A model generated the notes under the pieces. That model did no database searches. It was given only the letters and a program-made list of their open reading frames with translations, and was not told where the DNA came from. This document shows, one piece after another, positions 1-38,054 of a stretch of 38,054 nt of DNA. Position 1 is the stretch's first letter. The number at the start of each line of letters is the position of its first letter. This DNA is from Bacteriovoracales bacterium. GTDB taxonomy: Bacteria > Bdellovibrionota > Bacteriovoracia > Bacteriovoracales > Bacteriovoracaceae. The stretch is taken from the NCBI GenBank assembly GCA_026713835.1, contig JAPONP010000021.1, positions 1-38,054 of the forward strand, written 5' to 3'. The position numbers were made by a program, and so were the translations under genes.

Positions 1-351
1 ACCGAAATGGTGGTTATAAAAAGAGTAGTCTGCGCCATGAAAGAAGCTAAAGAGTTTGAAAAACTTTCCCGTCCTTCCGGACTGATGACATTCGTGAACC
101 AAATCCGGGGAAAGCGCCCTCACTTTCTGCCATAAATCGATTCCATCCCTTAAGGTTTTGAGTTCGATTGGAAAAATCTCATCACAAACGGTGGAAACAC
201 CCTTAAAGAGGGGGGCCACCCAGCTTGGAGTCCCCAAAACCAAGCGAGCTTTGGGGAAAAGTTCTCTCATATAGGCGCAAGCACCCAAGGTGATAATGGC
301 ATCCCCAAGGCCTCGGTTTTTGACGATAAGAATGGTCTGACCTTCTCCCAT
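1..351 (-). CDS. Glycosyltransferase family 9 (heptosyltransferase-like), N-terminal part, cut by window edge
   Basis: The first 117 codons are visible; the C-terminal part lies beyond base 1. The N-terminus reads ILIVKNRGLGDAIITLG, then a helix and ARLVLGTPSW, the first Rossmann beta-alpha-beta unit typical of GT9 enzymes that add heptose or related sugars to LPS core at the inner membrane. The ATG at 349-351 is preceded by GAGGACAAGAAG, and an in-frame TGA lies six codons upstream, so this start is well supported. It is divergent from the sugar dehydrogenase across 79 bases. The exact acceptor cannot be told from this fragment. A heptose-kinase-like GHMP gene at 29.9 kb fits an LPS theme but is not linked. 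Confidence 0.8.
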   Translation of the reverse strand, partial: MGEGQTILIVKNRGLGDAIITLGACAYMRELFPKARLVLGTPSWVAPLFKGVSTVCDEIFPIELKTLRDGIDLWQKVRALSPDLVHECHQSGRTGKFFKLFSFFHGADYSFYNHHFG

Positions 352-389
352 CTTCTTGTCCTCGTCTCAACACAAACCATAACTGCTTT

Positions 390-418
390 TTGCCATCCCC
401 AAATGATACCTTTAAACT
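390..418 (+). promoter_or_regulatory. Probable sigma70-type promoter, near-leaderless, for the sugar dehydrogenase
   Basis: TTGCCA at 390-395 and TAAACT at 413-418 are separated by exactly 17 bases. Transcription would begin near 425, only about 6 bases before the ATG at 431. No Shine-Dalgarno sequence precedes that ATG, which fits a near-leaderless mRNA. This is prediction from sequence only. Confidence 0.5.
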
Positions 419-430
419 AAGAACCTGTAT

Positions 431-1576
431 ATGAACCCACTCGGATACCTTCTCATCGCCGCCGTCTCCTTTTCCCTCCCCACGTCTTTGACCCGGGCCA
501 AAGTCCACGGCCCCTTTGAAAGCCGTGGGCATCGTTTTCGCGCCCACGAGATATTGAAGGATCGGGGAGTGATTTGGGGGATGGAATTTATCTCCAAGAA
601 TGAGATGATCTTTACGGAAAGGGCGGGGGGCCTTTATCTTTTCGATGTCCAAAGCCGAAAACTCGTAGCGATTCGAGGGCTTAACTCCCATGCCAAAATT
701 GCCGTTCACGGCCAAGGTGGGCTTCTCGATATCAAGACCCATCCTCGCTTTTCCAAAAATAGGCGGATTTTTCTCACCTATTCCGAGGAGACAAAAAAGG
801 GCAAATTCACGACGGTTTTGGCCCTGGCCGGCGTCCAAGATCGGCGTCTTAAAAACTTTAAAGTTCTCTTTCGGGCCGGGCCGGCTTCCTCTTCCCATCG
901 CCATTTTGGCTCTCGCATGGCCATTCGGGGAGATGATCTCTTCTTTTCCATAGGAGATCGAGGAGAAAGGGCATCGGCCCAAAAACTAGACGACGATCGG
1001 GGCAAAATCCACCGCCTCAAATTGGACGGAAAGGTGCCCCCGGACAACCCCTTCTTTTCCACGCCCAAGGCCCGCAAAACCCTCTATAGCTACGGTCATC
1101 GCAACCCCCAAGGTCTTAGCTTTCACCCCGTTACCGGCAAACTTTGGTCCCACGAACACGGGCCTCGGGGAGGAGATGAAATCAACATCATCAAAAGGGG
1201 GGCCAATTACGGATGGCCCGTGGTCAGTTACGGCAAAGAATACTGGGGACCGATTCGGGTGGGAGAGGGAACGTCCAAACCGGGCATGGTGTCCCCTCTC
1301 AAGCAGTACACCCCTTCCATCGCCCCGTCGGGGATGCTCTTTTACTCGGGAAAACTCTTCCCCAAATGGCGAGGGCATCTTTTTTTGGGTTCATTGGCCT
1401 ATAACCATCTGGGGCATCTGGCCATTTCCAAAGGGAGGGTTACTTTTGAAAATCGCCTCTTGAAATCCTTGGAAATGAGGGTTAGGGATGTGGAGGAAGG
1501 ACCCGATGGTTTTATCTACGTCTCCACCGATGAGGGAAGCCTTTTGAGACTGACCCCCTTTGGACCCCAAAAGTAA
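431..1576 (+). CDS. PQQ-dependent aldose sugar dehydrogenase (YliI/GSDH family), exported
   Basis: The 381-residue product starts with a signal peptide (MNPLGYLLIAAVSFSLPTSLTRA) without a lipobox, so it is probably periplasmic. The family hallmark WSHEHGPRGGDEIN begins at residue 239, followed by RGANYGWPVVSYG. Other blade motifs include GHRNPQGL and RVRDVEEGPDGFIYV. This matches the six-bladed propeller GSDH domain that oxidises aldoses at a PQQ cofactor and passes electrons to the respiratory chain. Length agrees with YliI-type soluble dehydrogenases. It lies 19 bases before dapF, and a membrane-anchored cytochrome c follows two genes later, a plausible electron acceptor (inference). No PQQ synthesis genes are in the window. 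Substrate unknown. Confidence 0.85.
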   Translation: MNPLGYLLIAAVSFSLPTSLTRAKVHGPFESRGHRFRAHEILKDRGVIWGMEFISKNEMIFTERAGGLYLFDVQSRKLVAIRGLNSHAKIAVHGQGGLLDIKTHPRFSKNRRIFLTYSEETKKGKFTTVLALAGVQDRRLKNFKVLFRAGPASSSHRHFGSRMAIRGDDLFFSIGDRGERASAQKLDDDRGKIHRLKLDGKVPPDNPFFSTPKARKTLYSYGHRNPQGLSFHPVTGKLWSHEHGPRGGDEINIIKRGANYGWPVVSYGKEYWGPIRVGEGTSKPGMVSPLKQYTPSIAPSGMLFYSGKLFPKWRGHLFLGSLAYNHLGHLAISKGRVTFENRLLKSLEMRVRDVEEGPDGFIYVSTDEGSLLRLTPFGPQK

Positions 1577-1595
1577 AGGAAGAAAGGAAAGGCCC

Positions 1596-2399
1596 ATGGA
1601 GATACCCTTTTGGAAAATGGCCGCAACGGGAAACGATTTTATCGTTATCGACGGCTTTGCCGAACCTCTTCACTTTGACGTAAGCGAGATTCAAAAACTT
1701 TGTCGGCGCAAGACGGGCATCGGGGCCGACGGGCTTATGGTCCTCCATCCCGGTGCTTCCGGGATCGATTTTCGTATGCAGTATTTCAATGCGGACGGCT
1801 TTGAAGTGGAGATGTGTGGAAATGGGGCCAGGGCCATTTCCTTTTTCCATCACGAAAAAAACCGCAACGCCAAGGAAAACTACGTCTTTGAAACCAAGGA
1901 GGGCACCTATTTTTCCACGGTTTGCGATGATTTCGTCAAAGTTCGCATGACTGAAATAGGTGATGAGGGAAGCATCGATGTCAGTGACTTGGTCAAAGCG
2001 AAGTTGAGTACTTATATCAACATCGGCGTCCCCCACTGCGTTTATGAAGTGGAAAACTTGGAGTCCTACGATGTCGCAGGAGAGGGAAAGAGGGTGAGGC
2101 ACGACGAAAGATTCCCTCGGGGAACCAACTGCAACTTCTTTGAAAAGAAGGGGGATCACATCTCTATCCGAACTTTTGAAAGGGGGGTTGAGGAGGAGAC
2201 CCTGGCCTGTGGAACGGGAACCGTGGCCTGTGCCTTGGCCCTTTATTTAGCGGGAGATCGTCAAAAGACCTATCGTTTTCGCGCTCCCGGAGGAGAGCTT
2301 TGCGTGGAGGTGAAGTCCCGGGAGGAAGTCTATCTTTGTGGAAAGGTCGAAAAGATATTTGAAGGGGTGTTTCAAAAAGACGCGGCGCACAGGTCGTGA
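1596..2399 (+). CDS. dapF: Diaminopimelate epimerase
   Basis: Converts LL- to meso-diaminopimelate for lysine and peptidoglycan synthesis in the cytoplasm. The 267-residue product has all family blocks: ATGNDFIVID at the N-terminus, RKTGIGADGL, YFNADGFEVEMCGNGAR with catalytic Cys74, VPHCVYEV, RGTNCNFF and RTFERGVEEETLACGTGTVA with catalytic Cys205. Both catalytic cysteines are present. I start at the ATG at 1596 because AGAAAGGAAAGG lies just upstream. An in-frame start at 1560 overlaps the previous gene and adds residues outside the family alignment. Probably co-transcribed with its neighbours on both sides. Confidence 0.95.
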   Translation: MEIPFWKMAATGNDFIVIDGFAEPLHFDVSEIQKLCRRKTGIGADGLMVLHPGASGIDFRMQYFNADGFEVEMCGNGARAISFFHHEKNRNAKENYVFETKEGTYFSTVCDDFVKVRMTEIGDEGSIDVSDLVKAKLSTYINIGVPHCVYEVENLESYDVAGEGKRVRHDERFPRGTNCNFFEKKGDHISIRTFERGVEEETLACGTGTVACALALYLAGDRQKTYRFRAPGGELCVEVKSREEVYLCGKVEKIFEGVFQKDAAHRS

Positions 2400-2431
2400 C
2401 CTTTTGGCCCAAGTAGTGTAACTATTTGGAG

Positions 2432-2911
2432 ATGGTAAAACTTATCTTCTTCTTGGCCACCCTCATTTCCTTTGCCCTCGTCCTCACCCTAGGCCGCTAT
2501 CAAAACCTTCCCGTCAATAACGAAACCTTTAAGGCCCAAGAGAAAAAGAGGATGCTCCTAGAGGAAAAAAAACGCCGGAAGGCCTTGGCCGCCAAAGAGG
2601 CCGAAGCCAAGGCCCTCGCTTTGGCCAAAAAACCAACCCTCGTCCTAGACACCCCGGAGCTTAAAAACGGGTATGAGGTCTATTTTAAGAAGGGCAAATG
2701 CATCACCTGCCACGGCAAAAAGGGGGAGGGCAAAACCTCCCAAAAGGCCCCCAAATTGGCCGCCCAACACGATTGGTACATCTACTCCTCTTTGGTGAAG
2801 TTCAAAAAGCGAGAGAGGGTCAACAAGAAGATGGAGCCGTATCTTAGAAACCTCACGGAAAGCGACTTTAAGGACGTGGCGACCTACCTTTCAAAATTGC
2901 CCCCTCAATAA
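2432..2911 (+). CDS. Membrane-anchored monohaem c-type cytochrome
   Basis: The roughly 159-residue protein has one N-terminal membrane segment (VKLIFFLATLISFALVLTLG), a charged Lys/Glu/Ala-rich linker at about residues 35-65, and a class I cytochrome c domain. Haem attachment is at Cys90, Cys93 and His94 (CITCH), and a Met in KKMEPYLRNLT is a likely axial ligand. The domain should face the periplasm and carry electrons. It follows dapF by 32 bases. Start choice is uncertain: ATG at 2432, or TTG at 2426, which adds two residues; neither has a good ribosome binding site. It is a candidate partner of the sugar dehydrogenase upstream (inference from proximity). Confidence 0.85.
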   Translation: MVKLIFFLATLISFALVLTLGRYQNLPVNNETFKAQEKKRMLLEEKKRRKALAAKEAEAKALALAKKPTLVLDTPELKNGYEVYFKKGKCITCHGKKGEGKTSQKAPKLAAQHDWYIYSSLVKFKKRERVNKKMEPYLRNLTESDFKDVATYLSKLPPQ

Positions 2912-2921
2912 CCCCTACCCA

Positions 2922-2943
2922 GGCCTCACGGAGACCCTTTTTT
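2922..2943 (+). terminator. Possible rho-independent terminator after the cytochrome c gene
   Basis: GGCCTC at 2922-2927 can pair with GAGACC at 2931-2936 (five of six pairs, 3-base loop), followed by a run of six T at 2938-2943. It would separate the dehydrogenase-dapF-cytochrome unit from smc. The stem is short and has one mismatch. Confidence 0.4.
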
Positions 2944-2977
2944 CACCAAAAACCCCTACGCCTACGCCCTTTTCATA

Positions 2978-3006
2978 GTGCCAACCGGTTTTTCAGGCAT
3001 TATACT
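2978..3006 (+). promoter_or_regulatory. Probable promoter of smc
   Basis: TATACT at 3001-3006 is a good -10 element. GTGCCA at 2978-2983 is a weak -35 at 17-base spacing. The predicted start of transcription near 3013 leaves about 26 bases of leader carrying the GGAGG at 3026-3030, consistent with the TTG start at 3039. Confidence 0.45.
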
Positions 3007-3025
3007 GATTGGAGAAGGGCATCCT

Positions 3026-3041
3026 GGAGGATTTCGACTTG
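3026..3041 (+). promoter_or_regulatory. Ribosome binding site and TTG start that fix the smc N-terminus
   Basis: GGAGG at 3026-3030 sits 8 bases before TTG at 3039-3041. The protein from this TTG begins RLKKLILQGFKSFKD, matching where SMC proteins normally start. The frame is open to another TTG at 3009, but that one has no ribosome binding site and adds residues foreign to the family. Confidence 0.75.
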
Positions 3042-6000
3042 AGACTAAAAAAACTCATTCTTCAAGGATTTAAGTCTTTTAAAGACAAGACATCCGTCTA
3101 TTTCAACGACGGCGTCACGGGTATCGTGGGCCCCAACGGGTGCGGAAAATCCAATATCGTGGATGCCCTCTTTTGGGTCATGGGCGAGCAGTCGGCCAAA
3201 CACCTAAGAGGCAAGTCCATGAAGGATCTCATCTTTGCGGGCTCTTCATCCCACGGCCCCGGGGCCTTCGCCGAGGTGATCCTCGTTTTGGAAAACACCA
3301 ATGAAAAGCATATCCATATCGGCAAAAAGGTCACGTCCCCTAGAGAGATTCAAATTTCAAGAAAGCTCTATCGCAACGGGGATTCCGAGTATCGAATCAA
3401 TACCCTTCCGGCCCGCTTGAGAGATATTCAAGAGATTTTTATGGATACGGGGGCCGGTGCCAAATCCTATTCCGTCATCGCCCAAGGAGAGATCAACAGG
3501 TTGGTGCAATCCCGTCCCGAAGAGAGAAGGTCGATGATCGAAGAGGTTGCGGGGATCACCAAGTTTAAGCGCAGAAAGACCGAATCCCTTAGAAAGATCG
3601 AACAAACCAATCTCAACCTAAGCCGTCTTAAAGATTTACAAACCGAAATCGGTAAAAATATGAAGCTCCTAGAGGGCCAAGCGGAAAAGGCCAAAAAGGC
3701 AAGATCTCTCAAGAAAAAGGTGGAGAAGGGAGAACTCGTCATCAATTCCCATCTCGAATTTAATCTTTTGAAAAACTTTACGGAGTTGAACCGTTTTGTT
3801 CGGGATAAGGAGATCAAAATAGCGCAAATGACGGCCCAAAAGGAATCCTTCGAGATCAACCTGGAAAAGGAGAGGCTGCAAAGAACGCAACTGACGGACG
3901 AGATCGAAGCTGAAAGACAAAAACTCAATAAAGAATCCCAACTTCTTGCCAGAAACGAAGAAAGACTCAATTCCATGAGGGCCGCCCAAACGGAAAAAAT
4001 CTCTTTTATCGAAATGAAAGTCAAAGAAAACGCCCATATATTGGAGGAAACGAAGGAGAGGAAGGAGAAGTTAAAGGATTTAACCGAACGACTTGAGCTT
4101 TTGAAAGCCTGCGAAAACGATCAAAACGAATATCCGGCACTCAAGGCAAAGGCCCAAGAGATGAAAGAGGAACTCGACCTCAAGGAAAAGACCCTGAGCG
4201 ATCTCTACTCTGAACTAGATGGCGACAAAAACGATCATTTCGAGACGGAACGAAAACTCGTTAAAACAAATTCCAAGTTAGAAGAACTGGCCCAGACCCT
4301 TGAAGATATCTCCGTCGAGAAGGAGGACATCGAGGAAACATCGTCTAGCGTTTCAAAAGAACTGGCCCATGATCGCGATGCCGCAAGTGAGGCTAAGAAA
4401 AAGGTCAAGACGTTGGAGGACGAACTTCATCGTTTGGTCTCTCAAGCCAAGAAAGTATCCGATCAAAAAAGGGAACTTTCAAAAAAAGATCACCTCCTCA
4501 CAAAAGATCTTCTCAAAAAGGAATCACAACTCGAATCCCTCGAAGCCCTTAACGACGCCCATGAAGATCAAAAAGAGGGAGTTCAAGAATTTCTTAAAAA
4601 TTTTCAAAATGAATGTTCTCTTTTTGGCAAACTTATCGATTGTGATGAAAAGGATACTTGCGCCGTTCAGGCCGCATTGGCCACTCGCCTCAACTCCATC
4701 GTAACGGAAACCAAAACTTGCGAGTCTCATCTTTTTGAATGGCCTGAAAAAAAGAAATTGAGTGCGGATTTTTTGGTCTCAAAAACCCAACGTTTTTCGA
4801 CCCTTCCCAACGCCCGCCCCCTCTTGGAATCCATCGTCATCTCCAAAGAAGCCTCCACAATCCAAAAGGAGAAGATCGAAGCCCTTTTGGAGGGAATCTT
4901 CATCGTCGATCGATTGGATGAAAATTCCTTGGAATCTTTAAAAGAAACCCATTTTGCGGTCATCGTTTCCGGCGATGGGAAAAGAGTCGTCGAAAATCTT
5001 GGAAATGCTCTCAAAGTGCGTAGCTTTGGCCAAGACGGTGACGATCAAACGATCATCGCAAGAAACCATCTCATCCAATGCCTTAGGAAGGAAACGGCAT
5101 TGATGACCAAAGAGTTGGAAGAAAAACGAAAAACCACCCTTGAGTTAAATGAACAAGAAAAGAAAATCACTCAAGATAAAGAAAATAGAGAAACCCAACT
5201 CTTAGAAGAAAAAATCAAATTATCCGCTGCCAATGCCACTCTCAAAACCAAACTGAGTCATTTAGGTTCAAAGGATTCGAGAACCAAAATTCTTGAAAAG
5301 AGAACGCAGGATATCTCTAAAGAGCGCCTTGAGATGTTGGAACGAGAAGAAAAGCTCAGTAAAAGATTGGAAGAACTTAAAGAAATCGTCGATCAAAAGA
5401 AAAATATCATCGCCGAAACCACCGCAGAAGTTCACGGTCTTAAAGAAAAATACACCTCTATTCAAGAGGAATTTCTCACCAAGCAAATCGAATTAAAAAA
5501 CTTTGAAGACCGCGTAAGTTCTCTCAAGCAACAACTCCACGATACAGAGAGGCAAATGACCCAAAGCCTAGAAAAGCTCCAAGAAAACGATGGGGTTATA
5601 GCAAAGTATGAAGAATCCCTCAAAGGACTTGAGGAAACGGCAACAGAGCTTCAAGAGCGTACCGGGACCGACGCCAACCTCCTCAAAGAGAAAGAGTCAA
5701 AGTTAAGCGAAATGAAAGATCGACTCTCCGAGCTTCTCATCACCATGCAAGACAGAGAAGATGAGGTCAAGAAGCTCTCTCAAGATATCTCTAAAGATGA
5801 AAAAAATACCATCACCAAAGCCGCCAAGAGGGATCAAGCCGTTATCGATGAAGAGCATATCGTACGAAACATTTTTGAAAAATATCAAGTGGACTTGAGA
5901 GAGGGATTGGCTTCCTTCCTCGAACTCGGATCCATTGATCTCGAAGGTCTTGCCGACGTTTCGACCATGTATTATATGGAGACTGAAAGTGAAGACGAAA

Positions 6001-6713
6001 ATCAAGAGACACAACGAACCCGCATCAAAAAGGTTCCTTTCGAGTTTCGCCAACGCTATGGACAAGATTTAAAAGAACAAAAAGAAAAGCTCAAGCGATA
6101 CAAGCAGGCCCTTGGAAGGATTGGCGAGATCAATTGGAAGGCCATTGAAGACTACGACCGACAAAAGGTTCGCCACGACTTTTTGAAGGCTCAAGAAGGA
6201 GAGCTTAAAACCTCCTTATCGGATCTCGAAAACGCCATTTCTCTTATCGATGAAAAATCAAAGAAACGATTTAAACAAGCCTTCGATGATGTCAATGACC
6301 GTTTTGAAAAGGTCTTTCCCATTATCTTTGGCGGAGGAGATGCCAAACTCAAAACCGTAGGTGATCTGGACGACCCTGAGTGCGGCATCGATATCATGGC
6401 CAGTCCTCCGGGAAAAAAGATGCAAAATATCAACCTTATGAGTGGAGGGGAGAAGGCCCTAACGGCCGTAGGACTTATCTTTTCCATCTTTCTCGTCAAA
6501 CCATCACCTTTTTGCTTACTCGATGAAGTGGACGCTCCACTCGATGATGCCAATATCGGACGCTTTAACGAACTTCTAAAAGAGATGAGCGACCAATCCC
6601 AATTTATCCTCATCACCCATAACAAAAAAACCATGGAATTTAATGACACTCTCTATGGGATCACCATGCAAGAGCCGGGAATCTCTTCGGCCGTTTCAGT
6701 TCAACTTCAATAG
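3039..6713 (+). CDS. smc: Chromosome segregation and condensation protein SMC
   Basis: ATP-driven DNA loop-extruding and condensing ATPase of the cytoplasm, normally working with ScpA and ScpB. The 1224 residues fit the bacterial SMC length. Walker A GPNGCGKS is at residues 31-38, followed by FWVMGEQSAKHLRG. Two long coiled coils flank a hinge at about residues 530-670. The C-terminal head has LMSGGEKAL (signature, near residue 1135) and a Walker B motif CLLDEVDAPLDD with a following ITHNKKTM. The usual glycine-rich end of the hinge (GGS/TGG type) is not recognisable; that stretch reads RVVENLGNALKVRSFG. The start is the TTG with a GGAGG ribosome binding site. No scpA or scpB is nearby; lolA follows 8 bases after the stop. 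Confidence 0.97.
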   Translation: MRLKKLILQGFKSFKDKTSVYFNDGVTGIVGPNGCGKSNIVDALFWVMGEQSAKHLRGKSMKDLIFAGSSSHGPGAFAEVILVLENTNEKHIHIGKKVTSPREIQISRKLYRNGDSEYRINTLPARLRDIQEIFMDTGAGAKSYSVIAQGEINRLVQSRPEERRSMIEEVAGITKFKRRKTESLRKIEQTNLNLSRLKDLQTEIGKNMKLLEGQAEKAKKARSLKKKVEKGELVINSHLEFNLLKNFTELNRFVRDKEIKIAQMTAQKESFEINLEKERLQRTQLTDEIEAERQKLNKESQLLARNEERLNSMRAAQTEKISFIEMKVKENAHILEETKERKEKLKDLTERLELLKACENDQNEYPALKAKAQEMKEELDLKEKTLSDLYSELDGDKNDHFETERKLVKTNSKLEELAQTLEDISVEKEDIEETSSSVSKELAHDRDAASEAKKKVKTLEDELHRLVSQAKKVSDQKRELSKKDHLLTKDLLKKESQLESLEALNDAHEDQKEGVQEFLKNFQNECSLFGKLIDCDEKDTCAVQAALATRLNSIVTETKTCESHLFEWPEKKKLSADFLVSKTQRFSTLPNARPLLESIVISKEASTIQKEKIEALLEGIFIVDRLDENSLESLKETHFAVIVSGDGKRVVENLGNALKVRSFGQDGDDQTIIARNHLIQCLRKETALMTKELEEKRKTTLELNEQEKKITQDKENRETQLLEEKIKLSAANATLKTKLSHLGSKDSRTKILEKRTQDISKERLEMLEREEKLSKRLEELKEIVDQKKNIIAETTAEVHGLKEKYTSIQEEFLTKQIELKNFEDRVSSLKQQLHDTERQMTQSLEKLQENDGVIAKYEESLKGLEETATELQERTGTDANLLKEKESKLSEMKDRLSELLITMQDREDEVKKLSQDISKDEKNTITKAAKRDQAVIDEEHIVRNIFEKYQVDLREGLASFLELGSIDLEGLADVSTMYYMETESEDENQETQRTRIKKVPFEFRQRYGQDLKEQKEKLKRYKQALGRIGEINWKAIEDYDRQKVRHDFLKAQEGELKTSLSDLENAISLIDEKSKKRFKQAFDDVNDRFEKVFPIIFGGGDAKLKTVGDLDDPECGIDIMASPPGKKMQNINLMSGGEKALTAVGLIFSIFLVKPSPFCLLDEVDAPLDDANIGRFNELLKEMSDQSQFILITHNKKTMEFNDTLYGITMQEPGISSAVSVQLQ

Positions 6714-6721
6714 TCGGTAAA

Positions 6722-7354
6722 ATGCTCACTACAAAAAAGACAATCTTTCTTGTGACCTTTTCCCTTGCATCCCTATCATCCACTTCGAGTGCGGCCAAAA
6801 CGTTTTTACCCTCCCGCTTTGAGATTACATTCACCAAAGAATTGCAATCGATCTTGAAAAAGAAAAAGGAATCCAAGGGAAAGATGATCTACCAATACCC
6901 CAATAAAATTCGCATCGAGCAAGATCGTCCTTTCAAAACCATGTATATAAGTAACGGTCAAAAGGCATGGCTCTATTCGGCCCCTCTCGATCCTCGCAAG
7001 GAAAAAGGGGAAGTGACCATCTTAAATCCAAGAGAAATTCCCATCACCAAAATTTTTACATGGCTTAGGAAAGGGCCCGAATCAAACAAGATATACAAAG
7101 TTTCAAAAAAGGCCAATGTCCTCACCCTCACCTTCCATCAAAAGAGTCGGAAAAGGTATCAAATTGAGTTCGTCAAAGTCGAAATGAATCATTCAAAGAC
7201 TGACGACTTTAATCAAATCAAGTCCCTTATCATCAAAACGGAAAACTCAACGGAGCGATACAAGATCACCGCTATCAACCCCTCGCCCAAGATTCCTTCC
7301 GGGTATTTTGATTTCAAAATAACGGAAAAGATGAACGTGAGTGAAAACTTTTAG
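6722..7354 (+). CDS. lolA: LolA-like periplasmic outer-membrane lipoprotein carrier
   Basis: The 210-residue product has a signal peptide ending near SSTSSA and the LolA pattern: an N-terminal helix, then KGKMIYQYPNKIRIEQDRP and MYISNGQKAWLYSAP, matching the 'G...Y..P...R.......(I/V)..DG...W.Y.P' strand layout of LolA barrels. LolA collects lipoproteins from LolCDE at the inner membrane and hands them across the periplasm to the outer membrane. Length fits the family. It starts 8 bases after smc and is probably co-transcribed with it. The ribosome binding site is weak. Divergent LolA-fold proteins with other cargo exist, so the exact role is inferred. Confidence 0.75.
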   Translation: MLTTKKTIFLVTFSLASLSSTSSAAKTFLPSRFEITFTKELQSILKKKKESKGKMIYQYPNKIRIEQDRPFKTMYISNGQKAWLYSAPLDPRKEKGEVTILNPREIPITKIFTWLRKGPESNKIYKVSKKANVLTLTFHQKSRKRYQIEFVKVEMNHSKTDDFNQIKSLIIKTENSTERYKITAINPSPKIPSGYFDFKITEKMNVSENF

Positions 7355-7363
7355 GATAGGCTC

Positions 7364-7906
7364 TTAATGCTCACCATGTCTTTTTAAAGACCATCTCAAG
7401 ATCAAACCCTGCCCCTCGAAGAGAACGAGGGAATAGATCAGAGTGGAAAGAAGCGTATTCCCAAAAAAGGGAATGGCCATCACATAACATTCCAAAAGTC
7501 CCCTGAAAGTAGGGGGGTAAAGCTCCCCTTGAATCCAAACAAAAAAATTGCTCAAAACAAAGAAAAAGCACGCACTTGCGATGGAAGTGGCCGCCCACCC
7601 CCGGCCCTTTTTCGTGGACCCGGATTTGAGGTGTCGCCCAAGCAAGGTGATGGGGATTAAAATAAAAACCACGACCCAAGAAATCGGCTCAAGGCCCAGG
7701 ATGATATTGCTCAAGATCAGCCCAAGAACGAAAACGGCCAATGATTTGAAGCGACTTTCAAAAAAGCTACCGCAGAATAAGGCCATGCTTAAAACCGGTG
7801 TGAAATTGGGGGGATGGGGGATCAGTCTCGAAAGAACCAGGGCTGCTATCAAAAAGAGGGCCGCTCTTTCCTCGCTTTTATGACGCATATTGAAATTCAT
7901 GGCCAT
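7364..7906 (-). CDS. DUF6580-like multi-pass membrane protein
   Basis: This is an integral membrane protein of about 180 residues with roughly five hydrophobic segments. SRLIPHPPNFTPVLSMALFCG, LIPITLLGRHL, LSNFFVWIQGELYPPTFRGLLECYV and AIPFFGNTLL match, from memory, a family of small uncharacterised membrane proteins (DUF6580). Function is unknown; a transporter or assembly role is only a guess. I start at ATG 7906, after GGGAGG (7921-7926) and AAGAGA. The frame stays open to 8044, but that extension runs into the divergent Nudix gene and lacks the family pattern. The gene converges on lolA with only 9 bases between stop codons. Confidence 0.7.
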   Translation of the reverse strand: MAMNFNMRHKSEERAALFLIAALVLSRLIPHPPNFTPVLSMALFCGSFFESRFKSLAVFVLGLILSNIILGLEPISWVVVFILIPITLLGRHLKSGSTKKGRGWAATSIASACFFFVLSNFFVWIQGELYPPTFRGLLECYVMAIPFFGNTLLSTLIYSLVLFEGQGLILRWSLKRHGEH

Positions 7907-7993
7907 AGTCTCTTTGATTCCCTCCCGTCCGTCAATCCATTCCTTGAAAGGGGGGTGTTTCTGGGGTAGTGAAAAGAAGAAAGGAAGGATGCC

Positions 7994-8470
7994 ATGACAA
8001 AAAAAATCGTTCCCGTCTCCATCGGTATTTTTTGGGATCTCCAAGATTCTGAGGGAATCTCTCTATGGATGCAGATTAGAGATGACCACGACGAAGGGGA
8101 CTCATCATTTAATGGGCTCTTGGAATTTCCCGGAGGAAAAATAGAAAAAGGGGAGAGCGTTTTGGAGGCCCTCGTAAGAGAAATTCAAGAGGAAGTGGGA
8201 ATCGATATCTCGGGAGAAAAACGCATCAAATTTTTTGGCCATTACAAGGTTGAAAGAGAAAAAGTCGATATCATCCTCCACGTTTTTTTGATTTATGGAG
8301 ATCAAAACCTTCTTAAAACCGGGCATTGGATTCGATTCCGCAAGGGAGAGGGAGCAGAAAAAATCATGGCCAAAACTTTTGTCCCCAATAAAAAGATTAT
8401 TGACGACGTTTTGACCTGGATTCAAACGGTACAAAATATAGAGGGAGGGGAGGCGATGATATGGGATTGA
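7994..8470 (+). CDS. Nudix hydrolase, MutT-like
   Basis: Hydrolyses nucleoside diphosphates linked to another moiety; the MutT branch removes oxidised dNTPs. A complete Nudix box is visible: GKIEKGE, then REIQEEVG, matching G(x5)E(x7)REUxEExGU at residues 48-69, and it is preceded by EFPGG as in MutT. The 158-residue length fits. ATG 7994 follows AAGGAAGG. The last 10 bases overlap the next gene, so translation is probably coupled. The C-terminal tail after about residue 135 is not typical. Substrate cannot be inferred; 8-oxo-dGTP is the default guess. Confidence 0.88.
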   Translation: MTKKIVPVSIGIFWDLQDSEGISLWMQIRDDHDEGDSSFNGLLEFPGGKIEKGESVLEALVREIQEEVGIDISGEKRIKFFGHYKVEREKVDIILHVFLIYGDQNLLKTGHWIRFRKGEGAEKIMAKTFVPNKKIIDDVLTWIQTVQNIEGGEAMIWD

Positions 8471-9237
8471 GTCTCCAAATGGCCCAACACTTTCTTCTGT
8501 GCCTTGCACTGGGCCTCGGTCTTTTTTCCCCTTTGGCCGACACGGCCAAGACGGGAGTGGGTTTCTACAAGGTCATCCTCGCCGTTATGGGAGGGGCCCT
8601 TTCCCTCTCCTTCGCCCTCCACCTGCCCTATCATGAAATGCTCTCCATCCATTCGGGCCTCTACTTTTTGGCCTTTGGGATATTGCTTTCCCTTTTTTAC
8701 CTCCACAAAGACCGAAGAGGGCCTTTGATGTGGGTTTTTTACGCCACTAAGATCGTCGCCTTGGCCCTCATCTCTTTCCTCTTTGCCCAAAAGAATGGGA
8801 TGAACTACCTCTATCTCATCTCATCCATGCTTTTTCTTGGAAGCGTGACCTTGACCATGATTTTGGGGCATTGGTATTTGGTCACGCCCAAACTGAGTGA
8901 AAGACCCCTATTACAAGGGCTTAAAATGATCTGGTTCATCGCAGGCCTTAAAATCGCCCTGGGACTTTGGGATCACTTTCAAATGCAGGTTCTTCCAGGC
9001 CCGGAAGCCACTGCGAGCATGGGGATTTCCGGGGCCTCTCTCCAGTTGGTCGTCGTTGCCATGAGGGTGATCTGGGGATATGTTATCACCATTGTCCTAA
9101 GCTATTTTGCCTGGAGGCTCGTCAAGATGAGATCCCTTCAAAGTGCCACGGGAATCTTTTATGTCATGACCTTTTTTGTCTTTGTGGGTGAAACCATTTC
9201 CGCCTTTTTATTTTATCAAGACGGACTCATGCTATGA
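8461..9237 (+). CDS. Uncharacterised polytopic membrane protein (about 7-8 TM)
   Basis: The 258-residue product is almost entirely hydrophobic, with about seven or eight membrane helices and short loops. LILGHWYLVTPKLSERPL-like sequence (ILGHWYLVTPKLSERPL, about residues 139-155) and the conserved-looking LHLPYHEMLSIHSGLYF are candidate functional sites, with His residues inside or next to helices. I do not recognise a named family. It overlaps the Nudix gene by 10 bases and shares an ATGA overlap with the zinc-ribbon gene downstream, so the three belong to one translationally coupled operon. The ATG is preceded by GGGAGGGGAGG. A redox or haem-related membrane role is possible from the membrane histidines, but unproven. 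Confidence 0.75.
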   Translation: MGLSLQMAQHFLLCLALGLGLFSPLADTAKTGVGFYKVILAVMGGALSLSFALHLPYHEMLSIHSGLYFLAFGILLSLFYLHKDRRGPLMWVFYATKIVALALISFLFAQKNGMNYLYLISSMLFLGSVTLTMILGHWYLVTPKLSERPLLQGLKMIWFIAGLKIALGLWDHFQMQVLPGPEATASMGISGASLQLVVVAMRVIWGYVITIVLSYFAWRLVKMRSLQSATGIFYVMTFFVFVGETISAFLFYQDGLML

Positions 9238-9695
9238 GTTCTCCAATGGAGATGACGTTGACCTGCTCGGAGTGTGGCTCGGCCATCCATATCCACCCCG
9301 ACCGAAATGCCGATACGGCCAAATGCCAAATCTGCTCCCACCCTATCTCGGTGACTTTTACCCAAGAGCATGAGGACGGCAGGCTTTCCCAATGCCCGGC
9401 CTGTGGAAGAAAAGATTTTTATGCCCAAAAGGATTTCAACCGAAAGATCGGAGTCACCCTTTTTATCGTGGCCGCCATCACCTCTATATGGACCTACGGT
9501 CTTAGCTTTGTCGCCCTCTATCTTCTCGATCTCCTTTTGTTTAAAAAACTGGGTAAAATTGCCATCTGCTACAACTGCCAAAGTATCTTTCGATCCATCG
9601 CCAATATGGACGATATCCATGAATACGACCACGAAATGAACGATCGAATCATCTATTCAGGCCACGACTTTGGCGGTCGTTCTCCCAAACACTAA
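9234..9695 (+). CDS. Zinc-ribbon protein with two central membrane segments
   Basis: The 153-residue product has a first Cys pair set (CSECG at about residue 11, CQIC at about 31), a second (CPACG at about 54), a hydrophobic hairpin at about 74-100 (IGVTLFIVAAITSIWTYGLSFVALYLLDLLLF), then CYNC near residue 112. The Cys pairs suggest one or two treble-clef or ribbon zinc sites on the cytoplasmic side of a membrane hairpin. The last pair, CYNC followed by QSIFRSI, looks like a rubredoxin-type knuckle. Function is unknown. Its start overlaps the previous stop (ATGA) and it ends 2 bases before the next start, so it is coupled to both neighbours. Confidence 0.7.
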   Translation: MSSPMEMTLTCSECGSAIHIHPDRNADTAKCQICSHPISVTFTQEHEDGRLSQCPACGRKDFYAQKDFNRKIGVTLFIVAAITSIWTYGLSFVALYLLDLLLFKKLGKIAICYNCQSIFRSIANMDDIHEYDHEMNDRIIYSGHDFGGRSPKH

Positions 9696-9697
9696 TC

Positions 9698-10498
9698 ATG
9701 ACCGCAAAAAAAAATATCGTCTTTTCCCACGCCAACGGTTTTCCGGCCAAATCATACAAAACATTTTTTGAATACTTTGATGGATTTCATATCAAATACA
9801 TCGAAGCCTATGGAAAAAGCACCTACCCCATCGATCGCAATTGGCACTCATCGGCCCGGGAACTCATCGACTTTGTAGAAAAAAATTTTTCCTCTCCCGT
9901 CACGGCGTTAGGCCATTCCTTTGGAGGGGCCGTCTCTCTTTTTGCCTGTGCCCAAAGGCCCGATCTTTTTGACAAAGTCGTCGTTATCGAACCCCCCCTT
10001 TTTGGGCCCGGCAAAAGATGGCCCATCGGACTCTTGCGACTTATAAACCTCCACCATCTTCTCTTCCCCCTTCCAAGGTGGGCCAAGAGAAGAAGAAACT
10101 CCTTTCCATCCACCGAGGAAGCCGTCGCCTATTTTCAAAAAAGACCTCTGTTTAAAAATTTCGATCCGAGATGCCTTCAAGATTATGCCCAAGCAGGACT
10201 TGTCAAAGAAAAAGAAGGGGATGAGCTGGGGCTTTTCATTCCCCGAGAACTCGAAAGCGGCATCTTCGATACCATGCCCTGTTTTTTTCTTCCCAAGATG
10301 TCAAAGATGAAGCCCACCACCATCCTCTACGCCAAATCCCTACTCTCCTATAAAAGAGATGATCTTCGCTGGTTTAAAAAGGCCATCTCCCCCCTCTGGT
10401 TATTCCCCTACGACGGGGGCCACATGGCCCCCTTGGAACATCCCGAAAGGATCGCCAAATTGGTCATGGAGATCATGTCCAGATCGACTGCTAAGTAA
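9698..10498 (+). CDS. Alpha/beta-hydrolase fold protein
   Basis: The 266-residue cytoplasmic enzyme has the oxyanion segment FSHANGFPAKSY near residue 9, the nucleophile elbow GHSFGG with Ser74, and the catalytic His in DGGHMAPLEHPE (His242). A cap region rich in Arg/Lys and aromatics lies at about residues 100-200. Such proteins are esterases, lipases or hydrolases acting on acyl or C-C bonds; the substrate cannot be read from the sequence. It is the fourth gene of the Nudix-led operon, starting 2 bases after the zinc-ribbon gene. Confidence 0.85.
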   Translation: MTAKKNIVFSHANGFPAKSYKTFFEYFDGFHIKYIEAYGKSTYPIDRNWHSSARELIDFVEKNFSSPVTALGHSFGGAVSLFACAQRPDLFDKVVVIEPPLFGPGKRWPIGLLRLINLHHLLFPLPRWAKRRRNSFPSTEEAVAYFQKRPLFKNFDPRCLQDYAQAGLVKEKEGDELGLFIPRELESGIFDTMPCFFLPKMSKMKPTTILYAKSLLSYKRDDLRWFKKAISPLWLFPYDGGHMAPLEHPERIAKLVMEIMSRSTAK

Positions 10499-10521
10499 AA
10501 TATATTTATCCCCCTTTACTT

Positions 10522-10552
10522 TGAGCTTAAAATGCACGACAATTTAAGCTCA
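10522..10552 (+). promoter_or_regulatory. Perfect 10-bp inverted repeat ending on the start codon of the first DUF4143 ATPase
   Basis: TGAGCTTAAA at 10522-10531 and its exact complement TTTAAGCTCA at 10543-10552 are separated by 11 bases. The last A is the A of the ATG at 10552. The left arm overlaps a possible -10 (TAAAAT, 10528-10533; weak -35 TTTATC at 10505-10510). It could be an operator or an mRNA hairpin hiding the start. The second DUF4143 gene at 18810 has the same geometry. Confidence 0.6.
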
Positions 10553-11739
10553 TGATAAAGAATCCTCTCGATAGAATGATCGACCTCACCAAAGAACAGA
10601 GCTTTTTTCTCTTTGGGCCTAGAAACTCCGGTAAATCAACCCTCTTAAAAACTCACTTTAAAGAACTTCAAACCAAAGGCGATATTTTATGGATTGACCT
10701 TCTCGATGCCCAAATCCAATATCAACTCTCCCAAAGACCCTCACTTCTCATGGATATGTGGGATGCCAAAAAACCTCCGTGGATCGTTATCGATGAAATT
10801 CAAAAAAATCCAAAACTACTCGATATCGTTCATAAGATGATGGAGGAAACCTCTGCCAAATTCGCCCTTTCCGGCTCTAGTGCCAGAAAGTTAAAAAGGG
10901 GCCACGCCAATCTCTTGGGAGGACGGGCCCTCCCCTTTTACCTTTTCCCCTTTTCCTTTATGGAGCTAGAAAAAAAATTTAATCTGGATCGGGCCCTTAA
11001 ATTCGGACTTCTCCCTCGATTTTGGGCATCCCCCATGAGCGATAAAGATACCGTACGGGGTCTTTATGCTTACGTCGATACCTACCTCAAAGAGGAAATC
11101 GCTTCAGAACAAATCGTTCGCAAATTGGATCCCTTTCAAAGATTTTTATCCGTGTCGGCCCAATCCAATGGAAACATCATCAATTTTTCCAAAATCGAAA
11201 GAGATGCAGGTCTAGGAGCCTCTCAAGCTCAAAAGCATTTCCAGATATTATCCGATACCCTTCTCGGCGCTTTTCTCCCTCCCTATCACTCCTCCATACG
11301 CAAACGCCAAGAGCGGAAAAGTAAATTTTATTTTTTTGACACGGGGGTTTTGAGGGCCTTGCAAATGATGGCACAAGAAAGTTTGCATCCTTCTACTTTT
11401 GAATACGGAAATTTATTTGAAACATTTATTATCAACGAAGTCTTAAAAATGACCGCCTATTTAGAAAAAAAATGGAAACTTTCCTATCTCAAAACCCAAG
11501 CCGGTGTGGAAATAGATCTTATCGTAGAAAAACCCAGAACTGCTCCGATTCTTATAGAAATCAAATCTTCTTTAGATATCAAAGAGGAGCATCTCAAAAC
11601 TTTAAAACGGCTGGCTTCGGATTTTCCCAAAAGTACACGATACGTTTGGTATCGTGGCCCGGAATCCTATAGGATAGATCAAATTCAGTGTTTACCGTGG
11701 CATCAAGGGATCAAAGAATTATTTGAAATCAATTCATAG
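10552..11739 (+). CDS. AAA+ ATPase with C-terminal DUF4143 (PD-(D/E)XK-like) domain
   Basis: The 395-residue product has Walker A GPRNSGKST at residues 22-30, Walker B WIVIDEIQK near residues 77-85, sensor-like FALSGSSARK, and LLGGRALPFYLFPFSFMEL. The C-terminal half carries the DUF4143 pattern with GVEIDLIVEK and ILIEIKSSLD, resembling a PD-(D/E)XK nuclease core. These stand-alone archaeo-bacterial STAND-like ATPases are common, mobile and poorly understood; defence, toxin and regulation roles have been proposed. No ribosome binding site is obvious, and the start codon lies in a 10-bp inverted repeat. A second, only distantly related member is at 18810. Confidence 0.88.
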   Translation: MIKNPLDRMIDLTKEQSFFLFGPRNSGKSTLLKTHFKELQTKGDILWIDLLDAQIQYQLSQRPSLLMDMWDAKKPPWIVIDEIQKNPKLLDIVHKMMEETSAKFALSGSSARKLKRGHANLLGGRALPFYLFPFSFMELEKKFNLDRALKFGLLPRFWASPMSDKDTVRGLYAYVDTYLKEEIASEQIVRKLDPFQRFLSVSAQSNGNIINFSKIERDAGLGASQAQKHFQILSDTLLGAFLPPYHSSIRKRQERKSKFYFFDTGVLRALQMMAQESLHPSTFEYGNLFETFIINEVLKMTAYLEKKWKLSYLKTQAGVEIDLIVEKPRTAPILIEIKSSLDIKEEHLKTLKRLASDFPKSTRYVWYRGPESYRIDQIQCLPWHQGIKELFEINS

Positions 11740-11770
11740 TGACGTTGACGTTCCACAAGTAAATCCTGAC

Positions 11771-11797
11771 CCCAATGGATGGGTTCTTTCTGTTTTT
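11771..11797 (+). terminator. Weak possible terminator after the first DUF4143 ATPase
   Basis: CCCA at 11771-11774 can pair with TGGG at 11780-11783 around a 5-base loop, followed by the T-rich TTCTTTCTGTTTTT. The stem is only 4 pairs, so support is low. The 193-base gap to the next gene shows no other clear structure apart from the TGACGT/TGACGT direct repeat just after the stop and the AGGAGG at 11919. Confidence 0.25.
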
Positions 11798-11932
11798 CAT
11801 CGCAGCAATGAAATGAATCCTCCCTTTTTCCCCTTATGATTTCAGGTGCTTAGGGGGGGCGAAGCGTTATTTTTTAATTAAGGATATGGATTAAAAAGAC
11901 CGATTAAGTTGCCACCATAGGAGGTTTTTGCG

Positions 11933-14900
11933 ATGAAGGCATTACTCGTTATTTTCAATTTGTGTTTGTTCTCTTTTTCGTCGGTTTCGTTTGCCGACGA
12001 CTCGAAGTTGTTATCGGACTATGAAAAACTTACGCCGTTTCATGAAAACCTCGAAGTTCTCATGCCAACGAAAGTTTGCGAGGGCCCGGATTGCTCCATC
12101 GTCGGCCAATACGAGGACAACACAAAGGCCATGGATGACTTGCTCAAAAAGACCGAACGGGCCTTAGGCGATCGAGTCGATAGCGCCCAATTTCTTGCAA
12201 CTCCCCTTGGGAAACAGTACGGCGCGCTCAAAAAGTTTATGCAAATCCATCGCAGTTTCCAGTCTTGTCGGGGTGGGGCCGCCTTTTGGACGGGAAAGGA
12301 TTTGGGGAACACCTTGGATAGAATTTCCGCCAATGTGAGCGAAGACGATGTGGCCTCTTGTGATTCGGATTGTGCCCAAAAAAATACTCCCTCCGTTGGA
12401 GACTTGAGCGCTTTTAGCAAAGTGCCCGAGGCCCAACTAGAGGAACACCTCTTGAGAAATTTTATTGCCGGGAGCTTGAGAGCGAGGGCCATTTTTGCCA
12501 AGGAACTTAGGCATCCGGATAAGGAAACGGTGACGTCCCTTTGCCGAGGACAGAAAAAAACGAAACTGCCCCTGGGGATCACTTATCGTAAGGAAAAAAA
12601 TATCTGCAGCGATGATGACAAGAAACTTTTGGGTGATCTCAAAAAGCAAATCGATGCTTCCTCCGTGGCCCCCCTGAGTACTCGGCAGGTGATGAGTGAT
12701 CTCAACCAACACATTGGGGAATTGAACGGTATCCTCGGCCAATACAACGAGCAGAAAAAATCCATCGAAAACAAGTGGAAAGAAGAAGATAAGGATAGGA
12801 AAACGGCCCATGAGACGCCACAGGAACTTGGGCGAAGGCATGGGGCGAGAAAAAAAGAGCTTCTCGATCTCAAGAAGGCCGTTTTGGATAAGTACTACGC
12901 AAAATTTTCACAGCTCGGCGCTAGAACGAATGGACTTTTTCAAATGGATACCATCAAAAAGGCGAGCGGGATGGAGGCACTGGAGGAACTGGCCCCCAAG
13001 TGGTTGGGTTTTGGCGGATTTATCGAGGGAAGTCTTAAAAGCGTCGATGACTTTGCCCCTCTCTCTCCCATCAACGACCGAAAGGTTCTTGCAAAAGCAA
13101 AAGACGAGTATTTTTCCAAAACCAAAGAACAGATACAAGATTTAATCAGAAGAAGAAACGACCGAACGGTTCATGCCAATAGAGACAACATTGCCCATCT
13201 CATGGCCTCAAGTCCCGCCTTGGTGGGGCAAACCCTTGCGGAAAACCCCGACTACGCAGACACCGTTTGCCGTGTGGGCCAAAATATGGCCAAGAGGCGA
13301 AGGGGACTCAAGGTGGCCAAGGGAGCGAGTTACATCGTGGCGATTGGAGGTGGTGTCGGAGTCGGGGTGGCCACCGCCGGTGCAGGACTCCCCCTCGCTG
13401 CCCATTTGGGGATCGGTTTCGCCACAGGTCTTGGTTTTGCCGGCATCGACTACGGCTGGAATAAAAGTGCCCATGTCGAGAACCGAAAGATAAAAGAGGC
13501 CATGCTCAACGCCTATCTCGCCGATCTCGGTGATGACAAGAGCATCGAAGAGATAAGGGAAACTTGGAAAAAGGCTACCGAAGGTGCCTACTGGTCCAGT
13601 GGTCTCGCCGTTCTGGGCTTTTTGGCCACAGATGTGGCCCTCGCTCCCGTGGGAGTTGCCAAAAAGGGAGGGCAAGTTGCAGCTAGGGCCGTGGCAAGTC
13701 GAAGGGCGGCCCGCAATCCCAAGGCAATCGAAAAAGTCACGCCAACGCAAAAGGCACGGGAAAAACTACTCCAACGGATTTTGATGAATCAACAAAAGGC
13801 AAAGGCCTTTGAAAAGTTGAGCGAACGATATCCCGATTATAGGGTGAAGCAACTGTTCAATTTTATCGCATCAGTTCCACCTGAAACCCAAGCGATCCTT
13901 TTGAGTTCCCTTCCCAAAGTCTCAAGAAATTTTTCCAGGCTGCCCAGGCTAAAGGCCGTCAAAGGTGCGCTCAGTAAAGATGAACTCCGGGAGTTAAAAA
14001 GGATCATGAGGAAGCCCACCATCAATGCTGTATTCGATGATACGGATCGGGCCCTTGCGGTAACGGGTCGTTTTCAAAGCGAAACTCGTCGAGTTCTCCA
14101 AACGGGGAAGCCCTCTCCTCATTCAAACCAAGTCATCTCCGGGCTCAATCCCATTGAATACAGCGCTATGTTTCTTGGCAGAGGAAAGGCCGCCGAAAAT
14201 ACCCTGGGGCGAAGTTTGAATAGGCCCCAGAGGGCAGCTGTGGAAAAGGCCCACAAAGTCGGCGCCAAAGAAGTGGGGAAAAACGGCAAAGAAGCGGGAA
14301 TTGGCAATTACACTCAGGCCCAGTTGCAACAAAAAGCGAGAATCCTAAGAGAGGCGGGGTTTAACCAGAAAGAGGTTCGCCAACTCATGGAGGCGGGAGT
14401 CGTCGGACGAGCAAAAACCGGGGAACTCGTTCAACTTCTAGACGAGGTGAGCGAACCCGAACTCATAAGAAAAGTTGTCGATACCCTCAAGACGAGATTG
14501 TCGGAGGCCCCGAATCGGGAGGCCTTTTTACAGGGCCTCGAAGAAATTGGCAAGGGAAAGACGTTTTGGAAAGCACATATACTGGAACCCAAACATATCG
14601 AGCGTTTTTATTCCCTGCAAAGCAATCGGCGACCGACTCCGGAGCAATCACTGAGATTACTCCAATCATTTAAGAAGATGGTGGGAGAGAGTTTTTCAAC
14701 GATACCTACCGGTGCCGAGGGCCGAGCAGCGTATAAGGAAATACTAGACAACGTCGCTTCGGATGTCTTTTTAACAAAAAGCTCTGATGACTCTTTGGCC
14801 TTGATAAAGGGGGTACGCGAGGTCGCCGGAAGCCAAGGCGTTGAATATATGCTCGACACCTCCGGCATAAGGCGGTTTTTTGCGACAAGGCCAAATACGA

Positions 14901-17341
14901 GGCAAAAATCCCAGTTTGCAACGGCAACAAAATCCACAAAGCATCACGACAATGTTCTCGTCTATCTCGAAGGGGCCAAGATACTCCCTCAACCCCAAAC
15001 GGCCGATGAACTCTTGAATTGGGCAAAAGCGGCACAAAAAAGCAAGGGAAGAGAATGGGTGGCCAAGCAACTGACTCCCCTCGTAGTCGAAGATTTTTTA
15101 AAGAAAAACCCCGGCGGCGATAAAATTTTTGAGTTATTGCAATGGTTTAAGGGGAGCGATACCACCGCTGTCGGCAAGGCCCGCATTGAGCAGGTCGTTG
15201 ATCTGCTCCAATCTCATCTTTTTTTGACCAAAAGCCCCGATGAGTTTTTGGGTTCCCTCAAGGGTGTCGTCAAGCTTGGAGCGAGGGAAAATGCCATTGA
15301 ACTTCTGAGCCCGGGTAAGATTGATAATTTCTTTGCCAATGCTCCCACGGCAAAACAAACGGCCGAACTCTTAGAACTTCTCGGAGAACCCATCGGGGCG
15401 CGCTTGCGATTAAACCAACGGACACTGAGTGGACTTGAAAACGATGTCCTCGATTCATTGATGGGCAAGATACGGGTTCAAACGGTGCGAGCGGAAGATC
15501 CCAAAGATTTTTTAACTCTTATCGAAGGGGCCCAAAAAGTGTTAAAGAATCACAATTTGCCTCCCAACCATAGGTTACGACCGACCCTAGAAGACCTCGA
15601 TAACTTTTTCTCTATGGGCCCCACACTCGACCAGAAGAGACGACTTTTGGGATTATTTAATAACCCCGAAATGAAAAAACAAATTGAGAAGAGAATTGCA
15701 AAAACGTTGACGAATGGTGAGACAGTCACGGATGCCGTGCGCCGATTGGCGGGGCAAAAAGCAAGCCCCATCGAGAATGTCTTTGATGAATTTCTTAAGA
15801 ATACTCAGGGTCAGAATGGGGCATCCAGGGTCGGTATGGCCCAGACGACCCTCGAAAGAATCCTCACTCCCGGGCAAAGAGAAGCCGTTGAAAAGGCCCA
15901 TCTCGTGGGAACGGGAGAAGTGGGAAAAAACGGCAAAACCGCAGGGCTTGGCAATTACACCAAGGAGCAACTCCTACGCAAGACCCGCATCTTGCGCGAA
16001 GCGGGGTTTGGCCCAAAAGAGGTTCGCAAACTCATGGAAAAAGGAGTTGTGGGAGAGGCCAGCGACATCCACCTCATTGAATTGATAGAAAATGGCGTCG
16101 CTTCCAAGAAATCTAACGTGGATATTGTGGCAGGAATTCTTGAAGAGAGGATATCCGGTCCCACCTCCTCAGAACGCTTAACGGATATATCTTTAGAGCT
16201 TGCAATCGCAGCACGACGAGCTAATCATTCAGAAAAAATCCTGACGGCCACACCCACGGGACCCGTTTGGCGAGAACTTGATAAACCGGGGAGCAAGAAG
16301 AGTCTTCAATCCCTACAAAGTGTAGCAAAGAGGATAAATCCACTCATCAAAAATAAATTGGCCCACAGGATGTCGCTGGTGACCAGTCCCGATGAATACC
16401 TCGATGCGGCCAAGGGAGTCCGGCAAATGGGAGGAAAAGACCTTCTCATCGAAAAATTGTCAGACGATCAGATCAGAAGATTTTTTGAAATGCCCCATTC
16501 TCCAACTCCAAAACAAGTTTTTGAGCTATTGGAAATCTTGCGGGGAACTCCCTTTGAGGGAGCTTTGGGAAGAACATTACAAGAGATCGAGAAAAGAATG
16601 ACTGGCGCTCCTAATCCAGATGAGATACTCGATTTGATTCGATCGGTTCACGTCGTGTTGGGAGAAAGTGGAATGAAGAGAATACTCAAAGACGAAACCA
16701 TAAAAAATTTCTTTAGAAAAATACCGACAGCGGGTCAAAAAGATGAACTTGTGAGCTTGGCCCTGGGGACGGAACATGAAACTTTAGTTCAAATGTATAC
16801 GAAAAGTCGTGTGCCTTTTCCCAAAGACTCTCCAAAGGGGACTCTGGCCATGGCCAGAAAAATGGTCAATGGTTCAGAGCCGGAAAAGCTCGTAGAGCAA
16901 TTCAACCCCATCCAATTGGATGCATTTTTCTCCAAAAGAGTCCGTCCGACTGAAAAACAAATAACTGAACTCTTTACCCTTCTCGCTAAAAGTGCCAATG
17001 CACCCTCTGGTACATCCACTGGTTGGATAAAGTCTTCAAGATACCTTAGAGTTATCGCTAACGATATAAGCAAGAGGATGATGGCCACGACAAGCTCCGC
17101 ACAGTTTCTTTCATTGGCAAAAGCGATGAAGAACGGCATGGGGGATACCCTGCTCCGTAAAACTCTGCGTCTCAGCAGATTAAAGCATTTCTTTTATACT
17201 AACGACGCCTCTGTAGATGAAGCGGCGGAACTTATGAGACTGGTGGACGATATCGAGATAAAAGCAGAAGTGGCCAAAATGATTAAGGAAAAGTTTCCAC
17301 CAAGTGATTTGACTCCTTTCGAGGAGTGGCTTGCGTTGTGA
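11933..17341 (+). CDS. Giant exported helical-repeat protein (1802 aa)
   Basis: AGGAGG at 11919-11924 stands 8 bases before the ATG. A signal peptide (MKALLVIFNLCLFSFSSVSFA) is followed by about 400 helical residues with many Cys (CEGPDC, SCRGG, SCDSDC, ICSDDD), suggesting disulphides outside the cytoplasm. Two Gly/Ala-rich hydrophobic segments lie at about 463-510 and 553-576. A 65-residue motif (RAAVEKAHKVG..GKNGKEAGIGNYT..LREAGF..KEVRQLMEAGVVG) occurs at about 761-825 and again at 1311-1374. Each copy is followed by a set of 70-95-residue helical repeats with the consensus SPDEFL..KGV, then I..FF, then PT..Q..ELL; FF-type positions are at 892, 982, 1055, 1133, 1225, 1517, 1593, 1665 and 1753. 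No enzyme motif is recognisable. It is probably surface or periplasmic; an adhesive, toxin-like or prey-contact role is only a guess. Confidence 0.85.
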   Translation: MKALLVIFNLCLFSFSSVSFADDSKLLSDYEKLTPFHENLEVLMPTKVCEGPDCSIVGQYEDNTKAMDDLLKKTERALGDRVDSAQFLATPLGKQYGALKKFMQIHRSFQSCRGGAAFWTGKDLGNTLDRISANVSEDDVASCDSDCAQKNTPSVGDLSAFSKVPEAQLEEHLLRNFIAGSLRARAIFAKELRHPDKETVTSLCRGQKKTKLPLGITYRKEKNICSDDDKKLLGDLKKQIDASSVAPLSTRQVMSDLNQHIGELNGILGQYNEQKKSIENKWKEEDKDRKTAHETPQELGRRHGARKKELLDLKKAVLDKYYAKFSQLGARTNGLFQMDTIKKASGMEALEELAPKWLGFGGFIEGSLKSVDDFAPLSPINDRKVLAKAKDEYFSKTKEQIQDLIRRRNDRTVHANRDNIAHLMASSPALVGQTLAENPDYADTVCRVGQNMAKRRRGLKVAKGASYIVAIGGGVGVGVATAGAGLPLAAHLGIGFATGLGFAGIDYGWNKSAHVENRKIKEAMLNAYLADLGDDKSIEEIRETWKKATEGAYWSSGLAVLGFLATDVALAPVGVAKKGGQVAARAVASRRAARNPKAIEKVTPTQKAREKLLQRILMNQQKAKAFEKLSERYPDYRVKQLFNFIASVPPETQAILLSSLPKVSRNFSRLPRLKAVKGALSKDELRELKRIMRKPTINAVFDDTDRALAVTGRFQSETRRVLQTGKPSPHSNQVISGLNPIEYSAMFLGRGKAAENTLGRSLNRPQRAAVEKAHKVGAKEVGKNGKEAGIGNYTQAQLQQKARILREAGFNQKEVRQLMEAGVVGRAKTGELVQLLDEVSEPELIRKVVDTLKTRLSEAPNREAFLQGLEEIGKGKTFWKAHILEPKHIERFYSLQSNRRPTPEQSLRLLQSFKKMVGESFSTIPTGAEGRAAYKEILDNVASDVFLTKSSDDSLALIKGVREVAGSQGVEYMLDTSGIRRFFATRPNTRQKSQFATATKSTKHHDNVLVYLEGAKILPQPQTADELLNWAKAAQKSKGREWVAKQLTPLVVEDFLKKNPGGDKIFELLQWFKGSDTTAVGKARIEQVVDLLQSHLFLTKSPDEFLGSLKGVVKLGARENAIELLSPGKIDNFFANAPTAKQTAELLELLGEPIGARLRLNQRTLSGLENDVLDSLMGKIRVQTVRAEDPKDFLTLIEGAQKVLKNHNLPPNHRLRPTLEDLDNFFSMGPTLDQKRRLLGLFNNPEMKKQIEKRIAKTLTNGETVTDAVRRLAGQKASPIENVFDEFLKNTQGQNGASRVGMAQTTLERILTPGQREAVEKAHLVGTGEVGKNGKTAGLGNYTKEQLLRKTRILREAGFGPKEVRKLMEKGVVGEASDIHLIELIENGVASKKSNVDIVAGILEERISGPTSSERLTDISLELAIAARRANHSEKILTATPTGPVWRELDKPGSKKSLQSLQSVAKRINPLIKNKLAHRMSLVTSPDEYLDAAKGVRQMGGKDLLIEKLSDDQIRRFFEMPHSPTPKQVFELLEILRGTPFEGALGRTLQEIEKRMTGAPNPDEILDLIRSVHVVLGESGMKRILKDETIKNFFRKIPTAGQKDELVSLALGTEHETLVQMYTKSRVPFPKDSPKGTLAMARKMVNGSEPEKLVEQFNPIQLDAFFSKRVRPTEKQITELFTLLAKSANAPSGTSTGWIKSSRYLRVIANDISKRMMATTSSAQFLSLAKAMKNGMGDTLLRKTLRLSRLKHFFYTNDASVDEAAELMRLVDDIEIKAEVAKMIKEKFPPSDLTPFEEWLAL
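14213..14407 (+). repeat. Protein-level repeat A, copy 1, in the giant exported protein
   Basis: Encodes residues about 761-825: RPQRAAVEKAHKVG, EVGKNGKEAGIGNYT, ARILREAGF, KEVRQLMEAGVVG. About two-thirds of residues match copy 2 at 15863-16054, which starts some 550 residues later. From memory, similar segments recur in large secreted proteins of myxobacteria and bdellovibrios. Confidence 0.75.
14490..15690 (+). repeat. Array of five helical repeats B1-B5
   Basis: Five units of 73-92 residues follow copy 1 of motif A. Aromatic anchor positions (ERFY, RRFF, EDFL, DNFF, DNFF) fall at residues 892, 982, 1055, 1133 and 1225. Each unit opens with an NREAF/SDDSL/TADEL/SPDEF/DPKDF segment and closes with a PT..Q..ELL-like helix. 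Boundaries are approximate. Confidence 0.6.
15863..16054 (+). repeat. Protein-level repeat A, copy 2, in the giant exported protein
   Basis: Encodes residues 1311-1374: LTPGQREAVEKAHLVG, EVGKNGKTAGLGNYT, TRILREAGF, KEVRKLMEKGVVG. Closely matches copy 1 at 14213-14407. Confidence 0.75.
16130..17320 (+). repeat. Second array of helical repeats (one degenerate plus four clear units)
   Basis: After copy 2 of motif A, a degenerate unit (around residue 1440) precedes four clear ones with FF anchors at residues 1517, 1593, 1665 and 1753 (RRFF, KNFF, DAFF, KHFF). Offsets from motif A are 206, 282, 354 and 442 residues, against 221, 294, 372 and 464 for B2-B5 in the first array. Confidence 0.55.
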
Positions 17342-17394
17342 TAGAGTCGCTCCCTCTAACACGAAACTTCACACCTCATGGGCCAATCATCTAC

Positions 17395-17402
17395 CTTCCT
17401 TC
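17395..17402 (+). repeat. 8-bp target site duplication, left copy
   Basis: CTTCCTTC immediately precedes the GTAAC end of the miniature element and is repeated exactly at 17519-17526, immediately after its far end. Confidence 0.75.
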
Positions 17403-17518
17403 GTAACTGCTCACCCCCCGGTAATCTTGGCAGTCGACTGCCTCCTACCAATCTTATCCGGGTGGAGAACAGTTACCTTGCCTTTATTACAGTTTTTGCT
17501 AGAGGTGCGAGCAGTTAC
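17403..17518. mobile_element. 116-bp miniature element (MITE), possibly IS66-related
   Basis: The element begins GTAACTGCTC (17403-17412) and ends with the exact inverse GAGCAGTTAC (17509-17518). An identical 8-bp direct repeat flanks it on both sides. An internal, slightly degenerate inverse of the left end lies at 17458-17476 (16 of 19 bases match the complement of 17403-17421). A perfect 14-bp palindrome GGCAGTCGACTGCC lies at 17429-17442. It codes for no transposase. GTAA ends and 8-bp duplications are what I recall for IS66-family elements; family assignment is inference. Its right end provides the TAA stop of the Fic gene on the minus strand. Confidence 0.75.
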
Positions 17519-18609
17519 CTTCCTTCTGCAATCTCTAAAAGTCTTTCAAAGATAAATGTTGCGGATTTTCGACCTACGGATGGCCTTAGGATGAAAATGA
17601 GTTTTTCTTTTTCGAGTTGTCTTAAAAGGCCGTGGGCCGTCGATCGCGGCATCCCCGTTCTTTTACATAAATCGTTAGCTCTAAATATAGGCCGCTTAAA
17701 CAATAAGTCCAATAATTGACCGCTATAGCGAGAACGGGTTACATTGATGATTTTGTTCTTTGTCTCTTCGTATAGCTTCATGATGGATTTGACCCTTTGT
17801 CCATCCACCTTCGCTTGTAGGGAAACGGCCTTTAAATAAAAAGTGATCCATCCCATCCAATCCCCTTTAGATGAGATTGCATTTAATCTCGCATAATACT
17901 CATCACGATTTCTTTCGAGGTAACTCGATAGATAAAACATGGGTCGAATCAACTTTTTTTTCTGAAATAAAAAAAGAGGTATCAACAACCTTCCAATTCT
18001 TCCGTTCCCGTCTTTAAAAGGATGCAAAAGTTCAAATTGAGCGTGCATGAGGGCAGACTGCGCAAGTCTATCAAAATCGTCCAAGCGGAGATAATCTTCC
18101 CAGTCTCGCATATAATCCAATAATTGCAGAGGTGATGGAGGAACAAAAGAAGCCTCTTCAAGAGTACATCCTCGAGGGCCTATCCAATTTTGATCCTTTC
18201 TAAACTCTCCCGGAGATTTTGTCCTTCCCCGAACACTGTTCATCAGATTTTCGTGAAGTTGCAAAATGAGGTTTAAACTCAGCCCATAGTCTCTCACATG
18301 AGCTTCCCCCATCATAAGAGTCTTTCTATAATTTAGAATTTCCCGTATATCTTCGTTTTTATTTTCATCATAGCGTTCGCCGACCTCGTGTTCTAAAACC
18401 TCCTTTTCGGTGGCCTGGGTTCCCTCAATTTTAGAGGACAAAACCGCTTCTTGATTGGTCAAAGGCGAGAGCATCACGACAGGGTTAAGCATTCCTTGAA
18501 GCAAACCGTTATACTCGGCCAATTGAGCGTTGGCCTCTCCGACCAAGCCGATAAGAGCCCGATAATCGAGGTTATCTAAAGGAAGTTTATTTGGTCTATA
18601 AGGTTTCAT
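17515..18609 (-). CDS. Fic family protein (AMPylator-like) with inhibitory helix and C-terminal winged helix
   Basis: Fic proteins transfer AMP or a related group to hydroxyl side chains of target proteins. The 364-residue product has the full active-site loop HPFKDGNGRIGR at residues 196-207. The N-terminal inhibitory motif SSKIEG at 58-63 ([S/T]xxxE[G/N]) makes it a class II, self-inhibited type resembling the SoFic group. The C-terminal 70 residues form a winged-helix DNA-binding-like domain (FRANDLCKRTGMPRSTAHGLLRQLEKEKLI). The ATG has AAGGGAAGGGA just upstream. The stop codon is TAA from the inserted miniature element. Without the insertion, the next codon in the restored sequence is TAG, so the protein end is unchanged. 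It is divergent from the DUF4143 ATPase. Confidence 0.93.
   Translation of the reverse strand: MKPYRPNKLPLDNLDYRALIGLVGEANAQLAEYNGLLQGMLNPVVMLSPLTNQEAVLSSKIEGTQATEKEVLEHEVGERYDENKNEDIREILNYRKTLMMGEAHVRDYGLSLNLILQLHENLMNSVRGRTKSPGEFRKDQNWIGPRGCTLEEASFVPPSPLQLLDYMRDWEDYLRLDDFDRLAQSALMHAQFELLHPFKDGNGRIGRLLIPLFLFQKKKLIRPMFYLSSYLERNRDEYYARLNAISSKGDWMGWITFYLKAVSLQAKVDGQRVKSIMKLYEETKNKIINVTRSRYSGQLLDLLFKRPIFRANDLCKRTGMPRSTAHGLLRQLEKEKLIFILRPSVGRKSATFIFERLLEIAEGR
17519..17526 (+). repeat. 8-bp target site duplication, right copy
   Basis: CTTCCTTC immediately after the GTTAC end of the miniature element, identical to 17395-17402. It lies inside the last codons of the Fic gene (minus strand). Confidence 0.75.
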
Positions 18610-18636
18610 TCCCTTCCCTTGCTTACGATATTTTCT

Positions 18637-18665
18637 ATTTTATCATTGACAAATGCTTTTGTGAA
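18637..18665 (-). promoter_or_regulatory. Probable promoter of the Fic gene
   Basis: On the minus strand, TTCACA (18665-18660) and TAAAAT (18642-18637) are 17 bases apart. Transcription would begin near 18630, leaving about 20 bases of leader with the AAGGGAAGGGA ribosome binding site. Confidence 0.5.
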
Positions 18666-18742
18666 CGAAAAAAAAGAAAATATCGGACACAAATGACGTT
18701 TTGGCCGACCCATTGGACACAAACTCTCTCCATGGATTTCTC

Positions 18743-18776
18743 ATACTTCCCCGAAATAAATAAAAATTATTATTTT
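18743..18776 (+). repeat. Imperfect direct repeat upstream of the second DUF4143 ATPase (copy 1)
   Basis: An AT-rich segment starting ATACTTCC and containing AATAAATAAAAATTATT closely resembles 19973-20004, just after the ATPase stop codon. About four in five bases match, with a 2-base gap. Confidence 0.4.
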
Positions 18777-18786
18777 ACAACCCCGT

Positions 18787-18811
18787 ATATTTGAAGTTAA
18801 GCTTCAAATAT
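18787..18811 (+). promoter_or_regulatory. Perfect 10-bp inverted repeat covering the start codon of the second DUF4143 ATPase
   Basis: ATATTTGAAG (18787-18796), loop TTAAG, CTTCAAATAT (18802-18811). The final AT belongs to the ATG at 18810. The left arm overlaps a -10-like TATATT at 18786-18791. There is no Shine-Dalgarno sequence. It is an operator or an mRNA hairpin masking the start; compare 10522-10552. Confidence 0.65.
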
Positions 18812-19973
18812 GCTGGGTTTAATAGAAAGGATTCAACTCCAAAATCGCCTCAAGGAACTTTTAGAAAACTACCCCGCAGTGGCCATTTTAGGAGCAAGAC
18901 AAGTGGGTAAGTCCACTCTGGCCAAACAAATTATCGAGTTATTTAAAGGGGCCGTTTACCTCGACTTACAGCTCCCCAAAGATTTAAATAAAGTTTCCGA
19001 TCCCGAAGCGTTTTTTAGGTTTAATGATCGGGCCCTCATCTGCCTGGACGAAATTCAATACACTCCCAATCTTTTTAGCGTCTTACGAGGGGTCATCGAT
19101 GAAAGGCAAAGAAACGGACAGTTTCTCATTCTAGGAAGTGCATCAAGAGATCTCATTCGGCAAAGTAGTGAAACACTTGCCGGTCGTCTTGCCTTTTTAG
19201 ATATGGGCCCTTTTAACTGCCTCGAAGTCGATGAAGAAAAGTTTTATCAGCACTGGCTAAGAGGTGGTTATCCTCGCAGCTTTTTGGCCAAAAATGATCG
19301 CTTGAGTTTAGAATGGCGCAATAACTATATCCGAACCTTTTTAGAAAGAGATATCCCCCAATTGGGTTTTAATATCCCGGCCCAAACTCTTCATCGCCTT
19401 TGGAAAATGCTGGCCCACTCTCAGGGGCAAACTCTCAATAGTTCCAAGCTCGGCGCCAACCTTGGGAAAACCGCCCACACCATAAAGAACTATATCGACC
19501 TTCTTCAACAAACTTTTATCGTTAGAAAACTCGAACCCTATATCGAAAATGTCAAAAAAAGGGTGATCAAATCACCCAAAATTTATATCAGAGATACAGG
19601 CCTACTCCACGCTCATTTAGGGATCGAAAACATCAACGAACTTTTCGGCCATCCCATTTACGGTGCTTCCTTTGAATCCTACATAGTGGAAAATATCTGT
19701 CATCATCTGCCCCATTGGAATCCCTTTTTCTATCGCAGTAGTTATGGTGCGGAACTCGATCTCGTTTTAGAAAAAGCCGGTAAAATCATCGCCATTGAAA
19801 TAAAATCTTCCACTGCTCCAAAACCTTCAAAGGGCTTTTGGATTGCCTGCGATGATATTGGGGCCGATAAGGCCCATATCATTGCTCCCGTCGATCAAGC
19901 CTACCCTGTCAAAAATGGAGTGACCGTGACAAATCTTCATTCCTTATTGCAAAGCGTGTCCCAAATTTTCTAA
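18810..19973 (+). CDS. AAA+ ATPase with DUF4143 domain (second copy, different subfamily)
   Basis: The 387-residue product has Walker A GARQVGKST at residues 28-36, Walker B ALICLDEIQY at about 75-83, the sensor FLILGSASRDL, and the sequence LAGRLAFLDMGPF. The region from about residue 200 is DUF4143 (YIRTFLERDIPQLG, KNYIDLLQQTFIVRKLEPY, KIYIRDTGLLHAHLGI), ending in the nuclease-like AELDLVLEK and IAIEIKSSTAPK. It belongs to the common GARQVGKST branch, unlike the gene at 10552, so the two are not recent duplicates. Divergent from Fic; flanked by AT-rich imperfect repeats. Molecular function is unknown for the family. Confidence 0.92.
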   Translation: MLGLIERIQLQNRLKELLENYPAVAILGARQVGKSTLAKQIIELFKGAVYLDLQLPKDLNKVSDPEAFFRFNDRALICLDEIQYTPNLFSVLRGVIDERQRNGQFLILGSASRDLIRQSSETLAGRLAFLDMGPFNCLEVDEEKFYQHWLRGGYPRSFLAKNDRLSLEWRNNYIRTFLERDIPQLGFNIPAQTLHRLWKMLAHSQGQTLNSSKLGANLGKTAHTIKNYIDLLQQTFIVRKLEPYIENVKKRVIKSPKIYIRDTGLLHAHLGIENINELFGHPIYGASFESYIVENICHHLPHWNPFFYRSSYGAELDLVLEKAGKIIAIEIKSSTAPKPSKGFWIACDDIGADKAHIIAPVDQAYPVKNGVTVTNLHSLLQSVSQIF

Positions 19974-20004
19974 TACTTCCTCACAATAAACAAAAATTAT
20001 TTTG
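19973..20004 (+). repeat. Imperfect direct repeat after the second DUF4143 ATPase (copy 2)
   Basis: It starts ATACTTCC at the last base of the stop codon and continues with AATAAACAAAAATTATT, resembling 18743-18776. The pair brackets the ATPase gene and its leader hairpin. Confidence 0.4.
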
Positions 20005-20105
20005 TCTTCCGTAGATTTTTAAAGCCAAGTGTGAAAAATTTACTCCCCCGCCCCAAAAAGGGGCCAAGGAGCCGAACACACGACCCCTTGAGAAAAGAGT
20101 TTCCC

Positions 20106-21554
20106 ATGACCAAAAAATTTTTTATCCCATGGATCGTCCTCATCACCTCCTTGAATGCTTTTGGTGCCGATCGATTTATCGTCCAATACAAAAACGACGA
20201 GAGATCGTCTCAACATTTTGCCCTCCCTCGGGACTCCATCCTTTTTGATCTCCAAACCATTTCAAAAAGACATGGACTCTATACGGTTCGCTTCCCCTTA
20301 GGCCTTGGCCCAAAGGGCATCCACGACCAATTGAATCTCTTGCGCTCTTTGCCCGGAGTGGAAGACGCTCTCGTCGATCGGGTCGTCACCCAAAGAACTC
20401 AAATGGGTGGGTTTCCAAACGATTCTTTTCAAAAAACTCCAATTCAAAAATCTCCGACCGACTTTGGCCACCTCCAATGGAACCTTCAAAGGGCCGGCCC
20501 CCAAAATCCGGGTTCCACCGATGCGGAATCGGCCTGGGATGAGTTTGGAACGGATGGCGTGGATGCCTACGGCAGAGAGATCGTCGTGGCCGTGGTGGAC
20601 TCGGGCTTTGATCTGGCCCACGAAGATTTGGTGGATAATTTTTTTGTCAATACGGGTGAAATTCCGGGCAACGGTCTCGATGACGATTCCAACGGTTATG
20701 TGGATGATTTCGTGGGTTGGAGTCTATCGAAAAAGGGGCCTTTGCCCCATCAAGTCACCTCGGACTTTCACGGAACCCATGTGGCCGGCATCGTTGGCGC
20801 TCGGGGGGGAGATGGAGTCGGCGTCTCCGGAGTCAATTGGAATGTGAAAATCCTTCCCGTACAACTGGCCCAAAAGAGCGGAAGGGATCGGCAGCTCTTT
20901 ATCTCTCAAATGATTACGGCCTATACCTATATCATGGACATGAAAAGACAATGGCTCTCTTCGGAAGGTCTTGAGGGGGCCAATATCGTAGCGACCAATA
21001 CGAGTATCGGCATAAACAGCGTCCATTGTAAGGGCAAAGATCATTCGATTTGGGATAAACTTTATGATGAGATGGGAAGCCTTGGCATCGTTTCCGTGGT
21101 GGCCGTGGCCAATAGATCATACAATATAGATGAAAGAGGTGATATTCCCGCAACGTGTACCAGTGAGTACATCATTTCCGTTAGCAGTATCGATCGAGAC
21201 GGACACCTCGGTGGCCTTTCCGCATGGGGCCCCTCTTCCGTCGATCTCTTGGCCCCGGGGATGCCCATTTATTCCACCGCCCCCCATTCGGCCTATCGTT
21301 TTGGAGCGGGAACCTCCGTGGCCGCTCCCCATGTTTCGGGAGCCGTCGCCTATCTTTATAGCGTGGCCCATGAAAATTTCATCGAACTCTACGACACCGC
21401 TCCCGAGAAAGCGGCCTTGACCGTCAAAAAGATTCTACTGGATTCCACATTCCCCATGCCTGAACTTGTGGAGCGAGTGGCCACCGGTGGGCGACTCGAT
21501 CTCTATAGGGCGGCCAAAAGGATTTATGGGTACGGGACAGCCGAGAGCCTTTGA
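20106..21554 (+). CDS. Secreted subtilisin-like serine protease (S8 family)
   Basis: The 482-residue precursor has a signal peptide (MTKKFFIPWIVLITSLNAFGA), an I9-like propeptide at about residues 22-105, and an S8 catalytic domain. The triad is visible: Asp165 in VVAVVDSGFD, His222 in FHGTHVAG, Ser404 in GTSVAAPHVSGA. The oxyanion region reads VVAVANRSYN. I start at ATG 20106, preceded by GAGAAAAGAG. A GTG at 20031 in the same frame would put 25 polar residues before the signal peptide and is unlikely. It probably degrades external proteins or matures surface proteins; in a predator it could aid prey digestion (inference). It is transcribed separately from the ATPase upstream. Confidence 0.95.
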   Translation: MTKKFFIPWIVLITSLNAFGADRFIVQYKNDERSSQHFALPRDSILFDLQTISKRHGLYTVRFPLGLGPKGIHDQLNLLRSLPGVEDALVDRVVTQRTQMGGFPNDSFQKTPIQKSPTDFGHLQWNLQRAGPQNPGSTDAESAWDEFGTDGVDAYGREIVVAVVDSGFDLAHEDLVDNFFVNTGEIPGNGLDDDSNGYVDDFVGWSLSKKGPLPHQVTSDFHGTHVAGIVGARGGDGVGVSGVNWNVKILPVQLAQKSGRDRQLFISQMITAYTYIMDMKRQWLSSEGLEGANIVATNTSIGINSVHCKGKDHSIWDKLYDEMGSLGIVSVVAVANRSYNIDERGDIPATCTSEYIISVSSIDRDGHLGGLSAWGPSSVDLLAPGMPIYSTAPHSAYRFGAGTSVAAPHVSGAVAYLYSVAHENFIELYDTAPEKAALTVKKILLDSTFPMPELVERVATGGRLDLYRAAKRIYGYGTAESL

Positions 21555-21642
21555 AAAGTAAATAGAGCTAGCCTTTTCCCCTACTACTCTTTTTGCACTT
21601 TAACAAATCAATAAACTCTGCAAAGGCAAAAGTTAAACGACA

Positions 21643-21990
21643 TTATTTTCCTCTACCGAGAATTGGTTTTCCCGTTCGACGAGGCCTTCTTCTAACAGAA
21701 AATATCTTCCGTTTTTCTTTAAGGGAGATTGAAGTGTAAACAATTTTTACCATCGCTTTAAAATGGGTTACAACTGCACCATTTTTCATATTAAACCGAT
21801 AAAGACGAGTTCTGCCCTGAAGTGTTGATATGATGATCCCTGCGGACTCAAATCTTTCAAACTGTTTTTGAACCGCCCCCAGTGAAATTTTCATATCCTT
21901 AGCCACCGCTGAGGGATAACTTTCACCATGGTGATATAAATGCAAAAAAATTTTTTGTGCCGTTTTAGAGCCAAGAATCAAATCCAACAT
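21643..21990 (-). CDS. Small winged-helix transcriptional regulator (nucleotidyltransferase-associated type)
   Basis: The 115-residue product starts MLDLILGSKTAQKIFLHLY and has the HTH SYPSAVAKDMKISLGAVQKQFERFESAGI plus a wing (STLQGRTRLYRFN). This is the winged-helix type often found alone or fused to MNT-like nucleotidyltransferases; here no nucleotidyltransferase domain follows, only a basic tail (SVRRRPRRTGKPILGRGK). I start at ATG 21990. A TTG at 22014 is in frame. A promoter with TTGAAT and TATCAT ends 6 bases before the ATG, so the mRNA is predicted to be leaderless. A 40-bp palindrome overlaps the -35, suggesting autoregulation. Confidence 0.75.
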   Translation of the reverse strand: MLDLILGSKTAQKIFLHLYHHGESYPSAVAKDMKISLGAVQKQFERFESAGIIISTLQGRTRLYRFNMKNGAVVTHFKAMVKIVYTSISLKEKRKIFSVRRRPRRTGKPILGRGK

Positions 21991-21996
21991 ATTGAA

Positions 21997-22025
21997 ATGA
22001 TACCCCAAATTCAAGCATTATTCAA
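21997..22025 (-). promoter_or_regulatory. Predicted leaderless promoter of the winged-helix gene
   Basis: On the minus strand, TTGAAT (22025-22020) and TATCAT (22002-21997) are 17 bases apart, and only 6 bases separate the -10 from the ATG at 21990. Transcription should begin at or within a base or two of the start codon. The -35 overlaps the 22023-22062 palindrome. Confidence 0.5.
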
Positions 22026-22062
22026 CCTTTATTTAAGGTTATATAACCTTAAATAAAGGTTG
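22023..22062. promoter_or_regulatory. Perfect 40-bp palindrome, likely double operator
   Basis: All 40 bases are self-complementary around 22042/22043. Each half is itself an inverted repeat, AACCTT-5-AAGGTT, giving two tandem 17-bp operator-like sites 4 bases apart. It begins right after the TAA of the HAD nucleotidase gene and overlaps the -35 of the winged-helix gene. It could also act as an AT-rich terminator stem, but no clear U-tract follows. Confidence 0.65.
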
Positions 22063-23409
22063 TTAATCATCGTGGGGAAGAGGCCTTCTCCTAGGCCGAA
22101 AGCACTTCCTTGAACTCACATCGGCCAGATCGCTGACTTTGGCCATATAGATACAAGCGTATTTGGCCACTTGTCCCGCAAAAAGGGATTCCTCGGCGTC
22201 GGATCTCATCAATTCTCCCCAATAGGGATTAAAAGGTGCGTGGTATTCGTCCATGATCTTTTTTAACTTTTGGTCGATCTTTTTAAGCTCTCCAAAAAGA
22301 GACTCGGTTTTCTTTTTTTCGGCATCGGAATCGATCATCTTGTCGATTTCATCTTCACATTTCTCTTTTTCCGCCATGAGCTTATTGAGTTTCGACAAAG
22401 TGCCCTTTCCCTTTTTTAGATTTTCGATCTCTCCATCGATTTCTTCGACAATCAAGGCCGTACGCCAACCGCATACCTTTTTGAGGGCCACCACATCCCC
22501 ATAGATATGGTCTCCGATGTAGAGAATTTCATCGCTACTCAAATTCAAATAATCTTGCAAATCTTTGGAATTGCCCCCTCGAAAGATTCCCGGAGCCAAT
22601 TTCCCCTCGATATTGACCAGTTGATCGGATTCCATATCCACTTTTAAAAATCTCTTGCCGGCCGTGAAAAATTGAGGCTTCCCTGCCAAGGTGACGACGA
22701 TATCGAAAAGATCCATCCAATGGGAATGATCTCTTAGAAAAGGGGTCATGGTAAAATCGAGAAGTTTTTGAGCATAGATGTGGTCGGAATCGGTCACGAT
22801 AAAAAGGGTCTTGCCGGAATGTTTGAGTCTTTCCAAAAGGAGCGGAATTTTTTTATCCTGAATAAAAAACTGATGCATCCGCTCTGCCACATGATCTTTG
22901 AGAGATTGATCCCGATGGATAAGATCGATCATTTCCACCACATCCCTGGCGATCTCTTCATAAGGGGGATAGGCCTTGGGGTTTTGATCCCTCAAATCCA
23001 CGAGATAGGAGAAGAGAACTCCGTGGGAGATGGAAAAGCTCGTGTCGATGGGAGTAAAAAGATTCTCACTGGGATCAATGATTTGGCCGTCATAAACATC
23101 CCTTTGGGTCTTAAAATCCATGGAGCGCAGACCGTGAGAAGCCTTTTTGATTCGCCCGTAAAGAGAGCCTTTTATCAGGTTCCCCCTCTTTTCATCGATC
23201 ACGAGACCTCGAATGACCCTTTGAAAGTCAAAATCGATCCGAAAAATTTCCTTGGGATAACCCTTCAAAGTGACGAGGCGTTCTCTGGCCATCTCGAAAG
23301 TTTGCCTCTCAAAGGCCTCGGTGTGGTAACGAACCAAGGTGCAGTCCATATCAAAGCCAATGGCCTTAATTTTTTTGAGATCCAAGGTTCGATTGACATA
23401 AATTCCCAT
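22063..23409 (-). CDS. HAD-family purine 5'-nucleotidase (cytosolic IMP/GMP type)
   Basis: The 448-residue product matches the HAD-IG (NT5C2-like) 5'-nucleotidase family, which dephosphorylates IMP and GMP. HAD motif I is FDMDCTLVRY (Asp20, Asp22), motif II is LFIVTDSD, and motif IV is YIGDHIYGDVV, in the usual order. It also has the family's FDFQRVIRGLVID and KGRGNLIKG-like segments, and the C-terminal PYWGELMR. A helical, Lys/Glu-rich stretch at about 335-385 is also typical. The ATG at 23409 follows AGGAG. It is the last gene of a four-gene minus-strand set, 39 bases after the deacetylase-family gene. The Arg-rich tail (RKCFRPRRRPLPHDD) is unusual. Confidence 0.88.
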   Translation of the reverse strand: MGIYVNRTLDLKKIKAIGFDMDCTLVRYHTEAFERQTFEMARERLVTLKGYPKEIFRIDFDFQRVIRGLVIDEKRGNLIKGSLYGRIKKASHGLRSMDFKTQRDVYDGQIIDPSENLFTPIDTSFSISHGVLFSYLVDLRDQNPKAYPPYEEIARDVVEMIDLIHRDQSLKDHVAERMHQFFIQDKKIPLLLERLKHSGKTLFIVTDSDHIYAQKLLDFTMTPFLRDHSHWMDLFDIVVTLAGKPQFFTAGKRFLKVDMESDQLVNIEGKLAPGIFRGGNSKDLQDYLNLSSDEILYIGDHIYGDVVALKKVCGWRTALIVEEIDGEIENLKKGKGTLSKLNKLMAEKEKCEDEIDKMIDSDAEKKKTESLFGELKKIDQKLKKIMDEYHAPFNPYWGELMRSDAEESLFAGQVAKYACIYMAKVSDLADVSSRKCFRPRRRPLPHDD

Positions 23410-23448
23410 AAAGTCTCCTGCCCTTTCATCTTCTTTGATCGAACCTGA

Positions 23449-24390
23449 TTAGGCAAGGTTTAGCGCCCAGTAGAGATATTGAAAATAGACCTTCCAAGTG
23501 GATTCCCCATAACCTCCTCCCATACAATAGGCTTGAGGGATGCCGCAAGAAGAGAGCCAACGGTGAATGAGTTGATCCCTTTCCAGCATTTGGGCCAAAG
23601 AGAGGCCCAGTTCCCGAGAGCTTGACAAAATATCTCCCTCAAAAAGATCAGATCCTTGAACCACGAGGGCGAGATCGAAGTCTCTTGGAAGTTCTCTTAG
23701 GGTTTTTTCGAGAGTCGGAAGGTAATCGGAGCCGCAAAAAATCGGACGGTTATAATCGGCGGGTAAATTGCTTTGGGCATAAAGACCTCCACAAAGAGGC
23801 CAGGTCTTGCCTCCATGAAAATCTACCGTCGTGATGGATTCATCCCCGAAGGTGATTTCGATAGTTCCATCCCCTTTGTGAATGTCCACATCGATGATGA
23901 GGGCCCGTCGAATTCTTTTTGCCTTTTGCAATGAGCGCAAAGCGATCACCCCATCGTTGAGCAAACAAAAGCCTTGCCCCGTAAAACTGAGGGCATGGTG
24001 CATCCCCCCTCCCATCCCGTAGGCCCAACCGGAAGACAAGGCCTTTTCACAAGCTGTCAACGTGGCCGAAACATTTTTCAAGGCCCTTTCAAAAAATTCA
24101 GAAAAAGGCCTGGTGGAATTTCCCGTCCAATACCGATCTCCCTCGTAGGCTTTGAGAATGGAGGGGCCCGGATCGCAAAAAAGCTCCTCTATATAGATTT
24201 GTTCGTGGGCCAAGGTTAAATCCTTTCGCTCCACTTGGGCCCAGGGACCGGCGTAGTGCCAAGAAGCCCTAGGAATCCGAGAAGAAAGTTCTCGAAGGGT
24301 TTTCTCCCAGCGAGAATCGTCCATCGGAATCGTAAGTCCAAAATCTTCAAAGTGGGGTTTGAGACAGGGGTCGTAGATAATCACAACCAT
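23449..24390 (-). CDS. Histone deacetylase / acetoin-utilisation superfamily hydrolase
   Basis: These zinc hydrolases deacetylate protein lysines, polyamines or small molecules. In the 313-residue product the active-site features are in order: GGGMHHA (His131, His132), NDGVIAL, DVDIHKGDG supplying zinc ligands Asp169 and His171, QGSDLFEGD supplying Asp248, and MGGGYG with the transition-state Tyr294. All catalytic residues are present, so it should be active. The second His of the usual HHG is Lys. It overlaps the upstream glycosyltransferase by 10 bases. The actual substrate is unknown; the neighbours suggest carbohydrate or nucleotide metabolism (weak inference). Confidence 0.9.
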   Translation of the reverse strand: MVVIIYDPCLKPHFEDFGLTIPMDDSRWEKTLRELSSRIPRASWHYAGPWAQVERKDLTLAHEQIYIEELFCDPGPSILKAYEGDRYWTGNSTRPFSEFFERALKNVSATLTACEKALSSGWAYGMGGGMHHALSFTGQGFCLLNDGVIALRSLQKAKRIRRALIIDVDIHKGDGTIEITFGDESITTVDFHGGKTWPLCGGLYAQSNLPADYNRPIFCGSDYLPTLEKTLRELPRDFDLALVVQGSDLFEGDILSSSRELGLSLAQMLERDQLIHRWLSSCGIPQAYCMGGGYGESTWKVYFQYLYWALNLA

Positions 24391-25214
24391 CTCTCGCTTT
24401 GCCGGGACATCTCCATCACTTCATCTCGGTGGGCCGTGCGACCGTATTTTTGGTAACCCTTGAGGAGGATTCCCGCCTTAAAGCCTAGCATTTTGGCGGC
24501 CGTCCGTTTGTTTTCTCTTCCGATACCCAGTTGCAAAACCTTGGAGATGGCCTTCACTCGAAAATAATCCATAGCCTTATAGCGAGTGGAAAGTTGATCG
24601 GGATGACCGCCGTATTTTTTGATGATGGGGTCTTCTACAAAACCCACCTCAAAAAAGGGAGTGATCCTTAGCCACAGATCGTAGTCTTCACAGACGATCA
24701 TTTGGGGATCGAAGACTCCCACTTGCTCCAAGACCTCACGGTGGATCATCACCGTCGAAGGGGAGATAGGACAGAGGGGGAGGCATTTGGGAAAAATCCA
24801 TCCTCCACATTTGGCGTGTTTTTTCATGGGATTGACTCGAACGCCCCGTCGAATCCAAATCTCTTCTCCATGAACGATTTTAATGGAGGGGTGGGCCCGC
24901 ATATAGTCCCATTGGGATTCCAATTTATGGGGCAACCACTCGTCATCACTATCCAAGAAGGCCATCCACTCTCCTTTGGCCCTCGAAAGTCCCACGTTTC
25001 TGGCCCATGAGACTCCACGGTGAGGTGTTTCGATGATTTTGATTCGGTCATCGCAAAAGTCTTTGAGTTTTTCCAAAGTGTTATCCGTAGAGCCATCATC
25101 AACAATTAAAAGTTCAAAATCCCTAAAACTTTGGGCGAGTACACTTTGTACCGCTCGACCGATTAAGGATTCCCTATTGTAAGTGGGAATAACCACTGAA
25201 ACGTTAGGCTTCAT
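24381..25214 (-). CDS. Glycosyltransferase family 2
   Basis: The 277-residue inverting GT-A transferase has VSVVIPTYNRE at the N-terminus, IVDDGSTDNT (nucleotide binding), WMAFLDSDDEW with the metal-binding DxD, and a later CEDYDLW (ED) motif. It probably adds a sugar to a surface polysaccharide or LPS at the inner face of the membrane; donor and acceptor are unknown. I start at ATG 25214 (GGGAGA upstream), which overlaps the reductase stop by 11 bases. The frame continues to 25253, but those residues do not fit the family. It also overlaps the deacetylase gene downstream. Confidence 0.92.
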   Translation of the reverse strand: MKPNVSVVIPTYNRESLIGRAVQSVLAQSFRDFELLIVDDGSTDNTLEKLKDFCDDRIKIIETPHRGVSWARNVGLSRAKGEWMAFLDSDDEWLPHKLESQWDYMRAHPSIKIVHGEEIWIRRGVRVNPMKKHAKCGGWIFPKCLPLCPISPSTVMIHREVLEQVGVFDPQMIVCEDYDLWLRITPFFEVGFVEDPIIKKYGGHPDQLSTRYKAMDYFRVKAISKVLQLGIGRENKRTAAKMLGFKAGILLKGYQKYGRTAHRDEVMEMSRQSERWL

Positions 25215-26172
25215 CGCTTTTGGTCTCCCGGTAGAGACGGCCCAAACGTTCAATCATATCTTGAGGAACGGGTTTATCGAGGGCCCCTAAAAGATCGTTC
25301 AATTGTTCGATGGATCGAAACCCACAAAGGGCCGAAGACAAGGGTGAAAATCTTAAAACGCTATGAAGGGCAAAGGAAAAAGGACTCATGTCACGACCCT
25401 TGAGGAGGGGGAAGAGGGTATCGTGGACAAAGCGGATTTGTCTTTTAATCTCTTTACTTTTTCTAAACCAAGGGGCCCACGCCCTTATATCCGAGCTTTC
25501 ATAGAGGCGACCCTCTCTTACCGTCCCGGCCAGTACCCCCTTATGCAAAGTCCCCCAACCCAAGGCCCCTATATCCTTTTTTTGCAAGAGAGGAAAAAGC
25601 CTTTCCATTTTTTCCGTAGAGAAAAAATGACATTCGTTTTGAATCACATCGATGGCACTCACCTCCAACGCTTTCGACAACTCCTCCCCATCGACATTGC
25701 AAACGCCAATATATTTCACTTTTCCCTCTTCTTGGGCCAACGTCAAAACCTCCAGGGTTTGCCGAATATCCACTTTGGGGTGGGGATGATGAATCATATA
25801 GAGATCGATGAAATCAGTTCTAAGATCCCTAAGAGATTGCTCCAACATTTTTTGGCACACTTTGGGGTCATTATCGTGATCGATTCTTCCCGAATCTTTC
25901 CAAGTCAAACCGCATTTGGAGACGATAAAGGCCTTTTCCCTTCTTCCCGTCAAGGCCTTCCCCAATCTCTTTTCGCTTAGACCCTTGCCGTAAAGGGGGG
26001 CCGTATCGAAAAGATTGAGTCCCCTTTCCAAAGAAGCGTGGATGAGATTTTGGGCCTTGGACTCATCCATAGGGCCGAAACCGTATCCTCCGCCCTCTCC
26101 ACTCAGGGAGGCCCCACCAAAACCGATAACCGAAACCTCTTGTCCCGTTTTTCCAAGCCGCCTATATTCCAT
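25204..26172 (-). CDS. Aldo/keto reductase
   Basis: NADPH-dependent reductase with a TIM-barrel fold, 322 residues. The catalytic tetrad is visible: Asp56 and Tyr61 in FDTAPLYGKG, Lys86 in VSKCG, His128 in YMIHHPHP. LGKTGQEVSVIGFGG at the N-terminus and the C-terminal SALCGFRSIEQL (cofactor phosphate region) fit the AKR family, closest to the L-fucose dehydrogenase/D-threo-aldose type by impression only. First gene of the reductase-GT2-deacetylase-nucleotidase operon; divergent from the nucleosidase across 78 bases. Confidence 0.93.
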   Translation of the reverse strand: MEYRRLGKTGQEVSVIGFGGASLSGEGGGYGFGPMDESKAQNLIHASLERGLNLFDTAPLYGKGLSEKRLGKALTGRREKAFIVSKCGLTWKDSGRIDHDNDPKVCQKMLEQSLRDLRTDFIDLYMIHHPHPKVDIRQTLEVLTLAQEEGKVKYIGVCNVDGEELSKALEVSAIDVIQNECHFFSTEKMERLFPLLQKKDIGALGWGTLHKGVLAGTVREGRLYESSDIRAWAPWFRKSKEIKRQIRFVHDTLFPLLKGRDMSPFSFALHSVLRFSPLSSALCGFRSIEQLNDLLGALDKPVPQDMIERLGRLYRETKSDEA

Positions 26173-26250
26173 AAAAATACCCTATGGGCCCTTTCCCCAT
26201 CACTTTAGGCGTTATATAAGAAGAAACGGTATTTTGAAAAGGACTTGCCC

Positions 26251-27288
26251 TTGAAACTTCTCGTTTTTGCCCATTCGGGAGAGGCCCACGAATTTATCAA
26301 AAATACGCCTTCTCTCAAATCCCACGCCCATGGCGAAGGGCGACTCCATGTGGGCGATGACCTGGCCGTTTTAATGACGGGAGAGGGAATGGATCGGGTT
26401 TTTCTTCATCTGGGCCAAGCCTTGGCCCGGTTGGCTTCGGTGGAAAAAGTTTACAATTTCGGCCTGGCCGCCTCTTTGATTCCCGAATGTTCTCTCGGAC
26501 AAATCATTTCCGTACGCACGGTCTATCGCTCCCTCTTTGAACGTATGGAGTTTAAAAGCTATAGCTCTTGCGATGATCTAGCTGTTTTTGATTGCATAAG
26601 TTCTTTTGATCGAATTTTAGATCCAAAAGAGGCCAAAAAACTTTCCCATTTCGGCCATCTCGTCGATCGAGAACTTTGGGCCGTGGCGGCCCTTTGCCAT
26701 TTTCACCACATTCCCTTTGAAAGTTTTAAATTGATTTCAGATTATGGGGATCAGGCCATCTCCTGCGAAGCCCTTAAATCGAAGGCCCAAGAATACTCTT
26801 GCCGTCTCTATGAAAAATTCCAACAAACATTGAAGCACCAAAATTCCCCTCACCCCTTTTCCAAACCTTTAGATCACCGAGAATTTCTTTCCAAATTTTA
26901 TTGGACACAAAGTTTGAGGCGACAATTTGAGGCCCTTTATAAACGCTGGGAGATCGCCAATGGGCCCGGAAGCGCTCTGCCTGCAATCGATGAGGAGGAA
27001 AATCAAAAACTCTCACCCAAAAAGAAAACCATTCGTTTTCTCAAAAAGATGAAAGAATCCTTATCTCCTACAAATTCAGCCGTAAGAAAGGATATTGAGG
27101 CCATCATCGACTCTCATCCATCAACATCAAAAAAATTCCATATCCATTACGATAATCACCTCGAATCCAAAAACTTGAAAGTGACCATGGATATCTCATC
27201 CCAAAAGGATTTGGATAGGGGAAAACAATTCCTCGATACTCTCCCCCTCAAAAAAATCCAATCGAAGATAGAGGGCAAAAATGTTTAA
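26251..27288 (+). CDS. MTA/SAH-nucleosidase-like protein with long C-terminal extension
   Basis: The first 190 of 345 residues match the purine nucleosidase (MTAN/futalosine hydrolase) fold. The NFGLAASL strand, VDRELWAVAALCHFHHIPF and KLISDYGDQA align with the E. coli MtnN segments around catalytic Glu174 and Asp197; here these would be Glu141 and Asp164. MTAN-type enzymes cleave the glycosidic bond of MTA, SAH and 5'-deoxyadenosine. The last 150 residues, charged and helical, are not part of that family. I start at TTG 26251, which has AAAAGGA at good spacing; TTG 26245 is too close to it. Its 3' end overlaps the radical SAM gene by 8 bases, so the two products are probably made together. 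Confidence 0.75.
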   Translation: MKLLVFAHSGEAHEFIKNTPSLKSHAHGEGRLHVGDDLAVLMTGEGMDRVFLHLGQALARLASVEKVYNFGLAASLIPECSLGQIISVRTVYRSLFERMEFKSYSSCDDLAVFDCISSFDRILDPKEAKKLSHFGHLVDRELWAVAALCHFHHIPFESFKLISDYGDQAISCEALKSKAQEYSCRLYEKFQQTLKHQNSPHPFSKPLDHREFLSKFYWTQSLRRQFEALYKRWEIANGPGSALPAIDEEENQKLSPKKKTIRFLKKMKESLSPTNSAVRKDIEAIIDSHPSTSKKFHIHYDNHLESKNLKVTMDISSQKDLDRGKQFLDTLPLKKIQSKIEGKNV

Positions 27289-28285
27289 TCGGGTTTTCGT
27301 GGAAAAAGAGCTTCGGGAACACTTGCGGGCCAAAAGGATTCTCTCTAAACTTGGCCTACAAAAAGTGGAGATCGTCGAGCGATACGACGACATCTGGGGA
27401 CAAGTCAAAAAACCCTATCTTCAAAAAAGGCAAGGACTCGATCTCTTTATCGCCAAAAAGAGAGGGCAACTCATCAAAAAGGCCCCGGCGGCCTACGGAA
27501 CCGTAGGGGCCCATCACTACTACTTTATTCATGCTTTTAACTGCATTTATGAGTGCGAATACTGTTATCTTCAAGGATATTTTCACACCCCCGATCTCGT
27601 CTTTTTCATAAACCACGAAGATATTTTGGCCGAAATGAAAACCGTTTTGGGCCATCATGCAAAAGACTCCCAAGTTTGGTTTCACGGAGGGGAGTTTAGT
27701 GACTCCTTGGCCCTTTCCCATTTGAGCGATGAATGGGAGGTTTACTTCGATTTTTTTAAGGCCAACCCCAAGGCCTATCTCGAACTTCGCACCAAAAGTG
27801 CCAATACCAAAGCCCTCAAAAATCTTTCTCCCCTTCCCAATATCGTCGTGAGCTATTCCCTTTCCCCTTTCAAAGTCTCCCAAAAAATCGATCGCAAAAC
27901 CCCTACCCTCAAGGCCAGGCTCAAGGCCATCGAAGAGTTGGCCCTGAGGGGGTATCTCATCGGTATTCATCTCGATCCCATCATCGATTCAGTGGATCTC
28001 GAAAAAGAATACGGCGAACTTCTTGACTCCCTCTTAAACACCCTTCCCACCAAACAATTATCCTATCTCTCTCTCGGAGTCGTTCGCTTCACTCCGGCGG
28101 TTTTTAGACAAGTTCAAAAAAACTACCCACGCTCCCCTATCCTCGCCCAAGAATTGACCAAAAGTTTTGACGGGAAGGTTCGCTACTGCCGCCCCCATCG
28201 AAACCGAATCCTAGAAAAAATCAAGACCTTATGTCTCAAAAAAGGAATTTGTGAGGAAAAGATATACCTGTGTATGGAAGAATGA
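27281..28285 (+). CDS. Spore-photoproduct-lyase-like radical SAM protein
   Basis: The 334-residue product has the CX3CX2C cluster motif CIYECEYC (Cys88, Cys92, Cys95), which binds a 4Fe-4S cluster and SAM, in the SPL-like context HHYYFIHAFNCIYECEYCYLQG. SPL repairs UV-made thymine dimers in spores; this genome segment shows no sporulation genes. By my alignment, the position of the Bacillus catalytic Cys141 (ASCTSD) is here GGEFSD, so the hydrogen donor appears to be missing. Glu in this place is what I recall from SPL relatives in non-spore-formers. Translationally coupled to the nucleosidase upstream. Likely a DNA-repair-like or modification enzyme of unknown substrate. Confidence 0.8.
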   Translation: MFNRVFVEKELREHLRAKRILSKLGLQKVEIVERYDDIWGQVKKPYLQKRQGLDLFIAKKRGQLIKKAPAAYGTVGAHHYYFIHAFNCIYECEYCYLQGYFHTPDLVFFINHEDILAEMKTVLGHHAKDSQVWFHGGEFSDSLALSHLSDEWEVYFDFFKANPKAYLELRTKSANTKALKNLSPLPNIVVSYSLSPFKVSQKIDRKTPTLKARLKAIEELALRGYLIGIHLDPIIDSVDLEKEYGELLDSLLNTLPTKQLSYLSLGVVRFTPAVFRQVQKNYPRSPILAQELTKSFDGKVRYCRPHRNRILEKIKTLCLKKGICEEKIYLCMEE

Positions 28286-28363
28286 GCAGAGTCTCGTAAG
28301 ATACTTTTGACTCGGTGCGGGACGATATGTTAAGCTGAAACCGCCCAAAGGAGAAGAGAGAAG

Positions 28364-28948
28364 ATGGGAATAACAAAAAAGGCCACCTTTGAAGATGTAT
28401 GGGCCTCCCTTAGGGATTTATCTCAAAGCATCCAAGAGCTTAGAAAATCCCAAAAGGAGACCGATCTCCAAATCAAGGAGACTGGTCGCCAACTCAAGGA
28501 GACCGGTCGCCAACTCAAGGAAACCGATAATCGCTTTAATTCCCAATGGGGCAAACTTATCGAAAGCCTTGTGGAGGGGGATATTGTGCGCCATTTTTCT
28601 AAAAGAGGACTCAAAGTCCAAGGAACTTCTCAAAGAGTCAAAAAGTTTTTTGAAGGCCAAGAATATGAATTTGATATTGTCGTTCATAACGGTGACGAGA
28701 TTGTCGTTGTAGAGGTCAAAACCACTCTCAAGGTGGAAAAGGTCGATCATTTCATCCGTAAGTTAAAGAATTTTAAAAAGGCTTTCTCAGAATATGCCGA
28801 TAAAAAAGTCTATGGGGCCGTTGCCACTATCACTTTCGATGAAGAATCGGATAAATACTCCCAGAAAAAAGGACTCTTTGTCATTAGGGCCACGGGGGAT
28901 AGCTCGTCTATCGTCAATCCTCTCGACTTTAAGCCGATGTCCTTCTAA
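28364..28948 (+). CDS. Coiled-coil PD-(D/E)XK nuclease-like protein (DUF3782 type)
   Basis: The 194-residue product has an N-terminal coiled coil (about residues 8-60) with heptads LKETGRQ-LKETGRQ-LKETDNR, followed by a restriction-nuclease-like core: YEFDIVVHNGDEIVVVEVKTTLK contains the Asp and Glu-x-Lys expected of PD-(D/E)XK enzymes. Such proteins are scattered in bacteria with variable heptad numbers; function unknown. ATG 28364 follows AAAGGAGAAGAGAG. It lies 78 bases after the radical SAM gene and converges with the 29042 gene across a 93-base gap that holds a hairpin and a mobile-element end. Confidence 0.75.
   Translation: MGITKKATFEDVWASLRDLSQSIQELRKSQKETDLQIKETGRQLKETGRQLKETDNRFNSQWGKLIESLVEGDIVRHFSKRGLKVQGTSQRVKKFFEGQEYEFDIVVHNGDEIVVVEVKTTLKVEKVDHFIRKLKNFKKAFSEYADKKVYGAVATITFDEESDKYSQKKGLFVIRATGDSSSIVNPLDFKPMSF
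28475..28516 (+). repeat. In-frame 21-bp tandem repeat
   Basis: Two 21-base units (28475-28495 and 28496-28516) differ at a single base, and a third, decayed unit follows from 28517. Each encodes one heptad, KETGRQL. The near identity at DNA level implies recent expansion and likely length variation of the coiled coil. Confidence 0.75.
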
Positions 28949-28986
28949 TCACGCTTAGTGCTCCGACCATTTAATCTTTTCCTGCA

Positions 28987-29004
28987 CGTCGCAGGGAAGC
29001 GACG
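28987..29004 (+). other. GC-rich hairpin between convergent genes
   Basis: CGTCGC (28987-28992), loop AGGGAA, GCGACG (28999-29004). No U-tract follows on either strand, so terminator function is doubtful. It abuts the mobile-element end at 29004. Confidence 0.35.
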
Positions 29005-29045
29005 AGGCAGTCGATTGCCAAGATTGCCGGGGGGTGAGCAGTTAC
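29004..29045. mobile_element. Partial second copy of the miniature element (one end only)
   Basis: This 42-base segment, read in reverse complement, matches 17403-17444 at 40 of 42 positions, including the GTAACTGCTC terminus at 29045-29036. No opposite end and no 8-bp duplication is visible nearby (GAAAAAAG follows the end and is not repeated on the far side). The palindrome GGCAGTCGACTGCC of the first copy is here GGCAGTCGATTGCC, still pairable as RNA through a G-U pair. Its end supplies the TAA stop of the 29042 gene. Confidence 0.65.
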
Positions 29046-29896
29046 GAAAAAAGTGGGACGACGAAATTCGGTGAGTGGATCCCACACCAGTTTGGAATCT
29101 CTCTCGTCTTGCCCAAAACGGCCCTTTGTCCCGCCAAGGCCAAGATAAATGAGTTAAAGGCCCTGGGGTTTTTGGTCATGAGGTCGAGGTCTCGATCATA
29201 GATGAATATATCGAGTTTTTCTTCGACGGCGGCCGCAATCCCCACCCGCATCTGGGCCTCCATTTCCATTTCTTTCGGGGGACAAAGTTGGCGAGAAGAA
29301 ATGATTTTTCCGCGCAAAAGTTCGATGAGACAAAGCCTTGGGGAAGTTTCAAGGCAGGATAAATTCTTTGGGAAATGACGCCTGAGATAGTCAAAATAGG
29401 AAAGAAGCATAAATGAGCTATGGTCGAAAGAACCGAATACTCCGTTAAAATGGCGAAAGAGAGGGTCGCCGTAGTTTTCCCAAACCCAAGTATCGAGACT
29501 ACGATTCCAATAGGGAAGAAAGCCTTTTTTCATCTTTCTTCTAAAGGCCTTGGAGCGAGTGGATAAGGCCCCCTCTTGAAGTAAAAGACCGACCCTCTCT
29601 TGTGCGAGAATGACCTCTTCTTGAGGACATACATTCATTCCGGGGCAGGCGAGATCACAATGCCCACAGGGAGGGCGACTCAAGGGAAAATCCACCGTTA
29701 GATTTTCAATGCCAAATTCTTCGATCCAACCTATAAGGGCCTCATCGCCGCTGCCTTCTTTGGCCTGTAAAATAGATCGAAGAAACCATCTTTTAGAGTC
29801 CGGGTAACATTCCAGTATGGAGAGAAAAAAGCTATTTTTTCTCCCTCCGCTTAGAACCAATCCTGCGGCCTTTAAACTTTTCAACGATGCGCTCAC
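29042..29896 (-). CDS. Conserved-looking hypothetical protein with a Cys cluster (possible DUF429-like)
   Basis: I do not firmly recognise this 284-residue protein. It has VDFPLSRPPCGHCDLACPGMNVC at residues 68-90, with Cys77, Cys80, Cys84 and Cys90 as a potential metal site. VDFPL followed by Cys recalls DUF429-type predicted RNase-H-fold proteins, as do a later GIAAAVEEKLDIFIYDRD and SFILALAGQRAVLG, but the match is weak. It starts with GTG at 29896, overlapping the kinase stop by 4 bases (GTGA), so it is the last gene of the tdk-hpt-kinase operon. Its stop TAA is part of an inserted mobile-element end, so the native C-terminus may have been altered. Confidence 0.6.
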   Translation of the reverse strand: MSASLKSLKAAGLVLSGGRKNSFFLSILECYPDSKRWFLRSILQAKEGSGDEALIGWIEEFGIENLTVDFPLSRPPCGHCDLACPGMNVCPQEEVILAQERVGLLLQEGALSTRSKAFRRKMKKGFLPYWNRSLDTWVWENYGDPLFRHFNGVFGSFDHSSFMLLSYFDYLRRHFPKNLSCLETSPRLCLIELLRGKIISSRQLCPPKEMEMEAQMRVGIAAAVEEKLDIFIYDRDLDLMTKNPRAFNSFILALAGQRAVLGKTREIPNWCGIHSPNFVVPLFS

Positions 29897-30903
29897 CTAT
29901 GGGAAAATGGAGGGACGATATGATAATCCAAAACCTTCATTTGAAATTTTTCAACTTGCTTGATGACTTTCCCTTTCATGACCGGGGGATGGATCAGAAG
30001 AAAACACCCCCCACCGCCGGCACCGCACATCTTAAAGCCCATAAGATTTTCCAGGGAATCCACGAGTTTTTTCACATTGGTTGGAACGATAGAGGGGAAA
30101 AGTTCCATTCGATGCTCTCCCTCTTTGGCCATCAAGGATAAGAACGTGGGAAAATCCTTCGCCAAAAAACTCTCGTAGGCCCTATCCGATAAATCGGCAA
30201 TTTTACCCAGCCCATCCACGATAGATTTTTTCCCATCAAAAAAACCTTTATAAACCTCCCAATTATTGATCCCACTCCGACGTGCCAGCCCGCTATAGAC
30301 CAATGTCGTCCAATCTTCGAGATAATGTTTGGAATCGGAATGGAATAATTGCTCGACCTCGATAGCACATGGGCCTTGTCGTAAGGCCAAAATGCCCCCA
30401 TGGAGAGCGGGGTAGTAGTCTTGGTAACCGGCCGGCCCCGCATGGAGGATTTTGGCCTCTATGTTTTGAACATAGCGAACCATTTTTTCTCCGGGCCAGC
30501 CCAGTTGTAAGAACTCATCCAAGGCAAAAACCAAGGCCATTCCCATAGCAGAAGAACCCCCAAGGCCTGCTCCCGGGGGAGAACCCGACTCAAGAACGAG
30601 TTTAAGGCCATCGACTCTATCCAGTCCTCTCAAGAGTTGAACAATGAAACTCATCTCGGGGAAATCGTCGAGCCAATCATTTAAATCTTGTCCTTTTTGA
30701 AATCTATAGGTTTTTTGATAGTCTTTGGATTCGATGAGGATATCATCTCCATCCATTTCCTCTAAGCTCACTTGGGCCTTCAAATCGATGGCCATATTTA
30801 AAGTCACGGCTTTTGGAATGGCGACGTTGATGGGCCATAAATCGAGGGTTCCCCCCAGAAGGTCGATCCTTACATTTCCCTCTTTTTCGATTTTGATTCC
30901 CAC
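29893..30903 (-). CDS. GHMP-family sugar kinase (heptose-7-phosphate-kinase-like)
   Basis: ATP-dependent small-molecule kinase, 336 residues. GHMP motif 1 RIDLLGGTLDLWP is near residue 12, motif 2 SPPGAGLGGSSAMG at 108-121 (phosphate-binding loop), and motif 3 KMCGAGGGGCFLL near residue 293. AGYQDYYPALHGGI fits D-glycero-D-manno-heptose 7-phosphate kinases and related sugar kinases rather than mevalonate kinase, suggesting a role in making nucleotide-activated heptose for surface polysaccharide. The family call is firm, the substrate tentative. Starts with GTG 30903, three bases after the hpt stop; overlaps the hypothetical gene downstream by 4 bases. Confidence 0.85.
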   Translation of the reverse strand: MGIKIEKEGNVRIDLLGGTLDLWPINVAIPKAVTLNMAIDLKAQVSLEEMDGDDILIESKDYQKTYRFQKGQDLNDWLDDFPEMSFIVQLLRGLDRVDGLKLVLESGSPPGAGLGGSSAMGMALVFALDEFLQLGWPGEKMVRYVQNIEAKILHAGPAGYQDYYPALHGGILALRQGPCAIEVEQLFHSDSKHYLEDWTTLVYSGLARRSGINNWEVYKGFFDGKKSIVDGLGKIADLSDRAYESFLAKDFPTFLSLMAKEGEHRMELFPSIVPTNVKKLVDSLENLMGFKMCGAGGGGCFLLIHPPVMKGKVIKQVEKFQMKVLDYHIVPPFSHR

Positions 30904-30906
30904 GAT

Positions 30907-31428
30907 CTACTCGATAATGCCGATATAGGGAAGCTCTCTATACTTTTGGGCATGGTCGAGCCCGTGGCCCACGACGAATTGATCGGGAATCTCAAAGCCC
31001 AGATAATCGATGGAAACGGGGTATCGGTTTCGGGAAGGCTTGAACAAAAGGGCGGCCACTTTGACCGACTTGGCCCCTCTCGAATGGATCATTTGCAAAA
31101 GGTATTTGATGGTCAATCCACTATCGACGATGTCCTCAACGATAACGACGTTGCGATCGCGAAGGCTCAGTTTACAATCCCATTCGCAGATGACTTCTTC
31201 TTTAGAGTCGGTTCCGCTTCCATAGGAAGAAAGGGAAATGAACTCAACCTTTAAAGGAAGTTGAATTTTTTTGATCAAATCGGAACAAAAGACAAAGGCC
31301 CCGTTGAGAATACACAAAATGACGATTTCTTCCCCTTGAAAATCCGCCGTGATTTGTCGACCCAATTTGTCCACTCTGTGGGCGATTTGCTCTCGAGAAA
31401 TCAAAACTCTCGGCAACGATTTATTCAT
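30907..31428 (-). CDS. hpt: Hypoxanthine phosphoribosyltransferase
   Basis: Salvages hypoxanthine or guanine to IMP or GMP with PRPP. The 173-residue product contains the PRPP loop VVIVEDIVDSGLT at residues 94-106, the CILNGAFVFCSDL segment near residue 39, SLSSYGSGT (flexible catalytic loop), and the C-terminal DYLGFEIPDQFVVGHGLDH. I start at ATG 31428, which overlaps the thymidine kinase stop (ATGA); this implies translational coupling. A TTG at 31446 in frame would add six residues not found in the family. The pairing with thymidine kinase suggests heavy use of nucleotide salvage. Confidence 0.93.
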   Translation of the reverse strand: MNKSLPRVLISREQIAHRVDKLGRQITADFQGEEIVILCILNGAFVFCSDLIKKIQLPLKVEFISLSSYGSGTDSKEEVICEWDCKLSLRDRNVVIVEDIVDSGLTIKYLLQMIHSRGAKSVKVAALLFKPSRNRYPVSIDYLGFEIPDQFVVGHGLDHAQKYRELPYIGIIE

Positions 31429-32045
31429 CCGGGGTGGGCTTCCCAATCAGCCTTGATCTCTTCGTTCAATGGAAGCATCTCTTCCTCGTTAAAATACTCG
31501 AAATGGGCGCGACACCTGGCCTCATAGGCCTCCTTTTCACCCAACAGAACCGCATCGCCTGAATCGACGATTCTTTGGGTTCGGCTGGCTTCGGCACCGC
31601 AAAGAGTGCAGATGGCATGAATTTTACTCACCTCATCGGCGATGGACAATAGACCCGGGAGAGGGCCGAAGGGGATGCCTCGATAATCCAAATCGAGACC
31701 TGCGCAAACAACCCGATAACCACGGCAGGCCAGTTTGTTGACGACGACGACGATATCGTTGTCAAAAAATTGTACCTCATCGATGGCCACAAGGCGGGTG
31801 TTATCGTAGAGATGGCGAAAAATTTCCGTGGGGCGGTCGAGGGGAGTGGCCTTGAGGCATCCGGAATCATGGCCCACGACCTTTTCGCTATCGTAGCGGG
31901 AGTCGATGGAGGGTTTAAACACCTGGGCCCTTTGCTTGGCAATTTGTGCGCGGGCCACCCTCCTAATCAATTCGGTGGTTTTTCCCGAAAACATCGGGCC
32001 GCAGATCACTTCCAACGATCCATGCCCTGCTCGATAAATGCCCAT
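31425..32045 (-). CDS. tdk: Thymidine kinase (type II)
   Basis: Phosphorylates thymidine to dTMP in salvage. The 206-residue product has Walker A GPMFSGKT at residues 16-23, AIDEVQFFD (Walker B and lid), GLDLDYRGIPFGP, and the zinc-binding CTLCGAEASRTQR plus the later C of the lasso region (EARCRAHF). Length matches bacterial TK. ATG 32045 is preceded by a G-rich ribosome binding site about 8 bases upstream. First gene of tdk-hpt-kinase-hypothetical, 89 bases after the upstream membrane-protein gene. Confidence 0.95.
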   Translation of the reverse strand: MGIYRAGHGSLEVICGPMFSGKTTELIRRVARAQIAKQRAQVFKPSIDSRYDSEKVVGHDSGCLKATPLDRPTEIFRHLYDNTRLVAIDEVQFFDNDIVVVVNKLACRGYRVVCAGLDLDYRGIPFGPLPGLLSIADEVSKIHAICTLCGAEASRTQRIVDSGDAVLLGEKEAYEARCRAHFEYFNEEEMLPLNEEIKADWEAHPG

Positions 32046-32098
32046 AACTATTCCCCCCCTTTCTGGCCCAAAAATTTTCCACCATTATGGCCTTCTTC

Positions 32099-32117
32099 CC
32101 CCCATCTGTCATGGGGG
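32099..32117. other. Strong 7-bp hairpin in the gap before tdk
   Basis: CCCCCAT (32099-32105), loop CTGTC, ATGGGGG (32111-32117). It lies between the stop of the 32135 gene and tdk. Neither strand has a U-tract after it. It may attenuate or protect the transcript; a weaker 7-bp repeat pair CAGCATT/AATGCTG at 32123-32150 adjoins it. Confidence 0.35.
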
Positions 32118-32134
32118 ACGGACAGCATTATGCG

Positions 32135-32758
32135 TCAAAAAAGAATGCTGATGGTCGCCATAAAAAGGGCCAACAGAAGGAGAAGGGAAAAGAAGAAAAA
32201 GAGGGAAAAAATGCTCATGGCCTGGAAAGGGCCCAAGCGGTAGGTATTTTTAAGCCCTGCAAAAAGATAGAAAGGCCAAAGGATCTCTTGAAAAATGGGC
32301 CCCACAAAAGGGACGGCCAAGAGGACATTGGAACTCAAGGAATGGGCCAAAATGTCATTCAAATGCTTTTCGATTTCCTCATCGTCCATGTAGAGAAGGC
32401 CAAAAACCCGAACGGCCCATTTCCAAAGAATCACCGTTAAGATCGTTTTGAGGGGATAGAAAGCCGTGGAACAACCGATAAAAATGATCAGAGAATGGGT
32501 AGGCAAATGGAACTTGAGGAGAGGATGAACGAATGTAAAGAACTCTCCCAAGTTTAAAATCACCAGCATCAAAATGGAGGAGATGATTTTAAAAATCCAG
32601 CTCATGGCGATGGCTTCGGAAAGGTCTAAAGGACGTATTCCCAGGGAATGCCAACGATTTTTTTCCTCCAAGGGGATCGAGTTCCAACCGCCTATATAGG
32701 AAGCAAAATCAAAAGGCCTACAAAAGGAAAAAAACAGGGATTGAAATAAAGCCCTCAT
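32135..32758 (-). CDS. Five-TM membrane protein, possibly Yip1-like
   Basis: The 207-residue product has an amphipathic N-terminus (MRALFQSLFFSFCRPFDF) and about five hydrophobic segments, with an acidic loop (YMDDEEIEKHLNDIL) after the third. The overall plan resembles bacterial YIP1-domain proteins, but the match is by topology and feel, not by a decisive motif. ATG 32758 lies one base after the stop of the upstream DUF4340-like gene. A frame extension to 32806 would overlap that gene and is not needed. It may belong to the ABC-GldG-DUF4340 module. Confidence 0.6.
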   Translation of the reverse strand: MRALFQSLFFSFCRPFDFASYIGGWNSIPLEEKNRWHSLGIRPLDLSEAIAMSWIFKIISSILMLVILNLGEFFTFVHPLLKFHLPTHSLIIFIGCSTAFYPLKTILTVILWKWAVRVFGLLYMDDEEIEKHLNDILAHSLSSNVLLAVPFVGPIFQEILWPFYLFAGLKNTYRLGPFQAMSIFSLFFFFSLLLLLALFMATISILF

Positions 32759-32759
32759 G

Positions 32760-34127
32760 TCATTTAATGTAGTCGAAAAATGAAGACAACGCAAAAGAAA
32801 GCTCAAATTTTGGGCCCACGAGATAATGGAAGACTAAATTCGTCGATTGATCCCAAAGCAAAACCTCGTGATCGAGATAGAGAAAATGCAATTCTCGCCC
32901 TTCTATTTCAACCATAAAAAAAGGGGCCCGGTTATGAAAGCGATCCTTTAGCTCTTCCGTCACCTTTTGAACACGCTGGGCCTCTAGGTTTCGATCCGAT
33001 CCAAAAATGAGAATGAAAAGCCTTTGAAAGGCTTTGGTTTTAGGATGAATCTTTGGACTTAGACTCTCCACACGAAATTCTTTTGAAAAAGGAATTCTAA
33101 ACGATTCTTTTTTCTTTCGATCACTCAAAGAAAAAGTCAGCGTCGTTTTGTCATCAAACTCTTTTCCAAAGGGCCTTTTAAGCCAAAAATCTTGAACATT
33201 GGTGAAAAAAATCGAGGTCTCTAAAGGAAAAAGTTCGTAAACGATCTTTTGGTGGGGAACGAAGTAACCCTCTTTATCGCCGTATTTTTTAAAGAGGTTT
33301 AGCTCTCCTCCTAAAATCCCCACCCATTTGATGGTGGAGACTTTTTCCTTGAGAATATCTTTAAGGGGGAAAATTCGCTTGGCCTTGAGAGATTTTAAGC
33401 GACGATAAAAATCTGTAAATCTATCCCGGTTGTAATCGAGTCCTGAAAGTATGATGGGAGTTGTGCGAAACTCGTTCATAGAGAAATCAAAACGCCTATT
33501 TCTTTTATTATCCACGGTGATTTTTTCCACCGGAGAAAATGTTTCAAAAAGATTGAGTCTATGAAAAAAGGATTCTCCTAGAGAGAAGAGCTGAACAATC
33601 TTTAAATAAGGGGCCAAATCATCGTCAATACTCGGATTATAGGCCTTTAAGCGAGGGGCATTGTTAAAGCACAAAAAGAGTCGTTTAGGCCCATCTCCTT
33701 CTTTCATTCGCATATAAAAGGCCTTGGAGAAATCTGTTTTACCTCCCAATTCGTAAATGATCTTTCTATCGGAAAAAATAAAAGTCAACCTATGGCGAAA
33801 ACCCGACTCCATCATTTTTTTGTCTTCAAGGGAAATTTGAGAAAGTTCTATTTCTCTTTGAATTTTAATATGAGAGAGAGAATATAAAAATTGATCGAAT
33901 TTACCTTTATCGACAGGGAGTCCACTTTCTTGAATTTGAGGACGATCCGAAAACTCTATAGTATATTGTGAGAGATGAATCTTTTGGATATTAGAGGTAT
34001 CCCCTTTAAGAAGTGTCGATTGTTTATTTTTTTCGAGTTCTCTATAGTAACGCCCCAACTCCTCGTGTCTATAAGTAAAAATGAGAAGAGCAATAAGAAC
34101 AAAAAAGAGAACGAGAATTTTTTTCAT
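32760..34127 (-). CDS. DUF4340-like membrane-anchored protein of the Gld-type ABC cluster
   Basis: The 455-residue product begins with a membrane anchor (MKKILVLFFVLIALLIFTY), with the rest periplasmic or external. The body is a series of beta-rich repeats (IQKIHL..YTIEFS, RLTFIFSDRKIIYELGG, TLTFSLSDRKKKESFRI) typical of DUF4340 proteins, which are usually encoded right after GldG-like genes. Its ATG overlaps the GldG-like stop (ATGA). Role unknown; presumably it works with the transporter. Family call is from arrangement and sequence style. Confidence 0.65.
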   Translation of the reverse strand: MKKILVLFFVLIALLIFTYRHEELGRYYRELEKNKQSTLLKGDTSNIQKIHLSQYTIEFSDRPQIQESGLPVDKGKFDQFLYSLSHIKIQREIELSQISLEDKKMMESGFRHRLTFIFSDRKIIYELGGKTDFSKAFYMRMKEGDGPKRLFLCFNNAPRLKAYNPSIDDDLAPYLKIVQLFSLGESFFHRLNLFETFSPVEKITVDNKRNRRFDFSMNEFRTTPIILSGLDYNRDRFTDFYRRLKSLKAKRIFPLKDILKEKVSTIKWVGILGGELNLFKKYGDKEGYFVPHQKIVYELFPLETSIFFTNVQDFWLKRPFGKEFDDKTTLTFSLSDRKKKESFRIPFSKEFRVESLSPKIHPKTKAFQRLFILIFGSDRNLEAQRVQKVTEELKDRFHNRAPFFMVEIEGRELHFLYLDHEVLLWDQSTNLVFHYLVGPKFELSFALSSFFDYIK

Positions 34128-35656
34128 AGCTTCATTTTTCTTCGATAACAAAAAACGGCCATAGTCAAAAAAATGAGCGGCATAAATATAACGGAAAAAT
34201 AGAATAAAACGTTCATGGCCGGAGCAGAAAAAATGGGTTTTTCATGAGAACTTTTAGGGCGAGAAAAGCTAATCAAATCATTTTGTTCCAATAACCAACT
34301 TACAGCATTGGAAAAGAGAAGAAAATTGTTTTGAAAATCAAAATATCGATTATAAACAAAAGAAGAATTGCCAATCAATAGAACTCTCCCCTTTTCGGAT
34401 TGAGAAGCTCCCATAACCGTAACGGGACCCATGAGATCACTTTGCCCGTTAAAACTGACTTTTTTCTTTTTCACTTCGTCAAAATTTCTTTCGGCCCAAC
34501 TTTTGGGAAATCTCGATGTTTGAGCTAAACGAAATATATCGGTTTTTGAATCCTTCAAAAATTGAATAGAGGAAACCAAAGGGAAAAAAACCTCTCCTTC
34601 CATCCCCGCCGTCACCGGATGTTGCAAGTCAAAGGCCTTGATGACGGGGATTGATCCCCCCGAGTCGGGAACGGATGAGAGGGAATCCACGACGAGGTCA
34701 TTGGCAATCGTGATCGATCTTTCTTTTGCCATAAGGTTTCTAAGTTTTGTAAAGGGATCAAAATGAATTTGGGGATCGAGGGCCATCATCAAATTTCCCT
34801 TCTTTTGAAGAAATTTTTGAAGAGAGTTCAATTCCTTTTCTGTAAGTCCATCCTTGGGCCCCCAGAGAACAGCGACGGAAGACTCCAAAGAAATTTTACC
34901 CAACTCATCAAAAGAAATTTCATCGACCTTATGCCCTTCCGATTCCAGGTAGTTTTTGAGTTTGGAAAGCCCATCCGGTTTTTCCGCATTGATCGAAGCA
35001 CTACGATGCCCTTGAATAAAAGAAATGACACTTTCACGATTTCTCAACACTTTCAATAAAGAGTTTGTAATGCCCCTTTCCGAATAATCTAAAAACTTAA
35101 CGCTTCGATCTTTAAAATCTACTTTAATTTGGCCGTATTTTTTGATTTGATCCCGCTTGACCTTTAGAGGATTGATCTCAGGATCGATAAGTTCCACCTT
35201 CAAAAGCGAATTTTCCAGGCGGTAAAGCTCTAAAAGGGCCAAAATAGCCGTGGCATTTTTTCTCTTAGCATACACTTTAAAAGAGATGGGATGTTCAATT
35301 TTTTTAAGGATTTGAATAGTTTGCTTATGGAGAGAATTGATTTTATTCGATGTTAAATCCCATTGAAAAGGGTTTTTATAAACCAAGTAATTGATAAGTC
35401 CAAAGATGCAAAAAAGCAAAAAGGCCTGAACTGAATAACGCATAAGATGTTGGTAATGGGTACTTTTGAGATATCTTTCAACCCCCTGCCTCTTTTTAAA
35501 AATAAGGATCGTCGTGAGGCAAAGGGTAAAAATACATACGGATATATTGAGAGCAATATAGCTTGGAAGAACCAACCACAAAAAAAGACAAAGAAGATAG
35601 AGAATAAAATTGACCCCAAAAAGAAATTGATCGATGAGTTTTTCTAATGAAGTCAT
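34124..35656 (-). CDS. GldG-like ABC transporter auxiliary protein
   Basis: The 510-residue product has three N-terminal membrane segments (about 15-60 and 70-92), a large extracytoplasmic part and a C-terminal membrane helix (about 483-505). The N-terminal part resembles the ABC_transp_aux domain: FQWDLTSNKINSLHKQTIQILKKI then ISFKVYAK (the usual 'D.T....SLS..T...L..L..PV.....'), and later VLWGPKDGLTEKELNSLQKFLQKKGNLMMALDP. Such proteins accompany ABC-2 permeases in gliding and polysaccharide systems. ATG 35656 shares one base with the permease stop (TAATG). Confidence 0.82.
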   Translation of the reverse strand: MTSLEKLIDQFLFGVNFILYLLCLFLWLVLPSYIALNISVCIFTLCLTTILIFKKRQGVERYLKSTHYQHLMRYSVQAFLLFCIFGLINYLVYKNPFQWDLTSNKINSLHKQTIQILKKIEHPISFKVYAKRKNATAILALLELYRLENSLLKVELIDPEINPLKVKRDQIKKYGQIKVDFKDRSVKFLDYSERGITNSLLKVLRNRESVISFIQGHRSASINAEKPDGLSKLKNYLESEGHKVDEISFDELGKISLESSVAVLWGPKDGLTEKELNSLQKFLQKKGNLMMALDPQIHFDPFTKLRNLMAKERSITIANDLVVDSLSSVPDSGGSIPVIKAFDLQHPVTAGMEGEVFFPLVSSIQFLKDSKTDIFRLAQTSRFPKSWAERNFDEVKKKKVSFNGQSDLMGPVTVMGASQSEKGRVLLIGNSSFVYNRYFDFQNNFLLFSNAVSWLLEQNDLISFSRPKSSHEKPIFSAPAMNVLFYFSVIFMPLIFLTMAVFCYRRKMKL

Positions 35657-36390
35657 TACCAATTCCTAGAATCCAAAGAAGCCATCAAAAGGAACCAAAA
35701 GAAACTAAAAAAGCTCATATAATAAACCAAATCGTAACTTCTTATCGTTCCTCTGGAGAAGGGTTCATAATGAGAACCCAGCGAAAGATAATCAAATATC
35801 TGGGAGACAAGAAAGTTTTGAGAGGTTTGTGCCGTCCAAGAAAAAGACATAAAAAACAAAAGCCCAAAAATTCCTAAAATCCCGGCCAATGCCGTATTTT
35901 TGGTTAGAGATGAACAAAATTGACTAAAGACCAAACAACATATTCCGTGAAGAAAAACCCCAATATAACCGCTCAAAATCGATGCGGTATTTTGATAACC
36001 GCTCATAAAAAGAATCAAAGGAAAAATGAAGGTAAGAGTCAAAAAAAAGACCATGACAACCGCTCCTGAAAGAATTTTAGCCGTGACAATTTGTCGATCG
36101 GAAAGGGGAGAAAGGAAGAGGAGATTGATCGTGGCCTGCCTTTTCTCTTCACTAAAGGATTTCATGGAAAGAAGGGGGATAATAAAAATCAAAAGGGCAT
36201 TGATATTGCCAAATAAAGGCCTTATTACGGCGGATTCAATGGAGATATTTTGAAGGCGATTGGCCTCTAAAAATAAACTAAAAAAGAGATACCCAAGCAT
36301 CCCGGAAAAGATAGCGGCCAAAATATAGATCATAGGAGAGGTGAAGCGAGATTTTATTTCTCTCGCATAAAGTAGAAAAATAGCATTCAT
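35656..36390 (-). CDS. ABC-2 type permease (GldF-like)
   Basis: The 244-residue integral membrane protein has six helices, with the typical start REIKSRFTSPMIYILAAIF and the EEKRQATINLLFLSPLSDRQIVTAKIL coupling segment after helix 2 that contacts the ATPase. Matches GldF/NosY-like permeases. ATG 36390 overlaps the ATPase stop (ATGA). With the ATPase and GldG-like protein it would form an export or envelope-acting ABC complex; the cargo is unknown. Confidence 0.88.
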   Translation of the reverse strand: MNAIFLLYAREIKSRFTSPMIYILAAIFSGMLGYLFFSLFLEANRLQNISIESAVIRPLFGNINALLIFIIPLLSMKSFSEEKRQATINLLFLSPLSDRQIVTAKILSGAVVMVFFLTLTFIFPLILFMSGYQNTASILSGYIGVFLHGICCLVFSQFCSSLTKNTALAGILGIFGLLFFMSFSWTAQTSQNFLVSQIFDYLSLGSHYEPFSRGTIRSYDLVYYMSFFSFFWFLLMASLDSRNW

Positions 36391-37316
36391 TGTTTTTCCA
36401 TTAAATCGATAAAAATTTCTTCAAGATCCGTCTCCCCTCTTTTCATCTCAAAAATATCCACTCCATTTTCCACAAGTCGTCGGCAAAGTCGAGGCGCCAA
36501 CTCCTCTTCTTGAGAAGGAGAAATGACAATCGTTTTCTTTTGATCCTCTTGGCGAACGATACGATAATCTCCATATCCATCAAGGGCCTTGGCCAAGACC
36601 TGATCCTCTCCCTTGACCAGAATTTCAAACGGTTTTTTTTGAGCGAATCTTTTTTTAACCCTTCCATAAGAATCGCTTAGAACCAGTCGGCCGTCTCGAA
36701 TGACGGTAATCTCATCACAGAGTTGTTCCACCTCCCCTAGATGATGGGAAGAAAACATCACCGTGTGGCCTTCGCGAAGATCTGAGATCAGCTTTCTAAT
36801 CTCGACGATGGACTTGGGATCAAGGCCCACAGCCGGCTCATCGAGGATGAGAACGGGAGGGTCAAAGATCAAAGCAGAGGCCATGCCCACCCGTTGTTTA
36901 AATCCTTTGGAAAGATGATCGATGAGACGCCTCTCGACTTCTTTAAGGTTCATTTTTTCCAAAGCCTTATCCACTTGGCCTTTGGCCTTGGGTTTTGACG
37001 TGAAGTAAAGACGGGCCCTAAAGAGGAGAAAATCTTTGACCGTCATATCCCCGTAAAGGGGAGGAATTTCCGGTAAAAACCCAAGATTTCTTCTCACGAA
37101 AAAGGAATTTTCTAGGGTTTCTTTCCCCATGATATAGGCCTTCCCCTCCGTTTGTTTGATAAGACCGCTTAGGATATTCATGGTCGTACTCTTTCCCGCA
37201 CCGTTTGGGCCTAAAAATCCGTGAATGGTGTTTGGGGAAATCGAAAGATTAAAGTTCTTTAGGGCCGTCTTTCCGGGATAGGTTTTCGTGAGATTATCGG
37301 CGACGATAGCATCCAC
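36387..37316 (-). CDS. ABC transporter ATP-binding protein (GldA-like)
   Basis: The 309-residue cytoplasmic ATPase has Walker A GPNGAGKST near residue 36, the Q-loop region LGFLPEIPPLYGDMTV, signature LSKGFKQRVGMA, Walker B VLILDEPAVGLDP, and the H-loop MFSSHHLGEVE. The LSKGxxQR signature and the C-terminal extension ending ETDLEEIFIDLM are usual for GldA/CcmA-like exporters. The start is GTG 37316 with AGAGG at proper spacing. It begins 8 bases after the HMG-CoA lyase stop. Confidence 0.93.
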   Translation of the reverse strand: MDAIVADNLTKTYPGKTALKNFNLSISPNTIHGFLGPNGAGKSTTMNILSGLIKQTEGKAYIMGKETLENSFFVRRNLGFLPEIPPLYGDMTVKDFLLFRARLYFTSKPKAKGQVDKALEKMNLKEVERRLIDHLSKGFKQRVGMASALIFDPPVLILDEPAVGLDPKSIVEIRKLISDLREGHTVMFSSHHLGEVEQLCDEITVIRDGRLVLSDSYGRVKKRFAQKKPFEILVKGEDQVLAKALDGYGDYRIVRQEDQKKTIVISPSQEEELAPRLCRRLVENGVDIFEMKRGETDLEEIFIDLMEKQ

Positions 37317-37324
37317 TTCGACCT

Positions 37325-38054
37325 CTACCGATTCTTGTTTTGAAGGGCTTGATAAACCTTAGAGTGGCCGGAACTTCCTACTTTTTCCAAAATAAAACTT
37401 GAAGCGTGGGCCAAGAGTTCCAAATCAATTCCCGTTTTAAGGCCTAGGGAGTGCATCAAATAGACCACATCTTCCGTGGCCACATTGCCCGTGGCCCCAT
37501 CCGCATAAGGGCATCCTCCAAGACCTGCGGCGGAGGCATCGTAAATGCGGACTCCCCTCTCAAGACCGGCCAAGATATTGGGCAAAGCCAACGACCAGGT
37601 GTCGTGAAAGTGGAGGGCCACATAAGAAAGATCCATGACCTTCGAGACTTCTCTTAAAAAAAGATCCACCTGTTTGGGATTGGCCACGCCGATGGTGTCT
37701 CCGAGGGCCACTTCCTTGACTCCAATATCCAAAAGCTTTTCGAGTACGTTCATCAATTGATAGGGGCGTTCCATTTTCCCTTCGTAAGGGCAACCAAAAA
37801 CCGTGGATATATACACCCTCAATCGAGACTTGGAGGACGGGCCCAGTCTTTCCATGATACGGGAGATGCGCTGGATGGATTCGGAAATATCCGCATTGAT
37901 ATTTCTTTGACTAAAGGTTTCGGAAGTGGCCGTCAAAAGGGAAAAGAAATCGGCTTTGACCTTTAAGGCCTTCTCTAAACCTTTGAGGTTGGGAATGAGA
38001 ACCGGAAAATCTATTCCTTTAAGTTTTGGTGTTTCGGTCAGTCTTGAAAAAAGT
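37325..38054 (-). CDS. Hydroxymethylglutaryl-CoA lyase, 5' part cut by window edge
   Basis: Cleaves HMG-CoA to acetoacetate and acetyl-CoA, the last step of leucine breakdown. The frame is open to the window edge, so the N-terminus is missing; about 242 codons are seen, beginning LFSRLTETPKLKGIDFPVL. Visible motifs are PVLIPNLKGLEKAL, TATSETFSQRNIN, GCPYEGKM, GDTIGVANP, HFHDTWSLALPN (metal-binding His pair), GLGGCPYADGATGNVATEDVVY with the active-site Cys, and a GID..LL tail. These are diagnostic for the family. It is followed after 8 bases by the ABC ATPase gene. No other leucine-degradation genes are in the window. Confidence 0.92.
   Translation of the reverse strand, partial: LFSRLTETPKLKGIDFPVLIPNLKGLEKALKVKADFFSLLTATSETFSQRNINADISESIQRISRIMERLGPSSKSRLRVYISTVFGCPYEGKMERPYQLMNVLEKLLDIGVKEVALGDTIGVANPKQVDLFLREVSKVMDLSYVALHFHDTWSLALPNILAGLERGVRIYDASAAGLGGCPYADGATGNVATEDVVYLMHSLGLKTGIDLELLAHASSFILEKVGSSGHSKVYQALQNKNR

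What the first reader, a model, noticed from the sequence alone, without database searches (positions are those of the whole stretch)
17395..17526. A 116-bp transposon-like miniature element inserted exactly at the Fic stop codon
GTAACTGCTC and its exact inverse GAGCAGTTAC bound 17403-17518, and CTTCCTTC is duplicated on both sides. On the minus strand the element end turns the Fic stop into TAA. Removing the element and one CTTCCTTC restores GAA GGA AGG TAG, so the insertion left the protein end unchanged. Ends starting GTAA and 8-bp duplications recall the IS66 family (from memory), so a related transposase elsewhere may mobilise it. Selection for stop-codon insertion, or a target preference there, would be unusual.
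Basis: partly seen in the sequence, partly recalled or inferred. Interest (0 to 1): 0.75.

Follow-up and report, generated by a model that had tools for sequence, protein, structure and literature searches.

The report
Frame-respecting miniature IS66-type transposon (MITE)
A tiny parasitic DNA element, present in about a hundred copies in this bacterium, has ends that carry their own stop codon and a body that can be read as protein, so the copies that survive sit at gene ends or inside genes without breaking them, which explains why one sits exactly on the Fic gene's stop codon.

Summary
A 116-bp element (17403-17518; ends GTAACTGCTC/GAGCAGTTAC; 8-bp duplication CTTCCTTC) sits on the Fic stop, and the protein end is unchanged. 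It is one of at least 96 copies in this genome, most 97-100% identical, in 169-, 116-, 109- and 89-bp classes, and was found in none of 368 other genomes of the phylum. The IS66 guess is supported: an identical 19-bp end bounds an IS66-transposase IS in a Verrucomicrobia MAG, and published ISDge4 (ISBst12 group) shares the ends and 8-bp repeats. Only decayed IS66 relics were found here.

The stop-codon case is part of a genome-wide pattern: 24 of 61 reconstructed empty sites lie within 8 bp of a stop (about 5% expected in non-coding DNA). An independent MITE with similar ends in a gammaproteobacterial MAG repeats it (11/56). In one codon phase GTAA gives an immediate stop; in two orientation/phase combinations the 169-mer plus duplication is an open 59-codon insert. 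In-gene copies obey this rule almost without exception. I read it as selection filtering insertions of a gene-tolerable MITE, like Rickettsia palindromic elements. Extra targeting of gene ends is not excluded.

The parts
17403..17518 (+). MITE copy, 116-bp class (derived from the 169-bp form by a 53-bp deletion between direct repeats TGCCTC)
17395..17402 (+). 8-bp target duplication, left copy CTTCCTTC
17519..17526 (+). 8-bp target duplication, right copy CTTCCTTC
17403..17412 (+). left terminal inverted repeat GTAACTGCTC
17509..17518 (-). right terminal inverted repeat GTAACTGCTC
17467..17476 (-). internal end-like repeat GTAACTGTTC, 42 bp inside the right end
17439..17444 (+). junction TGCCTC of the 53-bp internal deletion relative to the 169-bp form
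   Evidence: the two alignments to the 169-mer overlap here
17515..17517 (-). stop codon TAA of the Fic gene, supplied by the element end
17515..18609 (-). Fic-domain protein gene (364 aa), full length after the insertion
   Evidence: homologues align to residue 359-360 of 364
28979..29045 (-). second, truncated copy of the same element (left-end 67 bp of the 169-bp form)
29042..29044 (-). TAA of that truncated copy, which ends the called gene 29042-29884

Best explanation
It is a non-autonomous miniature element (MITE) with the ends of ISBst12-group IS66-family insertion sequences. SHOWN: it spread to at least 96 copies with 8-bp target duplications, in four size classes that differ by internal deletions. 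INFERRED: it was moved in trans by an IS66-type transposase that is now lost, decayed or unassembled here. SHOWN: insertions in the genome respect the reading frame. In codon phase 2 the end GTAA gives an immediate TAA or TAG, so an insertion in the last codons ends the protein at or near its normal end. In right-end-first phase 0 and left-end-first phase 1 the 169-mer has no stop, and 169+8=177=3x59, so the gene gains an in-frame 59-aa segment. INFERRED: purifying selection removed insertions in other phases and those that truncate genes, leaving copies in non-coding DNA, at stop codons and as in-frame protein inserts. The Fic copy is one such survivor.
For: Copies and duplications. A further 27 copies split between contigs were paired by unique exact duplications; controls gave 0-2 chance matches. 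IS66 link: the identical 19-bp end GTAACTGCTCACCCCCCGG bounds a 1487-bp IS in L125, whose other end matches 12 of 13 bases and whose 479-aa ORF scores 258.6 bits as an IS66 transposase against a cut-off of 180. ISDge4 (IS66 family, ISBst12 group) has ends GTAACTGCTCAGCA/GTGACTACTCAGCA, an 8-bp repeat, and observed transposition (PMC12898284). Stop bias: 24/61 within 8 bp of a stop; P about 1e-15 against non-coding DNA, 4e-6 within gaps of 400 bp or less and 0.002 within the same gap, 2e-10 in a same-locus test with stricter gene calls agreeing. Target-sequence composition does not explain it. Replicate in Bco_10: 11/56, P=2e-5. Frame rule: 12 of 15 insertions in the last 40 bp are in the stop-giving phase (P=3e-4), and 5 of 5 in Bco_10 read from their distances; 10 of the 12 other in-gene copies read straight through in frame (P=5e-4). 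Inserts occur in a CtaA-CtaB (COX15-UbiA) protein and a protein with weak NFACT matches.
Against: No intact IS66 transposase was found in this genome, and none of the 30 family-level IS66 loci examined carries these ends. The bias within 8 bp of a stop persists after allowing for coding exclusion, which selection on frame alone does not fully predict. Gene calls come from a simple trained caller, not from annotation. For copies paired across contigs the middle was assumed to be the 169-mer. Some N-terminal in-frame cases depend on the start codon chosen. No transcript or protein data exist.
Confidence: 0.83

Rival explanations
1. The transposase (or a host factor it follows) actively targets the neighbourhood of stop codons or gene 3' ends, and selection only trims the result.
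For: Insertion density peaks within 8 bp of the stop (7.7 times the non-coding expectation here, 5.1 times in Bco_10) and exceeds the 9-120 bp zone in both genomes (P=4e-5 and 7e-3). Simple target-sequence models do not account for it.
Against: The distance to the stop has no fixed register. Insertions on the coding side fall almost only in the protein-sparing phase, which is a signature of selection on outcome. The gap between a stop codon and a downstream terminator may simply be the least harmful place.
Confidence: 0.25
2. The repeat is a host-encoded functional element (terminator, regulatory RNA or protein tag) kept at gene ends for use, not a transposon remnant.
For: Strong long-range hairpin (z -4.0 and -5.5); location at gene 3' ends; conserved open frame.
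Against: 8-bp duplications at nearly every complete copy, both orientations at gene ends (11 and 13), insertion inside genes, absence from all 368 other genomes of the phylum tested, and the match of its ends to IS66 elements. No above-threshold Rfam match.
Confidence: 0.04
3. The Fic case is a lucky single coincidence with no wider pattern.
For: An insertion that spares a stop codon can occur by chance in any family of about 100 copies.
Against: 23 other empty sites lie within 8 bp of a stop, and an unrelated genome repeats the bias.
Confidence: 0.02

Closest known systems
ISDge4 and the ISBst12 group of the IS66 family (Deinococcus geothermalis; PMC12898284)
   Same: Ends GTAACTGCTCA..., 8-bp direct repeats, single-ORF IS66 transposase (paper). 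The L125 IS fits the same description by its ends and single ORF.
   Different: ISDge4 is an autonomous IS with a 449-aa transposase; the element here is 89-169 bp and codes for no transposase.
Rickettsia palindromic elements (RPE), as reviewed in PMC2229807
   Same: Small repeats found between genes and, in frame, inside protein genes, apparently tolerated by the protein.
   Different: Here there are clear 8-bp duplications and IS66-type ends, plus end stop codons that protect gene ends. Sequence relationship was not tested and is not claimed.
Correia/Neisseria elements, RUP and ERIC/RU repeats (PMC2229807, PMC2759123)
   Same: Bacterial MITEs of about 100-170 bp in many copies; some have frames fused to genes.
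   Different: Different families. The reviewed 155-bp Correia and RUP forms carry stops in all frames and are almost exclusively or wholly intergenic, whereas this one has a stop in one phase at both ends and is open in two orientation/phase combinations.
142-bp MITE of gammaproteobacterial MAG Bco_10 (found here)
   Same: Same first 17 bases of the end, 8-bp duplications, about 120 copies, stop-codon bias.
   Different: Different interior; all 5 in-gene copies seen are near gene ends, and no in-frame read-through copy was seen.

Membership tests
MITE of an IS66-family (ISBst12-group) element | Terminal inverted repeats beginning GTAA and shared with an IS66 element | tested here: met
   19-bp end identical to the L125 IS whose ORF is an IS66 transposase; 11 bases shared with ISDge4
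MITE of an IS66-family (ISBst12-group) element | 8-bp target duplication | tested here: met
MITE of an IS66-family (ISBst12-group) element | Multi-copy, short, no transposase gene | tested here: met
   at least 96 copies of 89-169 bp
MITE of an IS66-family (ISBst12-group) element | Parent IS with intact transposase and the same ends in the same genome | tested here: not met
   only decayed PF03050 fragments; the assembly is fragmented. Not required for a MITE, but it leaves the mobiliser inferred
MITE of an IS66-family (ISBst12-group) element | Demonstrated mobilisation in trans | not testable with these tools
   needs a transposition assay
Rickettsia palindromic element (works like, not member) | In-frame insertion within protein genes | tested here: met
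   10 copies read through in frame
Rickettsia palindromic element (works like, not member) | Sequence family found in Rickettsia | not tested
   no RPE sequence was compared; membership is not claimed

The most novel reading that the evidence does not exclude
ISBst12-group IS66 transposition is actively drawn to translation-stop regions at gene 3' ends, a target choice not found in the papers searched, and the elements have evolved ends and interiors that spare genes in every tolerated phase.
Probability: 0.2. Interest if true: 0.85.

Novelty: new variant of a known kind. Interest (0 to 1): 0.58.

Why it matters
It gives a quantified case of how a bacterial MITE can reach about 100 copies in an 85%-coding genome: the ends supply stop codons, and the body is an in-frame 59-codon segment. 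It links RPE-like in-protein insertion to a defined transposon family with target duplications. Two unrelated genomes show the same stop-codon bias, so 'selection or targeting?' becomes a direct transposition experiment. It also shows new peptide segments entering conserved proteins such as a CtaA-CtaB fusion.

Tried and rejected
Searches for the element in plasmids and IMG/VR contigs, and in 38 and then 368 other genomes of the phylum, found nothing. Rfam gave no above-threshold match. Target-sequence explanations of the stop bias (AT content, GC-matched duplications, position weight matrices) were tested and rejected. Family-level IS66 copies as parent: no shared ends. Fic orthologue comparison for an empty allele: homologues too distant, at most 39% identity. 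Other repeat families as a control for selection: too few in the fetched 457 kb. Several genome-contig hits of the 19-mer lie inside unrelated long genes and look like chance.

Full report
OBSERVATION. The sequence features are as described: ends GTAACTGCTC (17403-17412) and GAGCAGTTAC (17509-17518), with CTTCCTTC on both sides. The Fic ORF (17515-18609, minus; Fic_N and Fic domains) now ends in the element's TAA. Without the element and one duplication it would end AGG TAG at the same codon, so the 364-aa product is unchanged. Distant Fic homologues align up to residue 359-360 of 364, so the protein is not truncated.

THE FAMILY. The window is contig 21 of a 2.34-Mb, 235-contig genome. The element is highly repeated: 314 exact ends against 8 reversed-control matches, 13 copies of the 116-bp class, and many of a 169-bp class. 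The 116-, 109- and 89-bp forms are the 169-mer with 53, 60 or 80 bp removed; for the 116- and 89-bp forms the breakpoints lie in short direct repeats, TGCCTC and CAATCTT (by inspection of the alignments). In 457 kb of fetched DNA there are 44 complete copies, 46 left-only and 52 right-only pieces, so at least 96 copies. Most are 97-100% identical; a few are 75-84%. Thirty-four complete copies have 7-8 matching bases in the 8-bp duplication. A further 27 were recovered by pairing contig ends through unique identical duplications, with 0-2 chance matches in controls. The duplications have an A/T-rich core with C/G-leaning outer bases and a symmetric A/T preference about one helical turn away. 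The 19-bp end was found in none of 368 other genomes of the phylum.

WHICH TRANSPOSON. A scan of GTDB genomes for the 19-bp end found L125, a Verrucomicrobia MAG contig. There the end bounds a 1487-bp element with an inverted match at the other side and a single 479-aa ORF. That ORF is an IS66-family transposase (NF033517, 258.6 bits, cut-off 180; PF03050). No duplication is visible at that copy. ISDge4, assigned by its authors to the ISBst12 group of IS66, has ends GTAACTGCTCAGCA/GTGACTACTCAGCA, an 8-bp repeat and observed transposition (PMC12898284). In this genome only decayed PF03050 fragments remain, so the mobiliser is inferred. The same scan found a gammaproteobacterial MAG (Bco_10) with about 120 copies of a 142-bp MITE that shares the first 17 bases and makes 8-bp duplications but has a different interior.

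STOP CODONS. I trained a simple third-order coding model on the fetched DNA and called genes on the inferred empty sites. Of 61 sites, 24 lie within 8 bp of the end of a stop codon. The expectation is 5.1% of non-coding positions (P about 1e-15) and 1% of all positions. Restricted to gaps of 400 bp or less, 16 of 33 against 14.7% (P=4e-6); conditional on each insertion's own gap, 16 observed and 9.6 expected (P=0.002). Same-locus controls and stricter gene calls agree. Composition-matched nulls give the same 5%. Bco_10 repeats the bias: 11 of 56, null 4.1%, P=2e-5. There is no orientation bias: 11 copies lie left end towards the gene, 13 the other way.

THE FRAME RULE. From either end, phase 2 (two codon bases supplied by the gene) meets GTAA and stops at once. 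Left-first phase 1 and right-first phase 0 have no stop through the 169-mer, and 169+8 and 109+8 are multiples of three. Across 26 gene-insertion combinations, 13 are in phase 2 and fall within about seven codons of the normal end. Ten read straight through in frame, for example 518 to 577, 468 to 527, 448 to 507 and 674 to 733 aa. One has its stop inside the duplication. One 116-bp copy adds a tail near a C-terminus. Only one, in a weak ORF, is disruptive. Within the last 40 bp, 12 of 15 are in phase 2 here (P=3e-4) and 5 of 5 in Bco_10, read from the distances. Leaving out the phase-2 copies and the one with its stop inside the duplication, 10 of 12 read through against one third expected (P=5e-4). 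In-frame hosts include a COX15/CtaA-UbiA fusion carrying an older, 82%-identical copy whose frame is still open, and a protein with weak NFACT matches.

INTERPRETATION. The phase restriction is what selection against altered proteins predicts, and no DNA-level target choice readily gives it. I therefore read the stop-codon position of the Fic copy as a survivor of selection on a MITE whose sequence happens, or has evolved, to be tolerable to genes. The excess within 8 bp of stops over the rest of the 3' intergenic zone (24:19 here, P=4e-5; 11:18 in Bco_10, P=7e-3) is not fully explained. It may reflect avoidance of terminators just downstream, or real targeting.

LIMITS. No same-genus genome is held, so empty sites are inferred from duplications. 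Gene calls are my own. Copies paired across contigs were assumed to carry the 169-mer. The phase tests were framed after seeing the data, so their P values are descriptive; the Bco_10 counts are the only independent check. 

KNOWN AND NEW. MITEs, IS66 ends and in-frame small repeats (RPE, ERIC/RU, Correia; PMC2229807, PMC2759123) are known. A search for papers naming both ISBst12 and MITE found none, and the papers searched did not describe a stop-codon and frame rule of this kind. I rate it a new variant of a known kind.

Noticed in passing
G000, many contig ends (e.g. C7, C14, C15, C200): The MITE is a major cause of the fragmentation of this assembly: of 143 element pieces found in the fetched DNA, 50 begin at the first base of a contig. 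Identical 8-bp duplications allowed 27 pairs of contig ends to be matched.
   Followed up: partly
L124, L130, L233-L322 (Bco_10, JAAELC contigs): An independent MITE family of about 120 copies (142 bp, plus short forms of 47-51 bp) with ends GTAACTGCTCACCCCCC[AG]GAGA and 8-bp duplications.
   Followed up: yes
window 11933-17341: ORF of 1802 aa directly beside the Fic gene with no Pfam match.
   Followed up: no
window 10552-11739 and 18810-19973: Two AAA_14/DUF4143 ATPase genes near the Fic gene and the 1802-aa ORF.
   Followed up: no
L208 (C179:12261-12429) and L170 (C153:9459-9627): In-frame copies lie a few codons after the presumed start, within what looks by eye like a signal peptide. Whether the start codon or secretion is affected is unknown.
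   Followed up: no
G000:C1, C26, C63, C153, C216: Older tier of copies (about 79-85% identical) beside the recent burst, suggesting at least two waves of amplification.
   Followed up: no
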